This document shows, in pieces, positions 1 to 64,000 of a stretch of 64,000 nucleotides of DNA. Origin of the DNA: Ancylobacter novellus DSM 506. GTDB taxonomy: Bacteria > Pseudomonadota > Alphaproteobacteria > Rhizobiales > Xanthobacteraceae. The stretch covers positions 2,728,001 through 2,792,000 of the forward strand of contig NC_014217.1 in NCBI RefSeq assembly GCF_000092925.1. Reading direction: 5' to 3'. Position 1 is the first letter of the stretch. Each line of letters starts with the position of its first letter. The position numbers and the translations under genes are program-made. The notes beneath the pieces are model-generated. The model searched no databases, was not told where the DNA came from, and was given only the letters and a program-made list of their open reading frames with translations.

Positions 1-1
1 C

Positions 2-667
2 GGCGCCGCCCTCGGCCTGTGGATCTTCGCCTCCATCGCCGACGAGGTGGTGGAGGGCGAGACCCACGGCTTCGACGAGACGGTGCTGCTGGCCTTCCGC
101 GCGCCGGGCGATCCGGCCGATCCGCTCGGGCCGCGCTGGCTCGAGATCATGATGATGGACATCACCGCGCTGGGCAGCACCACGGTGCTGGCGCTGATCA
201 CCCTCATGGTGACCGGCTTCCTGGTGGTGGACCGCAAGCGCTCGGCGGCGCTGTTCGTGCTGGCGGCGACCGTGAGCGGCGGGACGTTGAGCTATCTGCT
301 CAAGCTCGGCTTCGAGCGCCCCCGCCCCGACCTCGTCGCCCATCTGGTCGACGTGTCGACGATGAGCTTTCCCAGCGGCCACGCCATGGGCGCCGCCGTG
401 ACCTACCTGACGCTCGGCGCGCTGATCGTGCGCACGGAAGCGAAGCGCCGGCTCAAGGCCTATGTGATCGGCATCGCCGTCGCCCTCACCCTCATCATCG
501 GGCTAAGCCGCATCTATCTCGGCGTCCACTGGCCGACCGACGTGCTCGCCGGCTGGTGCGCGGGCGGCGCCTGGGCGCTGCTGTGCTGGACCCTCGCCCT
601 CATCCTGCAGCGGCGCGGCAAGATCGAAACCGACGCCCCGGCCGGCGAGCCGCCGCCTGCGGGATGA
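2..667 (+). CDS. PAP2-family phosphatase, 5' end cut by window
   Basis: Membrane phosphatase of the PAP2 (type 2 phosphatidic acid phosphatase) family, probably acting on lipid phosphates or undecaprenyl diphosphate at the periplasmic face. The reading frame is open from base 2, and the residues before the first Met (AALGLWIFASIADEVVEGE) match the usual N-terminal stretch of the family, so the true start is upstream of the window. All three catalytic blocks are visible: KLGFERPRP (KxxxxxxRP), FPSGH, and SRIYLGVHWPTD (SRxxxxxH). Hydrophobic segments separate the blocks and a last one lies near the C-terminus. The tail is Pro/Ala-rich and probably cytosolic. Exact substrate cannot be told from the sequence. 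Confidence 0.9.
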   Translation, partial: GAALGLWIFASIADEVVEGETHGFDETVLLAFRAPGDPADPLGPRWLEIMMMDITALGSTTVLALITLMVTGFLVVDRKRSAALFVLAATVSGGTLSYLLKLGFERPRPDLVAHLVDVSTMSFPSGHAMGAAVTYLTLGALIVRTEAKRRLKAYVIGIAVALTLIIGLSRIYLGVHWPTDVLAGWCAGGAWALLCWTLALILQRRGKIETDAPAGEPPPAG

Positions 668-760
668 TCCGTATGGAAGCGCCATGGCGTTCGCCCCACA
701 GTCGGCTATCATCATGCCGGAGGGGGCCGGCAGAGCCACCCGTCACAGCAGGAGAAACGC

Positions 761-967
761 ATGGGCAACACCGCCGAGGGGCACCTGATCCCCGAGATGG
801 GCGTGATCGAGACCACCGAGTCCGACAACGTCCTGCGCTGGGACGGCACCAACCTCTATGTCGAGCAGGACGTCTTCCATAACGGCCAGCTCGTCCACCG
901 CCGCTACAAGCGCCGCGTGACCAAGCAGGTGGCGCAGGCGCTCGCCCTCATGCTGGCGCAGCACTGA
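761..967 (+). CDS. small conserved-looking hypothetical protein (68 aa)
   Basis: No family recognised. The start is supported by a Shine-Dalgarno-like AGGAG 7-8 bases before the ATG. The protein is soluble, has no signal peptide or membrane segment, and has a basic central patch (RRYKRR). It begins about 95 bases after the PAP2 stop on the same strand and could be cotranscribed. Base composition resembles its neighbours. Real coding is likely from the RBS and normal codon use, but the function is unknown. Confidence 0.55.
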   Translation: MGNTAEGHLIPEMGVIETTESDNVLRWDGTNLYVEQDVFHNGQLVHRRYKRRVTKQVAQALALMLAQH

Positions 968-1029
968 CCGCTCACCCTACCACTTCCACCCTCATGGCCG
1001 GCACGCCATGCGCCGGCGGAAAAGCTGGG

Positions 1030-1050
1030 TCCCCGGGTCAAGCCCGGGGA
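1030..1050. repeat. GC-rich palindromic intergenic element
   Basis: A perfect 8-bp inverted repeat (TCCCCGGG, loop TCAAG, CCCGGGGA) lies between two converging genes. The phrase 'gtcaagcccggggatga' resembles the core of the longer element at 4681-4789, so this is probably a degenerate copy of the same dispersed Rhizobiales palindrome family. It may also act as a bidirectional terminator, but it has no T-run on either strand. Confidence 0.5.
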
Positions 1051-1086
1051 TGAGGGAAGGGCTGGCACCCTCGCCGGCCCACGGCG

Positions 1087-1653
1087 TCAGATCCGCGCCA
1101 GCAGCCCGCCCAGCAGCACCAGTCCCGTCGGCCACAGCCCGAGCCGGGCCGCGCTGCCGATATGGCCGAGTTCGCCGACATCGGCGAGCTCGGCGCCCCA
1201 GGCGTCGGCGAAGGCGCGCGCCTGGTCGGGCTTCACCCGCGGATCGTCGCGCGAGGCGACGACCAGCGCCGGATAGGGCAGCGGGCCCAGCGGCATGGGT
1301 GAGAAATTGCGCACCACGTCGAAGGACGGGTCGGGATCGTCGACATTGGTCGGCGCCACGAGGAAGGCGCCGGCGACCTTCTCCCTCGCCAACTCCGGCT
1401 GCGCCGCCGTCCAGCGGATCACCGTCGCCACCCCGACCGAATGGGCGACGAGCACCACCCGGCGCGGGGCCGCGCGCACGGCCTGATCGAGCCGCCCGGT
1501 CCACGCGCCAACCTCCGGCCGGCTCCAGTCCTGCTGGATCAGCCGCGTCGAATTGGCGAAGGCGCCGAGCCAGTGCGACTGCCAGTGCTCGGCCGGCGCG
1601 TTCTCGCGGCCGGGCACGACGAGGAAATCGAAGGACGCGAAATCCACAGGCAT
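1087..1653 (-). CDS. RBBP9/YdeN-type alpha/beta hydrolase
   Basis: Small serine hydrolase of the RBBP9/YdeN family, 188 aa, the usual size. The nucleophile elbow reads VAHSVGV (G/A-H-S-x-G), the acid is likely in ASRDDPRV, and the His is in the C-terminal GELGHIG. The N-terminal motif FLVVPGREN with the following HWQSHW is typical of the family. The start at 1653 was chosen because GGGGGAG lies just before it and the family begins at this point; the longer open frame upstream runs into the neighbouring gene. The gene follows the MAPEG gene by 14 bases and is probably in the same transcript. The natural substrate is unknown for the family. Confidence 0.85.
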   Translation of the reverse strand: MPVDFASFDFLVVPGRENAPAEHWQSHWLGAFANSTRLIQQDWSRPEVGAWTGRLDQAVRAAPRRVVLVAHSVGVATVIRWTAAQPELAREKVAGAFLVAPTNVDDPDPSFDVVRNFSPMPLGPLPYPALVVASRDDPRVKPDQARAFADAWGAELADVGELGHIGSAARLGLWPTGLVLLGGLLARI

Positions 1654-1667
1654 AGCACTCCCCCGAA

Positions 1668-2066
1668 TCAGGCCGGACGCAGCACGGCGAACAGGATCAT
1701 CAGCACGCCGGCGAAGGAGACCGTCCACACCAGCGAGCGCAGATAGGGCACGCCGAAGGCATAGAGCGGCAGATAGAGGATGCGCGCGCCGAAATAGAGC
1801 CAGGCACCCCACAGGGTGAGGTCGCCGTCGCGCCCGGCGACATGCGCGATCAGCACGGCCGCGGCGAAAATCGGCAGCGTCTCGAAAAGGTTGGCCTGCG
1901 CCCGCCGCAGCCGCGCCGTGACCACGCCGACCGGCGGGCCGGGCTCGTCGCGCGGGCTGGCATTATAGGCGATGCCGGTCTCTCCATTGCGCAGCATCGC
2001 GGGCAGGAGCACCTGTACCAGAGCGAGCACCAGCGTCCAGGCAAGCAGCGTGAGTTGCATCGTCAT
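1668..2066 (-). CDS. MAPEG-family membrane protein
   Basis: Membrane protein of the MAPEG superfamily (membrane-associated proteins in eicosanoid and glutathione metabolism), about 132 aa with four predicted hydrophobic helices. Family hallmarks are the NGETGIAYNASPRDEP stretch after helix 1 and RAQANLFETLPIF at the start of helix 2, the region that contributes to glutathione binding in characterised members. The start at 2066 (MTMQLTLL) is preferred because the first helix begins there; the open frame extends 14 codons further without an obvious RBS. It is followed by the RBBP9-type hydrolase at 14 bases. Bacterial members are mostly uncharacterised. Confidence 0.85.
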   Translation of the reverse strand: MTMQLTLLAWTLVLALVQVLLPAMLRNGETGIAYNASPRDEPGPPVGVVTARLRRAQANLFETLPIFAAAVLIAHVAGRDGDLTLWGAWLYFGARILYLPLYAFGVPYLRSLVWTVSFAGVLMILFAVLRPA

Positions 2067-2139
2067 GATAGAATCAACCGCAGGGGAAAAGTCCGAAAAC
2101 CATCGCAATTCGGGCGCGGCGCGCTACATTTAACCCATC

Positions 2140-2688
2140 ATGGCAAAGCAGAAACAAAAGAAAAGGCAGCCGACGGACGGGCGCCCGCTGGAGCAGATAG
2201 CGGCCCTGCCTTTTCGCATCGCGGAGAACGGCGAGATCGAGGTCCTGGTGATGACGTCGCGCGAGACGCAGCGCGTCGTGATCCCCAAGGGCTGGCCGAT
2301 GAAGAACCGCAAGAGCTGGACCTCGGCCAAGATCGAGGCGCGCCAGGAGGCGGGCGTGATCGGCGAGATCGGCCGCAAGCCGATCGGCCAATACCGCTAC
2401 TGGAAGCGGCTCGAAGGCTTCTTCGCGCTGGTGAAGGTCGCGGTCTATCCGCTGGCCGTGCGCCGCCAGCTCGCCGAATGGCGGGAGCGGCACGAGCGCT
2501 CGCAGGTCTGGCTCCCCGCCGAGGACGCCGCGCTGCTGGTCGACGAGCCGGAGCTCGGCGCGCTCATCCTCGAATTCGGCCAGTCGCGGGAGGCAAGGCG
2601 CCTGACGCGCCAGTCCGGCTCCGCGCCCGACGACGACGAGAACCGGCGGCAACGGGCCGAGCGCGGCGTCACATCCGCGAATGCCTGA
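2140..2688 (+). CDS. Nudix-fold protein with degenerate Nudix box
   Basis: The protein (182 aa) matches Nudix hydrolases of the diadenosine/diphosphoinositol polyphosphate type in its order of strands: LPFRI..., VLVMTSRETQRVVIPKGWPM, YWKRLEGFFALV, and a late helix. The catalytic helix is eroded. GX5EX7REUXEEXGU here reads G-W-P-M-K-N-R, then I-E-A-R-Q-E-A-G-V, so the first Glu is Arg, the Arg is Ile and one metal-binding Glu is Gln; only two acidic positions remain. The C-terminus is a charged, disordered tail. It is probably a weakened enzyme or a nucleotide-binding protein. The start follows a lysine-rich N-terminus and is the first Met. Confidence 0.75.
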   Translation: MAKQKQKKRQPTDGRPLEQIAALPFRIAENGEIEVLVMTSRETQRVVIPKGWPMKNRKSWTSAKIEARQEAGVIGEIGRKPIGQYRYWKRLEGFFALVKVAVYPLAVRRQLAEWRERHERSQVWLPAEDAALLVDEPELGALILEFGQSREARRLTRQSGSAPDDDENRRQRAERGVTSANA

Positions 2689-2759
2689 CCTTTCCATAAG
2701 CGTCCGAGCCGCGCGCTTGGCAGCGTGCGGCTCGGCGCCGGATCATCCGTGGCGGATCG

Positions 2760-3167
2760 TCAGTTGATGATCTGCACCACGCGGTGGGTCGACGGATCGA
2801 CCAGCACGGTACGGTCGTTCACCACGGTGTAGCGGTACTGCGTGGTGCCGTATTCGGCCGGCACCTCGTAGTAGCGCACGCCGCTGGTGGGCAGCTCGGT
2901 GCCGACCACGACCTCGCGCTGATAGGTGTAGGACGGCACGCGCTCCTGCACGACGTACTGGCGGAAGCGCGCCCGATGATCGTCGGAGATGCCGCCGATC
3001 ACCGCGCCGGCCACGCCGCCGACCACGGCCCCTACCGGGCCGCCGACGATCGCGCCGCCGACAGCGCCGGTGGTCGCGCCGGCCGCAGTACCGGCACCAT
3101 CCTGAGCATTCGCTACCACAGGAGCAGCAACGAGCAGCGAAGCCGCAATAATCGCATGACGTATCAT
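2760..3167 (-). CDS. DUF1236 exported protein
   Basis: Secreted or envelope protein of 135 aa with a signal peptide (MIRHAIIAASLLVAAPVVANA, cleavage after ANA-Q). A Gly/Ala-rich glycine-zipper-like segment (GGAIVGGPVGAVVGGVAGAVIGG) is followed by a DUF1236 domain, which contains the phrases YYEVPAEYG and RTVLVDPSTHRVVQII. Such proteins are common in Rhizobiales, often stress-induced, and have no known activity. AGGAG lies 7 bases before the ATG. The gene stands alone. Confidence 0.85.
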   Translation of the reverse strand: MIRHAIIAASLLVAAPVVANAQDGAGTAAGATTGAVGGAIVGGPVGAVVGGVAGAVIGGISDDHRARFRQYVVQERVPSYTYQREVVVGTELPTSGVRYYEVPAEYGTTQYRYTVVNDRTVLVDPSTHRVVQIIN

Positions 3168-3278
3168 GGTAATCTCCTAATGCCCCTTACCCGTTGTTCG
3201 CTGCGATACAACGGATTTAGCGAGATTCAGTTCCATCAATAGGAACGTTATGCTCGCAATGGTCGGAGAAAGCCGCGC

Positions 3279-4532
3279 CTACGTTGCGGTATCGGAGACG
3301 GATACGTCGACCGAGAATAGGCGTCCTCTTTCCGCGAACAGCACGAACGCGACCGCGGCAAGCGACAGCATGACGAAGCCCATGGTCAGCGGCAGCGTCG
3401 TGCCGTCGAAATGCTGGCCGAGCGCGAAGCCGAGCAGCGCCCCGCCGGCGGTGGAGACGAAACCGAGCACCGACGACGCCGTTCCGGCGATGTGACCCAC
3501 CGGCTCCATGGCCATCGAATTGAAGTTCGACACCATGAGGCCGAAGAAGAACATCATCGCCCCCTGCAACGCGGAGAACGTCCAAATGTTCTCGGCGCCG
3601 GCGAGCACGACGGCGGCGTGCACCAGCGTCACCGCGCAATAGCCGAACAGCGCCGTATGCGAGACCCGGCGCATGCCGAGCTTCTCGACCACTCGGGCAT
3701 TGAGCAGCGAGGACGCCGCCATGAACACGGCGATCATCGCGAAGATCAGCGTGAACAGCTCGGCCGACTTGAAGGCGTCGGCGAATACCTGCTGGGCCGA
3801 GTTGATGAAGCCGAACAGGCCGCCCATCACCATGGTCATGGCCAGCACGTAGCCGACCGTCACCCGGCTGTGGATGATCAGGTCGAAGGCATGCGTGATG
3901 GCGCCGAGCGAGATCGGCGAGCGGTCCTCGGGATGCAGCGTCTCGGGCAGCCGCGTCAGCGTCCACACGAATAGGATGCCGCCCAGCAGGCAGAGCATCA
4001 GGAAGATCGCCCGCCATGGCGCGACCAGCATGATCGCCTGGCCGATGGAGGGGGCGAGGATCGGCACCGACAGGAAGACCAGGAAGGCGAGCGACATCAC
4101 CCGCGCCATGTGCGAGCCGGAATAGCAGTCGCGCACGATGGTGATGGCGAGGATGCGCGTCGCCGCCGAGCCGACGCCCTGCAGCGCCCGCGCCGCCAGC
4201 ATCACCTCCAGCGAGCCGGCGAACAGCGCGCCGACCGAGGCGATGGTGTAGAGCGCGAGGCCGAACAGCAGCACCTTGCGGCGGCCGAAGCGGTCGGCCA
4301 GCGTGCCGTAGATGAGCTGGGCGCCGCCGAAGCCGAGCAGATAGGCGGTGATGACGAGCTGGGTGTGGTTGGCGGTGTCGATGGCGAGCGACTGGCCGAT
4401 CTGCGGCAGCGCCGGCAGCATGGAATCGATGGCGATGGCGTTGGTCGCCATCAGCCCGGCGATGAAGGCCACGAATTCGCGGAAACCCATGCCGGGATGA
4501 GGGTTCTCCGGCGCGGGGGCAGACCTTTTCAT
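3279..4532 (-). CDS. Bcr/CflA-type MFS drug exporter
   Basis: Twelve-helix major facilitator of the DHA1 group, 417 aa, the normal length for Bcr/CflA bicyclomycin/chloramphenicol resistance proteins. The motif A region reads YGTLADRFGRRKVLLFG between helices 2 and 3, and RALQGVGSAATRI gives motif B in helix 4. PILAPSIGQ in helix 5 is motif C, the antiporter signature. The start at 4532 leaves about 20 polar residues before helix 1; a longer frame exists but its upstream part looks like intergenic repeat. Likely proton-coupled export of small hydrophobic compounds; the substrate cannot be predicted. Confidence 0.88.
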   Translation of the reverse strand: MKRSAPAPENPHPGMGFREFVAFIAGLMATNAIAIDSMLPALPQIGQSLAIDTANHTQLVITAYLLGFGGAQLIYGTLADRFGRRKVLLFGLALYTIASVGALFAGSLEVMLAARALQGVGSAATRILAITIVRDCYSGSHMARVMSLAFLVFLSVPILAPSIGQAIMLVAPWRAIFLMLCLLGGILFVWTLTRLPETLHPEDRSPISLGAITHAFDLIIHSRVTVGYVLAMTMVMGGLFGFINSAQQVFADAFKSAELFTLIFAMIAVFMAASSLLNARVVEKLGMRRVSHTALFGYCAVTLVHAAVVLAGAENIWTFSALQGAMMFFFGLMVSNFNSMAMEPVGHIAGTASSVLGFVSTAGGALLGFALGQHFDGTTLPLTMGFVMLSLAAVAFVLFAERGRLFSVDVSVSDTAT

Positions 4533-4680
4533 CGTCAATCCAAAGCTGGGAAGGCGGGCAAGGCTCGCCTTATCGCGCAAAAGCGCGCCCCTCCCTATGG
4601 GCTGGAAGCCACATCCGAGGGCAATCGTCGCAAAAAACCTCACAAGACCGCGAGTTTTGAGAGGCCGAAGCGGCGGAAAC

Positions 4681-4789
4681 GTCATCCCGGACGGCCGCAG
4701 GCCGATCCTTGGCCCGGGGATCCACGACTTGGATCGGGTGCGCAGGCATCACAGAAGTCGTGGATGGCCGGGCCAAGCCCGGCCATGAC
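4681..4789. repeat. long palindromic dispersed element
   Basis: An imperfect inverted repeat of about 109 bp in the gene-free gap between the MFS and DctM genes. The left arm starts GTCATCCCGG and contains ggcccggggatccacgactt. The right arm contains aagtcgtggatggccgggcc and ends CCGGCCATGAC. Elements of this layout are frequent between genes in Rhizobiales genomes and form long hairpins in RNA. It might serve as a transcription stop for either flanking gene. Confidence 0.7.
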
Positions 4790-4810
4790 GGCGCTCCGTC
4801 GGGATACCGT

Positions 4811-4866
4811 GCGCCCGGACGAGCCTCCTTCGAGGCCCGGCTTGCGCCGGGCACCTCAGGATGACG
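4811..4866. repeat. second dispersed palindromic element
   Basis: A shorter element right after the first one, with the hairpin GCCCGG-CTTGCG-CCGGGC at 4835-4852. It is flanked by GAGCCTCCTTCGAGG and CCTCAGGATGACG, a combination seen repeatedly between Rhizobiales genes. It lies 33 bases beyond the dctM stop codon and could end dctM transcription, though no T-run is present. Confidence 0.55.
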
Positions 4867-4898
4867 TAGCTCCTATGGCAGCAGAGTAAGAGCCCGCC

Positions 4899-6311
4899 TC
4901 AGAACTGCGGCGGGCCCATGTCGAGGCCCGGCGCGTCGATCTGCGGGATGTTGAGCTCGATGGTCGAGGGATCGACCGTCGGACCCGCGCTGACCCAGTA
5001 GGTCACCGCCTCCGGCCACATGATGACGACCACCACCAGGATGAGCTGCATCGCCAGCCACGGGATCGCGCCCCAGTAGATCTGCGAGGTGCGGATCGAC
5101 TTGGGGGCGATGCCGCGCAGGTAGAACAGCGCGAAGCCGAAGGGCGGGTGCATGAAGGCGGTCTGCATGTTCACGCAGAGCAGCACGCCGAACCAGATCA
5201 GGTTGATGTCGAGCTTGATCGCCACCGGCACCAAAAGCGGCACGATGATGAAGGCGATCTCGAAGAAGTCGAGGAAGAAGGCGATGAAGAAGACGAAGAT
5301 GTTGACGAAGATCAGGAAGCCGACCCGCCCGCCCGGCAGCTGCGCCAGCATGTGCTCAATCCACAGCGCCCCGTCCATGCCCTGGAAGACCAGGCTGAAC
5401 ACGGTGGCGCCGATGAGGATGAACACCACCATGGCGGTCAGCCGCATGGTCGAGGACATGGCCTGACGCACCAGCGCCCAGGTGAGGCGGCGATGCAGCG
5501 CGGCGAGCACGATGGCGCCGACCGCGCCCATGGCGCCGGCCTCGGTCGGGGTGGCGAGGCCCATGGCGAGCGTGCCCAGCACCAGCATGATCAGCACGAT
5601 GGAGGGGATCATGCCCCACAGCACCTGGCGGATCAGCGGCCAGCCGCCCTCCCCGATCGCCTCGGGCGGCAGCGGGGGCATGTGGTGCGGCTTCACCAGC
5701 GAGAGCACGAACACATAGCCGATGAAGATCGCCACCTGCAGCAGCGACGGGCCGATGGCGCCCAGATACATGTCGCCCACCGGCTTGCCGAGTTGCTCGG
5801 CGAGGATGATCAGCACCAGCGAGGGCGGGATGAGCTGGGTGATGGTGCCCGACGCGGCGATGACGCCGGTGGCGAGCTTCTGGTCGTAGCCGTAGCGCAT
5901 CATGACAGGCAGCGAGATCACGCCCATGGCGATGACCGAGGCCGCCACCGTGCCGGTGATGGCGCCCAGGATCGCGCCGACCACGATCACCGCATAGGCG
6001 AGGCCGCCCGGTATCCGGCCGAACAGCTTGCCGGTACCCTCGAGCAGGTCCTCGGCGAGGCCGCAGCGCTCGAGGATCGCCCCCATGAAGGTGAAGAAGG
6101 GGATGGCGAGCAGCAGGTCGTTGGAGATGATGCCGTAGAAGCGCAGCGGCAGCGCCTGCAGGAAGCTCGGGTGGAAATGATCGGTGATGATGCCGATCGT
6201 GCCGAAGAACAGGCCCACCGCGACCAGCGAAAAGGCGACCGGGAAGCCGATGATCATGAAGCAGATCATGCCGGCGAACATCAGCGGGGGCATCACGCCG
6301 TAGGAGAACAT
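4899..6311 (-). CDS. dctM: TRAP transporter large permease (DctM)
   Basis: Large membrane subunit of a tripartite ATP-independent periplasmic transporter, 470 aa with 12 or more hydrophobic helices, the channel-forming part of the system. It has the DctM hallmarks, for example AIPFFTFMGAILERCGLAEDLLEG, GGLAYAVIVVGAILGAITGTVAASV, and AASGTITQLIPPSLVLIILAE. The sequence is closest in style to the mannitol/chloroaromatic (FcbT) branch. The small subunit lies 60 bases upstream on the same strand. No DctP-type binding protein gene is next to the pair, so the substrate is unknown and the binding protein must be encoded elsewhere. Confidence 0.92.
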   Translation of the reverse strand: MFSYGVMPPLMFAGMICFMIIGFPVAFSLVAVGLFFGTIGIITDHFHPSFLQALPLRFYGIISNDLLLAIPFFTFMGAILERCGLAEDLLEGTGKLFGRIPGGLAYAVIVVGAILGAITGTVAASVIAMGVISLPVMMRYGYDQKLATGVIAASGTITQLIPPSLVLIILAEQLGKPVGDMYLGAIGPSLLQVAIFIGYVFVLSLVKPHHMPPLPPEAIGEGGWPLIRQVLWGMIPSIVLIMLVLGTLAMGLATPTEAGAMGAVGAIVLAALHRRLTWALVRQAMSSTMRLTAMVVFILIGATVFSLVFQGMDGALWIEHMLAQLPGGRVGFLIFVNIFVFFIAFFLDFFEIAFIIVPLLVPVAIKLDINLIWFGVLLCVNMQTAFMHPPFGFALFYLRGIAPKSIRTSQIYWGAIPWLAMQLILVVVVIMWPEAVTYWVSAGPTVDPSTIELNIPQIDAPGLDMGPPQF

Positions 6312-6371
6312 GAAGGGCTCGCGGCTGGTGGGATCGGGAGATCGGGCGGGACGGGGCGGCGCGGGTCGCCG

Positions 6372-6917
6372 CTACTGCAGCGGCTTCTCGTATTCGGTCT
6401 CGATCTCGATCGCGCCGGTGAGCGCGGCCACGCGCTTTATCAGCTCCGAGATGCCCTGCACGGTGAGCAGCGCGAAGCCGAGCGGCAGCAGGAGCTTGGC
6501 CGGCCACAGGATCAGCCCGCCGGCATTCTGCGACATCTCGTCGGAGACGAAGGACTGCCAGAAGAAGGGGAAGCTCAGGAAGGTGAGGTAGATGCCCGCC
6601 GGGATCAGGATGAGGACGAAGCCCAGCGTGTCGATCCACAGCCGCCCGCGCGGCGACAGCGACATGTAGAGCAGGTCGACGCGCACATGCTCGTTGCGCT
6701 GGAGCGTGTAGGGCGCGCCGAGCAGCACCACCGCGCCGAACAGGTACCACTGGATTTCCAGCAGCCCGTTGGTCGAATAGCTGAGCAGATAACGCACCGT
6801 GGCGTTGCCGGCGCTGATGAGGCAGGCGATCAGCACGCAGTAATCCGCGAGACGCCCGAACCTCTCGTTCAACGCGTCAATGGCGCGGCTGAAGGCCAGC
6901 AGCCCACCCATTCGCAT
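6372..6917 (-). CDS. dctQ: TRAP transporter small permease (DctQ)
   Basis: Small membrane subunit of the same TRAP transporter, 181 aa with four hydrophobic helices. NATVRYLLSYSTNGLLEIQWYLFGAVVLLGAPYTLQRNEHVRVDLLY is the diagnostic region of DctQ. The start at 6917 is chosen because GAGGGGG lies directly before it and the first helix starts about 20 residues in; the next ATG two codons later is equally possible. The open frame runs 53 codons further upstream but that part has no DctQ similarity. Cotranscribed with dctM. Confidence 0.88.
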   Translation of the reverse strand: MRMGGLLAFSRAIDALNERFGRLADYCVLIACLISAGNATVRYLLSYSTNGLLEIQWYLFGAVVLLGAPYTLQRNEHVRVDLLYMSLSPRGRLWIDTLGFVLILIPAGIYLTFLSFPFFWQSFVSDEMSQNAGGLILWPAKLLLPLGFALLTVQGISELIKRVAALTGAIEIETEYEKPLQ

Positions 6918-7249
6918 TCCCCCTCGCTTGCCGTCGACTTTTGTCGTTGCGGTCGAAAGGGCTGCATCGCCGCCTCCGCCGATCAGGGCAAGATAGACCA
7001 TCGTCTCAGGCAATTTAACCCGCCCCGCGCCACACCGGGCTTTAAGGAGATCAAACGGTGGCAAGGTGTTGCGCATATGCCCGCGGGCGGCCGGCGCCGT
7101 CGGGCAGACGTGCCGTTACGGCAACCGGCGAGCGAAACCAGGCGGCAAGACTGCCGCCGATAGAGGAAAAGGAGTGCGCGGACTTAAGGCGCCCGTCACG
7201 AGGAACAGCGTTCCTCACGCCGCGTTGCCTCTCCAGGGAGGGGACGACC

Positions 7250-7534
7250 ATGATGAAATCCGTCATTTCGCTTGTGACTGGATCGCTGATGCTGGCGGCC
7301 GCCGGCGCTCCCGCGTTCGCACAGACCGCAGGGCAGCAATCCGACCGCCCGGGAATGTCGCGGCCGCCGGCGGGCAGCCCCACTCGGGAACAACCGTGGG
7401 ACCCGTCCGCGCCGAATCCGGTGACCGGGGTGGTGCAGCCCCCGCCGGGACCGCCGCCGGAGGGAACCGCAGCCGACATCAAGCTGCCGGACTGCGCCCC
7501 GCCGAACTGCGGCACGCCCCGGATCATGGAATAG
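7250..7534 (+). CDS. small exported proline-rich protein
   Basis: A 94-aa protein with a clear signal peptide (MMKSVISLVTGSLMLAAAGA..AFA-Q). The mature part is rich in Pro and Gly with two cysteines near the end (PDCAPPNC) that could form a disulfide. No known domain. GGGAGG precedes the ATG by about 8 bases. It is transcribed divergently from dctQ and convergently with the PRC-barrel gene. Function unknown. Confidence 0.7.
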   Translation: MMKSVISLVTGSLMLAAAGAPAFAQTAGQQSDRPGMSRPPAGSPTREQPWDPSAPNPVTGVVQPPPGPPPEGTAADIKLPDCAPPNCGTPRIME

Positions 7535-7560
7535 CGGGCGCGAACGATCCGGCGACTGCG

Positions 7561-7579
7561 CGCGCGTCCCGGACGCGCG
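7561..7579 (+). terminator. GC hairpin after small exported protein gene
   Basis: Almost perfect palindrome (CGCGCGTC-CCG-GACGCGCG) 26 bases after the stop codon of the 7250-7534 gene. There is no T-run, so intrinsic termination is not certain. Confidence 0.35.
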
Positions 7580-7628
7580 CGAGGGCTGTTGCGTGCCGCG
7601 TCGCCGTTTGCGGCCCGGAGGTGGCGAG

Positions 7629-7661
7629 AAAAAACCCCGCCCTCCGGCGGAGAGCGGGGTC
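7629..7661 (-). terminator. intrinsic terminator of the PRC-barrel gene
   Basis: Read on the minus strand, a GC-rich hairpin (ACCCCGCTC...GGGCGGGGT) is followed directly by TTTTTT. It starts 23 bases beyond the stop codon of the PRC-barrel gene, which fits a rho-independent terminator for that gene. Confidence 0.8.
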
Positions 7662-7683
7662 ATGACCGGCGCGGAAGCGGGGA

Positions 7684-8079
7684 TCAGTCGTCGAACTTCC
7701 CTTCGTACTTGAACTCGGGCATCGCCTTGAGCTGTTCGCGCGTCAGCGTGCTGGTGCCCTTCCATTCCTTGGCGGAGCCGTCGAACGTCACCTTCACCGC
7801 ATTCGGCGGGACCACGACATAGCGGTCGCCCATGCCGAGGAAGCCGCCGACCGAAAGCACCAGCCCTTTCGCATTCATCGAGCTGTCGAGCACGAGGTCT
7901 TCGATCTCGCCGACATCCTCATTGGCGGCGTTGTTGACGTCGAGCCCGACGAGGTTGGAGGCGAGCGCGTCGCTCGGGCCCACGGCGACGTTGGCGGTCT
8001 CGGTGATCGGCGTCTGCGCCAGCGCGGGGGCGGAAAGCAGGGCCGCCGCCGCGGCAAGGCCGATGATGTTCGCGCGCAT
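7684..8079 (-). CDS. exported PRC-barrel domain protein
   Basis: A 131-aa protein with a signal peptide ending at ALA-Q and a PRC-barrel domain. The domain is shown by SNLVGLDVNNAANEDVGEIEDLVLDSSMNAKGLVLSVGGFLGMGDRYVVVP, the usual layout of PRC proteins secreted by Rhizobiales. The ATG at 8079 has AGGGAG 8 bases upstream; a TTG codon just before it is a weaker candidate. A terminator follows the gene. Such proteins are assumed to help in envelope or stress functions, without biochemical proof. Confidence 0.85.
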   Translation of the reverse strand: MRANIIGLAAAAALLSAPALAQTPITETANVAVGPSDALASNLVGLDVNNAANEDVGEIEDLVLDSSMNAKGLVLSVGGFLGMGDRYVVVPPNAVKVTFDGSAKEWKGTSTLTREQLKAMPEFKYEGKFDD

Positions 8080-8242
8080 CAAGCATACTCCCTAACAATT
8101 GGACGCCACGCCGGCGTCGCGTGCTCAACGCGGGTGGCGGGCCAGCGTTCCGGCGTGAAATCGGGGTGCAACGAAGGGGAGAAAAAGATCATCCCGAGCT
8201 GGAACCCGCCGCGCCGTCAATCACTTAAATCGGGTTCGGCCG

Positions 8243-9844
8243 TTAGCGTCGCCCGCTTCGCGCCGGCGCCAGCAGCGCCAGGGCGCAGCCGGCGAAGGTG
8301 CAGCAGGCGAGCATGAGCCACGCCTCGTTGATCGACTGCACCATCGCGGCCTTCTCGATCAGCGGCCGGACGAAAGCCTCGATGGCCGGGTCGAGCGGGC
8401 CCGTGACCGCACCGTGCAGCGCATCGGCCGGCAGCCCGACGAGATCGGCGGCGGCCGTGTCTCCAGCGAGCAGCCGCTGCTTGAGCGCTTCGGCATGGAC
8501 GGGGCTGCGCCCGAAGATCACCGTGTCGATCAGCGCTATGCCAATGGCACCGCCCAGATTGCGCATCAGGTTGAACAGGCCGCTGGCGTCCGGCACCGCC
8601 TCGGGCGGCAGGGCGCCCAGCGCCAGGCGGGTCGGCGGCAGCAGACACAGCATGATCGCGCCGCCGCGCACGACCTGCGGCCAGAACATGCCGTCATAAT
8701 CGGTCTCGCGGGTCGAGAACGCGCTCATGGCGAGCCCCACGCCGAACAGCGCGAAGCCCAGGATGGTCAGCAGCCGCGCATCGCTGCGCCGCTCCAGCGC
8801 CACCGCGGCCGGCGAGGTGACGAATTGCGTCACGCCGGTGACCAGCATCACCATGCCGATGGCCAGCGGCCCGTGCCCGCGCACGAAGGCGAGGAATACC
8901 GGCATCAGATAGACCGTGCCGTACAGCCCCATGCCGAGAATGAAGCTGAGCGCGCAGCCGATGGCGAAGCCGCGGTCCCGGAAGGTGCGCAGCTGAATGA
9001 TCGGCGTCGTTCCGACCAGCATTCGCCGCACGAACACCGCGCCGGCGAGCACGCTGGCGGCAAGCAGAGCGAGAACCGGCGCGGCCAGCCAGCCGCGCTG
9101 CGGCGCCTCCTTCAGGCCGATCTGCAGGCTGGCGAGGCAGATCGCCAGCAGCGCGAGGCCGGCGATGTCCAGCGTACGCAGCAGCGCCCGGTCGGCCGCC
9201 TCGCGCGCCAGGAGGGCCAGCCCCAGCGCGCAGGCAAGGATGCCCGGCGCGACATTGATGAGGAACAGCCAGTGCCACGAGGTAGTCTGCGTGATCCAGC
9301 CGCCGACAACCGGCCCGACGGTGGGCGCCAGCACCGCCAAAAGGCCGGCGATGGTGGTCGCGAAGCCCTGGAGCCGGAACGGAAAGAGCAGGAACACCGC
9401 CGAGAACACCAGCGGCACCAGCATCCCGCCGAAAAAGCCCTGCGCCACGCGTGCGGTGACCAGCGAGGCGAACCCCATGCTCGCCGCGCAGCCGATCGAG
9501 GCCAGCGTGAAAGCGCCCACGGCGAGGGCAAACAGCACGCGCATGCCGAGCGCGCGCGTCAGCAGGCCGGTCAGCGGGATCGCGATCACCTCGGCGATGA
9601 GGTAGGCGGTCTGGATCCAGCTCATCATGTCGGCAGGAATGGCGAGCGCGGTGCGGATGGTGGGCAGCGAGGTCGCCACCACCTGGATGTCCAGCACCGC
9701 CATGAACATGCCGAGGCACAGCGCGCCAAAGCCGATCCATATGCGCGCGGGCACGCGGTCCGGCGCACTGTCTCCCGAAGGAAGGCTCTCGCTGAAGGCT
9801 GGCAACGGACGTGCCCCTCGAGCGAAGGATGTTCGGCTTCCCAT
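8243..9844 (-). CDS. DHA2-family MFS multidrug exporter (EmrB/QacA type)
   Basis: Fourteen-helix MFS transporter. Family signs are LGMFMAVLDIQVVATSLPTI in helix 1 (motif D1, with the helix-1 Asp), LTRALGMRVLFALAVGAFTLAS (motif A, partly degenerate: RALGMR instead of RxGRR) and PTVGPVVGGWI in helix 5 (motif C). The start is uncertain: I chose the Met at 9844, which leaves a polar N-terminal tail of about 35 residues; several other Met and an upstream frame to 9946 exist. No HlyD-type (EmrA) partner is adjacent, so it may work without an outer-membrane-linked adaptor. Confidence 0.82.
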   Translation of the reverse strand: MGSRTSFARGARPLPAFSESLPSGDSAPDRVPARIWIGFGALCLGMFMAVLDIQVVATSLPTIRTALAIPADMMSWIQTAYLIAEVIAIPLTGLLTRALGMRVLFALAVGAFTLASIGCAASMGFASLVTARVAQGFFGGMLVPLVFSAVFLLFPFRLQGFATTIAGLLAVLAPTVGPVVGGWITQTTSWHWLFLINVAPGILACALGLALLAREAADRALLRTLDIAGLALLAICLASLQIGLKEAPQRGWLAAPVLALLAASVLAGAVFVRRMLVGTTPIIQLRTFRDRGFAIGCALSFILGMGLYGTVYLMPVFLAFVRGHGPLAIGMVMLVTGVTQFVTSPAAVALERRSDARLLTILGFALFGVGLAMSAFSTRETDYDGMFWPQVVRGGAIMLCLLPPTRLALGALPPEAVPDASGLFNLMRNLGGAIGIALIDTVIFGRSPVHAEALKQRLLAGDTAAADLVGLPADALHGAVTGPLDPAIEAFVRPLIEKAAMVQSINEAWLMLACCTFAGCALALLAPARSGRR

Positions 9845-10053
9845 CACGAGCGTGGGACCTCCCCAAGTCAAGGCATCGCGGCCGCGCGCGAGAGCCATAT
9901 GGGCCTGTGACCGAAGATCGGAAGACGATCCCATCGTCGCCGTCATCCGACCATCGGGCTAACCGGCAATGCCGGGCCGTTCTGCACAAAGTGGGGATTG
10001 CCCAGGAGTACCTTTGAGGCCTTAGATCGCCGCAACGCACATTCGGAGCTGTC

Positions 10054-11373
10054 ATGGCCAATTACGTGAAGATCAGCGGCTTCCTCGGCGCCTGCGTGAC
10101 CGGGGTCGCCCATCTGCTCACCGCACTGCGCAAGGCGCCGGCGCTCGACGAGGACGCCGGCTATGGCTCGCTCCCGCAATTGCCCAAGCCGAAGCCGACG
10201 CTCATCCCGATCATGAAGATCGCCCCCGCGATCGGCTGGGGCAAAGGGCAGAAGCCGAAGCCCGCGGCCGGCTTCAAGGTGGAGGCGTTCGCCGAAGACC
10301 TCGACCATCCGCGCTGGATCTACGAGCTGCCGAATGGCGATATACTCGTCGCCGAGACGGCGGCCCCGCCCTCGGCGGCCAAGTTCAGCCCGCGCTGGTG
10401 GGTGATGGGCTTCGTCATGGTGCGCGCCGGCGCCGGCGTGAAGAGTGCCAACCGCATCACCCTGCTGCGCGACGCCGATGGCGACGGCATCGCCGAGGTC
10501 AAGCTGCCCTTCATCGAGAACCTGCACTCGCCCTTCGGCATGGCGCTGGTCGGCGATCAGCTCTACGTCGCCAATGCGGATTCGGTGGTGCGCTTTCCCT
10601 ATGTGGCGGGCGCCACCCGCATCGACGCGGCGCCGGTGAAGGTCTGCGACCTGCCGGCGGGGCGCAATCACCACTGGACCAAGAGCCTCGTCGCCAACAA
10701 GGCGGGCACAAAGCTCTATGTCGGCGTCGGCTCCAATTCCAACGTGGCCGAGTTCGGCATGCAGGAGGAGGTGAACCGCGCCAATATCCTCGAGGTCGAC
10801 ATCGCGACCGGCGCGGTGCGCGTCTTCGCCGGCGGCCTGCGTAATCCGGTCGGCATGGACTGGAACCCGGTCACGGGCGAGCTCTGGACCGCGGTCAACG
10901 AGCGCGACGAGATCGGCGACGACCTGGTGCCGGACTACATGACCTCGGTGAAGGACGGCGCCTTCTATGGCTGGCCCTATTGCTATTACGACAAGATCGT
11001 CGACGAGCGGGTGCAGCCGCAGCGGCCCGATCTCGTGGCGTCCTCGCTGAAACCCGACTATGCGCTCGGCTCGCACACCGCCTCGCTCGGCCTTACCTTC
11101 GTCGACGACGAGCGCTTCGGCGCGCGGTTCAAGGACGGCGTGTTCATCGGCCAGCACGGCTCGTGGAACCGCAACCCGCCCTCGGGCTACCGGGTGATCT
11201 TCATCCCCTTCCGCGACGGCGCTCCCGCCGGCGGCCCGGAGGAAATCCTCGGCGGCTTCCGCGTCGACGGCAAGGCGCTCGGCCGTCCGGTCGGCGTGCT
11301 CGTCGACAAGCGCGGCGGCCTGCTGGTGGTGGACGATGTGGGCGACTGCATCTGGCGAGTCACGCCGCACTAG
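10054..11373 (+). CDS. PQQ-type glucose/sorbosone dehydrogenase-like protein
   Basis: A 439-aa six-bladed beta-propeller protein of the soluble quinoprotein glucose/sorbosone dehydrogenase family. Typical phrases are DLDHPRWIYELPNGDILVAE, HSPFGMALVGDQLYVAN, HHWTKSLVANKAGTKLYVGVGSNSNVAE, FAGGLRNPVGMDWNP and FYGWPYCYYD. The N-terminus has one hydrophobic stretch (VKISGFLGACVTGVAHLLTAL) that is probably a membrane anchor or uncleaved signal. GGAG precedes the ATG. Oxidation of a sugar or sugar lactone in the periplasm is likely, with PQQ as cofactor; many relatives have unknown substrates. Confidence 0.82.
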   Translation: MANYVKISGFLGACVTGVAHLLTALRKAPALDEDAGYGSLPQLPKPKPTLIPIMKIAPAIGWGKGQKPKPAAGFKVEAFAEDLDHPRWIYELPNGDILVAETAAPPSAAKFSPRWWVMGFVMVRAGAGVKSANRITLLRDADGDGIAEVKLPFIENLHSPFGMALVGDQLYVANADSVVRFPYVAGATRIDAAPVKVCDLPAGRNHHWTKSLVANKAGTKLYVGVGSNSNVAEFGMQEEVNRANILEVDIATGAVRVFAGGLRNPVGMDWNPVTGELWTAVNERDEIGDDLVPDYMTSVKDGAFYGWPYCYYDKIVDERVQPQRPDLVASSLKPDYALGSHTASLGLTFVDDERFGARFKDGVFIGQHGSWNRNPPSGYRVIFIPFRDGAPAGGPEEILGGFRVDGKALGRPVGVLVDKRGGLLVVDDVGDCIWRVTPH

Positions 11374-11414
11374 CGCACCTAGAGCGGGCGCCAAGGTCCG
11401 GGCTTCGCTGCAGA

Positions 11415-12647
11415 TCACCCCATAGCGGCCGCGACGGCGGGCAGTTCGACCGTCTGCACCAGGCCGCCGCCCGGCCGGTTGGCGAGGGTGATGTCGCCGC
11501 CGGCCTTGCGGATGATCTCGCGGGAGATGGTGAGGCCGAGACCCGCGCCTGGGATGTTCTGGCTCCGCGCCCGGTCGGCGCGGAAGAACGGCTCGAACAC
11601 CTCGTCCGCTATCTCCGGCGCGATGCCCGGCCCCTCGTCGGAGATGGTGATCCTCGCCGTCTCGCCGCACGTCACGATCACGCGGCCCCGCACGCCATGG
11701 GTCGCGGCGTTGATGAAGAGATTGCGCAAGGCGCGGCTCAAGGTCAGGTGGCTGGCCCTGACGGAGACCGGGAAGGTCTCGGCCATCTCGATCGCGTAGT
11801 CCTGCTCGCGCAGCTCCTCCACGATGTTGCCGACGAGTTCGTCCAGGCGGAGCGTCTCCGCCGGTGTCTTCGTCGTCTCCTCATGCACGAGCTGGATGGC
11901 GCTGTGCGCGATACGCTGGAGCTCGTCGATGTCCCTCAGCCACAGCGCCCGCTCCTCGTCGCCGGAGACGAATTCCGCACGCAGCCGCATGCGCGTCAGC
12001 GGCGTGCGGAGATCGTGGCCGGCCGCGGCGACCAGGCGCATCCGGCTCTCGATCGCCTGTTTCAGGCGGGCGGAAAGGGCGTTGATCGCCGCCGCGGTCG
12101 CGCGCACCTCGGCCGGCCCCTGCTCGGCGAGCACGGGAAGCGTCCCGTCCGCATTGACCGATTCCACGGCGCTCTCCAGAAGCGCCAGAGGCCGGCTCAT
12201 GCGATTGGCCGCCTTCACCGCGACCGATCCGACACCGAGGCTCATCAGCGCCAGCCACACCAATAATTCCGGATCGGACGGTGGATCGATGTCCACGATG
12301 ATCCAGCGATCCGGCCCGACGGGCAGCGAGACGGCGCGAAACCGGAAGTCGTCCGCCCTGTGCGTCACGAGAAGGTCGATGCGCGTCCCCAGCCGCTCGG
12401 TCGCCGCGCGCAGGAGTTCGGTCTGATCGCCGTCGAGGGCGCCGGCGGCGGGGGCTCGGGCGAGATCGCCGGTGTTCGGACTCTGCTTTGCCAGCCGCTC
12501 CATGGTGATGAACTGCTTGGCGAGGAGGTCGACTTCGATTTCCTTCGGCGTCGTGAAGACATAGATCACCGCGAGCGTGATCAGCGCGACCACGGCGACG
12601 ATCGACACCACCAGCAGCAGGGCGAATTTGGCGCGGAGCGTCTTCAT
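11415..12647 (-). CDS. EnvZ-like sensor histidine kinase
   Basis: Membrane sensor kinase of 410 aa. Helix 1 covers residues 8-30, a short periplasmic part follows to about residue 128, helix 2 covers 129-145, then a HAMP-like linker. The H-box is VAAAGHDLRTPLTRMR with His211. The N-box is NLFINAATHG, where the usual Asp after the leucines is Ile. G1 (DEGPGI), F-box (FEPFFRAD) and G2 (GAGLGLTI) are intact. The start codon overlaps the regulator stop as ATGA, so the two are translationally coupled. It faces the quinoprotein dehydrogenase gene tail to tail. Signal unknown. Confidence 0.9.
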   Translation of the reverse strand: MKTLRAKFALLLVVSIVAVVALITLAVIYVFTTPKEIEVDLLAKQFITMERLAKQSPNTGDLARAPAAGALDGDQTELLRAATERLGTRIDLLVTHRADDFRFRAVSLPVGPDRWIIVDIDPPSDPELLVWLALMSLGVGSVAVKAANRMSRPLALLESAVESVNADGTLPVLAEQGPAEVRATAAAINALSARLKQAIESRMRLVAAAGHDLRTPLTRMRLRAEFVSGDEERALWLRDIDELQRIAHSAIQLVHEETTKTPAETLRLDELVGNIVEELREQDYAIEMAETFPVSVRASHLTLSRALRNLFINAATHGVRGRVIVTCGETARITISDEGPGIAPEIADEVFEPFFRADRARSQNIPGAGLGLTISREIIRKAGGDITLANRPGGGLVQTVELPAVAAAMG

Positions 12648-13369
12648 GCCGGCCTGTCGACGGTGCTGACCTTCGCGGCGAGCTGATAGCCGCCGTTGCG
12701 GATCGCCTTGAAGATCTGGCTGGCCCCCTCGTTCGACAGTTTCCGCCGCAGGCGGCTGACGAGAACGTCGATCGAACGGTCCAGCACGTCGACGCTCCGG
12801 CCGGTGAGATCGAGCAACTGCTCGCGGGACAGCACGCGCCCCGGCCGGTCGAGAAAGATGATGAGCAGATCGAATTCCGCGCCGGTCAACGCGATGGCGG
12901 TGCCCGCGGCGTCGGTCACCGAGCGCAAGGAGGCATCGACGAAAAAGTTCTCGAGCCGGTAGAGGCCCGTCGAGCGGGATTCAGGCCGGGCATTCACGCC
13001 CCGGCGCAGGACCGCGCGCACCCGGGCGGCGAGTTCGCGGGGATTGAAGGGCTTGCCGAGATAGTCATCGGCGCCGATCTCGAGCCCGATGATGCGGTCG
13101 ACATCCTCCTGCAGCGCGGTGAGCAATATGATCGGTATGTTCGACCGCCCGGCCCGCAGATCGCGGCAGAGGTCCAGGCCCGACCCGTCCGGCAGCATCA
13201 CGTCGAGAATGATGAGATCCAGCTGGTGGACCACGATCTTCTCATTGACCTCGGCACAGCTCGACGCGAGCTGAACGCGGAAACCTTGTTCACGCATGTA
13301 TCGGGCAAGGAGCTTGCGGATTTCGCTGTCGTCGTCGGCAACGAGAATTTGCGGCGCTTGCGTGCTCAT
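12644..13369 (-). CDS. OmpR-family response regulator
   Basis: DNA-binding response regulator of 241 aa, partner of the downstream kinase. The receiver domain has the acidic pocket (DDD at 12-14), phospho-acceptor Asp56 (LIILDVMLPDG), Thr in LLTALQ and Lys in LGKPFNP. A winged-helix domain with ALTGAEFDLLIIFLDRPGRVLSREQLLDLTGR and the recognition helix region DRSIDVLVSRLRRKL follows. The Met at 13369 was chosen since receivers begin here; the frame is open 10 codons further. Target genes cannot be told. Confidence 0.92.
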   Translation of the reverse strand: MSTQAPQILVADDDSEIRKLLARYMREQGFRVQLASSCAEVNEKIVVHQLDLIILDVMLPDGSGLDLCRDLRAGRSNIPIILLTALQEDVDRIIGLEIGADDYLGKPFNPRELAARVRAVLRRGVNARPESRSTGLYRLENFFVDASLRSVTDAAGTAIALTGAEFDLLIIFLDRPGRVLSREQLLDLTGRSVDVLDRSIDVLVSRLRRKLSNEGASQIFKAIRNGGYQLAAKVSTVDRPA

Positions 13370-13908
13370 GGGCTGCTGCGAACGGCCTGTCTCTTCCAAG
13401 GTTTGGACGTCCTGCCGTAGCGGGCCAGTCAGGGCTTTTGTATGTCAACACCGGCCGAAAACGCCGCCAGACATGTTTCGACATCAAAATAATTCACGCA
13501 GACGCATTCGGACATTTAGAGCCAGATTTTAATCCACAAGGCCGGGTACCGATACCTCAGTGCAATACTTGTCAGCACTGGGCAATCCCGGGAGGCGCTG
13601 GATGCGCGTTATTTGCGAGACGGAATCTATCGTATTCGGGGAAAACCGAAGACTTGGCGCCCGATCACACGCGTTTCGTAACTTAACTACGCTGAGTTTC
13701 TACTTGTACGCCGACCTGTCGTCCAGTTATGCGGTCCACTCGGGGCCCGTCGGCAGCTTTATCTCCATCGCCGCAACGCTGGCATCGTTCAGCCTCCAGT
13801 ATATCGCCGGGTTTTTCTTGCCGGATGGCGCGGGCCCGGCAGCCCTGACGCGCAGCCGCATCGCACACGCTCTCAAGCCGGGCCTCTCATGTGTGCGGGG
13901 AGCCTCCG
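13370..13908. other. gene-free region of about 540 bp
   Basis: No convincing coding sequence. The composition is less GC-rich than the flanks (for example 13480-13720) and no RBS-supported frame has the codon usage of the neighbours. It probably holds the promoters of the divergent response regulator and of the downstream lipoprotein gene. No strong repeat was seen. Confidence 0.5.
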
Positions 13909-14814
13909 ATGCGACCGCTTCGTGATGCCGGATACGCCGGCCTGCTGGCCATCTCCGGCCTGCTGGCCGGCTGTGCTCCCGCGCCGCTGGTGCCGGGCAT
14001 GGGGCTGTCGTCCTATGACGCCATGACGGCGTCGGACGGGCTGGTCACCAAATCGCGCCTGAAGGTCCAGAAGGAGGCGGTCCTCGCCGCCAGGACGGTC
14101 AAGATCATCCCCACGAGCTTTCCCCCGACCATCGCGCCCAAATTGACGCCCCCGCAGCGGGCGCTCATCGCCAATGCCGTCAATCGCGGGCTGTGCGTCA
14201 GTCTCAGCGATCGCTTCACGCTGGTGGCGCTGGGCGAGCCGGCGGACCTGACCGTGCGGGCAACCGTGACCCAGGCGACGGATACCGACGAGGTCGCGGC
14301 CGGCATTTCCGCCGCCGCGTCGATCGGCATGAACTTCGTGGACATGTCCGTGCCGGTCCCGACGCCGCGCATTCCAATCGGACTGGGCAATCTCTCGATG
14401 GAAGCCGAAGCCACCAATCCCATGGGCGTGCAGGAGGCGTCGATGCTCTGGGCCCGGGGTGCAAACGCCTTCTTCAACTCGCCGAGGGCCTCCAAGGCGA
14501 GCGACGCCTATGAGCTGGCGGACGCCTTCGGCGAGGATTTCGGCGAGTTGCTCGTCAAGGGCGAGAGCCCCTTCGGCAAATCGGGCATCGATCTCCCCTC
14601 CTGGCAGAAGATCAACTCGGCGATAGGCCTGCCGCCCAAATATGCGGAGTGCGAGCGCTACGGGCGCTATCCCGGCCTTGCCGGCGTCGTCGGGAGCCAG
14701 CTCGGACTGCCGCCCGAATGGACCGATCAGGGCGCCAAGGTGGCGCGCAGCACGGAACCGCCGCCGGAACAGGAACCGATGGCGGCCGAGCCGGCGCAGG
14801 CAGCCGCGCAATAG
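13909..14814 (+). CDS. DUF3313-type lipoprotein
   Basis: Predicted outer-membrane-associated lipoprotein of about 301 aa. The signal ends in a lipobox LLAGC with the Cys as first mature residue. The body matches DUF3313 proteins: SSYDAMTASDGLVTKSRLKVQK, ANAVNRGLCVSLSDRF, and EATNPMGVQEASMLWARGAN. The C-terminus is Pro/Glu/Ala-rich. The start at 13909 is set by GGGGAG 7 bases before the ATG and by the signal peptide. The role of the family is unknown. Confidence 0.75.
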   Translation: MRPLRDAGYAGLLAISGLLAGCAPAPLVPGMGLSSYDAMTASDGLVTKSRLKVQKEAVLAARTVKIIPTSFPPTIAPKLTPPQRALIANAVNRGLCVSLSDRFTLVALGEPADLTVRATVTQATDTDEVAAGISAAASIGMNFVDMSVPVPTPRIPIGLGNLSMEAEATNPMGVQEASMLWARGANAFFNSPRASKASDAYELADAFGEDFGELLVKGESPFGKSGIDLPSWQKINSAIGLPPKYAECERYGRYPGLAGVVGSQLGLPPEWTDQGAKVARSTEPPPEQEPMAAEPAQAAAQ

Positions 14815-14856
14815 CCGGGCGCCGGCACGCGCCGGGGCGCCCTCCCCGCAGGGAAA

Positions 14857-15972
14857 TCAGAGGGGAAGGCTCCCCCTGCCTTTCAGGAAATCCTCCAACT
14901 GCGCCATGGGCGCCGCGATGGCGATGTCACGCGCGGCGAGCCAGGCGTCGTTGTAGAGGGTGGAGGCGTAGCGTTCGCCGGAGTCGCAGAGGATGGAGAC
15001 GATCGACCCGGTTTCGCCCGCTTCCGCCATTTCCTCCGCCAGCCGGAGCGCGGCATAGGTGCTGGTGCCCGTCGAGCCGCCGCAGCGGCGGCCGAGCATG
15101 TCGCTGATGACGCGCATGGCGGCGACGGACAACGTGTCCGGAACGGTGATCATCCGGTCGACCACCTCGGGAATGAACGAGGGTTCGACGCGCGGGCGGC
15201 CGATGCCCTCGATGATGGAAAGGCAGCGCTCCACCTCGAGGACCGAATGATCCTCGTAGTTGCGATGGAACACCGATTCCGACGGATCGGCGATGCAGAG
15301 CCGGGTCTGGTGCCGCCGGTAGCGGATATAGCGCCCGATCGTCGCCGAGGTGCCTCCGGTTCCCGCGCCGGTCACGATCCAGCTGGGCACCGGATCGGGT
15401 TCCTGCGACATCTGGGCGAAGATCGATTCGGCGATGTTGTTGTTGCCGCGCCAGTCCGTCGCGCGTTCGGCGAAGGTGAACTGGTCCATATAGAAGCCGC
15501 CCGCCTTGCGGGCGAGTTCGGCGGCCTCGCCATAGACGGTCTTGGGATCGTCGACGAGGTGGCAGCGGCCGCCCTGGAACTCGATGGCGGCGATCTTCTC
15601 CGGCGAGGTGGTCCGGGGCATCACCGCCACGAAATCAAGGCCGATGAGCCGGGCGAAATAGGCTTCCGACACGGCGGTCGATCCGCTGGACGCCTCCACG
15701 ATGAGGGTTTCCGGCCCGACCCAGCCATTGCACAGCGCATAGAGAAAGAGCGAGCGCGCCAGCCGGTGCTTGAGGCTTCCGGTCGGGTGGCTCGACTCGT
15801 CTTTCAGATAGAACGTGATCCCCGGCAGGGCGGGAAGCGGCACGCGGATGAGATGCGTGTCGGCGGAGCGGTTGATGTCCGCCTCGATCCGCTGGATGGC
15901 GGTGCACACCCAGTCGCGCGGCTGCGGGGCGCGGCATGCGGGGCGGGGCGAGACCTGGGTGAGGTTCGTCAT
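14857..15972 (-). CDS. Cds1-like PLP enzyme (cysteine synthase/desulfhydrase family)
   Basis: Fold-type II PLP enzyme of 371 aa related to O-acetylserine sulfhydrylase, but closer to the L-cysteine desulfhydrase Cds1 group. The PLP lysine is Lys68 in [32 protein letters not shown] is the substrate loop, [17 protein letters not shown] binds the phosphate, and [19 protein letters not shown] is near the C-terminus. In classical CysK the substrate loop is SGNTG; the [11 protein letters not shown] version here is the Cds1 signature. A role in breakdown of cysteine to sulfide, pyruvate and ammonia, or in making a beta-substituted alanine, is plausible. The gene stands alone between a lipoprotein and an FMO. 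Confidence 0.78.
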
Positions 15973-16143
15973 TGCGGGCTCTCAGTCTGCGGTCGAAGCA
16001 GCTTCTGATACAGCACCTGCTGGGCCTCGCCCATAAGTGGTCGTGCCGGGCGGCGCCGTTCGGCAGGGAACCCGCAATAGGAAAGCGGCTATCTGGAGTC
16101 CCGCAAGCGACCTCCCGATAGCCGCCCATGGTCGTGACGAACG

Positions 16144-17430
16144 TCAGACGCTCTCGGCTTCGAGGCGCATCTCTTCGTCATAGGAGGCGTAGTTGCGCTG
16201 GATCACGATCTGGTCCGCCAGATATTTGGCGTCGTGCCACACGCCCCAGATGAAGCTCGATCCCCGCCGCGACTGCCAGGGCAGGCCGAGGAAATAGATG
16301 CCGGGCTCGGTCGACACGCCCCGCTGGTGCTTCGGCTTGCCGTTGGCGTCGAAGGCATCGACATGCATCCAGCCATAGTCCAGCGCGAAGCCGGTCGCCC
16401 AGATGACCGTGGTGATGCCCGCGGCGGCCAGATCCAGCGAGAGGATCGGATCGGTCACGCAGGCGGAGTCCGGCACGCGGGCGCGCGCCTCGGGATCTTC
16501 CGGCAGGTCGAGGTGGTTGCGGGCGACATAGGCATCGGCCTCGTCCAGCAGCGAGCGGTAATTGTCGTCGCCCTGCGCCAGATTGACGGCGAGGTCGGGC
16601 GCGAAGGTGACCACGCCGTCCCGGCAGACTTCGGTCTTGCCGACCAGCGTCATGCCCTGCGCGGCCAGGCGGCGGAAATCGATGGTATAGCCGCCATTGG
16701 CGCCGCTCACGGCGATGGTCACATGCTCCTTGCCGGGCTCCTGCGCCGCGGCGTCCCATTTGCCGAGCACCCCCAGCCACCAGCAGAAGTCACGGCCGCG
16801 ATAGGCGCGGGGCGGACGGTCGTGCGGCCCGACCGAGAGATAGACGCGCCGGCCGGCACGCAGCAGTTCCTCGGCGATCTGAACGCCGGAGGAACCGGCA
16901 CCGACCACCAGCACAGCCCCTTCGGCCAACTGGCCGGGATTGCGGTAGCCGGTCGAGTGCATCTGGGTGATGCCCGGCGCGGCCGGGATCGCGGCGGGGA
17001 TGATGGGACGCTGGAACGGACCTGTCGCGGCGACCACCCGCTTGGCCTCGATCACGCCGGCGGAAGTCTCGACGCGGAAGCCCGAGCCGCCGCTGTTGCG
17101 CTCGACCTTGAGCACCTCGACGCCGCAGCGGATCGGGGCGTCGATCTTCCGGGCATAGGCGACGAAATAGTCCGCCACCTTCTCCTTCGGGACGAAATCG
17201 TTGGGCTGAATGCCGGCGTCCACATCGGAGAATGAGAGGCCGGGAAAGCGATCGTGCCAGGCGGGGCCGTTGGCCACCAGCGAGTCCCAGCGCTCCGACC
17301 GCCAGCGTTCGGCAATCCGGGAGCGCTCCAGCACAAGGTGCGGCACGCCGTTGTTGCTCAGATGCTCGCTCATCGCTATGCCGGCCTGTCCAGCGCCGAT
17401 GACCAGCGTATCGATTTTTTCGACTGACAT
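16144..17430 (-). CDS. flavin-dependent monooxygenase-like oxidoreductase
   Basis: A 428-aa protein with two Rossmann motifs: FAD-binding VIGAGQAG at the N-terminus and NADPH-binding VVGAGSSG in the middle. It also has the ATG motif VIWATGFALDYGWM near the C-terminus, as in group B monooxygenases and YUC/CzcO-type proteins. ERWRSERWDSLVANGPAWHDRFPG is typical of CzcO-like members. The Met at 17430 is chosen because AAAGGA lies 7 bases before it and the Rossmann strand follows directly; the frame continues 12 codons upstream. It may oxidise a nitrogen or sulfur atom; its place upstream of the binding-protein gene hints at the same pathway. Confidence 0.82.
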   Translation of the reverse strand: MSVEKIDTLVIGAGQAGIAMSEHLSNNGVPHLVLERSRIAERWRSERWDSLVANGPAWHDRFPGLSFSDVDAGIQPNDFVPKEKVADYFVAYARKIDAPIRCGVEVLKVERNSGGSGFRVETSAGVIEAKRVVAATGPFQRPIIPAAIPAAPGITQMHSTGYRNPGQLAEGAVLVVGAGSSGVQIAEELLRAGRRVYLSVGPHDRPPRAYRGRDFCWWLGVLGKWDAAAQEPGKEHVTIAVSGANGGYTIDFRRLAAQGMTLVGKTEVCRDGVVTFAPDLAVNLAQGDDNYRSLLDEADAYVARNHLDLPEDPEARARVPDSACVTDPILSLDLAAAGITTVIWATGFALDYGWMHVDAFDANGKPKHQRGVSTEPGIYFLGLPWQSRRGSSFIWGVWHDAKYLADQIVIQRNYASYDEEMRLEAESV

Positions 17431-17682
17431 TGTGCTGTCCTTTGCGAGTTGTCCGGCAATCATCAAGCGATTTTATTATTGGGTCTTCATAAGATAAATT
17501 AGAAACATGCTTTAAGCTGGCTAGGATAAACCTAACCACTGCGGCGACCCGCAATACCGTGACTTCAAAACGTCCACGTTTCCCGCCGCCTGGCCGGTCT
17601 CATCGGGAATCGGAGCCGGATGCGCACGGCAGCCGCATCGGCGCGCGATCCTTGCAAGGTGCGCGCCGACGCTGGTTTCACC

Positions 17683-18846
17683 TCAAGGGCGAACGACCCA
17701 CTCGCCGTTCTTCACTTCGCGCAGCTCAAGCTCGACCTCGCGCTTGGTCTGCCCGTTCTCGTCGAAGCTGGTGTGGCCCAGGGCGCCATCGAACTCGATG
17801 CCGCGAATGGCCTTGGCGATGGCGGCCTTGTCCTTGGTGCCGGCGGTCTTCAGCGCCTCGATGATGATGTTCGCGGCGTCATAGGCGTTCTTGGTGTAGG
17901 AGCCGACCGGCTCGGCGAAGTTGGCGGCCTGATAGGCGGTCGTCATCGCGTCGAGCTTGGCGTTGCCGACTTCCTTGGCGATGCCCGAGATCGTGCCGTT
18001 CGCGGCCGCGCCGGCGATCTTCAGGAACTCCGGGTCGTAGAAGCCGTCGACGCCGATCATCGGCTGGTTCATGCCGAGCTGCACCATCTGCTGGCGCACC
18101 AGGCCGGCTTCCGCCACCACGCCGCCGAAATAGATGGCGTCCGGGTTCTCGCCCTTGATCTTGGTGAGCAGGGCGCGGAAATCGGTGGTGCCGACCGGGG
18201 CGCTCTCGGCGGCGACGATGGTGCCGCCATCGGCCTCGAAGAACTTCTTGAAGTTGGCGAGGTTGGCGGCGCCGTAGTCGCTGGTGTCGGAGACGATGGC
18301 GATGCGCTTGCCGATATTGCCGACCGCCCACTTGGCGAGCGGGGCATTGGTGTTCACCAGCGTGGTGACGACGCGCGATACCATCGGGTTGTTCTTCTCG
18401 GTGATCTTCGGGCTGATCGCGCCCCAGACCACGAAGGGCACGTTGGCGCGGCTGAACACCGGGATGGTGGCGAGCGCGACGCCGCTGTTCCAGTGGCCGG
18501 TCGCGGCGACGACCTTGGGATCGTTGGTCAGCTTAAGGGCGGCGGCGACGCCGGTCTGCGGATTGGCCGCGTCATCGAGGATGACCGGCTCGATCTTGAA
18601 AGGCAGGCCGCCGGCGGCGTTGGCCTGGTCGATGGCGAGCTGGAAGCCGTTGCGAGCCGCGATGCCCTGCTGGGCGTTGCCGCCGCTCAGCGGACCGATG
18701 AAGCCGATCTTCACGGTCTCCTGAGCCTGCAGCGGGGCAGCCCCGCCAATGCCCGCGAAGGCGAAGACCGCGGCGAGAGCGGCGAAACGCAGGGGCCGCT
18801 GCGAAAGAAGGGAGCGCTTCTGGCGCTCGGCAGACACGAAGGCCAT
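17683..18846 (-). CDS. ABC transporter substrate-binding protein (HAAT type)
   Basis: Periplasmic binding protein of the Leu/Ile/Val family, 387 aa, with a long signal peptide (positive start, hydrophobic core LRFAALAAVFAFAGIGGA, cleavage near LQA-Q). The mature part begins ETVKIGFIGPLSGGNAQQGIAARNGFQLAIDQANAAGG, a standard Peripla_BP_6 start, and contains ILDDAANPQTGVAAALKL and VSDTSDYGAANL. GAGGAG precedes the Met at 18846. It is divergent from livHMGF across a 305-bp gap and is surely the binding subunit of that transporter. The ligand is not necessarily a branched-chain amino acid. Confidence 0.9.
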   Translation of the reverse strand: MAFVSAERQKRSLLSQRPLRFAALAAVFAFAGIGGAAPLQAQETVKIGFIGPLSGGNAQQGIAARNGFQLAIDQANAAGGLPFKIEPVILDDAANPQTGVAAALKLTNDPKVVAATGHWNSGVALATIPVFSRANVPFVVWGAISPKITEKNNPMVSRVVTTLVNTNAPLAKWAVGNIGKRIAIVSDTSDYGAANLANFKKFFEADGGTIVAAESAPVGTTDFRALLTKIKGENPDAIYFGGVVAEAGLVRQQMVQLGMNQPMIGVDGFYDPEFLKIAGAAANGTISGIAKEVGNAKLDAMTTAYQAANFAEPVGSYTKNAYDAANIIIEALKTAGTKDKAAIAKAIRGIEFDGALGHTSFDENGQTKREVELELREVKNGEWVVRP

Positions 18847-19151
18847 GATTTTTTCTCCTCTGGAATGGCCAGTAGGCGCGACCATTCACGGTTTGCCGGG
18901 AGGCGTGCGACCTCCCACGCGCCGAAATCTGGACTTGCCGCCATCAGAAAGAAAATCGGAACTTTGGAACCGTTGACCTTGGATTTCCCTAATCAAGCCT
19001 CTCTCACGCGCGGAGAGCCGCCGGCAGGAAGCCCAGTCTTCAAAACATCGGACCCATTGATTTAGAAAAAACTATTCTGATCCCGCGCTGCTTTGGGGCA
19101 GTGTCCGCCCCACGCGCGACCCTAAGCAGAGAGCCACCCAAGAGGCCGACC
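18847..19151. promoter_or_regulatory. divergent promoter region of the HAAT transporter
   Basis: A 305-bp non-coding gap between the divergent binding-protein gene and livH. It is AT-richer than its flanks, notably around 18940-19080, and must carry the promoters for both directions. Candidate LysR-type boxes cannot be fixed by eye; the LysR gene at 26894 is the obvious candidate regulator of this unit. Confidence 0.5.
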
Positions 19152-20069
19152 ATGAGCGAGCTCTTCCTCCAGCAATTATTGAACTGGATCACCTTGGGGA
19201 GCATCTATGCGCTCATCGCCGTCGGGTTCAGCCTGTTGTTCGGCGTGCTGAACATCATCCATTTCTCGCATGGCGACGTCTCGCTGCTGGCGCCGTTTCT
19301 CGCGCTCTCCGTCATTTCCGCCATCGGCTCCGCGCTCGGGGATGCCGGCTCGCTGGGCACCTTCCTCCTCGCGCTTCTGGTCGCCATCGCCATCACCGGG
19401 GTGATCGGCGTGCTGCTGGACCTCGTGGTGATCCAGAGGTTCCGGCAGGCGCCCGCGATGATGGCGCTGGTGGCGACGGTGGCGCTGGGCATCGTGCTGC
19501 GCGAGCTGATCCGCCACCTTTTCCCGAACGGCAGCAACCCGCACGCCTTCCCTCGCCTCGTCGAGGGCAACGTCACGCTCGCCGGCTTCACCATTCCCCT
19601 GTTCAGCGTGACGGTGATCGTCGTGTCGGTGCTCGCCGTCTGCGCGCTGTTCTTCATGCTCAACAGCACGCGCCTCGGCCTGCACATCAAGGCGGTCTCG
19701 CAGGACCGCGACGCCGCCCGGCTGATGGCCATCAATCCCGGCCGCATCTTCCGCGCCACCTTCTTCGTCGCCTCCGCCATCGGCGCCGTCGGCGGCCTGT
19801 TCTTCTCCAGCTATGCCGGCATGGCCCGCTTCGACTTCAGCATCGATGTCGGGCTCATCGGCTTCTCGGCCGCGGTGGTCGGCGGGCTGGGCTCGATGCC
19901 GGGCGCCATCATCGGCAGCCTGCTGATCGCGGGGCTGGACACGCTGGTCCAGGCCACCGTGCCGAACGGCGCCTCCTACCGTCTGGTGTTCGTCTTCCTG
20001 CTCGTCATCGGCGTTCTGGTGTTCCGCCCGTCCGGGCTGATGGGACGCAGCCTTGTGGAGAAAGTCTGA
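19152..20069 (+). CDS. livH: branched-chain amino acid-type ABC permease (LivH)
   Basis: Inner-membrane permease of 305 aa, first gene of livHMGF. Family phrases include LLNWITLGSIYALIAVGFSLLFGVLNIIHFSHGDVSLLAPFLAL at the N-terminus and GLGSMPGAIIGSLLIAGLDTLVQA near the C-terminus. The motif region reads LHIKAVSQDRDAARLMAINPGRIFRATFF, the cytoplasmic coupling loop (usually ...D...A...GI). AGAGG lies before the ATG at 19152. Its stop overlaps the livM start (TGATG). Confidence 0.92.
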   Translation: MSELFLQQLLNWITLGSIYALIAVGFSLLFGVLNIIHFSHGDVSLLAPFLALSVISAIGSALGDAGSLGTFLLALLVAIAITGVIGVLLDLVVIQRFRQAPAMMALVATVALGIVLRELIRHLFPNGSNPHAFPRLVEGNVTLAGFTIPLFSVTVIVVSVLAVCALFFMLNSTRLGLHIKAVSQDRDAARLMAINPGRIFRATFFVASAIGAVGGLFFSSYAGMARFDFSIDVGLIGFSAAVVGGLGSMPGAIIGSLLIAGLDTLVQATVPNGASYRLVFVFLLVIGVLVFRPSGLMGRSLVEKV

Positions 20070-21244
20070 TGGCGGAGAGCCTGGCCTTGCCGCGCGACAC
20101 GTCCAATCCGGTCGTCAGCGCCCTCACGGTGATCGCCGTCCAGCTCGCCGGCGCCCTGTTCCTGCGCCAGTTCCTGCTGATCGACGACTGGCGCCTCGTC
20201 ATCGGCCTGCTGCTGATCTTCGGGGCGGCGCTCGTGCTCATGGAACGGGTGCCCTCGCTTGAAGCCCGCGTCGAGGCCGCCTTCGCGCGCCATTCGCGCC
20301 TCGCTTTGCTGCTCGGCATCGCCATCGTGCTGGCGTTCCCCTTCGTCCTCGAAGGGAACACCTACGCGCTGCACCTGTGCGTCATCTCGATGCTCTACGC
20401 GGTGCTCGCGCTGGCGCTCAACTTCCAGCTCGGCAGCGCCAACATCCCGAACTTCGCCACCGGCGCCTCCTACGGCATCGGCGCCTATGCGTCGGCGCTG
20501 CTGGCGCTGAATTTCGGCATCAGCTTCTGGCTGGCGCTGCCGGTGGCCGCGGTGGTGGCGACCATCTTCGGCTTCCTGCTCGGCATCCCCTCGATGCGCA
20601 CGCGGGACAGCTATCTGGCCCTCGTCACCATCGCCTTCGGTGTGGTGATCCACCAGCTCCTGAACAATCTGGAATTCACCGGCGGCCCGAACGGCCTCGT
20701 CGGCATTCCCGCCCCCGAGCTGTTCGGCCACTCCTTCGCTTCCCCGCTGGTGATCTTCGGCCAGGAACTGCCGTCGCAGGCGAACTTTTACTACCTCTCG
20801 GCGCTGCTGGTGCTGATCTCCATCGTCTTCGCCCGACGCCTGCACGATTCCCGCGTCGGCCTCGCCTGGAACGCGCTGCGCACCGACGAGCTGGCGGCGC
20901 GCTGCCAGGGCATCAACGTCACCTGGTACAAGGTGCTGGCCTTCGCGGTGGACGCCTTCCTCGCCGGCTTCGCGGGCACGATCTACGCCTTCTACGTGGG
21001 CTTCATCTCGCCGGACAACTTCACCTTCCTGGTCTCGGTCACGATCATGACCATGGTGATCGCCGGCGGCATGGACAACATCCTCGGCGTCATCGTCGGC
21101 GCCTTCCTGCTGACGCTGCTGCCCGAGAAGCTGCGCGCCTTCTCCGACTACCGGATCCTGTTCTTCGGCGTGACCGTCATCGTCTTCCTGATGATCCGGC
21201 CCCAGGGCCTCTTCCCTCAGCGCCTGCGTCGCTACGGACACTGA
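20069..21244 (+). CDS. livM: branched-chain amino acid-type ABC permease (LivM)
   Basis: Second permease, 391 aa. It has two to three N-terminal helices plus the conserved LivM core: YALHLCVISMLYAVLALALNFQLGSANIPNFATGASYGIGAYASALLAL. The coupling helix region is LAWNALRTDELAARCQGINVTWYKVLAFAVDAFLAGFAGTIYAFYVGFISP. Overlaps livH by TGATG and is followed by livG after 2 bases, so the four genes form one translationally coupled operon. Confidence 0.92.
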   Translation: MAESLALPRDTSNPVVSALTVIAVQLAGALFLRQFLLIDDWRLVIGLLLIFGAALVLMERVPSLEARVEAAFARHSRLALLLGIAIVLAFPFVLEGNTYALHLCVISMLYAVLALALNFQLGSANIPNFATGASYGIGAYASALLALNFGISFWLALPVAAVVATIFGFLLGIPSMRTRDSYLALVTIAFGVVIHQLLNNLEFTGGPNGLVGIPAPELFGHSFASPLVIFGQELPSQANFYYLSALLVLISIVFARRLHDSRVGLAWNALRTDELAARCQGINVTWYKVLAFAVDAFLAGFAGTIYAFYVGFISPDNFTFLVSVTIMTMVIAGGMDNILGVIVGAFLLTLLPEKLRAFSDYRILFFGVTVIVFLMIRPQGLFPQRLRRYGH

Positions 21245-21246
21245 CC

Positions 21247-22059
21247 ATGGGCCTTACTGCCTCCTCCCCCGTCGTCCTCGAGGGCGAAAATCTCACGATG
21301 CGCTTCGGCGGCCTCGTCGCCATGGCGGAAGTCGCCTTCACGCTGAAGCGCGGCGAGATCCTCGGCATCATCGGGCCGAACGGCGCCGGCAAGTCGACGC
21401 TGCTGAACATCATCACCGGCATCTACATCCCGTCCTCCGGCGAGGTGCGGCTGGAGGGCGAGCGCCTGAACGGCGTACCCGCGCACAAGATCGTCGCGCG
21501 CGGCATCGCCCGCACCTTCCAGTCGAGCCGGCTGTTCGGCGACCTCAGCGTGCTCGACAACGTCATCATCGGCCGCCACACCCATACGAAGTCGGGCGTG
21601 TTCGACGCCATCTTCCGGCGCGGGCGCGCCAAGGCGGAGCTGGACGCCGCCGCCGTCCATGCCGAGACGCTGCTGAAGAGCGTCTCGCGCGGCCTGCACG
21701 AGCAGCGCCACCGCCCGGCCGGCGAGCTGGCGCAGGCCGACCGCCGGCGCCTCGAAATCGCCCGCGCGCTCGCCACCGATCCCAAGGTGCTGCTGCTGGA
21801 CGAGCCCTCCTCCGGGATGGACGACGCCGACACCGACGCGCTGATGGACGACATCCGCGCCGTCTGTGCGCAGCGACCCGACCTCGCGCTGATGATCATC
21901 GAGCACGACATGCGGCTGGTGGCGAGCCTGCCGCACCGGGTGATGGTGCTGGACTACGGGCAGAAGCTGGCCGACGGGCCCTACGAGGAGATCCGCAAGA
22001 TACCGCGGGTCCAGGAAGCCTATCTCGGACGCAAGGCGGCGCAGCATGCTGGAGCTTGA
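21247..22059 (+). CDS. livG: ABC ATPase (LivG) with altered signature motif
   Basis: ATP-binding subunit of 270 aa. Walker A is GPNGAGKS (residues 43-50), the Q-loop is RTFQSSRLF, Walker B is VLLLDEPSSG (181-190) and the switch His is in IIEHDM. The ABC signature at 161-168 reads LAQADRRR where LSGGQ or LSYGEQRR is usual, so both glycines and the serine are missing. Other liv ATPases with LSQAD-like signatures seem to exist, so this may be a subfamily trait. The start at 21247 follows the livM stop by 2 bases; the longer open frame upstream is the shadow of livM. Confidence 0.88.
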   Translation: MGLTASSPVVLEGENLTMRFGGLVAMAEVAFTLKRGEILGIIGPNGAGKSTLLNIITGIYIPSSGEVRLEGERLNGVPAHKIVARGIARTFQSSRLFGDLSVLDNVIIGRHTHTKSGVFDAIFRRGRAKAELDAAAVHAETLLKSVSRGLHEQRHRPAGELAQADRRRLEIARALATDPKVLLLDEPSSGMDDADTDALMDDIRAVCAQRPDLALMIIEHDMRLVASLPHRVMVLDYGQKLADGPYEEIRKIPRVQEAYLGRKAAQHAGA

Positions 22060-22744
22060 CAAGGTCGACACCAATTACGGCGTCGTCGCCATGCTGCGCG
22101 ACGTCTCCTTCAAGGTCGAGACCGGCGAGGTGGTCTGCGTTCTCGGCCCCAACGGCGCCGGCAAGACCACGACCTTCCGCGCCATTTCCGGCCTGCTGCC
22201 GCTGGCCGGCGGCCGCATCCGCATCATGGGACAGGAGCTCGGCCAGACCCGGACCGAGGCGCTGAGCGCGCTCGGCATCGGCTTCGTGCCGGAAGGCCGC
22301 CGCCTGTTCGCCGACATCAGCGTGCGCGACAATATCCGCCTCGGCTTCGAGGCGCAGCGGGCCGAGGGGCGCTTCGCCGACCGGCTGGAGGCCATGCTGG
22401 AGCTGTTCCCGCGGGTGCGCGAGCGCATCAGCCAGCGCGCCGGCACGCTCTCCGGCGGCGAGCAGGCGATGGTGGCGCTGGCGCGCGCGCTGGTCGGGGG
22501 GCCGAAATTCGTCATCATGGACGAGCCCTCGCTCGGCCTCTCGCCGAAGCTGATCGACGAATATTTCGACACGGTCGCGGAGATCAACCGGCGGGGCACG
22601 ACGGTGCTGCTCATCGAGCAGAACGCCGAGACCGCCCTGTCGATCGCCCATCGCGGCATCATGCTGGTGAAGGGGCGCGTGGTCGCCTCCGGCAAGGCTT
22701 CGGAGCTGCTGGAGAACGACGCGGTGCGTCATCTGTACCTATGA
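22046..22744 (+). CDS. livF: ABC ATPase (LivF)
   Basis: Second ATPase, 232 aa. Walker A GPNGAGKTT, signature LSGGEQAMVALARAL, Walker B FVIMDEPSLGLSP and the switch in LLIEQNAETAL are all canonical, unlike LivG. Start overlaps the livG end by 14 bases and its own stop overlaps the next gene (ATGA), so translation of the deacylase is coupled to the transporter. LivF and LivG are expected to form the heterodimeric motor; the normal LSGGEQ here can compensate one of the two ATP sites. Confidence 0.93.
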   Translation: MLELDKVDTNYGVVAMLRDVSFKVETGEVVCVLGPNGAGKTTTFRAISGLLPLAGGRIRIMGQELGQTRTEALSALGIGFVPEGRRLFADISVRDNIRLGFEAQRAEGRFADRLEAMLELFPRVRERISQRAGTLSGGEQAMVALARALVGGPKFVIMDEPSLGLSPKLIDEYFDTVAEINRRGTTVLLIEQNAETALSIAHRGIMLVKGRVVASGKASELLENDAVRHLYL

Positions 22745-23889
22745 ACACGCTCGAACTTCTCGACCGGCTCATCGCCTTCCCGACCGTGAGCCGCGATCCC
22801 AACCGCGAGCTGATCGCCTTCGCGCAGGATTTCCTCGCCGCGCGCGGGATCGAGGCGCAGATCGTCGCGACGCCGGACGGGCGCAAGGCCAACCTGTTCG
22901 CCACGATCGGCCCGGCCGACCGGCCCGGCATCATGCTCTCCGGCCATACGGACGTGGTGCCGGTGGAGGGCCAGGCCTGGAGCAGCGATCCGTTCCGCCT
23001 GCGGGTCGAGGACGGGCGCGCCTATGGGCGCGGCACGGCGGACATGAAGGGCTTCGTCGCCGCGGCGCTCGCTCTCGCCGAGCGGACGGCGGGGCGCGAG
23101 CTTTCGACGCCGCTGCACCTTGCCTTCAGCCATGACGAGGAAGTCGGCTGCGTCGGCGTGCGCTCGCTGATCGAGCGCATGGAGCAGGCGCCGGTGCGCC
23201 CGCTTATGTGCATCGTCGGCGAGCCGACCTCGCTGCGCATCGCCACGGGCCACAAGGGCAAGCTGGCGGCGCGCGCCACCTGCTGCGGCGTGGAGGGACA
23301 TTCCGCGCTGGCTCCCAGGGCGCTCAACGCGATCCATCTGGCCTGCGACTTCGTCGGCGTGCTGCGCGAGCAGCAGGACCGCCTTGCCACTGAGGGCGTG
23401 CGCGATCCCGACTACGATATTCCCTACACGACGGTGCATGCCGGCGTGATCGGCGGCGGCACGGCGCTCAACATCGTGCCGAACCGCTGCACGGTCGATT
23501 TCGAGATCCGCAATATCGCGCAGGACGACGCCTCGCAGATCCTGAACCGGCTGATGGACGGCGCCGCGAAGCTGGTGGAGCAGCGCAAGGCGGCGTTTCC
23601 GCAGGCCGACATCACGGTCGACGTGGTGAACACCTATCCCGGCCTCGCCACGCCGCCCGATGCGCCCATCGTCGATTTCGTGCGGCTTCTGGTCGAGGAT
23701 CCCGCGACCTTCAAGGTGGCCTTCGGCACGGAAGGCGGGCTGTTCGACAGCCGCCTTTCCATCCCGACCGTCATTTGCGGGCCGGGCTCGATGGATCAGG
23801 GGCACAAGCCGGACGAGTTCATCAGCCTCGACCAGCTCGCCTCGTGCGACCGCATGATGGACCGCCTGCTCGACCGGCTGGCCGCCTAA
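22741..23889 (+). CDS. M20 deacylase, acetylornithine deacetylase-like
   Basis: Zinc-dependent M20 amidohydrolase of 382 aa. Metal and catalytic residues are visible: LSGHTDVVPV (His, catalytic Asp), GRGTADMKGF (Asp), SHDEEVGC (catalytic Glu and metal Glu), GEPTSLR and GPGSMDQGHKPDEF (C-terminal His). The dimerisation domain sits between GKLAARATCCGVEGHSA and about residue 290. It resembles ArgE, but its overlap with livF by ATGA says it acts on the imported substrate rather than in arginine synthesis. Likely removal of an N-acyl group from an imported amino acid or amine. Confidence 0.85.
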   Translation: MNTLELLDRLIAFPTVSRDPNRELIAFAQDFLAARGIEAQIVATPDGRKANLFATIGPADRPGIMLSGHTDVVPVEGQAWSSDPFRLRVEDGRAYGRGTADMKGFVAAALALAERTAGRELSTPLHLAFSHDEEVGCVGVRSLIERMEQAPVRPLMCIVGEPTSLRIATGHKGKLAARATCCGVEGHSALAPRALNAIHLACDFVGVLREQQDRLATEGVRDPDYDIPYTTVHAGVIGGGTALNIVPNRCTVDFEIRNIAQDDASQILNRLMDGAAKLVEQRKAAFPQADITVDVVNTYPGLATPPDAPIVDFVRLLVEDPATFKVAFGTEGGLFDSRLSIPTVICGPGSMDQGHKPDEFISLDQLASCDRMMDRLLDRLAA

Positions 23890-24089
23890 GCCGGCCGGCC
23901 TTCTTCCATGGCGCCGCTTGCCTAGGAAGAATGTCGCACCGAAGGCCGGATGCTTCGGTCTTTCCGAAGCAAGGGGCCGGAAACGACTATTTCCCTTGGT
24001 ATCGGCACCGCGCCAAGATCGAACCCCATGGACGCACAGCCGCCGGCCGGACCGCCCCGGGATCCCTGCCACTCCATAAAGGTCACCTC

Positions 24090-25610
24090 ATGATCCGCAC
24101 GGGCGCGCAGTATCTCGAGTCGATCCGCGACGGCCGCGAGGTCTACGTCAACGGCGAGCGGGTGAAGGACGTCCCGTCCCACCCCATGTTCAAGCCGCTC
24201 GTCGACATACGTGCGCGCATCTACGACATGCAGTGGGACGCCAAGACCCGCGACGTGATGACCTTCACCCAGGATGGCGAGGTCAACGGCATCGGCAACA
24301 AGCTGCCCATCACCCAGCAGGACTGGTGGGACAAGCGGCGCGCCACCGACTGCGTGCTGCAGGATGTCGGCGGTGTCGTCACCCGCGTCGGGGATGAGGC
24401 CGTCGGGGAGATGTGGTCGCTGTTCGACGGGCAGGACGTGCTCAACGAAGTCGACCCGCGCTTCTCGGAGAACATCCGCAACCACATCGACAAGGTGCTG
24501 CACACCGACCCGTTCCACGTCTCGGCCAACACCGATCCGAAGGGCGACCGCTCCAAGCCCCCGCAGGAGCAGGACCCGGACATGCTGCTGCATGTGGTGA
24601 AGGAGACGGATGCCGGGATCGTCGTGCGCGGGGCGAAGTTCGAGACCGCCGCCGCCTACGCCAACCAGGCCTTCACCAAGCCCACCATCGCCAACTGGGG
24701 CGACAGCGCCTATTCGGACTATGCGGTGGGCTTCATCTGCGATCTCGGCTCGCCGGGCATCAAGTTCATCTGCCGCACCGGCTTCGCCGGGCAGAAGCCC
24801 ATCGAGGACTATCCGGTCTCCAACCGGTTCGACGAGGTGGACGCCCTCGTTATCTTCGACGACGTGCTGATCCCCTGGGAGAACGTGTTGTTCTACCGGC
24901 ACACCCGGGCGGCGATGTTCATCCGCGCGACGCTGCACCGCTATTCGGCCTTCGCCTTCGTGCAGCGCAACCTGATGTTCGCCGACATGCTCATCGGCGC
25001 GGCCCTGTTCAACGTGCGCCAGACCGGGCTCGACCGGCAGCAGGCGGTGCAGGAGAAGCTCTCCCGGCTCGCGGTCTACCGGGAAGGCATCAATGCCCAC
25101 CTGACCGCAGCCGTCACCCTCGCCGAACGCTCGCCCGGCGGGCTGCTGATGCCGAACCAGTCGCTGCTCTATGCCGGGCGGGTGCTGGCCTGCTCCCAAC
25201 TCCACGAGATCATGCACGTCGCGCGTGAGTTGTGCGGCGGCCAGATCTGCGTGACGCCGGACGCGGCGGCCTTCGCGCACCCGGACACCAAGCCGTGGCT
25301 CGACAAGTTCTACACCGTCAACGAGGACTGGGTGGCGGACGACCGGCGCAAGCTGCTGGCCTTCGCCCGCGACATCCTGAACTCGGACTATGCGGGCCAC
25401 CGCCTGACCTTCCAGCTCTTCGCCCAGTCCCCGCCCTTCGCCCATCTCGCCGCGGTCTACCGCAACTTCGACTGGGACGGCCCGCTGGAACTGGTGAAGA
25501 AGTCCGCCGGCCTTTCCGACCGGGTGCTGGGAACCGCGACGCGAACGGCCGGCGACAGCGCCATTTCGCGATGGTTCGACCCGTCCATGAACCGCGCGGC
25601 GGCCGAGTGA
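24090..25610 (+). CDS. HpaB/PvcC-family flavin-dependent hydroxylase
   Basis: Oxygenase component of the 4-hydroxyphenylacetate 3-hydroxylase type, 506 aa, acyl-CoA-dehydrogenase-like fold using FADH2 from a partner reductase. Family features are MIRTGAQYLESIRDGREVYVNGERVKDVPSHPMFKPL at the N-terminus, the FAD-binding middle part (PISNRFDE-like VSNRFDEVDALVIFDDVLIPWENVLFYR) and the C-terminal RELCGGQICVTPD. AAAGGT lies before the ATG. No HpaC-type reductase is adjacent. The neighbours (RidA, DUF1028, M20, transporter) suggest hydroxylation of an imported nitrogenous aromatic compound. Confidence 0.85.
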   Translation: MIRTGAQYLESIRDGREVYVNGERVKDVPSHPMFKPLVDIRARIYDMQWDAKTRDVMTFTQDGEVNGIGNKLPITQQDWWDKRRATDCVLQDVGGVVTRVGDEAVGEMWSLFDGQDVLNEVDPRFSENIRNHIDKVLHTDPFHVSANTDPKGDRSKPPQEQDPDMLLHVVKETDAGIVVRGAKFETAAAYANQAFTKPTIANWGDSAYSDYAVGFICDLGSPGIKFICRTGFAGQKPIEDYPVSNRFDEVDALVIFDDVLIPWENVLFYRHTRAAMFIRATLHRYSAFAFVQRNLMFADMLIGAALFNVRQTGLDRQQAVQEKLSRLAVYREGINAHLTAAVTLAERSPGGLLMPNQSLLYAGRVLACSQLHEIMHVARELCGGQICVTPDAAAFAHPDTKPWLDKFYTVNEDWVADDRRKLLAFARDILNSDYAGHRLTFQLFAQSPPFAHLAAVYRNFDWDGPLELVKKSAGLSDRVLGTATRTAGDSAISRWFDPSMNRAAAE

Positions 25611-25686
25611 GCCGCCCCGATACCGGACTGAAGACGGACCGCCCGACACTGCCTTCCACGACCTGACGTCACTTCGAGGTAATGAA

Positions 25687-26100
25687 ATGATCCACCGCCG
25701 CATCCGCCCGTTCAACACCGCCAAGACCTATCCCGAGCAGCGCCTCGACAACGATCTCGCCCAGGCGGTGGTCGCGCGCGGCACCACCATCTTCCTGCGC
25801 GGCCAGTGCCCGCAGGACCTCGACACGGCGGAAGACGTGGGCATCGGCGACCCCATCGCCCAGACCCACAAGGTGATGCAGAACATCCGCCAGCTCGTCG
25901 AAGAGTCCGGCGGCACGATGGAGCATGTGTGCAAGCTCGTGGTGTATCTCACCGATGTGCGCCATCGCGAGGCGGTCTACCGCACCATGGGCGAGTACAT
26001 CAAAGGCGTGCACCCGGTGTGCACCGGCCTTGTCGTGGTCGCCCTCGCCCGCCCCAGCTGGCTGGTCGAGATCGACGCCACGGCCGTGATCCCGGATTGA
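25687..26100 (+). CDS. RidA-family enamine/imine deaminase
   Basis: A 137-aa RidA/YjgF/UK114-family protein. The characteristic core is present: IAQTHKVMQNIRQLVEESGGTMEHVCKLVVYLTDVRHREAVYRTMGEYI. LARPSWLVEIDATAVIPD holds the Arg that binds the carboxylate and the VEI-A motif. Some catabolic RidA paralogs hydrolyse pathway-specific imines or aminoacrylates. It begins 76 bases after the HpaB-like gene and precedes the DUF1028 gene by 19 bases. Confidence 0.88.
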   Translation: MIHRRIRPFNTAKTYPEQRLDNDLAQAVVARGTTIFLRGQCPQDLDTAEDVGIGDPIAQTHKVMQNIRQLVEESGGTMEHVCKLVVYLTDVRHREAVYRTMGEYIKGVHPVCTGLVVVALARPSWLVEIDATAVIPD

Positions 26101-26119
26101 CAGCGTCTGGATTGAAGCC

Positions 26120-26794
26120 ATGACCTTTTCCATCGCCGCGCGCTGCGCGAAGACGGGCCGCTTCGGCGTCGCCATCTCCTCCTCATCGCCGGCGGTGGCC
26201 GCCCGCTGCGCCCATGTGCGCGCGGGCGTCGGCGCCGTGTGCTCCCAGAACATCACCGACCCGCGGCTGGGCCCGGCGGCGCTCGACCTGATGGCGCTCG
26301 GCGCTTCCGCGCCGGCCGCTCTCGAGGCGCTGGCCGCCTCGCGCGCCCATATCGACCACCGCCAGCTCACCGCCGTCGATGCCGCCGGCCGGACCTCCAC
26401 CTTCTCCGGCTCCGGCACGCTCGGCACATGGGGCGTGGCGGAGGGACGCGACTGCGTGGCCGCCGGCAACCTGCTCGCCGCCCCCACGGTCCCGGCCGTC
26501 ATGGTGGCAGCGTTCGAGACAGCGGAAGGCGAGCTGGGCGACCGGCTGATCGCCGCCCTTCAGGCCGGCCTTGCCGCTGGGGGCGAAGCCGGGCCCGTGC
26601 ACTCCGCCGGCCTGCTGATGGCGGGAGAGGAAGCCTGGCCCATCGCCGACCTGCGCGTGGACTGGGACGAGACCGACCCGATCGGCCGCCTCGCCGCCCT
26701 GTGGGCGCTCTACAGGCCGCAGATGGACGCCTATGTGCAGCGCGCTTTGGAGCCGGTCGCCGCTCCCAGCTACGGCGTTCCCGGCGACGAATAG
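26120..26794 (+). CDS. DUF1028 (Ntn-hydrolase-like) protein
   Basis: A 224-aa DUF1028 protein. Members start MTFSIAARD and have the fold of N-terminal nucleophile hydrolases. The signature stretch FGVAISSSSPAVAARCAHVRAGVGAVCSQNITDPRLGP and the later GRDCVAAGNLLA are clear. No activity is established for the family, but it often accompanies RidA and peptidase or amidase genes; hydrolysis of an amide bond is a fair guess. Cotranscribed with RidA. Confidence 0.85.
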   Translation: MTFSIAARCAKTGRFGVAISSSSPAVAARCAHVRAGVGAVCSQNITDPRLGPAALDLMALGASAPAALEALAASRAHIDHRQLTAVDAAGRTSTFSGSGTLGTWGVAEGRDCVAAGNLLAAPTVPAVMVAAFETAEGELGDRLIAALQAGLAAGGEAGPVHSAGLLMAGEEAWPIADLRVDWDETDPIGRLAALWALYRPQMDAYVQRALEPVAAPSYGVPGDE

Positions 26795-26893
26795 TCTCGA
26801 GGCTGCATCAGCCTTTCCGCCCGGCGGTTGCGCCGCCGGGCCGGAGCGCCGGCGTCGCTCGCACGGCCGGCCGGAACAGGCTATGGAAGCCCT

Positions 26894-27844
26894 ATGCGTT
26901 ACACGCTGAGACAGCTCGAATATTTCATCGCCGCCGGCGAGACCGGCTCGATCACGCTCGCCTCGGAACGCATCAGCATTTCCCAGCCGTCGATCTCCAC
27001 GGCCATCAGCCATCTCGAGCAGGAACTGGGCGTCCAGCTCTTCGTGCGCCATCACGCGCAGGGCCTGTCGCTGACGCCGGTGGGCCGCAAGCTGCTGGCA
27101 GAGGCCAAGCATCTGGTCGAGCAGGCGGAGGGGCTCTATGCCGTCGCCTCCGAGGCCACGGACCAGGTCCGCGGGCAGCTCTCCGTGGGCTGCATGGTGA
27201 CGCTGGCGCCGATGATCATCCCGGAGCTGTCCCACGGCTTCACCTCGGCCTTTCCCGATACCCGGATCCGCCATGTCGAAGCCAACCAGGAGTGGCTGCT
27301 CGACGGCCTGAGACGGGCGGATATCGACATCGCCATCACCTACGACCTGCAGATACCCGACGGCATCACCTTCACGCCGCTTGCCAGCCTGCCCGCCCAT
27401 GTCGTGGTGAGCGAGGCGCATCCCTTTGCCCGGCTGTCGGCGGTGAGCCTGCAAGAGCTGGCTGAGCAGCCGCTCATCCTGCTCGATCTGCCGATCAGCT
27501 CCGAATATTTCCTCGCTCTGTTCATCAAGGAAGGGCTGGAACCCAAGATCCATTCGCGCTCCGCGCATCAGGAAGTGGTCCGTACCATGGTCGCCAACGG
27601 CTATGGCTATACGCTCGCCAACGTCCGGCCGCGCTCCGATCTCGCGCTCGATGGACGGCGGGTGGTGAGGGTGGGACTTGCGGGGGAGCACCGCCCGATG
27701 GTCATCGGCACGGCGACGGTCGATCAGTTCAAGAAATCGCGGCTCATCCAGATGTTCGAGGCGCATTGCCGGTCGTTCATCTCCGACGCCTACATACCCG
27801 GCATGGTGGCCCCCGCCATCGACCGCCGCCTCAAGAAGCCATAG
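26894..27844 (+). CDS. LysR-type transcriptional regulator
   Basis: LysR-family regulator of 316 aa. The winged helix-turn-helix is at the N-terminus (LRQLEYFIAAGETGSITLASERISISQPSISTAISHLEQELGVQLFVRH), followed by an effector-binding domain. The start at 26894 gives MRYTLRQLEYF, the standard beginning. It closes the same-strand run of transport and catabolic genes and probably senses the substrate of the pathway. The ligand is unknown. Confidence 0.9.
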   Translation: MRYTLRQLEYFIAAGETGSITLASERISISQPSISTAISHLEQELGVQLFVRHHAQGLSLTPVGRKLLAEAKHLVEQAEGLYAVASEATDQVRGQLSVGCMVTLAPMIIPELSHGFTSAFPDTRIRHVEANQEWLLDGLRRADIDIAITYDLQIPDGITFTPLASLPAHVVVSEAHPFARLSAVSLQELAEQPLILLDLPISSEYFLALFIKEGLEPKIHSRSAHQEVVRTMVANGYGYTLANVRPRSDLALDGRRVVRVGLAGEHRPMVIGTATVDQFKKSRLIQMFEAHCRSFISDAYIPGMVAPAIDRRLKKP

Positions 27845-28074
27845 GCCCTGCGGCCGTTAATGAAGGCCGCAGGGCGCTGATTGCCAGCCAAAGATCACGG
27901 CGTCAGCGTTTTGGCGGGCCGCTCCTCAGCGGGACGCGCGCACGCTATATTAGCCCTGGTGCGACGAAAGGGCGTTCAGTCTCGCGGGTGATTGTCGAGA
28001 AACGAACCGCCGCAATCAGCGTTGTCTAGCGATGGGCAACATGGCGCATCGCTCCAGCTTGGAAGGTATCGTCG

Positions 28075-28509
28075 ATGAAAGTCTTGTCGGTACTAAGGGT
28101 CGGGCTCCTCGCATTGGCAGCGCTGATCGGCGCCGTATCGATGGCGAGCGCCGCTGACGGCTCAATCAGCATCCGTATCGTAAAGGCCGGGTTCGTGGTC
28201 GGCGGATCAGCCGGAGACGGCGTTCTGACGTTTCAGGGCCGCAAGTATCCGCTCTCGGTCGGCGGGCTGAGTTATGGCTTCACCTTCGGCGCTTCCGAGA
28301 CGCGACTTCATGGAACGGTCAGAAATATCCGCCGTCCGTCTGACGTTTCGGGGGTCTATGCCCAGGGCGGTGCTGGCGCCGCCCTCGGAAAGGGCGCGCA
28401 AGTCGTCGTCCTGACCAACCAGAACGGCGCCATTCTGGAGCTAGGCGGCGAGCAAAAGGGCGTAATCGTCAGCCTTGATTTGAGCGGACTGGCTTTGTCG
28501 CTGAAGTGA
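28075..28509 (+). CDS. small exported protein, conserved in Proteobacteria
   Basis: A 144-aa protein with a signal peptide (hydrophobic core VGLLALAALIGAVSMASA, cleavage at ASA-A). The mature part is Gly-rich beta strand with GFVVGGSAGDGVLTFQGRKYPLSVGGLSYG and a C-terminal VSLDLSGLALSLK. This pattern is shared by uncharacterised exported proteins in Bradyrhizobium- and Burkholderia-like bacteria. Its role is unknown. It lies alone between the LysR gene and the bhc cluster. Confidence 0.7.
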   Translation: MKVLSVLRVGLLALAALIGAVSMASAADGSISIRIVKAGFVVGGSAGDGVLTFQGRKYPLSVGGLSYGFTFGASETRLHGTVRNIRRPSDVSGVYAQGGAGAALGKGAQVVVLTNQNGAILELGGEQKGVIVSLDLSGLALSLK

Positions 28510-28872
28510 GGATTTCCATGGAGTATCGGCGCCCGCGATGAACTTCGCCCACGCCTTCATCGGCCCGGCGAGGTCGCCCGCCGATTCGGCAACGAGGTGT
28601 GGCTGCTGAGATCCTCTGCGGCAGCCCACTTCGAACTGGAGCCACGCGCAGATAGGCCGCCCCGCGGTCGAGGAAGCGCGGGCGCCGTTCGCCCGTGACG
28701 TTGCCCCAATTCTACCCAGCTGTGAGTTCGCTCTGACGGTTGGATTCTTCCTCCGGGGCGTGCTGAGCGACGGGGCAGACGCGGAGCCATGCAGGGCGCG
28801 AAGCGTCTGATCCCGCCGCGGGCGGAAGGGTGAGGCGACGGCCGTTGGCGTCTTCGGGACGTGGACCGCCGC
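28510..28872. other. gene-free gap of about 360 bp
   Basis: No RBS-supported frame with normal codon usage. Short stretches (for example 28590-28640) look like eroded coding sequence on the minus strand but match no family that I can name. It separates the exported-protein gene from the convergent bhcD gene. Confidence 0.4.
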
Positions 28873-29835
28873 TCACACCTCGACCTGTTGAGCGATGCCC
28901 TTCTGCTTGGCCAGCTCGACCACCTTGGCGGCAACCGCGAGGTCCTGCAGGCCGACGCCGGTGCCATCGAAGATCGTCACCTCGGCGTCGCCACGGCCGG
29001 CATCGTCGCCGGTCACCACGGCGCCGAGCTCGCCGATCCGGTCCTGCGTGATCAGCCCCTGCGCGACGGCGTGCTGGTATTCGCCGATGCTCACCGACTG
29101 CGCGATCTCGTCGGTGAACAGCCGCGCCCGCGCGACGAGCCCGGGATCCAGCTCCTGCTTGCCCTTGGTGTCGGTGCCCATCGCGGCGATGTGGGTGGGG
29201 CCCTTTACATGATCATCCATCAGCAGCGGACCGAAGGAGGAGGTGATCGAGATGATCACGTCGGCCTCCTCGCCGAGCCGCTCCAGCTCCACCGCCTCGA
29301 AGGGCAGGCCGAGCTCGGCGGCGGTGTCCGACAGGCGGCCCAGCATCTCCGGATGCGGGTTCCAGCCGATCACCTTCTCGAACGGGTGCACGCGGGCAGC
29401 CGCCCGCATCTGGAACGCCGACTGGTGGCCGGCGCCGATCATGCCGAGCACCTTGGCGCCCTTGGGCGCGAGGTACTTGATCGACACCGCGCTCGCCGCC
29501 GCTGTGCGCAGCGCGGTGAGCAGGTTGCCGCCCACCGCTGCGCTGACGCGGCCGCTGTCAGGGTCGAACAGGAAGACCGTCGACTGGTGATTGATCAGGC
29601 CGCGCTCCTGATTGTGCGGCCAGTAGCCGCCGGCCTTGAGGCCGAGCGCCAGGCCCGCGCCGTCGAAGCCGCCCTTGAAGCCGTAGAGCGCGTCCGCGTG
29701 CCCGATGGCCTCGCGCACGACGGGGAAGTTGTAGGCCTGGCGGCGCGCCATCGAGGCGAACACCGCCTCGATGGCCTCAAACGCCGCCTCGGGAGTCATC
29801 AGGCCGGCAATGTCCTTTTCGGCGACGACGTACAT
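28873..29835 (-). CDS. bhcD: ornithine cyclodeaminase-family iminosuccinate reductase (BhcD)
   Basis: A 320-aa member of the ornithine cyclodeaminase/mu-crystallin family. The Rossmann motif is VLGMIGAGHQSAFQMRA and the substrate side shows LGLKAGGYWPHNQERG and DEIAQSVSIGEYQHAV. Alone it could be any OCD-like reductase. Its position directly after genes of the D-threonine-aldolase and threonine-dehydratase types, with TGATG overlap to the aldolase, is the arrangement of the beta-hydroxyaspartate cycle, where BhcD reduces iminosuccinate to aspartate. The start at 29835 was chosen from this overlap. Confidence 0.82.
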   Translation of the reverse strand: MYVVAEKDIAGLMTPEAAFEAIEAVFASMARRQAYNFPVVREAIGHADALYGFKGGFDGAGLALGLKAGGYWPHNQERGLINHQSTVFLFDPDSGRVSAAVGGNLLTALRTAAASAVSIKYLAPKGAKVLGMIGAGHQSAFQMRAAARVHPFEKVIGWNPHPEMLGRLSDTAAELGLPFEAVELERLGEEADVIISITSSFGPLLMDDHVKGPTHIAAMGTDTKGKQELDPGLVARARLFTDEIAQSVSIGEYQHAVAQGLITQDRIGELGAVVTGDDAGRGDAEVTIFDGTGVGLQDLAVAAKVVELAKQKGIAQQVEV

Positions 29836-31010
29836 CAATAGCCCTTCCCGCGCGCCGAGACCGGCCACACCACCTCGACCTTGCCGTTGCGCACGCCGAC
29901 ATACCAGTCATGGACGTTGCAGGTCGGGTCGCAATGCCCCGGCACCAGCCGCAGCTTCTCATTGACCTTGAGGACGTGATCCTTGTCCTCGATCACGCCG
30001 TGCTCGTCGGAGCACTTGATGTATTTCACATCGTCGCGGCCATAGACGAAAGGCAGGCCGGAATCGACCGACTGCGCCTTGAGGCCGGCGTCGCAGACGG
30101 CCAGATGCGGCTTGGCGTGGCTCATCACCGAGGTGAGGATGAACAGCGCGTTCTCCCACTCGCCCTTGTCGATGCGCTTGCCGTCCTTGTCGTGGATGCG
30201 GCCGTAATCGGCGTCCATGAAGGCGTAGGAGCCGCACTGCAGCTCATTGTAGATGTGGGAGTTGGACTCGAAATAGTAGGAGCCGGTGCCGCCGCCGGAG
30301 ACGAATTCCGGCTTCAGCCCCTCGGCTTCGAGCGCGGCGACCGCTTCCTTCACCTGGGCGATGGCGGCGTCGAGCTTCTCCTTGCGCGCCTCATAGCTGT
30401 CGATGTGCTGCATCGCGCCCTGATAGGCCTGGATGCCCTTGAAGGTGAGGTTCGGTGCCGCCGCGGCGGCCTTGGCGATCTCCACCACGGCCTCCTTGGT
30501 GGTGACGCCGCAGCGCCCGGCGCCGCAATCGATCTCCACGAAGATGCCGAGCTCGGTCCCGTGCTTGACCGCCGCCGCCGAGATGTCGGCGACGTTCTTC
30601 ACGTCGTCCACGCACACGGTGACGGTAGCGCCGAACTTGGGCAGGCGGGCGAGGCGGTCGATCTTGGCCGCGTCACGCACCTCGTTGGTGACCAGGATGT
30701 CCTTGATGCCGCCGCGCGCGAAGACCTCCGCCTCCGCCACCTTCTGGCAGCACACGCCGACCGAGCCGCCGAGCGCCTCCTGCAGCTTCTGCACGTCGAC
30801 CGACTTGTGCATCTTGCCGTGGCTGCGATGGCGCATGCCGTGCGCCTTGGCGTAGTCGCCCATCTTGCGGATGTTGCGCTCCAGCGCGTCGAGATCGAGG
30901 ATCAGGCACGGGGTCTGGATGTCCGCCTCGCTCATGCCGGGGACGGCGGGAATGTCGTAGCCGACCTCGTAGCCGGAAAAGTCCGGAGAGATGTCCGTCT
31001 TGACGTTCAT
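29835..31010 (-). CDS. bhcC: beta-hydroxyaspartate aldolase (BhcC)
   Basis: Fold-type III PLP enzyme of the D-threonine aldolase/DSD1 family, 391 aa. The PLP lysine is in RSHGKMHKS (Lys66), the metal-binding motif near the C-terminus is PGHCDPTCNVHDWY, and SGGGTGSYYFES binds the phosphate. In the beta-hydroxyaspartate cycle this enzyme condenses glycine and glyoxylate to beta-hydroxyaspartate. The family also contains D-threonine aldolases, but the flanking dehydratase and reductase make BhcC the best call. Confidence 0.85.
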   Translation of the reverse strand: MNVKTDISPDFSGYEVGYDIPAVPGMSEADIQTPCLILDLDALERNIRKMGDYAKAHGMRHRSHGKMHKSVDVQKLQEALGGSVGVCCQKVAEAEVFARGGIKDILVTNEVRDAAKIDRLARLPKFGATVTVCVDDVKNVADISAAAVKHGTELGIFVEIDCGAGRCGVTTKEAVVEIAKAAAAAPNLTFKGIQAYQGAMQHIDSYEARKEKLDAAIAQVKEAVAALEAEGLKPEFVSGGGTGSYYFESNSHIYNELQCGSYAFMDADYGRIHDKDGKRIDKGEWENALFILTSVMSHAKPHLAVCDAGLKAQSVDSGLPFVYGRDDVKYIKCSDEHGVIEDKDHVLKVNEKLRLVPGHCDPTCNVHDWYVGVRNGKVEVVWPVSARGKGY

Positions 31011-31047
31011 GGGTGCCTCCTCAGTTCCAAGGTCATGAATTCCGAGA

Positions 31048-31998
31048 TCACGTATTCCACGGCAGCTTGTCGAGATCGACGTTGCCGCCGGTGATGATGA
31101 CGCCGACCCGCTTGCCGGCGAAGACCTCGGGATTCTTGATGATCGTCGCCAACGGCACCGCGCTGGACGCTTCCATGACGATCTTCATGCGCTTCCAGAT
31201 CAGCTTCATCGCGTCGACGATCTCTTCCTCGGTCGCCGTGAGGATGTCGGTGACATGGTTGCGCACGAAGTGCCAGGTGAGCTCCTTCAGCGGCACCTTC
31301 AAGCCATCCGCCACGGTGTCCGGGGCGTCGTCGGCGATGATGTGGCCGGCGCGGAAGCTGCGGGCGGCATCATCGGCGTTCAGCGGTTCGGCGGCATAGA
31401 CCTTGATGCCGGGGGCGAGGTTCGACAGCGTCAGGCAGGTGCCCGAGACCATGCCGCCTCCGCCGATCGGCGCGATCACCGCATCGAGGTCCGCGACCTG
31501 TTCGATCAGCTCGGCCGAGCAGGTCGCCTGTCCCGCGATCACGCGCGGGTCGTTGTAGGGATGGACGAATTCGGCCCCGCTCTGGGCGACCACTTCCGCA
31601 AACACCGCTTCGCGCGAGGAGGTCGAGGGCTCGCACTCGACCACCCGGCCGCCATAGCCGCGCACGGCGTCCTTCTTCGCCTGCGGCGCCGTCCGCGGCA
31701 TCACCACGGTGCAGGGAATGCCACGGCGCCCGGCGGCGTAGCTCAGGCAGGTGCCGTGATTGCCGCTCGAATGGGTGGCGACGCCCTTGGCCGCCTGCGC
31801 GTCGGAAAGGCCGAACACCGCGTTCGACGCGCCGCGCGCCTTGAAGGCACCGGCCTTCTGGAAGTTCTCGCACTTGAAGAACAGTTCCGCGCCCGTCAGC
31901 TCGTTCAGCATGCGGGAGGTCAGGACCGGGGTGTTGTGAATGTGCGCGTCGATGCGGGCACGCGCCGCGATCATGTCGTCAAGGGTCGGTATGTACAT
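31048..31998 (-). CDS. bhcB: beta-hydroxyaspartate dehydratase (BhcB)
   Basis: Fold-type II PLP enzyme of the serine/threonine dehydratase family, 316 aa without a regulatory ACT domain. The PLP lysine is Lys53 in KAGAFKARGA, with the substrate loop SSGNHG and the phosphate loop GGGGMVSG. In the beta-hydroxyaspartate cycle it converts beta-hydroxyaspartate to iminosuccinate and water. It is followed by bhcC after 37 bases. The usual first gene, the aspartate-glyoxylate aminotransferase bhcA, is missing upstream; instead a gene remnant ends 20 bases before the BhcB start. Confidence 0.85.
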   Translation of the reverse strand: MYIPTLDDMIAARARIDAHIHNTPVLTSRMLNELTGAELFFKCENFQKAGAFKARGASNAVFGLSDAQAAKGVATHSSGNHGTCLSYAAGRRGIPCTVVMPRTAPQAKKDAVRGYGGRVVECEPSTSSREAVFAEVVAQSGAEFVHPYNDPRVIAGQATCSAELIEQVADLDAVIAPIGGGGMVSGTCLTLSNLAPGIKVYAAEPLNADDAARSFRAGHIIADDAPDTVADGLKVPLKELTWHFVRNHVTDILTATEEEIVDAMKLIWKRMKIVMEASSAVPLATIIKNPEVFAGKRVGVIITGGNVDLDKLPWNT

Positions 31999-32017
31999 GG
32001 CTCGGCTTTCTCAGGTC

Positions 32018-32182
32018 TCACGCATCCGGCGCGACGGTGGCGCAGGCGACGCCGCCCTTGTCGGTCAGCTCCGCCGGCACCGGCTTGATGTCATACAGAT
32101 AGAGCGTGTGGCCCGCGTCGATGAGGTGGCCCGCCATCGGGTCGCCCATGATCCCCAGACCGACAAATCCAACCTTCGCCAT
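32018..32182 (-). pseudogene. N-terminal remnant of a tartronate-semialdehyde-reductase-like gene
   Basis: This short frame encodes 54 aa starting MAKVGFVGLGIMGDPMAGHL, followed by IDAGHTLYLYDIKPVPAELTDKGGVACATVAPDA and a stop. It is the NAD(P)-binding start (GLGIMG) of the 3-hydroxyisobutyrate dehydrogenase / 2-hydroxy-3-oxopropionate reductase family, which is normally about 290 aa. A strong RBS (GGGAGG) precedes its ATG. The rest has been deleted up to the leader of bhcB. Tartronate semialdehyde reductase also handles glyoxylate-derived carbon, so the remnant belongs to the same metabolism. Its promoter and RBS may still drive bhcB. Confidence 0.75.
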
Positions 32183-32199
32183 CCTATCCTCCCAACTTC

Positions 32200-32715
32200 C
32201 TAGCTGCCGGCCGCTGCGGGCGCGACCAGCACATCGGCATGACCGCTGCGGTCGAGCGCTCCCCGTACGAACCCGCTCGCCTTCAGTTCTTCAATCGTGA
32301 CCCCGACGAAGCCTGCCGCCCGCAGCTTGCCGCGCGTCAGCGCGACAACCTGACTGATTTCCATGAAGCGCTCCGCCAGCACACGAATGTCGGGATTTGC
32401 GGCGGCGTATGAGACCAGCGGCTGCCGGATGCCGGCCACCGCGTCGATGCCGCCCGCGCGGAAGGATGCGAACGCGTCGTCACTCAGAACAAACTCCGCC
32501 TGCTTCAGATTGCGGGCGAGATATTGCGCATAGGCGGTGCCCTTTGTCGCCGCAATTTTGCGGCCGGCCGCATCGACCTCGGCCGGGCCCGACAGCGTCA
32601 TCCGCGCTTCCACGAGATACGCGCCTTCGATGAGAAGATAGGGCGGACTGAACAGGAAATCGGCAGCACGGCTCGGATAGGCAGCCCTGAAGGCGATGTC
32701 GCAGGTGCCGTCCTT
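32200..32715 (-). pseudogene. 3' fragment of a solute-binding protein gene, cut at the tRNA attachment site
   Basis: About 170 codons of a periplasmic amino-acid-type binding protein (SBP_bac_3) without its N-terminal half. Recognisable parts are CDIAFRAAYPSRAADFLFSPPYLLIEGAYLV and the C-terminal VTIEELKASGFVRGALDRSG. The frame is lost exactly where the tRNA-Glu 3' half begins (32716), so the break coincides with an integration junction. Nothing suggests it is expressed as a functional protein. Confidence 0.75.
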
Positions 32716-32760
32716 CGCGCCCACGGGGAATCGAACCCCGGTTTTCGCCGTGAGAGGGCG
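32716..32760 (-). other. attachment site: 3' half of tRNA-Glu(CUC)
   Basis: On the minus strand this stretch reads as tRNA positions 28-73. It has the anticodon stem-loop CGCC-CTCTCAC-GGCG with anticodon CUC, the T-arm CGGGG-TTCGATT-CCCCG and the acceptor strand TGGGCGC. The 5' half of the tRNA is absent: upstream sequence does not form a D-arm. It lies 138 bases before a tyrosine integrase gene. This is the usual left attachment site left when an island integrates into a tRNA gene; the intact tRNA should lie at the far end of the island, outside the window or lost. Confidence 0.85.
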
Positions 32761-32870
32761 ATATTTGGCACCTAGTGACCTGCGGTGATACCGCACGAGA
32801 ACCCTTGCTAATACTAGATTTCATTACAATTCGTCTCATTGCGTCCAAGCCGCTTCCATGCCATAGTTAG

Positions 32871-32893
32871 CAACGAATTCGGCAACGAAAATG
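32871..32893 (+). repeat. integrase-leader repeat, copy 1
   Basis: The sequence caacgaattcggcaacgaaa plus atg lies 5 bases before the integrase start. It is matched 22 of 23 bases by 54406-54428, where the same spacing to a tRNA 3' half is seen but no integrase follows. Inside it, the unit CAACGAA occurs twice. Likely an integrase or excisionase arm site or the leader of int. Confidence 0.6.
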
Positions 32894-32897
32894 CGCC

Positions 32898-34274
32898 ATG
32901 TCTCGACGTCGTAGCACCCTATCAAGTCGCACTAGCCGGTCGGAGTTGCCACGGTCAGATGCTCCGGAATGGGAGTTGATTGGCCCTGGTGTCCGCTTGG
33001 GCTATCGCCGCGGCCGCGGGTCCAACGGCCGCGGCGGCACATGGCTTGCAGCCTCACGGAACGCGCACGGCTTGCGCATGCAGACAAGGCTCGGGCGAGC
33101 CGATGACGTCGCGTCAGCCGACGGTACCAGCATCCTGACTCATGAACAGGCAAAGGACGCCGCCCGTGCTTGGGCGAAATCCATCAAGGCTGGTTCTGAC
33201 GCCTCCCCTGCTCTCACCGTCGACGCGATCCTCGATCGCTACTTCGAGGCTCGCGCTGCGGAGGGAATGAAGTCGATCTATGACGCGAAGTCCCGTGCCG
33301 GCCTGCACATCAGACCGAAGCTGGGCAAGCTGCGCATCTCGGAACTGACAGTCGACAAAATCCGCCGATGGCGTGACGCCATGGCGGCTGCACCGCGAAA
33401 GGTCCGGACGGGGAAACATGCGGCCAAACCTAACTTGCGTCCTGTTGATCCCAACGATCCGGAAGCGACGCGGCGCAGGCGCGATACTGCAAACCGAACT
33501 CTGACAACCCTCAAGGCAGCCCTGAACTGGGCCAGAGATCAACGCCTCGTTGACGACGACACCGCTTGGCGACTGGTGAAACCTTACCGCGGCACGACCG
33601 CAGCCCGGGTGCGCTTTCTGTCAGACGGAGAGCAGCAACAGTTGCTGGACAACGCCGAGGGCGACGTGCGCAACCTGATCGCCGCGGCCTTGTTGACGGG
33701 TGCGCGTTTCGGCGAATTGGCGCGCTTGTTGGTGCGCGATTTCGACGCCGCTAACGGCTCAATCTTCATTGCGGAGAGCAAGAGCGGAAAGGCACGGCAC
33801 GTTCCGCTGACGACTGGCGGACGAGCATTGTTCTCGCTGCTTGCAGGCGGCCGATCTGGATCAGCACCCATGCTGACCCGTAACGATGAAGCTTGGAGGC
33901 CGGCTACCTACCAGCGGGCCTTCCACGCAGCCTTGGAAGCAGCCGGCCTCTCCGACATCACATTGCACGAGCTGCGCCATTCTTACGCCAGCACTATGGT
34001 CCGTGCCGGTGCGCCGCTCATGGTTGTGGCGCGGGCGCTTGGCCACGCGGACACCCGAATGGTCGAGAAGCATTATGCCCACCTGGCGCCCTCATATGTG
34101 GCGGACGTCATCCGCAGCACAGCCCCCGACCTCAAGCTCGATCCTGTAGGCACAACGCGTGGCGCCGCGGCAAGGAGCAGTAATAAAGGCCTTCATCCTA
34201 GTCGACGGGCCGCGGCTTCTCATCGGGCCCCAAATCGTGTCCGATCACCACGCTCGGCGACGGAGGGCGGCTGA
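32898..34274 (+). CDS. tyrosine site-specific integrase
   Basis: Phage/ICE-type integrase of 458 aa. The catalytic domain has the first Arg in LLTGARFGELARL, Lys in ESKSGKARHVPL, HxxR in LHELRHSYAS, the second His/Trp position in LGHADTRM and the Tyr in EKHYAHLAPSY. A SAM-like core-binding domain precedes it (VDAILDRYFEARAAEGM...). The C-terminal 60 residues are basic and Ser-rich, probably disordered. No good RBS is seen at the chosen ATG, so a later start is possible. Its place beside the tRNA-Glu half marks the island edge. Confidence 0.92.
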   Translation: MSRRRSTLSSRTSRSELPRSDAPEWELIGPGVRLGYRRGRGSNGRGGTWLAASRNAHGLRMQTRLGRADDVASADGTSILTHEQAKDAARAWAKSIKAGSDASPALTVDAILDRYFEARAAEGMKSIYDAKSRAGLHIRPKLGKLRISELTVDKIRRWRDAMAAAPRKVRTGKHAAKPNLRPVDPNDPEATRRRRDTANRTLTTLKAALNWARDQRLVDDDTAWRLVKPYRGTTAARVRFLSDGEQQQLLDNAEGDVRNLIAAALLTGARFGELARLLVRDFDAANGSIFIAESKSGKARHVPLTTGGRALFSLLAGGRSGSAPMLTRNDEAWRPATYQRAFHAALEAAGLSDITLHELRHSYASTMVRAGAPLMVVARALGHADTRMVEKHYAHLAPSYVADVIRSTAPDLKLDPVGTTRGAAARSSNKGLHPSRRAAASHRAPNRVRSPRSATEGG

Positions 34275-34469
34275 CCGTTCGTAACCAATGTCCGAGCAGC
34301 GTTCTCACTATCAGGCGCAGTTTAAGCGTTTAGCACGACTTCATCATACGAAGGTAAGCCGCTATTCTACATCGACGGAGCGAAATAGCGGCGTGCGATT
34401 CAGCACGATTTCTTCCTGAATGTCACCACAGATGCATGGGCCGTAGCGTCCCACGCGATCTTCGGCAAA

Positions 34470-34673
34470 CTAAACACCATCCCCTGCCCGCCACCGGGGC
34501 GGATCCGCAACCCATCGGTTGATGTCGGATTCCCGCCAGCCGGCGCCGTTGGTGCTGATCTTCAGCTGTGCGGGGAAGGTCCCTTCTGCAATCTTGCGGT
34601 AGATGGTGGAACGGGACAGGCCGGTGCGGGCGAGGACGGTCTTCAGGCGGATGATACGCTCTGGTGTCTGCAT
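34470..34673 (-). CDS. AlpA-like excisionase / DNA-binding protein
   Basis: A 67-aa MerR-like winged helix protein of the AlpA/phage excisionase type: IIRLKTVLARTGLSRSTIYRKIAEGTFPAQLKI...WRESDINRWV. Proteins like this control excision or expression of integrative elements. It lies between the integrase and the relaxase gene. GWRESDINRW is the typical C-terminal strand-helix. Confidence 0.85.
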   Translation of the reverse strand: MQTPERIIRLKTVLARTGLSRSTIYRKIAEGTFPAQLKISTNGAGWRESDINRWVADPPRWRAGDGV

Positions 34674-34802
34674 GGCGGTGCTGCCTCCTGCTGGATGCGC
34701 CTGAGGGCGCCTGCTCCAGACAAGGCAAGCAACTGCTGACCGGCAAGATGATGAACGGCACCGGTGTTTTCTGGCGTGCCGGCGGCGGCATATCGGACGG
34801 TT

Positions 34803-37760
34803 CTAGAGACCAAGGCCACGGCTGCGATCGAAGTCGATGCCGTGACTGCGAGCGAGCTCGCGGCCAAGACTGCGGCCGGTTTCAAAGCTGATGCCGAGTT
34901 CCTTCTTGCGCGTGGCGAGCAGGGATTCCAGCTGCGGGTCGCGCTCCAGGCTCCGCGCCATGTCGCCCATCTGGACGCGGGTAGCCTTGTAGCCGGAGTA
35001 ATCGCCGTCGCTGTACTGGCGTTGACGCTGCTGGTCGAGCTTCTTCCAGCGCTCGACAAATTGACCGGCGCGGCGCTCCGGATCGGTGCGGATTTCCGTT
35101 TCAAGCTGGAGGGCGCGAATGGTGCGATTGAGCTTGCCGCCGGCCGCCTCGTGCACCAGCTCCGGGTTCTTCTCGTAGGCCACTTCCGCATCCCGCCAGC
35201 CATGAGGGCGTAGCTCCTCGAAGGCCTTGCGGGCGGCGGTGAGTTCACGCAGTTGCTCGGGTGTGCCCTGGCCGATTGCATCGGCCGTGGTGAGGATCGC
35301 GTCCCACGCCCGAGCATGCCGAACGAGCGCGCGGGTGCGGGCCTGCCGCAGCACCATCTCTGGATCCTCGGGAGGCTCCTGGGTGAGTGGCCTGACTTTG
35401 TTTCCTAGCTCCTCGCGCAGGGCTGGTGCGTCTTGTGCAATGTCTACGGACGGCCTGAGCGTGTCGACGAGGTCGCGCAGCTTTTCCGGGACCTTGCGCA
35501 CGATCTCGACGACACGCTGGCGGAAGGTGATGCCGCGGCGCTCGGCATAGTCCTGCGCCGGATCGGAGCGCGCATAGTCCGACGCCATGTCCTTGGCCCG
35601 GTCACGCGACAGGGTGCGCACCAGCCGGTCCCTATCCGCGAAGTCGTCGCGGCCAAAGTGCAACTCCATGCCGTCACGGTGGCGCGACAGCGCGACATAG
35701 CTGGAATGGGCATCCATGCCGGGCGTGGCGAGCACATGGGTACGGTCCACGGTCATGCCCTGCGCCTTGTGGATGGTGGCGGCATAGCCATGGTCGATGC
35801 GATCGTAGTCCTTCAAGTCGAAGGCGACGGATCGGCCATCATCAATACGCACGGACATGGACTGCGCGCTGACCTCTTCGAGGGTGCCGAGCGTGCCGTT
35901 CTTCACCCCGAGCCCGCGCTCATTCTGCAGGAACATCACGCGGTCGCCACGGGCGAAGGAACGTTCCCCGCGCTCGACGGTGACGCGCACCTCCTCGCCG
36001 AGATCGTTGGCCTCCCGCATCCGCGCGCGGGCGGCCTGGTTGAGGGCGCGAACCTCGTCATTGGTGTGGGTGAGAATGATGCGGCTACGGTCTGGTGCGG
36101 CCTGCCGGTCGCGGTCCCAGCGCTCGATTAGGTCGCCCCGCGCCTGCTGCCGCGTTTGAGCGGCATAGACCATGCCATTCCTCTCATAGGCCTCGATAGC
36201 CTCGCCGATCTTGCCAGTCGCCAGGTCGCGCGTGGCGTCGCGCTGCCAGTCTGCGCGCTGGCGGCGCACCTCGCCGATCTCCGCACCGCCGTGACGCTCG
36301 ACCAGCGAGCGGAACGCGGCACCCGCCTCGATCGATTGCAACTGCTGCGGATCCCCGACCAGCACGACCTTAGCGCCGGCATCCGCGGCATGGGAGAGCA
36401 CGCGCTCCAGCTGGCGCGTGCCGACCATGCCGGCCTCGTCGATCACCAGCACATCGCGTGAGGTGAGCAGATCCCGGCCTTGGCTCCAGCCATGTTCCAG
36501 GCTGGCAATGGTGCGGGACGTGATGCCCGATCCGCTCTCCAGATTCTCCGCCGCGATGCCGGACAGCGCGACGCCGCGAACCTCCAGGCCGGCCGCCTCC
36601 CAGGCCTCGCGCGCGACACCGAGCATGGCGCTCTTCCCCGTCCCGGCATAACCGACGACAATGCCAAGATCGCGCTCGCCGGTGATGTGCGCCAGCGCGT
36701 CAGACTGCTCACCGGAGAGAACAAGGCCACGCTGCTCAGCACGCTGAATAGCCGCCTCTCTCTCTGTATCCTGTACGGCATGGCGTTCGCGTTCCGCCAT
36801 GAGCCCGGCAGCCCTGTGCAGACGCTGCTCGGCCTCGATCATCTGGCAGGTGGTGAAGCGGTCCCCGCCGCGTCCATCCTTACCGAGCTCGACGAGATCG
36901 GGTGCGCGGCTCATCGCGCCCATCACCTCGTTGAACTGCTCGATCCCGTCACTGTGACGGTGCGCGAAGCGCGCCATGTCGCGCCGGGTGAAGGTCGATT
37001 GCTGATGGGTGATGGCGTCCAGTGCCAGTGCCGGATCGGCGATGATGCGCACGCCATTGCCGCGCGCGATCTCGCGTTGAACCTCGGCCCGATCGGCGGC
37101 CCCGATCCCCTCTCTTTCTATGCGTTGCGCGGGCGCACCGATCTGGCTCTGCGGCTCCAGCGCGATGCCCTGCGCTTCAAGGCTGCGATGGTCGATGCGT
37201 GCGTCAATGTCCAGTTCGGCCAGCCGCTCATTGGCGAGCGCGGCCCAGCGTTCGCGCCAGCGCTCGAGCATCTGGGTCGCATTCCACTCGCGCACCTTCG
37301 GGCCGAAACCGTCCTCGTCAACCGAGCGCATGGTGAGCATGACATGGGCATGGGGTTTGGCCATGCCGTCCTCACCGACATCCCAATGCACATTGAGATC
37401 GGCGACCATCCCTTGATCGACGAACTCCGCCTCAACGAAATCACGGGCGAGCGCGATCCCCTGCGCCTGGCTCATCTCGCGCGGCAGGGCGAACTCGACC
37501 TCACGGGCGAGCTGGGCGTCCTTGCGCAGTTCGAAGGCTTCGACATCGTTCCACAGTCGCTCGCGGTCGCTCCACATCTCAGGCACCCTATCCGGCAGCA
37601 GAACCTCGGAATGAACGACGCCGCGCTTACTTGAGAAGTCTTGGACGCGATCGATCCGCGCATCGCGCAGCCGTGAGGCCGAGCGGTAGGCGGCGGACGC
37701 CACAGCGCTGGAGCCGGCCTTGCGGCCGATGACCTTGACGTGAAGATGATAGATCGCCAT
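34803..37760 (-). CDS. traA: Ti-type conjugative relaxase/helicase TraA
   Basis: Conjugation protein of 985 aa with an N-terminal MobA/MobL relaxase domain (MAIYHLHVKVIGRKAGSSAVASAAYRS; metal-binding HAHVMLTMR) and a C-terminal TrwC/RecD-like helicase. The helicase shows Walker A VGYAGTGKSAM, Walker B VLVIDEAGMV, LVGDPQQLQ and GYAATIHKAQGMT. It nicks at oriT and unwinds the strand to be transferred. An oriT-like sequence lies just upstream of its start, followed by divergent traC/traD-like genes, as in Ti and related rhizobial plasmids. No type IV secretion genes occur in the window, so the element may be mobilisable rather than self-transmissible. Confidence 0.92.
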   Translation of the reverse strand: MAIYHLHVKVIGRKAGSSAVASAAYRSASRLRDARIDRVQDFSSKRGVVHSEVLLPDRVPEMWSDRERLWNDVEAFELRKDAQLAREVEFALPREMSQAQGIALARDFVEAEFVDQGMVADLNVHWDVGEDGMAKPHAHVMLTMRSVDEDGFGPKVREWNATQMLERWRERWAALANERLAELDIDARIDHRSLEAQGIALEPQSQIGAPAQRIEREGIGAADRAEVQREIARGNGVRIIADPALALDAITHQQSTFTRRDMARFAHRHSDGIEQFNEVMGAMSRAPDLVELGKDGRGGDRFTTCQMIEAEQRLHRAAGLMAERERHAVQDTEREAAIQRAEQRGLVLSGEQSDALAHITGERDLGIVVGYAGTGKSAMLGVAREAWEAAGLEVRGVALSGIAAENLESGSGITSRTIASLEHGWSQGRDLLTSRDVLVIDEAGMVGTRQLERVLSHAADAGAKVVLVGDPQQLQSIEAGAAFRSLVERHGGAEIGEVRRQRADWQRDATRDLATGKIGEAIEAYERNGMVYAAQTRQQARGDLIERWDRDRQAAPDRSRIILTHTNDEVRALNQAARARMREANDLGEEVRVTVERGERSFARGDRVMFLQNERGLGVKNGTLGTLEEVSAQSMSVRIDDGRSVAFDLKDYDRIDHGYAATIHKAQGMTVDRTHVLATPGMDAHSSYVALSRHRDGMELHFGRDDFADRDRLVRTLSRDRAKDMASDYARSDPAQDYAERRGITFRQRVVEIVRKVPEKLRDLVDTLRPSVDIAQDAPALREELGNKVRPLTQEPPEDPEMVLRQARTRALVRHARAWDAILTTADAIGQGTPEQLRELTAARKAFEELRPHGWRDAEVAYEKNPELVHEAAGGKLNRTIRALQLETEIRTDPERRAGQFVERWKKLDQQRQRQYSDGDYSGYKATRVQMGDMARSLERDPQLESLLATRKKELGISFETGRSLGRELARSHGIDFDRSRGLGL

Positions 37761-37780
37761 CGCGATCCGAACATCAGCAC

Positions 37781-37820
37781 GGCGAAGCGCACGTCGGAAC
37801 GACGTATAAGCGCGCCCTCC
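37781..37820. other. putative origin of transfer (oriT), Ti type
   Basis: Between the divergent traA and traC genes. The minus strand reads GGGCGCGCTTATACGTCG, close to the nic region of Ti plasmids (GGGCGC-AA-TTATACGTCG), followed by the inverted repeat CGTCG-TTC-CGACG. Position, hairpin and nic-like core all agree. Confidence 0.75.
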
Positions 37821-37932
37821 CTCGAAAAAATCTCGGGAGTGACGAGGCCATCCCAGTCTGTCCCGACGACATTAAAGCCTTCCGGCATGCGCTAAACTAT
37901 CATCCTTGCATCGATTGCTGATGGAGAAGACC

Positions 37933-38259
37933 ATGCGCAAGCCACGGGACTTCGATACGGAGCTGAAGGCTCTGGAAGACAAGGCGCGAGAGCTCAAGAC
38001 CCGTAAGGTACAGCAGCTCGGCGATCTAGTGATCGCCACCGGCGCGGACGCACTCACGGCGGAGGAACTGGCCGGCGCGCTGCTCGTGCTCGCCGAGACC
38101 AAGGACCCGGGACGGAGGGAGGCGTGGGCGCGGCGTGGCGCGGCGTTCTTTCAAGGACGGGCACGCCGATCTGCAGCGGCATCTGACGGCGACACAGTCA
38201 GCCCTCCGGCGCAACCGGGCGGCACTCAATCGCCATCAGGCAGCACGGGCGCGGCATGA
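37933..38259 (+). CDS. TraC-like conjugal transfer accessory protein
   Basis: A 108-aa protein rich in Lys/Arg at the N-terminus with a predicted coiled coil (DFDTELKALEDKARELKTRKVQQLGDLVIATGADAL) and a low-complexity C-terminus. Length, position beyond oriT and the helical pattern match the TraC proteins encoded opposite traA in Ti-type systems. GGAGAA lies before the ATG at 37933; an in-frame ATG at 37921 is less likely. Presumed to help the relaxosome. Confidence 0.65.
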   Translation: MRKPRDFDTELKALEDKARELKTRKVQQLGDLVIATGADALTAEELAGALLVLAETKDPGRREAWARRGAAFFQGRARRSAAASDGDTVSPPAQPGGTQSPSGSTGAA

Positions 38260-38260
38260 C

Positions 38261-38530
38261 ATGCGCGACTGGCAGGTGGAGCGCCGCAAGCGCACGCGGC
38301 ATCTGATCGAACTCGGCGGCCTCGTGGTTAAGGCCGGAATCGTGGACCTCACCGGCGATGATCGCGCCATGATCTACGGCGCACTGCTCTGGATGGCCGA
38401 CAAGCTCCAAAGCGATGAGCGCGCCAAGGCGCTGGCGCTGTGGGCTGCGAAGGGAAAGCAGGCGTTCGAGGCTGAACGTCACGGCGAAATTCTCGCCCCG
38501 CTCAGGACTGGGACCGTGGAACTTGACTGA
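38261..38530 (+). CDS. traD: TraD-like conjugal transfer protein
   Basis: An 89-aa protein with the TraD signature RKRTRHLIELGGLVVKAGIVDLTGDDRAMIYGALLWMAD. It starts 1 base after the stop of the TraC-like gene, so the two are coupled. In Ti-type systems it is a small relaxosome-associated protein. No TraG coupling protein gene follows; the next gene is on the other strand and belongs to a restriction locus, so the transfer region is truncated here. Confidence 0.8.
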   Translation: MRDWQVERRKRTRHLIELGGLVVKAGIVDLTGDDRAMIYGALLWMADKLQSDERAKALALWAAKGKQAFEAERHGEILAPLRTGTVELD

Positions 38531-38597
38531 TGACAGGCACCGCGGAGCCGCTCGTACTCTGCAATTCTGTCTATCTGGGTCCCTTTCGAAGTGATGT

Positions 38598-39314
38598 TCA
38601 GGCCATCCGAGCCTCGAGTTTTTGCTTGCGCTCACGCCAATCGGGTAGCACGCGGCTCAATAGCTCGAAGAATTCCGGTCCGTGATGCGGCACGGCGATG
38701 TGGCATAGCTCGTGAGTAATGACGTAATCGATAGCATGCAGCGGAGCCTGGATTAGTCGTCGATTGAGCAATAATCGACATCCAGGTGACATCGAACCCC
38801 ATCGCTGCCGCAACTGGCGGACAACCAACCCTCTTGGCCGAAAGTCCTCAGGCGCGGGAAAGCGCAGAAGATTAACTTCAAGGCGCTCACCAAATTTCGT
38901 ATGCGCACGCTCTCGATACCAAACCTCCATAAGCTCCCGCGTGACCTCCGTCATCTCGGGCCTATGCGTTTGGACCACGATGAAGCCACGAACGAGCTTC
39001 ACCGTCGCTTGAACGTGCGGGACTACCTTCAACCGATACTGACGTCCGAGGTAGAGATGGGTCTCGCCAGCCACATATTGGCGATCTGGGGTGCGTGGAA
39101 GAAATTGGATGAAATATCGCTGCTGACGCAGAATCCACGCGGCCCGCTTGCGCACCTTATCTTCGATTGCAACGAGCGGCGCATCCTGCGGGGCAGCGAG
39201 GACAACCGAGGCGTCAGGCTCTACTGCGATCTCCAGCGTCGCTCGCTCACGGCGCAGTATGGAGAAAACGATCCTGTGTTCACCGTATTGGACGCTATGT
39301 CGCTCCGCCTTCAT
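38598..39314 (-). CDS. YgjP-type zinc metallopeptidase (DUF45/M48-like)
   Basis: A 238-aa protein with zinc motif HELCHIAVPHHGPEFFELL and the YgjP signature RWGSMSPGCRLLLNRRLIQAPLHAIDYVITHELCH. Members of this family are frequently the last gene of type I restriction operons, and their role there is not established. Start overlaps the hsdR stop by 4 bases (ATGA). Confidence 0.88.
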   Translation of the reverse strand: MKAERHSVQYGEHRIVFSILRRERATLEIAVEPDASVVLAAPQDAPLVAIEDKVRKRAAWILRQQRYFIQFLPRTPDRQYVAGETHLYLGRQYRLKVVPHVQATVKLVRGFIVVQTHRPEMTEVTRELMEVWYRERAHTKFGERLEVNLLRFPAPEDFRPRGLVVRQLRQRWGSMSPGCRLLLNRRLIQAPLHAIDYVITHELCHIAVPHHGPEFFELLSRVLPDWRERKQKLEARMA

Positions 39315-42300
39315 CCCGGAAACCGCGCCCGCGCCAGATCCATAATCTTCAGCTCAAGGTCGTCCATTAGTTCGACAGGCAGTCCAATTCCGCGTCCATC
39401 ACGCAGGACATCGAAGAAATAATCGTCAATGGCGTTGCGCATCTTATTCTGAGCGACCTCGTTGGACCAAACGTCGACGATGTGATGGCACTTTATGATG
39501 TCGATGATCGTGAGCGCGATGGACGCGACCTCATTCGCCTCAATCGATTTGCCGTCATAGGCCGCAAACGCACCTTCAAGGATCCCGAAGAACGCCTGCC
39601 CATCGTCATTGCCCTTGATCGCATCCGGTACCTCGCGCCCCCGGTCCTTGCGGGCGACCTTGCTGGCCAGATCGACTACGTTCTTGAGGTAATCGCGCTC
39701 GGATATCCTTTTGGCCCGATAGTCGCGGATGGTTTCCTCCAGCAGCTCCGAGAAGCTGCGGTAGAAGGTCGGGTCCTCGTCCATCTTTTCCGTGATGGTC
39801 CGTCGCGTCGCGCTGGCGATCCGGTCCGCCCTCGACGCCTCGGAGACGCCCGTTTCCTCCACCACGGCCTTCAGGGCGTCCGGGTCGTTGATGTTGACCA
39901 TCTCGATGATCGTTTCGGCCGGCATGGCAACCACATGGTCGTCCAGCAGCTTCTGGATCTTTGGCTCGAACTCCTTGACGTCGACGGTCTCTTGGTAGCG
40001 CAGTTGAATCGAGCGCCGCAGCTCGGAGAATTGCTTCCAATCCTTCTTCATGGCGTCGATCTTCGCCTCGCCAAAGACGTCGAACAGCTTGTCCGACGAC
40101 AGCGAGATATGGAGGCAGCGGCTGAACGCCTTCAGTCGTTCATAGAATTCCTGCCGGATCGCTTCGTCGGCCAGGAACTGTTCGAACTGCTCCATGTCCT
40201 TCTTGTTCTTGACCGGTTTGAACAGGTCCCAGAGTTGATCATGCAACTGGGGCAGCTTCCGGATTTCCTCGCGCACGTCGTGGACTGTGCCGGCGAGATC
40301 GGCGGCGTCAAAACCCTCGAAGGCGCTGTAGGTCGTCAGCGCTGTATCGAGCTCTCCGAGCAGCCCCTCATAGTCGATGATGAAGCCAAACTGCTTCTCG
40401 GTCGCACCATCTTCATAGAGCCGGTTCACGCGGGCGATAGCCTGCAGCAGGTTATGCTCGCGTAGCGACTTGCAGACATAGAGCACCGTGTTGCGCGGGG
40501 CATCGAACCCGGTGAGCAGCTTCGACACGACGATGAGGATCTCCGGATCGCCCGACCCCTTGAATGCATCGATGATCTGCCGGGTGTATTCGTCCTCAGT
40601 CTTGTACCGGACCATCATCCGCGCCCAGAACCCACGCACGAGGTCCTTCGATTCCTTGTCGACCTCCTCGTTGCCCTCGTTGTCATCGGGCGGCGAGATG
40701 ACGATTTCGCTGGTGACGTGCCCGATCTCGTCGAGCACCTCCTTGAAGCGGACGGCTGCCGCCTTGGATGGCGCCACAAGCTGCGCCTTGAATCCCGTGC
40801 CTTGCCAGTGCTGGCGGAAGTGCTCCGAGATGTCGAAGGCTTTCGCCCGGATCGCCTGGCCTGTCTTTGACAGCGCATCCATGCGGGAGAACTTGTGCTT
40901 CAGGTCGGCCTTCTGGCTGGGGGTCAAACCATCGCTGATCTTGTCGAACCACCTGTCGATTACACCACCATTAACCTGCTGTTCGACCAGCCGTCCCTCA
41001 TAGAGGAGTGGCACAACGGCCCCGTCGGCGACAGCCTCGTCGATCGCGTATTTGTGGATCAGGCCTCCGAAGGTCGAGAGGGTATTCTTCTCCTTCTTCA
41101 GTAGCGGCGTTCCGGTGAAGCCGAGATAGCAAGCGTTCGGCAGCAGCCGACGCATCCGAGTGGCGAACTGGCTGTGACCGCCAAAACGGCCAGTCTGCGA
41201 GCGATGGCTCTCGTCGACCAGGACGAAAACGTTGGCATCCACGTCGACGTCCTCGGCAGCTTTGGCCGCCGTATCAAACTTGTTGATGATGGTCGTCGCG
41301 AGTGGTGTCCGGTTTCGGATCAGCTCGATCAGATGTGCGCCGCTGGTCGCCCGAACAGGTTCCAGCTCACAGGACTTGAACGTGTCCTTGATCTGTTTGT
41401 CGAGATCGTCGCGGTCGGTGACGATCAGGATGCGCGGATTGGGGATCGCCTTATCGAGCGCGAGAGAGCGCCCCAGCATCACCATGGTCAGCGACTTGCC
41501 CGATCCTTGAGTGTGCCAGACCACGCCGCCCTTTCGGCGGCCGTCCAGATTGAACTGGCGGACGCGCTCGACAGCCTTCCGGATCCCAAAGAACTGCTGG
41601 TGTCGCGCGACCTTGCGTGCGCCGCCATCGAACACGGTGAAGCGACGGACCAGGTCCAGCAGGCGGTCCGGCCGGCACATCGCATAGATTGCGCGGTCCT
41701 GAGCCGTGATCGCGCGCGCACCCTCGGCGGCCAGGGCATGGAAATGCGCGCGGGCAAAGGCGAAGTCGCCCGAGAAGACCGCGTCGGCCTCAGCCGCCCT
41801 GAGCGGCCGATTGGCCAGCGGATCGATAATCTCGTCCCGGTCTTCCTCGTCCCGCCACGTCTGCCAGAACTGCCGCGGCGTGCCCACGGTGGCGTAGCGC
41901 GCCTCGACACGGTTCATCACCATGAGAAGCTGCGCGAAGTGGAACAACTGCGGGATGTTGTCCTCGTTCTGATAGCCGATCAGCTGGCTACCGGCTTTTT
42001 TCAGACTTTCGGTCGGCCGCTTGTTCTCGATCACGAGGAACGGGATGCCGTTCACGTAGGCGACGATATCACACCGCTTGGTCTGGGTGCTGGCCGTCCG
42101 CTCGACAGAAACTTCGGCCGTCACATGAAAGACGTTGTTAGATGGGGTTTCCCAATCGACGTAGCGGAATGAGTAGGATTTCGAGTCTCCCTGGATCGTC
42201 TTGGTGATCGTCGTCCCGAGCACGAGCGTGTCGTAGATGTCTTGGTTGGTGCCGCGCAGTCCCTTTTGCCGGTCAGGTGTGGGCTTTAGCCGCCGGATGG

Positions 42301-42526
42301 CCTCGTGCGCATCCTCAAGGTCGAAGGGATACTCCCGGCCGCGGTAGCTGAAGCTGTTGATCCGCAGGAGTTGGTCCGCAAGGATGTCATCGAGCACCAC
42401 ATTGCGCAGACGACCGGCGCGGAGGCGCACAGCTTCCGTCTGGGAAAGCGGCGTGAACCCCAGCGCCACCAGGAGCTGCAGCGCGGGGATCTGAGACTGG
42501 TGCTTCTCGGCGGCATCGAAGGTCAT
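39311..42526 (-). CDS. hsdR: type I restriction endonuclease subunit R
   Basis: Restriction and DNA-translocating subunit, 1071 aa, full length. The nuclease (HSDR_N) motif is CDIVAYVNGIPFLVIENKR with Asp153, Glu167 and Lys169. The SF2 translocase shows Walker A HTQGSGKSLTMV, DEAD-type VLVDESHRS, LGFTGTPLL and the later motif VSKLLTGFDAP. The C-terminus binds the methylase core. It is the seventh gene of the operon from 49119 to 38598 and its start overlaps the HAD gene by 4 bases. Confidence 0.95.
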   Translation of the reverse strand: MTFDAAEKHQSQIPALQLLVALGFTPLSQTEAVRLRAGRLRNVVLDDILADQLLRINSFSYRGREYPFDLEDAHEAIRRLKPTPDRQKGLRGTNQDIYDTLVLGTTITKTIQGDSKSYSFRYVDWETPSNNVFHVTAEVSVERTASTQTKRCDIVAYVNGIPFLVIENKRPTESLKKAGSQLIGYQNEDNIPQLFHFAQLLMVMNRVEARYATVGTPRQFWQTWRDEEDRDEIIDPLANRPLRAAEADAVFSGDFAFARAHFHALAAEGARAITAQDRAIYAMCRPDRLLDLVRRFTVFDGGARKVARHQQFFGIRKAVERVRQFNLDGRRKGGVVWHTQGSGKSLTMVMLGRSLALDKAIPNPRILIVTDRDDLDKQIKDTFKSCELEPVRATSGAHLIELIRNRTPLATTIINKFDTAAKAAEDVDVDANVFVLVDESHRSQTGRFGGHSQFATRMRRLLPNACYLGFTGTPLLKKEKNTLSTFGGLIHKYAIDEAVADGAVVPLLYEGRLVEQQVNGGVIDRWFDKISDGLTPSQKADLKHKFSRMDALSKTGQAIRAKAFDISEHFRQHWQGTGFKAQLVAPSKAAAVRFKEVLDEIGHVTSEIVISPPDDNEGNEEVDKESKDLVRGFWARMMVRYKTEDEYTRQIIDAFKGSGDPEILIVVSKLLTGFDAPRNTVLYVCKSLREHNLLQAIARVNRLYEDGATEKQFGFIIDYEGLLGELDTALTTYSAFEGFDAADLAGTVHDVREEIRKLPQLHDQLWDLFKPVKNKKDMEQFEQFLADEAIRQEFYERLKAFSRCLHISLSSDKLFDVFGEAKIDAMKKDWKQFSELRRSIQLRYQETVDVKEFEPKIQKLLDDHVVAMPAETIIEMVNINDPDALKAVVEETGVSEASRADRIASATRRTITEKMDEDPTFYRSFSELLEETIRDYRAKRISERDYLKNVVDLASKVARKDRGREVPDAIKGNDDGQAFFGILEGAFAAYDGKSIEANEVASIALTIIDIIKCHHIVDVWSNEVAQNKMRNAIDDYFFDVLRDGRGIGLPVELMDDLELKIMDLARARFPG

Positions 42527-43371
42527 TGCGGGCCCTCAGCAAGCAGCCCGGACAGCGCCGCGCATGCCGCGACGGCGTTTATGTTGGCCTTGATGACGCG
42601 ATCGAGTTCACCGCCGTCCGTGTAGATCGCTGGCACGGCGCAGTGCACCCGGCCATCCTTGATGTAGTTGTCGGCCTTGCCTCGCGCGCCCTTGGTGTGG
42701 GGCTTGAACACCGCGACAGAAAGGCCGCCCTGTTCCTTCACGAGTCGAAAGCACGGAATGTCAGTCGAGCCGTCGCCGATGAACACCATGTTTTCAAAGG
42801 GCACGGGTCTGTCACGCTTCTCGACGAACTGGTTGACCTTGCTGTTATCGCTGAGGTCGAAGGCGCCCTTATTTATGCGGAACAGGTACTGCGTCTTTGT
42901 CGTATAGTTGACGGCAAGCGCCGGCCACGCGGCCACGCCGTTTTCGTCAAACATAAATTTCGACGCATAAACCTGCGCGAACTTCGAGGCGATCGGCGTC
43001 CCGGCGAAAATCTCGGCATTCCCTGACGAGATGAGATAGTGAGTGATGCGGACACCATGCGCTCTGCCGTAACCGCTTATGCGGTCGAACCAGTCCTCGA
43101 CCCCCTCGAACAACTGAATCGCCTTGCCCCGCGCCTTGAAATCGTCGCGCCTGACGGGAACGCCGGCAGCTGCTGCCTTGCGCAACATCAGGTTCATGTA
43201 GACGAGCACTTCGTCGGCCTGATGCTCCTTTGTCAGACGCTTCACCTCGGCCCAAAACGCAGCCGGTTTCATGCCGATGTCGGGCAGGAACTGGTGTTCC
43301 TGCATGTTGCCGTCCGCCAGCGTGCCGTCGAAGTCGTAGGCGATCGCCATCTCTATGTGTTTTCTGGCCAT
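42523..43371 (-). CDS. HAD-superfamily phosphatase in a restriction operon
   Basis: A 282-aa HAD hydrolase: motif 1 is AYDFDGTLADG (nucleophile and acid-base Asp), motif 2 the Ser in LISSGNAE, and motif 4 FIGDGSTDIP. A large cap domain sits between motif 1 and motif 2. Membership of the hsd operon, with short overlaps or gaps on both sides, implies a defence role, perhaps removing phosphate from a nucleotide or a nucleic acid end. The substrate is unknown. The start could also be the Met at MAIAYDFDG. Confidence 0.85.
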   Translation of the reverse strand: MARKHIEMAIAYDFDGTLADGNMQEHQFLPDIGMKPAAFWAEVKRLTKEHQADEVLVYMNLMLRKAAAAGVPVRRDDFKARGKAIQLFEGVEDWFDRISGYGRAHGVRITHYLISSGNAEIFAGTPIASKFAQVYASKFMFDENGVAAWPALAVNYTTKTQYLFRINKGAFDLSDNSKVNQFVEKRDRPVPFENMVFIGDGSTDIPCFRLVKEQGGLSVAVFKPHTKGARGKADNYIKDGRVHCAVPAIYTDGGELDRVIKANINAVAACAALSGLLAEGPQ

Positions 43372-43383
43372 TGGGAGCGCCTT

Positions 43384-44811
43384 TCAGTCCTTGGCTTTTT
43401 GGGGAGCATCTGCAACGCGCAGGAAGACGCTCAATTGCCTAAGCTTTTCGAGGAGTTCATCGAACGTCACGATTTCCACGTCCTTAGAATTACGCCGAAA
43501 TAGCTCGAAGGACTTTTTTCGGTCGTCACCATCTGGCGCCCTGCCGATGACAAGGCAGCAGTGCACGGCATAGGACTCGATGTCATAGAGCCGGGTGTTG
43601 TCCTTGATCTGGGCAATCTGCTTCTGAAACTGGTACTTCTGATCCAGCGCCTGATTGATCGATCCCGACAAATCGGCCGACGGTGTGAAAACGCCATCGC
43701 GAAACGGCGTCTTGTTGAGGATCGCGGTCTGCGGTGTCTTGATCTCGAAGATCGCGGTGTTGTTGGTCAGGCTATTCTTGACCAGAAAATCAGTGATCTT
43801 CTCCCCATCCCCTGACAGCTTCCGCCCGCCAACTGAGGCTTGGTCGCGTACTTTGATGACTGGATAGCCGAAGGCCATGTTCAGGATGAAGGGATTCTCA
43901 TTGAAGAAATCCTGCCAGCGGCCCTCAGCGAGGTTCTCGCCGAGCATTTCCTCATATCGCTTGATCAACGCTTCGAGCGTTACAAGCTCGATATCCCCGC
44001 GCAGCTTGGCGAGTTTTTCCGGATGCTCTTCGGCTATGCTCGCGGCGTGGCTGCTCAGGGCACCGATAACGGCGTTCTGGTCTTCCTCGGACAGTTCCTC
44101 TTTGCCCTGCGCCACGGCGGTGAAGAGCTTTCGATAGGGGTGTCGGCCTGCCTTCGGTTCCAGCTTTGGCACGCCAAGCCGTTCTGCGATGATGTTGTGA
44201 GCCGTTGTTTCCTTCACGGCACGCGCGGCGGTCTGAGCGAGGTTATCAATGCTGTTCAGGGCGCGCCGCGCCTGCTCGAAGTCTTGCTTTGAGATATAGA
44301 AAATTTGGGCGTCCTTCGCGTCTGGTCCTGTGAGTTGATCGCTTGCGATGACGATCTCTCTGCTGGCCGACAGTTCTTCCACAGCATCGATAATGAACCG
44401 ATACGGTTTCGCGAGGCCTAGCCCGTAGGCGTAGTCCTTGGTGAAGGCCGAGGGCAGCTTTTCCAGGACATCCAGCACACCTTCGGCCTCCGTGGGCACG
44501 GCTTCATCGAACCCCGAAAAGACTATATGTGTGTCGTCGAGCGTGATCCGCTCCACCTGACCATATTTGGGCTTCAGGAAGTCGGATTTGTCGCCGAAAG
44601 TGTTGATCGGATAGATCGTCAGGAACCTGTGCTGGCCATTGATGTCTAGCAGCTTGGTCCGGTATTGCTTCGCTTTCTTTGGGTCGAGATTGGCCGCGCG
44701 CAGACTATGTTCCGGCGGCACGAAATAGACCTCGACGAAGTTCGGATGAACCTCCTCGACCTCAAGGGTGCCGTCACGCGCGGGGTCATGCTGCCGGAAG
44801 CCGAGCGCCAT
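43384..44811 (-). CDS. sduA: Shedu-type anti-phage nuclease (SduA)
   Basis: A 475-aa protein whose C-terminal half is the Shedu (DUF4263) nuclease. The family phrase EGRWQDFFNENPFILNMAFGYP is followed by VGGRKLSGDGEKITDFL and IFEIKTPQ, giving the PD-(D/E)xK residues Asp341, Glu356 and Lys358, and a Q in the helix near QALDQKYQFQKQI. The N-terminal half (residues 1-250) has no domain I can name and may sense the trigger. Shedu is a known single-gene defence. Here it lies inside a type I operon, its start overlapping the hsdS stop (TGATG), so its production is coupled to HsdS. Confidence 0.85.
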   Translation of the reverse strand: MALGFRQHDPARDGTLEVEEVHPNFVEVYFVPPEHSLRAANLDPKKAKQYRTKLLDINGQHRFLTIYPINTFGDKSDFLKPKYGQVERITLDDTHIVFSGFDEAVPTEAEGVLDVLEKLPSAFTKDYAYGLGLAKPYRFIIDAVEELSASREIVIASDQLTGPDAKDAQIFYISKQDFEQARRALNSIDNLAQTAARAVKETTAHNIIAERLGVPKLEPKAGRHPYRKLFTAVAQGKEELSEEDQNAVIGALSSHAASIAEEHPEKLAKLRGDIELVTLEALIKRYEEMLGENLAEGRWQDFFNENPFILNMAFGYPVIKVRDQASVGGRKLSGDGEKITDFLVKNSLTNNTAIFEIKTPQTAILNKTPFRDGVFTPSADLSGSINQALDQKYQFQKQIAQIKDNTRLYDIESYAVHCCLVIGRAPDGDDRKKSFELFRRNSKDVEIVTFDELLEKLRQLSVFLRVADAPQKAKD

Positions 44812-45989
44812 CAGTCGGCCTCCACGTTCACGCGCCATTCGCCCGTCAGCAGCTTCTGCATAAGCCCGCGCTTCTGTCGGGTGAGTGCTTCGATCCGAAC
44901 ATTCTCAAGCGCGAGGTCGGCTTCGAGGCAGCCAAGCGCACCTGTCTGGGCTTTCTGCTCAGACACAGGCGGTGCCGGGATGGGCATGTCGCCGAAGTCG
45001 CGGAAGGCGATCTGCTTGCCATCGCGGATGCCGAAGATCAGTTTGTCTAGGCGCCCGATGAAGCTGCGGGACTTAAAGAAGTGGCGGTAGTAGTCGCCGA
45101 CGACCTCGGTTGTCGGCCGGAGGACCGTGTAGGCGGGACTGACCAGCCCGGTGATTGTCGAGTATTCCAGCCCCCCTTCGAACGAACGCAGGCTGATCAC
45201 GAAGTCGCCGGGACGGACGACCTTGTAGCTTGAGGTGTCGCCATCGGGCATAGCCACGCGGCGGTCGAGTTCGTCACGTCGGACGATCCCAATGTCCTGC
45301 ATCACAGCGAGCAGCGGCAAGTCGGGACGGGCGCGCTCCGAGACGGGCTCGAATATGTCCCTGGCGCGCTGCAACCGATTGTGCGATGCGAACGCGGCCT
45401 CGAACAGGCGTTGGCGCACCGAGGTGATCCGCCGCAGCTTCGCCGCCCGCAGCGCCTCCAGCTTCTCGATGGCCTCGTCCCATGTCCGCAGGATTTCGGC
45501 GATCTTGCGCTGTTCGGGAAGCGGAGGGAGAGAGAAGCAGAACTCGGACAGCGTATCCTGACTAAGGTTGTTGATACTCGAGCCACCACCCATTCGGTGC
45601 AAATGCTCTTTGAACAGTGGTGATCGGACGAGCTTTGATGCAAAGCTGTGGTTAATCTCATCAGATTTGACACGTCCCCTGATCGTGAACCCGGAGAAAG
45701 AAATAGGCTCTGTTATCCCGCTAACTAATACACAGCGACCGATCAGCGCCTTGTTCCCGTTCGAGCGGACAAACAATAAGTCGTCGTTTTTGAGAAGGTC
45801 ATCCGGGTTGAGCTTGCCATTAAGTGTGATCGAAGGGGTCTCCGAGAAATCGTTGAGCACTTCCTTGTCTTTGAAGTCGCCAACCCCGATGATCTTGACC
45901 CGTGCGCCTTGCGATGCCTGCGTGAAGTTCATCCCATTTCGGAATTCAAGAAGGTCCGCTAGGGATCTGCGTTTCCACCCGTCAAGCAT
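44811..45989 (-). CDS. hsdS: type I restriction specificity subunit S (full length)
   Basis: A 392-aa HsdS with two target-recognition domains, each followed by a conserved helix: LPPLPEQRKIAEILRTWDEAIEKLEALRAAKLRRI in the middle and PPVSEQKAQTGALGCLEADLALENVRIEALTRQKRGLMQKLLTGEWRV at the end. It gives DNA specificity to the R/M complex. The start at 45989 (MLDGWKRRSL) overlaps the rhuM stop by 8 bases. A half-size HsdS gene stands at the head of the same operon. Confidence 0.93.
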   Translation of the reverse strand: MLDGWKRRSLADLLEFRNGMNFTQASQGARVKIIGVGDFKDKEVLNDFSETPSITLNGKLNPDDLLKNDDLLFVRSNGNKALIGRCVLVSGITEPISFSGFTIRGRVKSDEINHSFASKLVRSPLFKEHLHRMGGGSSINNLSQDTLSEFCFSLPPLPEQRKIAEILRTWDEAIEKLEALRAAKLRRITSVRQRLFEAAFASHNRLQRARDIFEPVSERARPDLPLLAVMQDIGIVRRDELDRRVAMPDGDTSSYKVVRPGDFVISLRSFEGGLEYSTITGLVSPAYTVLRPTTEVVGDYYRHFFKSRSFIGRLDKLIFGIRDGKQIAFRDFGDMPIPAPPVSEQKAQTGALGCLEADLALENVRIEALTRQKRGLMQKLLTGEWRVNVEAD

Positions 45990-47007
45990 CGTCGCCCCCC
46001 TTCTTCCGCCCCTTAGCGGCCTTCTCCATCTCCTCCAGCTGCGCGATATCTTCGTCATCCGCCGCCAGCGCTTCGGCGGCGCGGCGGTTGGCGTCGAACA
46101 CCTCGAACCGCTCGGCGGCCAGCTTCTGTGCCACCTCCATCCGCAGCCGCCCGGCATGGGTCAGCACGTCGCGATCGTTGAAGGACAGGAAGGCGTCGAG
46201 CTTGTCGGCCCATTCGGCCATGGCGACCGGGCGGCGGCGCCTCGCCTGGTCCTCGGCGTAGTCGAGGTACATCACGACGATGCGGTTGAGTTCCTCGACC
46301 TCCTCGGCCTTGAGGTAGTTCTTGGCGGTGCCGACATCGCCCTTGCGCACGACTGAGCCCTTCCAGTTGGTCAGGCCCATATTCGGGGCGTTCGGATCGC
46401 TGCGGTTCTCGATCAGCTCTGCGGCTGTCTTGCCCGTAACGGCCCAGAGCATCTTATTCTGCACCTTTTTGAAGAAGGCCTGCGCCTGCTCGGACGTCTT
46501 GTCGTAGTCGATAGCGGTTGTGTAGAGGTCGCGCACCTTCTGGTAGAAGCGCTTCTCCGAGGCGCGGATGTCCCGAATGCGGGCCAGCCACTCGTCGAAA
46601 TAGTCCCATTGCTCGGCCTGTTTCAGCCGGGCATCATCCATGGCGAATCCCTTGACTAGGTATTCGCGCAAAACGGTGGTGGCCCAGCGACGGAACTGGG
46701 TGCCGCGCGCCGAGCGGACCCGGTAACCGACCGACAGGATGACGTCGAGGTTGTAGGTGTCGACCTCGCGCTCGACCTGCCTCGAGCCCTCGGTTTGAAC
46801 TATCCGGAATTTCCGGATAGTTGCCCCCGGATCGCACTCACCCTCGGCGAAGACGTTGCGGATGTGCTCGTTCACGGTGCGCACATCCTTGTCGAACAAC
46901 TCCGCGATCTCCCGCTGGCTCAGCCAAACGGTGCCGTCCACGGCTCGCAGGCCGATGGTCGCGGCGCCATCTTCGGTGCTGTAAAGGATCAGTTCTCCTT
47001 CAGACAT
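45982..47007 (-). CDS. RhuM-family protein
   Basis: A 341-aa RhuM (virulence protein) family member: LYSTEDGAATIGLRAVDGTVWLSQREIAELFDKDVRTVNEHIRNVF at the start, with a DNA-binding-like helix pair, and the conserved IRKFRIVQTEGSRQVEREVDTYNLDVILSVGYRVRSARGTQFRRWATTVLREYLVKGF. RhuM genes recur inside type I restriction operons, and their task there is unknown. Overlaps hsdM by 8 bases. Confidence 0.9.
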   Translation of the reverse strand: MSEGELILYSTEDGAATIGLRAVDGTVWLSQREIAELFDKDVRTVNEHIRNVFAEGECDPGATIRKFRIVQTEGSRQVEREVDTYNLDVILSVGYRVRSARGTQFRRWATTVLREYLVKGFAMDDARLKQAEQWDYFDEWLARIRDIRASEKRFYQKVRDLYTTAIDYDKTSEQAQAFFKKVQNKMLWAVTGKTAAELIENRSDPNAPNMGLTNWKGSVVRKGDVGTAKNYLKAEEVEELNRIVVMYLDYAEDQARRRRPVAMAEWADKLDAFLSFNDRDVLTHAGRLRMEVAQKLAAERFEVFDANRRAAEALAADDEDIAQLEEMEKAAKGRKKGGDDA

Positions 47008-48517
47008 CGACGCCCAGCTCCTTCAGGTAGCCGGCCATCTTGCCCCGCACCTCGGCCAGTTCGGCCTCGATGATGTTGATCTGCTTCTGCAAGGCGGCCA
47101 CGTCAATTTCCTCCTCCGGCTCGAAGGTGTCGACGTAGCGGGGGATGTTGAGGTTGAAGTCGTTCTCAGCGATCTCTTCCGGACTGGCGCGGTGTGAGTA
47201 TTTCTCGATCTCCGACCGCGCAGCGTAGGTTTCCAGCACCTTGCTGATATGCGCCTCGTCCATCACGTTCTGGGTCTTGCCCGGCGTGAACTCTTTGCCG
47301 GCGTCGATGAACAGGACGTCTCGCCGGTCCTCGTTGACGCCGCCCTGTTCGCGAGAGCGGTCGAAGACCAGAATGGCCACCGGGATGCCCGTGGTCGTGA
47401 ACAAGTTGGCGGGCAGGCCCACCACGGCGTCAAGCAGGTTCTCCTCGATCAGCGCCTGACGGATACGCCCCTCGGCGCCGCCCCTGAACAGAACGCCATG
47501 CGGCACGATGACGGCCACCCGGCCGCTCAGGCGCTTGGCGATCTCGATCATGTGGGTGATGAAGCCGTAGTCGCCCTTGGACTTCGGCGGGATGCCGCGC
47601 CAGTAACGCTTGAACTGGTCGGTGTCCGCACTCTCCGCGCCCCACTTGTCGAGGCTGAACGGGGGGTTGGCTACCACCACGTCGAACTTCATCAGGTGGT
47701 CGCCCTCGACCAGTGCGGGGCTGTTGAGCGTGTCGCACCACTCGATACGCGCGGCATCCTTGGCATGGAGAAACATGTTCATCCGTGCCAGCGCCCATGT
47801 CGCGCCGTTCACTTCTTGGCCATAGAGAGCGAAGTTCTCGGACCCAACCTCCTCGGCCGCCCGGATGAGTAGCGATCCGGACCCGCAGGCAGGGTCGCAG
47901 ATCGTATCACCCGGCTTGGGAGCCGCCAGCTTCGCGAGCAGGCGGGAGACAGCAGAGGGCGTGTAGAACTCGCCGGCCTTCTTGCCCGCGTCGGAGGCGA
48001 AGCGCGAGATGAGATAAATGTAGCACTCGCCGATGATGTCCTCTGTTACCCGCGAAGGGCGCAGGTCGAGCGCGGGCTTGGCGAAATCCTCCAGCACGTT
48101 CTTGAGGCGGCGATTGCGGTCCTTGACTCGCCCCAGATTTGCCTCGGAGTTGAAGTCGATGTTCCGGAACACGCCTTCGAGCTTGGTGCGGTTGGCATCC
48201 TCGATCCGCTCCAGCGCGATATTGATGAGCTCGCCGATATTGGGTTCGTTCCGCGCTTCATAGAGATCGTAGAAGCTGGCACCTTCGGGGAGGACGAAGC
48301 GCTCACGTTCCAGCCTCCGGCGGATCCGGGTCTCATCCCCTCCAAATTGCTTACGATAGATTTCGAGATGGTCGTTCCAGTGGTCGGAGATGTATTTCAG
48401 GAACAGCATCACGAGGATGTAGTCTTTATACTGTCCCGCATCGACAACGCCCCGGAAGGTGTCGCAAGCGGCCCAGACCGTCTGGTTAACCTGTTGCTGG
48501 GTAAGATGATCATTCAT
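47000..48517 (-). CDS. hsdM: type I DNA methyltransferase subunit M
   Basis: N6-adenine methyltransferase subunit, 505 aa. An HsdM_N helical domain precedes the catalytic part, with motif I ICDPACGSGSLLIRA (AdoMet) and motif IV VVANPPFSL (NPPF). GEFYTPSAVSRLLAKL is the usual approach to motif I. It protects host DNA and forms the core with HsdS. Its start overlaps the stop of the half HsdS by 4 bases. Confidence 0.95.
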   Translation of the reverse strand: MNDHLTQQQVNQTVWAACDTFRGVVDAGQYKDYILVMLFLKYISDHWNDHLEIYRKQFGGDETRIRRRLERERFVLPEGASFYDLYEARNEPNIGELINIALERIEDANRTKLEGVFRNIDFNSEANLGRVKDRNRRLKNVLEDFAKPALDLRPSRVTEDIIGECYIYLISRFASDAGKKAGEFYTPSAVSRLLAKLAAPKPGDTICDPACGSGSLLIRAAEEVGSENFALYGQEVNGATWALARMNMFLHAKDAARIEWCDTLNSPALVEGDHLMKFDVVVANPPFSLDKWGAESADTDQFKRYWRGIPPKSKGDYGFITHMIEIAKRLSGRVAVIVPHGVLFRGGAEGRIRQALIEENLLDAVVGLPANLFTTTGIPVAILVFDRSREQGGVNEDRRDVLFIDAGKEFTPGKTQNVMDEAHISKVLETYAARSEIEKYSHRASPEEIAENDFNLNIPRYVDTFEPEEEIDVAALQKQINIIEAELAEVRGKMAGYLKELGVDV

Positions 48518-49119
48518 TGGGGCGACCTTCCTTTTCTCGTCCGAGTGCGCAGCCTGCTCGCTCGCTCAACGAGGACCAGGCCCATCATCTGTCGTCGCGT
48601 CTCTGCGGCGAACTGAGACAGCTCCCGCTCCCGTTCGGCCAGCGCATCGAGGGCGACGATCGCTTCTTGAGTCTTGATGTCAGGGACATCGAGTTCGAGG
48701 TCATCGAGGCTGGATCGGGGAATCATCCGGATGTTCGTGCCACGTGCAGCTAGGTCGAAGTGACGCTGTACGGGGGGCTGGTTGATGGCCCACGCTAGAT
48801 ATTCGGGCGTTATGACTTCGCGATTCGGACGCAGCACCATCAGAGGAAGCACTGCAAGTGCTGGCTCTCGCAGACGCCCATCCAAGGCGGAGGCCGTGTT
48901 GCGCTCACCCCGCGAACGGAACAGCACATCGCCAGGGCGCACGAAATAGCGGTCTGCCAAGCCTTCCAGCTGGACGCGAGCGAGGCGTTCCGGATCGACG
49001 AGGCCATTGGGAGAGATGTCCCGCAACTGGATTGCAAGCACACCCTCAGCAGCCGCCGGCTCCAATCTGCCGCGAGCGGTGTAGCCGGTCTGAATGGCGC
49101 AGACGTCCGCGAGCCGCAT
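48514..49119 (-). CDS. half-length type I specificity subunit (single TRD)
   Basis: A 201-aa protein with one target-recognition domain (MRLADVCAIQTGYTARGRLEPA...LDDLELDVPDIKTQEAIVALDALAERERELSQFAAETRRQM) and one conserved helix, i.e. half an HsdS. It is the first gene of the operon, directly after two operator-like palindromes. Half-size HsdS proteins can dimerise into a functional specificity unit with a symmetric target. Here it could swap with the full HsdS to give a second specificity, or serve a regulatory role. Confidence 0.85.
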   Translation of the reverse strand: MRLADVCAIQTGYTARGRLEPAAAEGVLAIQLRDISPNGLVDPERLARVQLEGLADRYFVRPGDVLFRSRGERNTASALDGRLREPALAVLPLMVLRPNREVITPEYLAWAINQPPVQRHFDLAARGTNIRMIPRSSLDDLELDVPDIKTQEAIVALDALAERERELSQFAAETRRQMMGLVLVERASRLRTRTRKGRSPQ

Positions 49120-49129
49120 TGATCAATCT

Positions 49130-49147
49130 CTGTAGAGCCGGCTACAG
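49130..49147 (-). promoter_or_regulatory. operator-like palindrome 1 of the hsd operon
   Basis: CTGTA-N8-TACAG, extended to TCTCTGTAG...CTACAGAGA, located 11 bases before the start codon of the first gene. It lies just after the predicted -10 box and would block RNA polymerase if bound. Confidence 0.7.
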
Positions 49148-49154
49148 AGAAACT

Positions 49155-49178
49155 TACCGACGGAGCATCGGATGTCAA
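49155..49178 (-). promoter_or_regulatory. predicted promoter of the hsd operon
   Basis: Minus strand: consensus -35 TTGACA (49178-49173), with AAGTTT as a weak -10 box after a 17-base spacer. It sits between the two CTGTA-N8-TACAG palindromes, whose centres are 59 bases apart. Confidence 0.6.
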
Positions 49179-49188
49179 TCCGATTCTT

Positions 49189-49206
49189 CTGTAGGGCGAT
49201 GTACAG
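49189..49206 (-). promoter_or_regulatory. operator-like palindrome 2 of the hsd operon
   Basis: Second CTGTA-N8-TACAG inverted repeat, upstream of the -35 box. The same half-sites and the same spacing as palindrome 1 suggest two dimers of one regulator, possibly looping. Confidence 0.7.
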
Positions 49207-49452
49207 CAAGAAAGCGTATCCAGTGCGCGCGAAACATGGTGATCGCCCCTATCGGGCGGTCCGCCGAGGTCATCGGAACCATGAAGAAAGCAAGCGTTCG
49301 ACCGCGCCCAGACACTGAATCGCCCCCCTCCCCGCATTCGCAAGCAGACAGCGCCAATCGGTTCACATCGGGCGCTCCGCCCTCAGCGCGAATTTTTTCA
49401 ACACCATCAGAGAATAATCTCTCCCGCAGAAACACCAATTTTAAAGCGGACT

Positions 49453-49460
49453 TTCGAATA
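49453..49460 (+). repeat. target-site duplication, left
   Basis: TTCGAATA, repeated exactly at 52229-52236. An 8-bp duplication is standard for the IS1595 family. Confidence 0.9.
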
Positions 49461-49485
49461 GACGATTATCCCCTTGACGCAAGTA
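49461..49485 (+). repeat. left terminal inverted repeat
   Basis: 25 bp, 24 matching the right end. It contains TTGACG (49474-49479), which with CATATT at 49497-49502 (17-base spacer) forms an inward promoter for the transposase. Confidence 0.9.
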
Positions 49486-49524
49486 TGAGCTTTTGGCATA
49501 TTGGTGACAACAGAGGTTGTTGCC

Positions 49525-50403
49525 ATGTCGTCCGAAAAGCTCACTGTCCGCCAGTTCTTCGCCCGCTTCCCCAATGATGACGCCTGCCTCAACCACATCA
49601 TGGAGGTGCGGTACGGCATGCGCCATGTGTGCGAGCGCTGCGGCAAGGAAGCGACCTTCCATAAGATGAGCGAGCGCCGCGCGTTTGCGTGCGCCGCCTG
49701 TGGCGACCACGTGTATCCCTGCGCAGGCACGATCTTTCAGGACAGCCGCACGTCTCTCCAAACTTGGTTCTATGCGATCTACCTGTTCGTGGTGACCCGC
49801 CACGGCGTTTCCGGCAAGGAGCTTGAGCGCACCCTCGGCGTCACCTACAAGACCGCATGGCGCATGGGGCAGCAAATCCGCCAGCTTATGGAGAAGGCGG
49901 ACGGCTTCGCCATGCTCCAGGGTCACGTTGAAGCCGATGAGGCCTACGTCGGCGGTCACCGCCCCGGCAAGCGTGGTCGCGGCGCCGCTGGCAAGACCAT
50001 CGTTATGGGCATGAAGGAACGCGGCGGGCGACTGACGACCGAGGTTATCCCGGACGTGAAGAAGGCAACCCTGCGTGACGTGGTGAACCGGAACGTTGAG
50101 CCGGGCTCTGTCGTCTCCACCGACGAACTGATGTCCTACGGCTTACTGGAGGGCGACGGCTACGTGCATGGGCAGGTGAAGCACGGCGCCAAGGAGTGGA
50201 GCTACTACGACTACCGCCACGGCGCGACGCACAGCACGAACAGCGTCGAAGCCTTCTGGCGACTGTTTAAGGCTTCCGTCCGCTCGACGCACATTCACGT
50301 CAGCCCCAAGTACATGGATCGATACCTCAGCGAGTTCGCTTTCCGGTCGAACCACCGCGCGATGCGGAACGCGATGTTCGATCTGCTGATTGGGGCTGTC
50401 TGA
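49525..50403 (+). CDS. IS1595-family (ISXO2-like) transposase
   Basis: Transposase of 292 aa. An N-terminal zinc ribbon has Cys36, Cys39, Cys56 and Cys59 (CERC...CAAC). A helix-turn-helix follows (HGVSGKELERTLGVTYKTAWRMGQQIR), then the ISXO2-like DDE domain with Asp138 in VEADEAYVGG, Asp200 in VVSTDEL and Asn239/Glu242 in HSTNSVEAFWRLFK. All catalytic positions are intact, so the element should be active. AGAGG stands 10 bases before the ATG. Confidence 0.95.
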   Translation: MSSEKLTVRQFFARFPNDDACLNHIMEVRYGMRHVCERCGKEATFHKMSERRAFACAACGDHVYPCAGTIFQDSRTSLQTWFYAIYLFVVTRHGVSGKELERTLGVTYKTAWRMGQQIRQLMEKADGFAMLQGHVEADEAYVGGHRPGKRGRGAAGKTIVMGMKERGGRLTTEVIPDVKKATLRDVVNRNVEPGSVVSTDELMSYGLLEGDGYVHGQVKHGAKEWSYYDYRHGATHSTNSVEAFWRLFKASVRSTHIHVSPKYMDRYLSEFAFRSNHRAMRNAMFDLLIGAV

Positions 50404-50524
50404 TCACGGCCTCTAACGCGCGGTCGAGATCGCCCCTTTCGGCGGGGCCTACGCCCCGCGCCTCTTCTTGGGCGACGAACTCATGCAATCGCCCCTCTTT
50501 AAGGGCCTCCGCGAGGGTTATCAT
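50327..50524 (-). CDS. small hypothetical protein overlapping the transposase end
   Basis: A 65-aa charged protein (MITLAEALKEGRLHEFVAQE, then EARGVGPAERGDLDRALEAVI, ending in a basic SRGGSTGKRTR tail). AAGGA lies 8 bases before the ATG. Proteins of this style (short, QEEARGxGP, basic tail) occur in other alphaproteobacteria as hypotheticals. It overlaps the last 77 bases of the transposase gene on the opposite strand, so the two messages would be antisense at their 3' ends. Confidence 0.55.
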   Translation of the reverse strand: MITLAEALKEGRLHEFVAQEEARGVGPAERGDLDRALEAVIRQPQSADRTSRSASRGGSTGKRTR

Positions 50525-50571
50525 GCGACGAGTCCTTGCTTTTTCTCGTCAACAATGGTAGCAAAAAGAAA

Positions 50572-50592
50572 CGGCGGGGCACAGCCCCGCCG
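50572..50592 (-). terminator. intrinsic terminator on the minus strand
   Basis: Perfect hairpin CGGCGGGGC-tgt-GCCCCGCCG followed on the minus strand by TTTCTTTTT. It comes 8 bases after the stop of the 22-codon ORF. Confidence 0.8.
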
Positions 50593-50600
50593 TCCTGACT

Positions 50601-50669
50601 CTATCTCAAGAGCAGGGGAAATAGGATGGGTACCAGCCATCCAAATTTCCCGGGGACGCCACTCCCCAT
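50601..50669 (-). CDS. possible 22-aa hydrophobic peptide
   Basis: Very short frame beginning MGSGVPGKFGW and ending LVPILFPLLLR, i.e. a short polar start and a hydrophobic helix of about 11 residues. TTGGAGG lies 7 bases before the ATG, and an intrinsic terminator follows the stop directly. This layout (strong RBS, tiny membrane peptide, terminator) is that of type I toxins or small membrane peptides, but chance cannot be excluded at this length. Confidence 0.4.
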   Translation of the reverse strand: MGSGVPGKFGWLVPILFPLLLR

Positions 50670-50720
50670 AATCTACCTCCAATCTCGCGCTCCCATGGCG
50701 CGTATGCCGCATGCACGGAG

Positions 50721-50745
50721 GCCCCGGATCATCCGGGGCCTTTGT
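50721..50745 (+). terminator. GC-rich hairpin with short T-run
   Basis: GGCCCCGGA-tca-TCCGGGGCC followed by TTT on the plus strand. The hairpin would also function partly in the other direction. It separates the transposase side of the element from the cargo genes. Confidence 0.7.
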
Positions 50746-50853
50746 GGCGCGTCGCCACCATCTCAAAATCTCACATTCGGTTCCCGGTTGCAAGGCGCCT
50801 TGAGTGGGTGCATTGTGGATTCAATACCGGCGAGGCGGTGAGGAGAACGAAAA

Positions 50854-51288
50854 ATGAACGAATCCCTATCTAAGGCACTGAAAATAAAAGAAAAACTTCT
50901 TGATGAACTGTCCAAGGTAGAGCAATTCATCAGGCTGCATAACGAACTTTTTGGCGAGGGCGATGATGTCGCTGAGCCGAATCATGGTCGGCAGTCTGAG
51001 GATGAAAGCGACTCGCCTAAACGCCGCCGGGGGCGCCCTTCTGAGATCGCAGACGCCGCATGGAAGGTGATCAAGGAGCTAAATCGGCCGGTTCAGCGTG
51101 GCGAATTGGTGGAACGTATCGAGGCCATGGGCATCGACGTTTCGAGCGACGACAAGCCCCGCTACATCGGAACGATCCTCTGGCGCGAGAAAGATCGTTT
51201 CGAGAATATCGAGGGTAGGGGCTATTGGGCCGTGTCCCTTGGCGATCCGCCTTCCCCGGAGGATTCATCGCCTGACATTTTCCGCTGA
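50854..51288 (+). CDS. AT-hook / winged-helix DNA-binding-like protein
   Basis: A 144-aa cargo protein. Residues 1-32 form a coiled coil (SKALKIKEKLLDELSKVEQF), then an acidic linker and an AT-hook-like RRRGRP at 57-62. A compact wHTH/HARE-like domain follows (AWKVIKELNRPVQRGELVERIEAMGIDV...YIGTILWREKDRFENIEGRGYWAV). It probably binds DNA and may regulate the cargo or transposition. GAGGAG precedes the ATG. The AT-richer codon usage of its first part differs from host genes. Confidence 0.7.
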   Translation: MNESLSKALKIKEKLLDELSKVEQFIRLHNELFGEGDDVAEPNHGRQSEDESDSPKRRRGRPSEIADAAWKVIKELNRPVQRGELVERIEAMGIDVSSDDKPRYIGTILWREKDRFENIEGRGYWAVSLGDPPSPEDSSPDIFR

Positions 51289-51375
51289 TGAGTCTGGAAA
51301 TGTATCGGCTGGACGTATCCCGCGAACGTTCCCATATTGTTGTCATCACCCCGGCGGGCAGGACTCGTCGGATAA

Positions 51376-51408
51376 GAGGTCGTCTCGGGCAACCGGGCGG
51401 CCTCTTTA
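51376..51408 (+). terminator. possible weak terminator or attenuator before the NYN gene
   Basis: GAGGTCG...CGGCCTC hairpin (one T-G pair) followed by TTTACATTT, between the winged-helix gene and the NYN gene. It would lower read-through into the nuclease gene. Confidence 0.45.
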
Positions 51409-51424
51409 CATTTGGGGGCCACGC

Positions 51425-52051
51425 ATGAGGGTGGCCTGCTACGTCGACGGCTTCAATCTTTATCACGCGGTTGATGCGCTAGGCGACGCCCGCCTAAAAT
51501 GGCTGAATCTGAGGTCTCTCGCCGAATCCTATCTCGCGCCAGACGACGTTCTTGTCAGAACGGTCTTCTTCACCGCGTTCAACACGTGGGAACACGCCAA
51601 GCGCCAGCGACACGTGAACTACGTGAAGGCTCTAGGGGCGACAGGCGTTGAGGTGGTGCTGTCGCGCTTCGACAAGGTTCACAAGCACTGCTTCACTCAC
51701 GAGCGGTTTTGTAAGCTGCGCGAGGAAAAGCAAACTGATGTGGCCATTGCGATAGAGGTGATGTCCGACTGCTATGAGCGGGGCATAGAGCGCGTCCTCC
51801 TCATAACGGCGGACAGCGATCAGGTGCCCATGGTGCGTCGCATCCGAGACCGTTTCCCCGAAACAATCATCTTCATGATTGCCCCACCTAAGCGCCTCAA
51901 TGCGGCGCGAGAGCTTGGACAGGCATGCAGCGGCGTGGCCGAACTGACGGCGGGGCGACTTCGCCAACACGCATTGCCAGACGAACTTAGAGACGGGCGC
52001 GGTCATCTCATTGCCGCTCGCCCCGCCATTTATGGCCCACACGGAAACTAA
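51425..52051 (+). CDS. NYN-domain (PIN-like) ribonuclease
   Basis: A 208-aa protein that is essentially one NYN/DUF88 (LabA-like) domain. Active-site acids are visible: Asp8 and Asn11 in YVDGFNLYH, Asp105 in EEKQTDVAIAIEV, and Asp130/Asp132 in LLITADSDQV. A Cys pair (KHCFTHERFC) precedes EEKQTD. NYN proteins are metal-dependent RNases related to PIN and several act on tRNA or mRNA. In this transposon the gene ends 33 bases from the permuted tRNA, facing it, with a terminator in between. Processing, attack or neutralisation of tRNA is therefore an obvious hypothesis, but no activity can be read from sequence. Confidence 0.88.
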   Translation: MRVACYVDGFNLYHAVDALGDARLKWLNLRSLAESYLAPDDVLVRTVFFTAFNTWEHAKRQRHVNYVKALGATGVEVVLSRFDKVHKHCFTHERFCKLREEKQTDVAIAIEVMSDCYERGIERVLLITADSDQVPMVRRIRDRFPETIIFMIAPPKRLNAARELGQACSGVAELTAGRLRQHALPDELRDGRGHLIAARPAIYGPHGN

Positions 52052-52080
52052 AGGGCCGCTCACCCGAAGGGAGCGGCCCC
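52052..52080 (-). terminator. terminator of the permuted tRNA gene
   Basis: Minus strand: GGGCCGCTC-CCTTCGGGT-GAGCGGCCC followed by TTTAGTTT. It begins 4 bases after tRNA position 35. The plus strand lacks a T-run, so the hairpin mainly serves the tRNA, though it may also stabilise the NYN message. Confidence 0.75.
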
Positions 52081-52083
52081 GAT

Positions 52084-52160
52084 AAAGCCCCGTATCCTAA
52101 CCGCTAGACGAACGCCCGATTGGTCGGGCGTACCGGGTTCGAACCGGCGTCTCAGGGGTG
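52084..52160 (-). tRNA. circularly permuted tRNA-Glu(UUC) gene
   Basis: On the minus strand the 3' half comes first (52160-52121: CACCCCTGAGAC, T-arm GCCGG-TTCGAAC-CCGGT, acceptor ACGCCCG, A73, CCA). Then the 2-base spacer AT, then the 5' half (52118-52084: acceptor CGGGCGT, TC, D-arm GTCTAGCGGTTAGGAT, A, CGGGG, CTTT). Joined between positions 35 and 36 they give a 75-nt tRNA. The acceptor has 7 of 7 pairs, the anticodon stem is CGGGG/CCCTG with one G-U, the loop is CUUUCAC (anticodon UUC) and the variable loop has 4 nt. The D-arm is of Glu type. In the transcript the leader GAUAGAG (52168-52162) can pair with CUUUAUC (52087-52081), extending the anticodon stem with a 4-nt bulge, as in permuted-tRNA precursors of algae and archaea. 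A -10 box and a terminator frame the unit. Maturation in a bacterium is unexplained. Confidence 0.8.
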
Positions 52161-52173
52161 TCTCTATCTTGGA

Positions 52174-52179
52174 ATTATA
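52174..52179 (-). promoter_or_regulatory. -10 box of the permuted tRNA gene
   Basis: Perfect TATAAT on the minus strand, 13 bases before tRNA position C36, predicting a start near 52167-52170 and a leader of only 7-10 nt. The matching -35 is poor (AAACAT at 17-base spacing). Confidence 0.6.
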
Positions 52180-52203
52180 TTACTACAACTCTTGAAATGT
52201 TTG

Positions 52204-52228
52204 TACTTGCGTCAAGGGGATAATCGCC
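52204..52228 (-). repeat. right terminal inverted repeat
   Basis: 25 bp, identical to the left end except for G instead of A at position 2. The permuted tRNA -10 box begins 25 bases inside this end. Confidence 0.9.
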
Positions 52229-52236
52229 TTCGAATA
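52229..52236 (+). repeat. target-site duplication, right
   Basis: TTCGAATA, exact copy of 49453-49460. Confidence 0.9.
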
Positions 52237-52511
52237 TGATACGGGAGCAAAACCTGGCGTTTTGATCAACTTTCATCTACGTTAATTTATGATACGGGTA
52301 AGCTTATGTGATAAGACCACTGGAGATAACGCGCTGCCGGAGCGCCCTATCGATCACAGAATCGCGGTTTTTATTGATTTAAATTGAGGGTGAAAATCAA
52401 AATATTTACAAGGAACTCAGGCATATTGGCGAACGAGTTGGTAAGCTCAACCTGAGCGGACGCACCATTGCCCTGAAACGGGCGCTAGAGCGTCCGCATC
52501 GTGAGCATTGC
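52237..52511. other. AT-rich gene-free region with a direct repeat
   Basis: About 275 bp of AT-rich island DNA, originally continuous with 49207-49452 before the transposon entered. TATGATACGGG occurs here twice, near 52235 and 52287, about 53 bases apart, and could be a binding site pair. From about 52455 the sequence matches 63279-63366 (see the paralogous gene). No coding frame supported. Confidence 0.5.
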
Positions 52512-53177
52512 TTAAGCAGTGATGGTGGCGGTCGTTTGCGACTGCAACTGCGCCAATCGTACAATATCCCGGCGGATGCGCCGCAGTTCCGGCCATGGGA
52601 AATGCCGCCCCTCGGCACCGTCAGCGCCGACGGCTATTAGGACGTCAAGCTTCGCCGAGAGGCCGTGCAGAGAGGCGGCGTCTGCCGCAAGAAGCATCGC
52701 GATCAGTCGCTCTTCATCGGCGGAAGCAGACGCCTCTTCCTGTTTGGTGGCAGTGTAGCCAATGGCGCGGTCCGCGTCGTCCCAGCGCTGCTGATGTGCG
52801 CACAACGTGGCAGCGACCTTGTTGCGCTGTGAGCAGAGCGATGGCAGGCCCGCCGCGAGTTCGTCGAACTGCCGCAGTGAGCCGAGCTGCACCGGAGATG
52901 GCAGCTCGGCTGCATGAAGAACCACCTGCGGAAATCCTACCGTTCGCACGAGCTCGGACTCTAAACGCTGCTGCTTCCGACACAGGGCGAGCGTATGCCG
53001 ATGAGCGGTGCGCCACGCCTTCCACGCAGAAACGGCCCCATCAGTTGCGCCGTCATCTAGCGACGAGGATGCAGTCGAACCTTTGAAAGAGGTTCCGCCT
53101 ATTGTCAGTACGACGGCAGAGAGAACGTCCCTCCGGGATGGCCGGGACAGACTCGTGGTAATCTCAGAATCAGCCAT
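52512..53177 (-). CDS. hypothetical protein with Tat-like signal, paralog 1
   Basis: A 221-aa protein with a twin-arginine-like start (SRPSRRDVLSAVVLTIGG) and a helical body (AWRTAHRHTLALCRKQQRLESELVRTVGFP...WDDADRAIGYTATKQEEA...FPWPELRRIRRDIVRLAQLQ). No known family. A diverged copy lies at 63358-64000, and the 3' flanks of both genes share a conserved GCGGACGC...GCGTCCGC inverted repeat. GGAG lies before the ATG. It probably belongs to the island, exported or membrane-attached. Function unknown. Confidence 0.7.
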   Translation of the reverse strand: MADSEITTSLSRPSRRDVLSAVVLTIGGTSFKGSTASSSLDDGATDGAVSAWKAWRTAHRHTLALCRKQQRLESELVRTVGFPQVVLHAAELPSPVQLGSLRQFDELAAGLPSLCSQRNKVAATLCAHQQRWDDADRAIGYTATKQEEASASADEERLIAMLLAADAASLHGLSAKLDVLIAVGADGAEGRHFPWPELRRIRRDIVRLAQLQSQTTATITA

Positions 53178-53296
53178 GATCCGAGCTCCAAGCAGCTAGG
53201 GTTGTGGTTAGGCTGGGTGAGTGTGTCAGCACTCGCTCAGCCGCTTCTCATTATGGGCATATCTGCGCATTTTGCGCAAACGAGACGTGTTGATTG

Positions 53297-53542
53297 ATGA
53301 AGGTTACGCCAGCTCAAGTCCGTGCCGCGCGGGCGTTGCTTGATATCTCGCAGCAGGATTTGGCTGACTTATCAAAGGTCGGATTGCGCACGATCGTGCA
53401 GTTTGAGCGAGGTTCAGGCTCCATATCTGCATCGATCATCCAGGCGCTCGCACTGTCGCTCGAAGCCTCCGGCATCGAGTTCATTCCGGAGAATGGCGGC
53501 GGTGCGGGTGCGCGCTTCCGCAAGCCATCAGCATCTGATTGA
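53297..53542 (+). CDS. small XRE-type HTH regulator
   Basis: An 81-aa helix-turn-helix protein: VTPAQVRAARALLDISQQDLADLSKVGLRTIVQFERGSGSISASIIQALALSLEASGIEFI. This is the single-domain type common next to mobile elements. It is divergent from the Tat-like hypothetical gene and may control it. The ATG at 53297 is preferred to the TTG just before. Confidence 0.85.
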   Translation: MKVTPAQVRAARALLDISQQDLADLSKVGLRTIVQFERGSGSISASIIQALALSLEASGIEFIPENGGGAGARFRKPSASD

Positions 53543-53622
53543 CCGCGTCTGTGGCGCATTTTCGAGGCCGCAGATCCTTGGCGGATGAGCTAGACCACGC
53601 CCTGCCGACCGCGGCCAGTCAC

Positions 53623-53994
53623 TCAAATCAGGTCGTCGACCGTCACCAACAGGGCATCGGCGATCTTCTTGAGCGTTGCCACGGTGCCGTCGCGGTTCCC
53701 GGTCTCGATCTGCGATAGGAAGGCTCGCGCAATGCCGGCTTTCTCGGCGAGCGAACTAGCGGACAGGCCACGGTGCTCCCGCCAAACGCGGATGGCATTC
53801 TCGCCGGCCACAAGTCGATCGACAATGGCAGCGGGCACGAGCCCTTCTTCACCGCTGGCGAGGCGCTCCTTGAAACGGCACACGGCCACGATGTCGGCGG
53901 CATCTTCAGCGGCGGCGACGAGCGCCTGATAGTCGGCCTCCGGCAGGACAACCAGACGGTCGCCAGACGGGGTGGTGATTATCTGGTTATTCAT
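53623..53994 (-). CDS. antitoxin-like protein: Phd-type N-terminus plus XRE domain
   Basis: A 123-aa protein. The N-terminus (MNNQIITTPSGDRLVVLPEADYQALVAAAEDAADI) resembles Phd/YefM-like or DUF-type antitoxin starts, and the C-terminus is an XRE helix-turn-helix (LSASSLAEKAGIARAFLSQIETGNRDGTVATLKKIADALLVTVDDLI). AAGGAGG stands before the ATG. Such proteins are usually the second gene of a toxin-antitoxin pair. No intact toxin gene is upstream; a short frame ending YGTFISPKAGRFDYPS and overlapping the start may be the last trace of one. Confidence 0.8.
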   Translation of the reverse strand: MNNQIITTPSGDRLVVLPEADYQALVAAAEDAADIVAVCRFKERLASGEEGLVPAAIVDRLVAGENAIRVWREHRGLSASSLAEKAGIARAFLSQIETGNRDGTVATLKKIADALLVTVDDLI

Positions 53995-54271
53995 GGCGGC
54001 CCTCCTTGGCCCACACGGGGCAACTCGGATAATCGAACCTACCCGCCTTCGGCGAAATGAAGGTGCCATAGCAGCGGTCAGAAGAGGCGAGAGGTAAGCG
54101 TCCCGCACATGGTCCGCGATATCGGTCACCAAGGCCAGAGGGACTGGCATCTCGCGTACACTGAAGCGTCACCGCTTCAAGGTTCGAATGGCGACGATGC
54201 CGGCATCGAGCTGAAAATCGGACAGCCGCGCGCAAGCAACTCGCTCACGCGCGCACCTGTCCAGAACATGA

Positions 54272-54313
54272 GGCGGGCGAATGGGATTCGAACCCACGAG
54301 CCCATCCTTGGAA
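54272..54313 (-). other. second attachment remnant: tRNA 3'-half-like sequence
   Basis: Minus strand: loop TTTCCAA, stem GGATG, variable GGCTC, T-arm GTGGG-TTCGAAT-CCCAT and acceptor strand TCGCCCG. The loop suggests tRNA-Gly(UCC). No matching acceptor 5' strand or D-arm exists upstream, so it is a half tRNA as at 32716-32760. The bases that follow (tcgctatttgccgcc) resemble those after the first site (gcgatatttggcacc). Confidence 0.65.
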
Positions 54314-54405
54314 AAATCGCTATTTGCCGCCCTCGGATATACCAGCTGCAGCACACGGCTCGCGCGCCAACGCAAGGGCAGGCGCGACCCATCGCAAACA
54401 AATGA

Positions 54406-54428
54406 CAACGAATTCGACAACGAAAATG
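54406..54428 (+). repeat. integrase-leader repeat, copy 2
   Basis: Matches 32871-32893 at 22 of 23 positions and stands at a comparable distance from the tRNA half (93 bases here, 111 at copy 1). No integrase gene follows, so a second related element seems to have lost its int gene here. Confidence 0.65.
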
Positions 54429-54552
54429 GAGAACTTTAGCCCAGTACAGAGCAAACCCTTGAGGTTGCTGGCGCGCCGATCGAGGTGAAACTGCGAACAC
54501 GTATGTCATTGAAATTGCGTTAGTTTAGTTCGCCGCGCTCCTTGAGATCTGA

Positions 54553-56001
54553 CTATGCCTGTCCCAATTGCTTGGCCACGCCCCGAAAGCGATCAAGCGC
54601 GACCTCAAGGCTCTCTACTACCTCAGCCGCAACCTCGTCCGGCGACGGGAGCAGATCGGGATCATCCAGCGTGTTGTCCTTCAACCAGAAGATATCGAGA
54701 TTGACCTTGTCGCGGGCGAGCAATGCATCAAGCGGGAAGCGCCTGAACCTCTCACTTTCCTCACGCTCGAAAATCCGACCCGGCCGATAGCACTGGACGA
54801 AATCGTCGAGATCGGCTCGCACCATTGGGCGCTCTTTCAGCGTGAAGCGCTGATTGGTTCGCAGATCATAAATCCACAAATCTCTAGTGGCCGCTTCGTC
54901 GGACGGAGGCTTCTTGTCGAAGAAGAGCACATTCGCCTTCACGCCCTGCTTGTAGAAGATCCCGGTGGGCAGACGCAGCAGCGTGTGAAAGTCAAAATTA
55001 CGCAGCAGCCGGCGACGGATCGTTTCGCCTGCGCCCCCCTCGAACAGCACATTGTCAGGCAACACCACAGCGGCTTCGCCATCCGGAGCCAGCACGGTCA
55101 TGATGTGCTGAAGAAAGTTCAACTGCTTGTTCGAGGTAGTGACGAAAAAATCCTGTCGGTCGTAATCCTCGCGCTCGTTGTCGATCTCGCCGTCGTCGCG
55201 GACGATCCGGTAGCTCTGCTTTCTGCCGAAAGGTGGATTGGTAAGGATGATGTCGTAGCTCTTACCGCCCGCTCCGAGCAGAGCATCCTTTGCCTCGACA
55301 ATGGAATCGACGCCTGTAATTCCGTGCAAATAGAGATTCATCGCGGCGAGACGCACCACCTCCGGCACGATGTCGACGCCCGAGAACTTGTTCTTAAGCG
55401 CCAGATAGGTCGCCTTGTCCTGCGCGCGCGGATGCTTTTTCATATGCTCCCACGCAGCGAGCAGGAATCCTGCAGTGCCGCATGCCGGGTCATGAACAGT
55501 CTGCTGGGGTTCAGGATCGACCACCTCGACCATGGCGTCGATCACGGCACGTGGGGTAAAGTACTGTCCGGCGCCGGATTTCACATCCTCAGCGTTGCGA
55601 GCGAGCAGGCCCTCATAAATGTCACCCTTCACATCGACCGGCAGGCCGAGCCAGGTTTCGCTGTCGATCAGGCCCACGAGCCGCTTCAGCTTGGCTGGGT
55701 CTTGGATCTCGTTTTGCGCCTTGAGAAAGATGGCGCCGATGATGCCGCCCTGCTTTGAAAGCGTGCCGAGCAGTTTCACATAGGCGGAATTCAATGCCTC
55801 GCCCGACAAACCCTTGATGTTGTCCCAGCGCGAGCCGTCCGGCAGCATCGAGGCTTCGCCGATAAGAGTGACGCGCTCCTCATCCATCTTGAGGAACAGA
55901 AGATAGGAAATCTGACTGATATAGGCCTGATAAGACACACCCTGATCGCGCAGCACATGCGCGAAGTTCCAGACCTTGGCGACGAGGGATTGGGCGTTCA
56001 T
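54553..56001 (-). CDS. hsdM: type I DNA methyltransferase subunit M, second locus
   Basis: A 482-aa N6-adenine methyltransferase: HsdM_N (MNAQSLVAKVWNFAHVLRDQGVSYQAYISQISYLLFLKM), motif I VHDPACGTAGFLLAAW and motif IV ILTNPPFGRK. It is of the EcoEI/EcoprrI-like type and differs clearly from HsdM at 47000. The Met at 56001 has GAGGAC before it and lies 7 bases after the DUF262 stop. Last gene of the second operon. Confidence 0.94.
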   Translation of the reverse strand: MNAQSLVAKVWNFAHVLRDQGVSYQAYISQISYLLFLKMDEERVTLIGEASMLPDGSRWDNIKGLSGEALNSAYVKLLGTLSKQGGIIGAIFLKAQNEIQDPAKLKRLVGLIDSETWLGLPVDVKGDIYEGLLARNAEDVKSGAGQYFTPRAVIDAMVEVVDPEPQQTVHDPACGTAGFLLAAWEHMKKHPRAQDKATYLALKNKFSGVDIVPEVVRLAAMNLYLHGITGVDSIVEAKDALLGAGGKSYDIILTNPPFGRKQSYRIVRDDGEIDNEREDYDRQDFFVTTSNKQLNFLQHIMTVLAPDGEAAVVLPDNVLFEGGAGETIRRRLLRNFDFHTLLRLPTGIFYKQGVKANVLFFDKKPPSDEAATRDLWIYDLRTNQRFTLKERPMVRADLDDFVQCYRPGRIFEREESERFRRFPLDALLARDKVNLDIFWLKDNTLDDPDLLPSPDEVAAEVVESLEVALDRFRGVAKQLGQA

Positions 56002-56008
56002 GTTGTCC

Positions 56009-57688
56009 TCACGCCAGACGCCAAAGCTTTTCAATAGCGCCAATCAGTTCATTCTGTCGACGCTTGAGCGTGTCGATAGTCCACTCGCTTTCAGCGAGGA
56101 CTTTGCTTGTCAATGCAAAATTCGAAACGCCATTTTTCATCGAAAAATACTTGGATTTCTTATCCTGAAAATCGAGATTTCCGGCCTGAGAGTTTTTGCG
56201 CCGCGTCAGTATTACGAGGTTGGCCAATTTGTGAACCCACAGATCGCGATCACTCTCGGTCGGAAAGTCGGTTAGCCAATGGCTTCCTGCCTTGGGATTC
56301 TGAGGAAGGACGTGCTCCACGGTCATGATTGGCGAGCTGTAGACGGCGCTGCCACCTGAGAGCAGCTCATCAAGCCGAAGCAGAAGCGGCAACCTGATGC
56401 GCGTCACCGTGTAGATGTCCCCGTCCAGGCTCCTTCGGACAGCCTTCTTTTCGGCATCGTCAAGTTGCAGCGGCGATGCATCGCTAAAGAGGTCATCGCC
56501 AGTCTGGATCCAGCCAAGCAGCCGCCCGTAACGGCGGATGCGGTCGGACGGATCACTCCGCATAAGGAACAGGCCATAAGCGAGCCGTTCAAGATCGGAA
56601 AGAAAGCGAAGAATGAAATCGGGATCGCTACGGCGTTTGGCGATCACTTCAATCGCGGGCGGCTGCCAATCAAAATTGTCGAGCCTGGAAAGATGCGTCA
56701 GCTGTCGATTTATCTCGTCAGCATGCTTGTAGCTCTCGAACGCTCTATCCGTGATCTCTTCATAGGCGTCGGCATAGGGCGACAGTTCGTTTTCGATGAA
56801 CTTCGCCGGGTCCTTGCGCGTGGGCACGAACTCGCGGAATTCGGCGATCAGCGTTCCCTGCATTTTCTGTTTACGATGAATCATGCGGATATGGCCGAAG
56901 AGTTCGGCGAAACGTGAGCGACCGAGTTCGTCCTCAATGTCCTCCCACTGCGCGGTGTAGGCATCCTGCTTGCCTACCGGCAGCGCCCCGATGATCTCAG
57001 CCTTCAGAATGTCGGCCGGCGAAAGATCGAGACCGCGTGAATTGAGAACCGAGAAAATCCGGAAGGCGGATTCCTGATCGGAAGCCGCGACGATTACCAG
57101 ATAGCAGCGCTGCGCAATATACATGGTGAGGCGTCGAAGACTCTCTTCAGATGAGTCCTTAAGCCGACCGCGCAGAAATGTCGCGTTCTCGATCATGCGG
57201 GCGCGGGCATCCCGGAACTGACGAACGTCAGGAAGTGCATTCGTCCCTGCTTCTGCCTGAATGTTCGCACGGAAGAACTCCGCGTCGCGATCGCGCGGCG
57301 TGAGACGGAAAACGTCGCAAGTGCCCTTGATAGGATCGCCGGTTTGGCAGATGTAGTTATGAATGGCCGCGCCAATCTTCGGCGCTGACAGGTCTCGGAG
57401 CACGCTGAGCAGAATCGTCAGCGTCGTCAGCCGCTGCTGGCCGTCGACGACATCGGCCTCCGGCTTCTGCGGATCCTTGATGAGAACAATGCTGCCAAGG
57501 AAATACGGACTTGCATTCGCGACGTCACCACCTTCGCCACACGCGGTGATGATGTCATCGAGCAGCTCGCTGGTCTGCTCCGTCGTCCAGGCATAGGGCC
57601 GCTGATAGGACGGAATGCGGAACAGGTACTTGTCGCAGAAAATGTCGAGGATCGGCTTCTCGCTGGCTTCAATCGTGTGGCGGGTCAT
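56009..57688 (-). CDS. GmrSD-like DUF262/DUF1524 nuclease
   Basis: A 559-aa protein with an N-terminal DUF262 ParB-like NTPase/nuclease domain (IPSYQRPYAWTTEQ, VVDGQQRLTTLTILL) and a C-terminal DUF1524 HNH-like domain (TVEHVLPQNPKAGSHW...WVHKLANLVILTRRKNSQAGN). GmrSD enzymes are type IV restriction systems attacking modified phage DNA. Here it is placed between hsdS and hsdM with overlap to hsdS (4 bases), so the type I operon also carries a modification-dependent nuclease. Confidence 0.88.
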   Translation of the reverse strand: MTRHTIEASEKPILDIFCDKYLFRIPSYQRPYAWTTEQTSELLDDIITACGEGGDVANASPYFLGSIVLIKDPQKPEADVVDGQQRLTTLTILLSVLRDLSAPKIGAAIHNYICQTGDPIKGTCDVFRLTPRDRDAEFFRANIQAEAGTNALPDVRQFRDARARMIENATFLRGRLKDSSEESLRRLTMYIAQRCYLVIVAASDQESAFRIFSVLNSRGLDLSPADILKAEIIGALPVGKQDAYTAQWEDIEDELGRSRFAELFGHIRMIHRKQKMQGTLIAEFREFVPTRKDPAKFIENELSPYADAYEEITDRAFESYKHADEINRQLTHLSRLDNFDWQPPAIEVIAKRRSDPDFILRFLSDLERLAYGLFLMRSDPSDRIRRYGRLLGWIQTGDDLFSDASPLQLDDAEKKAVRRSLDGDIYTVTRIRLPLLLRLDELLSGGSAVYSSPIMTVEHVLPQNPKAGSHWLTDFPTESDRDLWVHKLANLVILTRRKNSQAGNLDFQDKKSKYFSMKNGVSNFALTSKVLAESEWTIDTLKRRQNELIGAIEKLWRLA

Positions 57689-59205
57689 GACTTGGCCTTC
57701 TCAGAAACAGTTTTGCGCCGCCCGCGCCTGATGCGCGCGACAGGTGGGTTTGCGGCCCGCAACCGCGCCAGCATAGCGCTCGCTGGCTCATCGGCCGGGT
57801 CTTGCGGCACGAGGTGGCCTTCGAAGGCGGCCTTGAGGATTGACTGTTTCAGCCGCGCGGCGTCGGCGGCTTCCGCGTCCAGCATGGCCAGTGTGTCGGC
57901 GCTGGCGGCGAGCGCTTCGGAGACGCGGCGTAGGATTACGGCTACCTCGGCGGGGGGCGGGATAGGAAACTCCATTTCAACGAACCGCACCTGCGTCAGA
58001 TGTCCGATGTTTGTGGTGATCCGGCTTTCACGCTTGAAGCGCCCCGAATGCATATAATGTCGGAAGACAAGCAGCGCGAAATTCTCGTCAACCAGCTCGC
58101 TGGCTCGAAAACGCAGAAGTGTTTTCTGAAAGCAGCAGCCCTCGATTTCTCCTCGATACATGGCTGGTCTGCCGAGGAGGTCGGGGGCCTGACCTTCGTT
58201 GAGCAAGACGTCACCCGCCTTCAGTGCGAAGGTTTCGAACTCCTCCGGAGTGAAGTTCATCAGTTTCACGTCCGAAAGGTCTAGCCTGTCTTCGAGCACA
58301 TTGGCGACGCGCAGGTAGGGACGCATGTGCGCCCCCGTGTGGTGCTGCGGCGCGCGCTGCCTTCCCAACTGCACATCACCTGCTTCATGAACAGCACACC
58401 ACGCCCAAGTGTCGGGCAATTCTGGCAAATCCGTGCGGGGAGTCCACGCCGTCCGCAGACGTTTGTTCTTTGACATGGAACCGCGCATACGGGCGACGAG
58501 GTCGTGACCGGTTTCGGCGACAGGGTTCCTCTCGCGCCAATCCTTCGTCAATTCGCCGGTTACGGCCGCTTTCAGCACGGCTCGGCGGAAGGTGTCGAGC
58601 CCCCTGCGCGCCTCCTCCAGTGCTGCCTCACCCTCCGCAATCTCGGCAAACAGCCCATCGATGCGGGCGACGATGCGGCGCTGTTCGGCGAGGGGAGCGA
58701 GAGGGACAATAAGTTCTTCAACGAACGACCGCGGCAATTCCTGCTGGTTGGTCGAACCAACATGGCCGTCGACGACGAGGTGTTGCACTCGCGATGTTTC
58801 GACGAAGTGGCCAAGATAGGCGGGGTCAATCGATGAAGGGCGAACAATGGTGACATGGGAGTCGACCGTTAGCTCGGCAATCGAACCGTCGTAAATGAGC
58901 GCACGACCTATAGTTCCTGTGCCGGTCGAGTTCCAAAGGAGATCTCCCGCTCTGATGTAGAGTTCCGGCGGTAGCCGGTCAAAGGCGTCGCGAGACGTTA
59001 GCTTTAAATGGCGCGGTTCAAGCCGGTGCCATCTTATGCATTTCTGATTCACGACAGGGACGCCGCCAGCCTCAACGTAGGTCGGCCCTCGACCGCGACC
59101 GATGAAATTGCTGAGCATCTTGAGCGGAACCCAAGCCCACCCCTCAGGCAACTCCCACGGCTCATCCTGGGCCAGGCCGGCGCTATTCGGCGTCCACGCG
59201 TCCAT
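57685..59205 (-). CDS. hsdS: type I specificity subunit S, second locus
   Basis: A 506-aa HsdS, somewhat longer than usual, with two target-recognition domains. Conserved helices follow each: PLAPLAEQRRIVARIDGLFAEIAEGEAALEEARRGLDTFRRAVLKAAVTGELT and PPPAEVAVILRRVSEALAASADTLAMLDAEAADAARLKQSILKAAFEGHLV. The ATG at 59205 overlaps the hsdR stop (TGATG); a GTG one codon earlier is possible. Confidence 0.93.
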   Translation of the reverse strand: MDAWTPNSAGLAQDEPWELPEGWAWVPLKMLSNFIGRGRGPTYVEAGGVPVVNQKCIRWHRLEPRHLKLTSRDAFDRLPPELYIRAGDLLWNSTGTGTIGRALIYDGSIAELTVDSHVTIVRPSSIDPAYLGHFVETSRVQHLVVDGHVGSTNQQELPRSFVEELIVPLAPLAEQRRIVARIDGLFAEIAEGEAALEEARRGLDTFRRAVLKAAVTGELTKDWRERNPVAETGHDLVARMRGSMSKNKRLRTAWTPRTDLPELPDTWAWCAVHEAGDVQLGRQRAPQHHTGAHMRPYLRVANVLEDRLDLSDVKLMNFTPEEFETFALKAGDVLLNEGQAPDLLGRPAMYRGEIEGCCFQKTLLRFRASELVDENFALLVFRHYMHSGRFKRESRITTNIGHLTQVRFVEMEFPIPPPAEVAVILRRVSEALAASADTLAMLDAEAADAARLKQSILKAAFEGHLVPQDPADEPASAMLARLRAANPPVARIRRGRRKTVSEKAKS

Positions 59206-61943
59206 CACGCAACCAGCGCGTCGGTCAGGTCATCAAGCAGCGCGGGCAGCCGGGTGCCAAACAGTGCACGTGCCTGGATGAGGCCGCCGCGGGCGGAAAA
59301 TTCAGGCGCTTCCATCAGGTCCCCGATGCCGATCTCAATATTGACGGCGAGATGGTCGCGAATCGCCACCAGCCAAGCCTTCTGCGCGTCGGTATAGCTG
59401 CGCCCGGCCTTTTCCTCACGCCCGAGCCACAAATTGAACCGCCCGGCGACGAGCGCGGGCAGCGGCTCCAGCGTGTCGGCCTCACCGATCGCGTAGCGCA
59501 CCAGCATGACGATGTCGGCTAGCGTGCCCGCCGGATTGCCGCGCACCTTGTCCGAAGCGATGCGCCTGTAAGCCCGCCAGATGTCGATGGGCTCAAGGAG
59601 CCAGGGCGGCCGCTTTAGCGCCTGGCGCAAATCGTCCAGCGCCTCATAGGTGAGGCGCCGCTGCGCATAGGGGAGTCGGTACAGGATCTGAAGCGCCGCG
59701 AGTTCGTCGCGCCGCTCCTCCAGGAAGCGCTGGAACTTGTCGACCGTCTCGCCGGCGCGGCTCGCGTCCCAACCGGAGGAGGTCACGGCATCGGTCGAGA
59801 TGGTGTCGATGCGGATATCGGCAGAGGCTTTCACATCCTTCAGCAGCCGTCGCAGCACGGGATCATCGAACGCAATGGCGGCGGCGTCCTTCGCCGCTTC
59901 GCGCGCCCTGCGCTGCTCGGCCTCGGGGGCGTCCTTCGGCACACGCTCGGCGAGCGCATCCGGGTCCACCGCATCAAGCAGCCGTGCGGCAAGCCCCGCG
60001 AGATCGATTCCGCCCGACGCCTTCACGATCGCCGCACGGTCCTTGTCGCCGATGCGCCTGTCCAGCGCCGCCAGCCGCGCGGCCAGCGTCGTGAAGGCAT
60101 CATCATCGCGACGCCCGGCAGCAACGTCGTCAATCAACCGGTCGAAGGAGATGACGCGGTCGCGCTCCAGCGGCTGCGAGACGGTCTTCAGGCTTTCCGA
60201 TACGCCGACCGCGTCGATCAGCACGAAGCGGGTCTTCGCCTCGGCGTCGGGCGTCACCTCGCGCAGCTTTTCGGGGGAGATGGTCCGCGCACCGCGCCCC
60301 TTCATCTGTTCGAAATAGAGTTCCGACCTTACGTCGCGGAAGAAGATCAGCACCTCGATCGGCTTCACGTCCGTGCCGGTCGCGATCATGTCCACTGTGA
60401 CCGCGATGCGGGGGTTATAATCGTTGCGGAAGGAGCGGATCAGCGACTCGGGGTCTGCGCCATCGGTGCGGTAGGTGATCTTCTTGGCGAAGTCATTTCC
60501 CTTGCCAAACACCTCGCGAACGAGGGTTACGATCTCCTCGGCGTGGTGATCGTCCTTGGCAAAGATCAGGGTTTTCGGCACTTCGCGGCGGGACGGAAAA
60601 AGCTCGGTGAAGAGCGTGTCACGGTAGGTTTCCAGCACGGTGCGGATCTGGTTCGGCACCAGCACGGAGCGATCAATCTGCTCGGGCGTGTAGCTGAAAT
60701 CCTCCGACAGCGTCTCGTAGCGCTGCGCGCGCGTGCGCTTGTCGCGCACCGGGAGATCGTAGCCGGCCTTCACTGTGGCGCCGCGCTCCCCTATCTCCGT
60801 CCGGATACGGAAAATCTCGAAGCCAACATTCACGCCATCGACGACCGAGCGCTCATAGGGATATTGCGCCACGAGATTCCGGCCGAAGAAGCCGAGCGTG
60901 TGCAGGGAGGGTGTGGCGGTAAGGCCGACGGTGAAAGCGTCGAAATATTCCAGCACCTGGCGCCACGTCCCATAGATCGAGCGGTGGCACTCATCCGTGA
61001 TCACAAGATCGAAGCTCTCGATTGGAAGCGCCGGATTATAGCTCACCAGCCGTTCGGCATCTGCGCCCCCGACCTCGAAGCTCGACACCTCTTCCTCATC
61101 CTCGGCCATTTCGCGTCCGGCCAGCACCGAGTAGACACGCTGGATGGTGGCGACGACCACTTGTGCATCCTTGTCGAGGCCGGCGGCGCCAAGCTTCTGG
61201 ACATTGTAGAGTTCCGAGAAGGACCGACCCGTTCCTGGTGGGCGGTAGGCGAGAAACTCGTCCCGCGTCTGGCGCACGAGGTTGGCGCGATCCGCCAGGA
61301 ACAGGATACGTTTGAACCCGGCATGGGCGAGCAGACGACAACTCAGTGTGCAAGCGGTGAATGTCTTGCCCGCACCGGTTGCCATTTGCACCAGCGCCCG
61401 AAGACGGTTTTCTGCCAAGCTCCGTTCTAGCGCCATTACGGCGTCGATCTGACACGCACGCAAACCGTCCGTCACCACTTCCGGCAAGATCTGGAGCCGG
61501 GCGCGCGATGTGAGGGACTGCTTCAGCCACAGGTCCAGGGTTTCCGGGCGATGAAACCAGAAGACGCGGCGCGACACGGGCGCAGGATCGCTGTGATCGC
61601 GAAACAGCGTTTCCGTTCCGGACGCAACATATTCGAAGCGAACTTGCCCCTCCTCGCGGATGAGGTGCTTGGGCGCATCCGCGATGTATCGGGCTGCTTG
61701 CTCGGCAAATCCGGACAGCGTGGTTCCCTGGGCCTTGGCTTCGACAACGCCACAGAGCCGGCGATCAACAAAGAGCCCATAATCAACGGGGCCGGAGGCG
61801 GTCTGGAATTCGCGCACCGCGATGCCTAGGCCCGCGCCCAGATTCATCTCCGCTTTTGACTGAACAAGCCACCCAGCCGCAAGAAGCCGCCGATCGATCA
61901 ACGATCGGGCCTGATCTTCTGGATGAAATGCTGATTCGAGCAT
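59205..61943 (-). CDS. hsdR: type I restriction subunit R, second locus (EcoEI-like)
   Basis: A 912-aa restriction/translocase subunit. The nuclease motif is VDYGLFVDRRLCGVVEAKAQG with Asp54, Glu68 and Lys70; the helicase has Walker A ATGAGKT (188-194), DECH at 317-320, VGLTATPS and VDMIATGTDVKP. The C-terminal EcoEI_R_C part is present. The start is uncertain: the Met at 61943 fits the family, but the frame stays open to 62051 and no clear RBS is seen. The octamer CACATTGC occurs twice just upstream (61940-61980). Confidence 0.92.
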   Translation of the reverse strand: MLESAFHPEDQARSLIDRRLLAAGWLVQSKAEMNLGAGLGIAVREFQTASGPVDYGLFVDRRLCGVVEAKAQGTTLSGFAEQAARYIADAPKHLIREEGQVRFEYVASGTETLFRDHSDPAPVSRRVFWFHRPETLDLWLKQSLTSRARLQILPEVVTDGLRACQIDAVMALERSLAENRLRALVQMATGAGKTFTACTLSCRLLAHAGFKRILFLADRANLVRQTRDEFLAYRPPGTGRSFSELYNVQKLGAAGLDKDAQVVVATIQRVYSVLAGREMAEDEEEVSSFEVGGADAERLVSYNPALPIESFDLVITDECHRSIYGTWRQVLEYFDAFTVGLTATPSLHTLGFFGRNLVAQYPYERSVVDGVNVGFEIFRIRTEIGERGATVKAGYDLPVRDKRTRAQRYETLSEDFSYTPEQIDRSVLVPNQIRTVLETYRDTLFTELFPSRREVPKTLIFAKDDHHAEEIVTLVREVFGKGNDFAKKITYRTDGADPESLIRSFRNDYNPRIAVTVDMIATGTDVKPIEVLIFFRDVRSELYFEQMKGRGARTISPEKLREVTPDAEAKTRFVLIDAVGVSESLKTVSQPLERDRVISFDRLIDDVAAGRRDDDAFTTLAARLAALDRRIGDKDRAAIVKASGGIDLAGLAARLLDAVDPDALAERVPKDAPEAEQRRAREAAKDAAAIAFDDPVLRRLLKDVKASADIRIDTISTDAVTSSGWDASRAGETVDKFQRFLEERRDELAALQILYRLPYAQRRLTYEALDDLRQALKRPPWLLEPIDIWRAYRRIASDKVRGNPAGTLADIVMLVRYAIGEADTLEPLPALVAGRFNLWLGREEKAGRSYTDAQKAWLVAIRDHLAVNIEIGIGDLMEAPEFSARGGLIQARALFGTRLPALLDDLTDALVA

Positions 61944-62075
61944 GACGCAATGTGACGTGAAACTCGAAGCAATGTGAGCGGTATCGACCTCGCTGGCAAT
62001 GTCGCCGCGAGTTTCATTCGATACTCCGCTAGGACGTTGTGGAGGCGCCAATCACGCTGCAAGTGAGACAGATGC

Positions 62076-62996
62076 CTACGATAAGCGACCCTTGGCCTTG
62101 AAGGCCGCATACCTCATTTCAAGGCTGCGTTTGGACGCGGTGCTGGTCACATCGCGCGGTGTGCGCAATCGGCGCCCGGCCAACTTCATGTAAGGGGAGC
62201 TTCTCAGTTCCTCTGCCACCACCACCTCTCTCGTGGTGGGTTCAATGGCTATCAGATAGCAATCAAATAATGTGTGGAGATCGGCTCGCAGAAGCAATCC
62301 ATTCGATGGGTGGTTTGTTGTTCGACCTGCGTAGGGATAAATATGTGCAGCTTCTAATACATGTTCAACGGCGCAGCCTGTTATTGCGCATTTTCCTCCA
62401 TAGGCAGACATGAGAGCCTCGCGGAAGGCTGGCTGCCCTCTGCGGATCCGGATGGCGCGAAGAGCTCTTTCTTGATCATCATTGACGCTGCTGGGGTCAA
62501 ATTCAGAGGCGTCGGCATCATGCGCACCAAGGGGCCGAGCGGCGCCGGCGATGGGCGCAAGTCGATTTTCAAGCTCTCGCGAGACTTCCTCGGGCACGCG
62601 ATTGCCGCTTTGCTGAGCATCTAACAAAGACTGAGGAATGATGTCCGCTATTGCGTCGTAATCGAGCAGGAACCCGCTCCTTGGGTTTACGAGATGCATA
62701 AGCCTTATTCGGGCGCGCTCGGTAACCCCCGCATCAATGTCGGTGGGATCTGGCTGTCTACGGGGAGCCTCGATAAGTTCGCCGATCCCGAAAACCCCTC
62801 TCGGACCGGACCCTTGTTGGAACAAGTAAACACGATCGCCGACAGAAGCGGCTTTCGATGACGCTATCCTCCACAAAGGCGTTGCGCCATTGCTGTCAGC
62901 TTGGAAGTTGCTGACCAGCCTGTCCATTTGTTCCGGCGGCCATCCCCTAGGAGCGGCACTGCTGAGCGGCTTATAAGTCAGCCAGAATGCGGGCAC
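62076..62996 (-). CDS. HNH endonuclease with N-terminal EVE-like domain
   Basis: A 306-aa protein whose first half (VPAFWLTYKPLSSAAPRGWP...SVGDRVYLFQQGSGPRGVFGIGELIE) looks like an EVE/PUA-type reader of modified bases. The second half is an HNH nuclease (GGKCAITGCAVEHVLEAAHIYPY...NHPSNGLLLRADLHTLFD). Such fusions are thought to cut DNA with modified bases. I chose a GTG start at 62996 because GAGGT lies 8 bases before it and relatives begin at this point; the frame is open to an ATG at 63107. It leads the second defence operon, 132 bases before hsdR. Confidence 0.82.
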   Translation of the reverse strand: MPAFWLTYKPLSSAAPRGWPPEQMDRLVSNFQADSNGATPLWRIASSKAASVGDRVYLFQQGSGPRGVFGIGELIEAPRRQPDPTDIDAGVTERARIRLMHLVNPRSGFLLDYDAIADIIPQSLLDAQQSGNRVPEEVSRELENRLAPIAGAARPLGAHDADASEFDPSSVNDDQERALRAIRIRRGQPAFREALMSAYGGKCAITGCAVEHVLEAAHIYPYAGRTTNHPSNGLLLRADLHTLFDCYLIAIEPTTREVVVAEELRSSPYMKLAGRRLRTPRDVTSTASKRSLEMRYAAFKAKGRLS

Positions 62997-63357
62997 GTAT
63001 GACACCTCGGTACAGATGAGAGGTATCAGCGTGGCCAATTCGATCGCATATGACAACGGACATGTCTCATCGCGTGCACCGGGCGGGCCAAGGTCGCGGC
63101 TGCGCATATTCAGCCGGTTCGGACGAACGGCCAGGATATCGTCAGCAATGGACTGGCTCTGTCAGGTACGGCGCATTGGATGTTTGATCGCGGGCTCATC
63201 AGTCTGACGGACGATCGCGACGTGCTGGTTTCCCGGCACGCCAACGATCCCGATGGCGTGCGCGCCTTCATCAATTGGAGCGGACGCGCAATTGCCCCGC
63301 AACGGGCGTTCGAGCGTCCGCATCCCCACTTCCTGCTTTGGCATCGTGAGCACTGCC
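62997..63357. other. gene-free region of about 360 bp
   Basis: No supported coding frame. The part from about 63279 to 63357 is homologous to 52455-52511 (conserved GCGGACGC...GCGTCCGC inverted repeat) and forms the 3' flank of the paralogous gene. The remainder probably holds the promoter of the HNH-hsdR operon. Confidence 0.5.
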
Positions 63358-64000
63358 TCAAGCAGTGAAGCCGACGGCATCGTGACGCCGCAACTGCATC
63401 AAGCGCGCAACATCCCTGCGGATGCGCCGCAGCTCGGGCCAGGGAAAGTGCCGCCCTTCGGCGCCATCGGCTCCGACTGCGATCAGAACGTCGAGCTTCG
63501 CTGAGAGGCCACCCAGAGAACTGGCGTCCGCTGCAAAGAGCATTGCAATCAGGCGCTCCTCATCGCCGGAAGCCGCCTCCTCTTGCTGCCGGGTAACGGA
63601 GTAGCCGATGGCGCGATCTGCGTCGTCCCACCGCTGCTGATGTGCGCGCAGCGCGGCAGCGGCTTCGTCGCGTCGGGAGCAAAGTGACGGCAGATCGGCC
63701 GCAAGCTCGTCGAACTGCCGCAGAGAGCTGATGCGGACCGCAGACCGCAACTCGGCCGCAACAAAAACTACCTGCGGAAAGCCGATCTCCCGCGCGAGTT
63801 CGGACTCCAGACGTTGCTGTTTCCGGCAGAGAGCGAGCGTGCGCCGATGCGCTGCCCGCCACGCCTTCCACGCGCCGATGGCGGCATCTGTCGCGCCGCC
63901 ATCCTGCGGCGCGGCTGCAGCCGAACTGTTGAAGGAAGAGCCGCCGACCGTCGCCAGGGCGGCAGAGAGAAGGTCCCTCCGGGATGGTCGGGACAGACTC
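63358..64000 (-). CDS. hypothetical protein with Tat-like signal, paralog 2, 5' end cut by window
   Basis: Diverged copy of the 52512-53177 gene. It has the same SLSRPSRRDLLSAALATVGG start region, the same AWKAWRAAHRRTLALCRKQQRLESELAREIGFPQVV block and a nearly identical C-terminal AKLDVLIAVGADGAEGRHFPWPELRRIRRD. The frame is open to base 64000, so the first few codons are outside the window. Two such genes bracketing the second restriction locus suggest duplication during island growth. Confidence 0.75.
   Translation of the reverse strand, partial: SLSRPSRRDLLSAALATVGGSSFNSSAAAAPQDGGATDAAIGAWKAWRAAHRRTLALCRKQQRLESELAREIGFPQVVFVAAELRSAVRISSLRQFDELAADLPSLCSRRDEAAAALRAHQQRWDDADRAIGYSVTRQQEEAASGDEERLIAMLFAADASSLGGLSAKLDVLIAVGADGAEGRHFPWPELRRIRRDVARLMQLRRHDAVGFTA

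Follow-up and report, generated by a model that had tools for sequence, protein, structure and literature searches.

What can a glutamate tRNA gene do in a bacterial transposon when its halves stand in reversed order? The gene in question is short and lies in the window, the whole 64,000-nucleotide stretch of Ancylobacter novellus DSM 506 DNA that we analysed. On the minus strand, a CCA-ending 3' half of tRNA-Glu(UUC) (52160-52121) is followed by a 2-nt spacer, AU (52120-52119), and then by the matching 5' half (52118-52084). The 3' half covers positions 36-76 (C36 A C, the anticodon stem, the 4-nt variable loop AGAC, the T arm, the acceptor 3' strand and A73 CCA), and the 5' half covers positions 1-35 (the acceptor 5' strand, the D arm, the anticodon stem and CUUU). 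ARAGORN detects no tRNA in the 64-kb window as it stands, and it calls the rejoined sequence tRNA-Glu(ttc). When joined at 35/36, the halves give 75 nt with all 21 base pairs and the tRNA-invariant positions intact: the acceptor stem pairs 7/7, the T stem 5/5 (one G-U), the D stem 4/4 (two G-U) and the anticodon stem 5/5 (one G-U). The anticodon loop becomes CUUUCAC, split exactly as CUUU|CAC. The core is of the Glu type (U11-A24, U13-G22, A46 and no 47), features expected to have a role in Glu identity. An earlier note on this DNA had read the locus as a permuted tRNA-Glu(UUC) gene in a bacterial transposon, with these acceptor pairs, join, length and loop; all of this is borne out by the halves read directly, the ARAGORN call on the join and the intact element described below. 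No outer tRNA halves flank the RNA, and it is this absence that proves the permutation, since a covariance score proves only that tRNA parts occur in this order.

The gene is cargo of an IS1595-family transposon of 2768 bp (49461..52228). Its terminal inverted repeats (49461..49485, plus strand; 52204..52228, minus strand) are identical at 24/25 positions, and the 8-bp target-site duplication TTCGAATA is present on both flanks (49453..49460 and 52229..52236). Because the element is intact and bounded by a target duplication, it must have moved as a unit with the RNA gene. The plus strand encodes an IS1595 family transposase (49501..50403; Pfam PF12762, E 1.8e-41; NCBIfam NF033547), a 144-aa cargo ORF that matches no family (50854..51288), and a cargo NYN-domain protein (51425..52051; Pfam NYN, E 3.2e-13) that resembles PADLOC HEC-09 (E 1.8e-44) and is convergent with the RNA gene. 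HEC-09 is a label for a candidate defence system; no solved structure matched the NYN protein. Relatives of this protein are found on small Klebsiella and E. coli plasmids (L059-L062, L064), mostly with a helix-turn-helix gene, and also in Salmonella.

A single full copy of the transposon is present in the genome. An element on a Geminicoccaceae plasmid resembles it at the ends (22/24 and 19/24) and in the transposase, but its cargo is different and no permuted RNA is present in it. No permuted RNA was found at 23 other loci of NYN relatives, a small sample that yielded no close relatives, and no full copy of the RNA was found in 200 relatives of the host, where four candidates per genome were scored. 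Thus, the homologs in related cargo in which the earlier note had hoped to find compensatory changes did not turn up. In 5 of the 200 relatives there are short matches, which correspond to the hairpin, to part of a T arm or to an ordinary tRNA-Glu, and a similarity search of plasmids and phages gave no useful match. No Rfam family matched at gathering scores, with sub-threshold matches attributable to chance; therefore, membership of a known Rfam family was rejected. This includes tmRNA (beta_tmRNA scores 7.5 bits, the cut-off being 84). Ordinary tRNA-Glu(TTC) and tRNA-Glu(CTC) genes are present in the host, and descent from these was rejected because the acceptor stems and the discriminator differ. 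The nearest tRNA to the joined RNA among 2633 ARAGORN calls from all loci is a tRNA-Glu(ttc) on a phage contig, at 82% identity.

The signals around the halves fit a small transcript. A TATAAT sequence (52174..52179, minus strand), the predicted -10 box, stands 13 bases before the 3' half, and a GC hairpin with a T-rich tail (52050..52080, minus strand), the predicted terminator, begins at 52080 and is followed by TTTAGTTT. These two elements had been taken as evidence of a complete transcription unit, and both are there; however, a consensus promoter scan found no -35 box or promoter pair, and the hairpin at 52050-52080 was not flagged by the consensus terminator scan. The terminator-like hairpin (52050-52079) is also found in G006, G017 and G022, three congeneric genomes, two of which have two copies each. 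The leader GAUAGAG (52162..52168), at the predicted 5' end of the RNA, can pair with the trailer CUUUAUC (52081..52087), which overlaps positions 32-35 of the 5' half. This closing helix of 7 bp with a 4-nt bulge had been noticed earlier and is present; when the same letters are shuffled, at least 7 bp with at most 4 bulged bases arises in 0.58% of cases. The -10 box predicts a start at the first bases of the closing helix, with which the transcript would open, and the terminator abuts the end of the helix.

The predicted transcript of about 119 nt, from TATAAT to terminator, folds as a permuted cloverleaf, with a z score of -2.56 and 3 of 200 shuffles as good. In the predicted fold, which includes the terminator hairpin, the T arm is followed by an acceptor hairpin closed over CCAA, the D arm, and an anticodon stem lengthened by the leader/trailer pairing. 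In an RNA shortened to end at CUUU, and thus missing AUC and the terminator, the permuted cloverleaf is no longer the fold of lowest energy (z -0.69). The fold has one bulge only at the join and no bulge-helix-bulge. An unspliced decoy with closed acceptor ends and an open anticodon had been suggested for this RNA. An unspliced decoy is what we also favour, but the anticodon would not be open, because positions 32-35 pair with the leader in the predicted fold.

Is such a topology foreign to bacteria, as the earlier note had assumed from the known eukaryotic and archaeal cases? A covariance model built from 17 permuted RNAs (R1) was searched against 248 family, 385 class, 397 order and 398 phylum genomes, which are overlapping sets drawn from larger groups and searched with different E-value cut-offs. 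Most of the matches are tandem ordinary tRNAs. However, permuted RNAs are present at 11 of the first 58 loci examined, including the window (L360 is weak), and at 21 of the next 51 loci, plus L465. The last, a Y RNA whose long spacer caused the scan to miss it, shows that at least one such RNA is among the 30 loci set aside as tandem tRNAs. After two RNAs with poor acceptor pairing were dropped, 41 RNAs outside the window were kept, in 30 other genomes. They include members of the same bacterial order as the host of the window, and phages also carry such RNAs; the assumption is not supported.

The 41 chromosomal RNAs share a conserved basal stem. Both halves of a loose Ro-stem motif, which was defined after the RNA family had been seen, occur in 36 of the 41, and the other five look alike by eye. 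Among the 30 genomes, TROVE was found in 15, and a profile built from nine Ro60 proteins of the same class as the window genome found Ro60 in 12 of 13 further RNA-positive genomes (none in G757). In two genomes (G936 and G361), a Ro60-domain protein adjoins the RNA, and in G307 the sole TROVE match is below threshold and lies on a different contig. Altogether, at least 28 of the 30 genomes possess a Ro60 gene. In the comparison genomes, TROVE was found in 1 of 21 (G233, which itself has a weak R1 match) and the Ro60 profile in 0 of 5. Judged by the conserved basal stem and the Ro60 genes, the topology belongs to Y RNAs in most of the bacterial chromosomes that have it, and genomes that combine the stem with Ro60 include members of the window host's own order. 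The window RNA is the exception: neither TROVE nor the nine-protein profile finds Ro60 in its genome, and the loose motif pair finds no Ro stem in its flanks.

A covariance-model search had been proposed as a check on the window RNA. A second model (R2), made from 30 permuted RNAs with the window RNA and the L140 RNA (see below) left out, gives the window RNA 54.4 bits (E 4.8e-12), and the next matches in the window score 21.3 and 19.9 bits. The L140 RNA scores 54.1 bits. However, the loci of the host's own tRNAs reach up to 46.2 bits at a Tyr-Gly pair, and tandem pairs of ordinary tRNAs elsewhere reach 50-64 bits; therefore, the R2 score cannot separate permuted RNAs from tandem tRNAs.

The window RNA can be compared with three known systems. 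It has the permuted tRNA-like domain of bacterial Y RNAs of the YrlA type, in which the T arm, a loop-closed acceptor stem and the D arm follow in this order (PMC8394870), and in both RNAs the open side is extended by pairing of the RNA's own ends. Unlike YrlA, it has no Ro-binding basal stem, no Ro60 was found in its genome, the nucleotides of the Glu anticodon loop are intact, it is borne by a transposon, and it ends directly in a terminator. As in the circularly permuted tRNA genes of algae and archaea (PMC3978253; see also PMC3218864), the 3' half comes first, the spacer is short, and the leader and trailer pair at the join; CCA is encoded, as in archaea. The window RNA has the 3' half before the 5' half and a full rejoined tRNA. 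It differs from these genes in lacking a bulge-helix-bulge, in its bacterial host and in having no known ligation route. Two-piece tmRNA is likewise bacterial, with the 3' part encoded first and CCA beside the 5' acceptor strand, but the window RNA has no tag ORF, keeps its anticodon stem and loop pieces, and matches no tmRNA model. In the open-licence literature, our searches found no description of a bacterial or phage tRNA gene with permuted halves.

Permuted RNAs were also sought in phages. A tRNA-Glu-type pattern matched at least 120 viral and at least 117 genome stretches. Among 243 matches in the loci examined at this stage, four viral ones are permuted (L140, L101, L098 and L084), and the genome matches with seven acceptor pairs look like tandem tRNA-Glu copies; the pattern scans of viral and genome contigs gave mostly tandem tRNAs among the matches listed. 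A stricter pattern gave 12 viral loci; in eight of these the acceptor strands pair 7/7 and outer halves are absent (L084 and L313, which are alike, L098, L101, L306, L308, L309 and L314). Large phages carry permuted RNAs of several isotypes, often with leader/trailer helices of 8-11 bp. Permuted group I introns were rejected as an explanation because such introns would need a much longer leader and trailer, and no match to an intron family was found. Large-phage tRNA clusters with several permuted RNAs, some without a recognisable Ro motif, were seen in L306, L309, L314, L098, L101, L110, L130, L148, L308, L315 and L316; in Phosso (L315) and A3Wally (L316), the permuted RNAs are covered by no annotated RNA feature. 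Several phage RNAs appear by eye to be split at 29/30 of a complete anticodon arm, an impression to which we give no weight.

The sequence GGGCCGA...ACUUGCCC, which we take to be the Ro60-binding stem of Y RNAs, occurs in L101, L306 and L309. Short Ro-stem RNAs of this type without a tRNA domain lie near the permuted ones at L101 209 and L306 1715 (minus strand) and resemble second Y RNAs. The Microbacterium phage A3Wally has a Ro60 gene (TROVE, E 7e-45) about 2.6 kb from its permuted RNA copies. A Listeria phage has been suggested to encode Y RNAs and an Rsr protein (PMC12282133). Among 29 permuted candidates, drawn from phage contigs plus a few additional loci, only 7 have both loose Ro motifs, L307 doubtfully. 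Only some of the phage permuted RNAs thus have a recognisable Ro motif, and many of them may not be Y RNAs.

L140, on a 7.7-kb viral contig, is the sole similarly compact RNA among the matches listed and lies upstream of HNH, terminase and portal genes. Like the window RNA, it is tRNA-Glu-like, split in the anticodon loop and followed directly by a terminator, and it has no Ro motif. It has a 1-nt spacer after CCA and the loop pieces CUU and CAA. Its acceptor stem is different from that of the window RNA, and comparison of the two rejoined sequences gives 64% identity, for an L140 join that is in part a guess. In its rejoined form, the L140 RNA shares 88% identity with a Coriobacteriaceae tRNA-Glu(ctc). 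The Glu isotype shared with the window RNA is partly an effect of the search, as the patterns favoured Glu. A scan for the T arm common to both RNAs returned L140 and three loci that read as tandem tRNAs, and a similarity search of plasmids and phages with the L140 RNA gave no useful match.

Our best explanation, which we hold tentatively and at somewhat less than an even chance, is that the window RNA may be a free-standing mimic of tRNA-Glu, an unspliced and closed permuted cloverleaf that would serve as a decoy for tRNA-Glu-binding proteins. The gene would be transcribed from the TATAAT box to the terminator, and the uncut RNA would adopt the YrlA-type order but lack a basal stem for Ro60 binding. 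Its acceptor end would be hidden in a tetraloop and its positions 32-35 would pair with the leader, so that the RNA would be neither charged nor used for decoding, and tRNA enzymes or nucleases could bind it by the T loop, the D arm and the Glu-type core. The convergent HEC-09/NYN protein of the same transposon is a candidate partner, for which the RNA would act as guard or antidote; alternatively, the partner could be a nuclease of a rival element. A decoy is the simplest reading of an RNA without Ro that has a closed acceptor end. The tRNA-like domain of YrlA, which has D, T and acceptor arms beside the basal stem and is modified by DusA and TruB (PMC8394870), has been proposed as a competitive inhibitor of an anticodon nuclease (PMC7790460).

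The rejoined tRNA-Glu that ARAGORN finds complete, its four intact stems, the fold statistics and the R2 score support the decoy, as do the intact transposon, the fit of the -10 box and terminator to the ends of the closing helix, the same topology in the 41 chromosomal RNAs and the second compact RNA in L140. On the other hand, the lack of a close homolog and of a -35 box counts against it, as do the sharing of the covariance score with tandem tRNAs and the loss of the permuted cloverleaf as the minimum without the full trailer. The exact CUUU|CAC loop would be superfluous for a decoy and may reflect a recent origin or a tRNA function. The proposed partner is the weakest step; no co-occurrence was seen at the 23 NYN loci and no NYN gene is among the five ORFs tested in the L140 contig.

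A serious rival, to which we give a somewhat smaller chance than to the decoy, is that the RNA is an inert relic. Its source could be a pair of neighbouring tRNA-Glu copies, or host DNA enclosed by two elements that had inserted into the anticodon loops of tandem tRNA-Glu genes; either would have given a piece made of a 3' half and a 5' half, which the transposon then picked up. The exactness of the halves would be explained equally well in this way. tRNA-Glu genes in tandem, separated by 2-3 nt, do exist (L257, L273 and L211), both halves end in the anticodon loop, which is the cutting site of many integrases, the island around the window is bounded by a piece of tRNA-Glu(CTC), and no close relative was found. 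However, the pairs and invariant positions are all intact even though the nearest tRNA-Glu is only 82% identical, the TATAAT box and hairpin match the closing helix ends to the base, and a helix of this kind is rare in shuffles (0.6%). The intact pairs in a diverged sequence and the promoter and terminator fit speak mildly against a relic. The absence of Ro60 and of the Ro stem bears on whether the RNA is a YrlA-type Y RNA proper, bound by Ro60 from this genome or from another element; the core it shares with the 41 basal-stem RNAs would suit this, but with no Ro60 found by TROVE or the profile and no loose motif in the flanks (from a motif list made after the family was seen), we regard it as very improbable.

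The remaining two readings concern processing. RNase P and 3' trimming might open the CCAA loop and so nick the tRNA-Glu-like RNA, whose two pieces would stay together through the extended anticodon stem, much like a two-piece tmRNA. The features expected of RNase P substrates, namely CCA, a short spacer, an intact acceptor stem and an intact T arm, are all present here. Two-piece tmRNAs are encoded by permuted genes (PMC3978253), but the 4-nt loop leaves little room, and the missing tag ORF and the tmRNA model score also make this improbable. Finally, a bacterial route might cut off the leader and trailer, join 35 to 36 and free a working tRNA-Glu(UUC). The join gives a perfect Glu anticodon loop, CCA is encoded, the core is of the Glu type, and the leader and trailer pair at the join. 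However, the fold has a single bulge instead of a bulge-helix-bulge, the host already has tRNA-Glu(TTC) and (CTC), and bacteria are not known to have a splicing endonuclease; we give this true permuted tRNA gene a very small chance.

If the decoy RNA is functional, it shows that the tRNA-like part of a bacterial Y RNA can exist by itself on a mobile element, independently of Ro60, and imitate a specific tRNA. The permuted tRNAs of algae and archaea and the bacterial Y RNAs would then have reached the same topology in different ways. More speculatively, and with still less confidence than in the decoy itself, mobile elements such as this transposon and the L140 phage might carry a class of free-standing permuted tRNA mimics, Y-RNA-like modules that lost the Ro60 stem and kept tRNA-Glu identity. 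They could act as tRNA-Glu decoys or guards in conflicts that involve phages, transposons and defences that cut tRNAs; they might even be matured by a novel bacterial pathway. The RNA of about 119 nt offers a small, testable system for what a closed-acceptor tRNA mimic binds.

The surroundings of the transposon were also inspected. At 32716-32761 (minus strand), 46 nt are identical to positions 27-72 of the host tRNA-Glu(CTC) gene, which lies about 57 kb away on the same strand. This piece is likely the attachment-site end of a genomic island that holds type I restriction systems and the transposon. At 54226-54305 (minus strand), a further tRNA is represented by its T arm and acceptor 3' strand, with the 5' part missing; this remnant scores 19.9 bits to R2 and is perhaps a second attachment-site scar. 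The stretch 54553-62051, adjoining the transposon, is a defence island, in which type I restriction genes (methylase, specificity and restriction subunit) surround a GmrSD-like gene.
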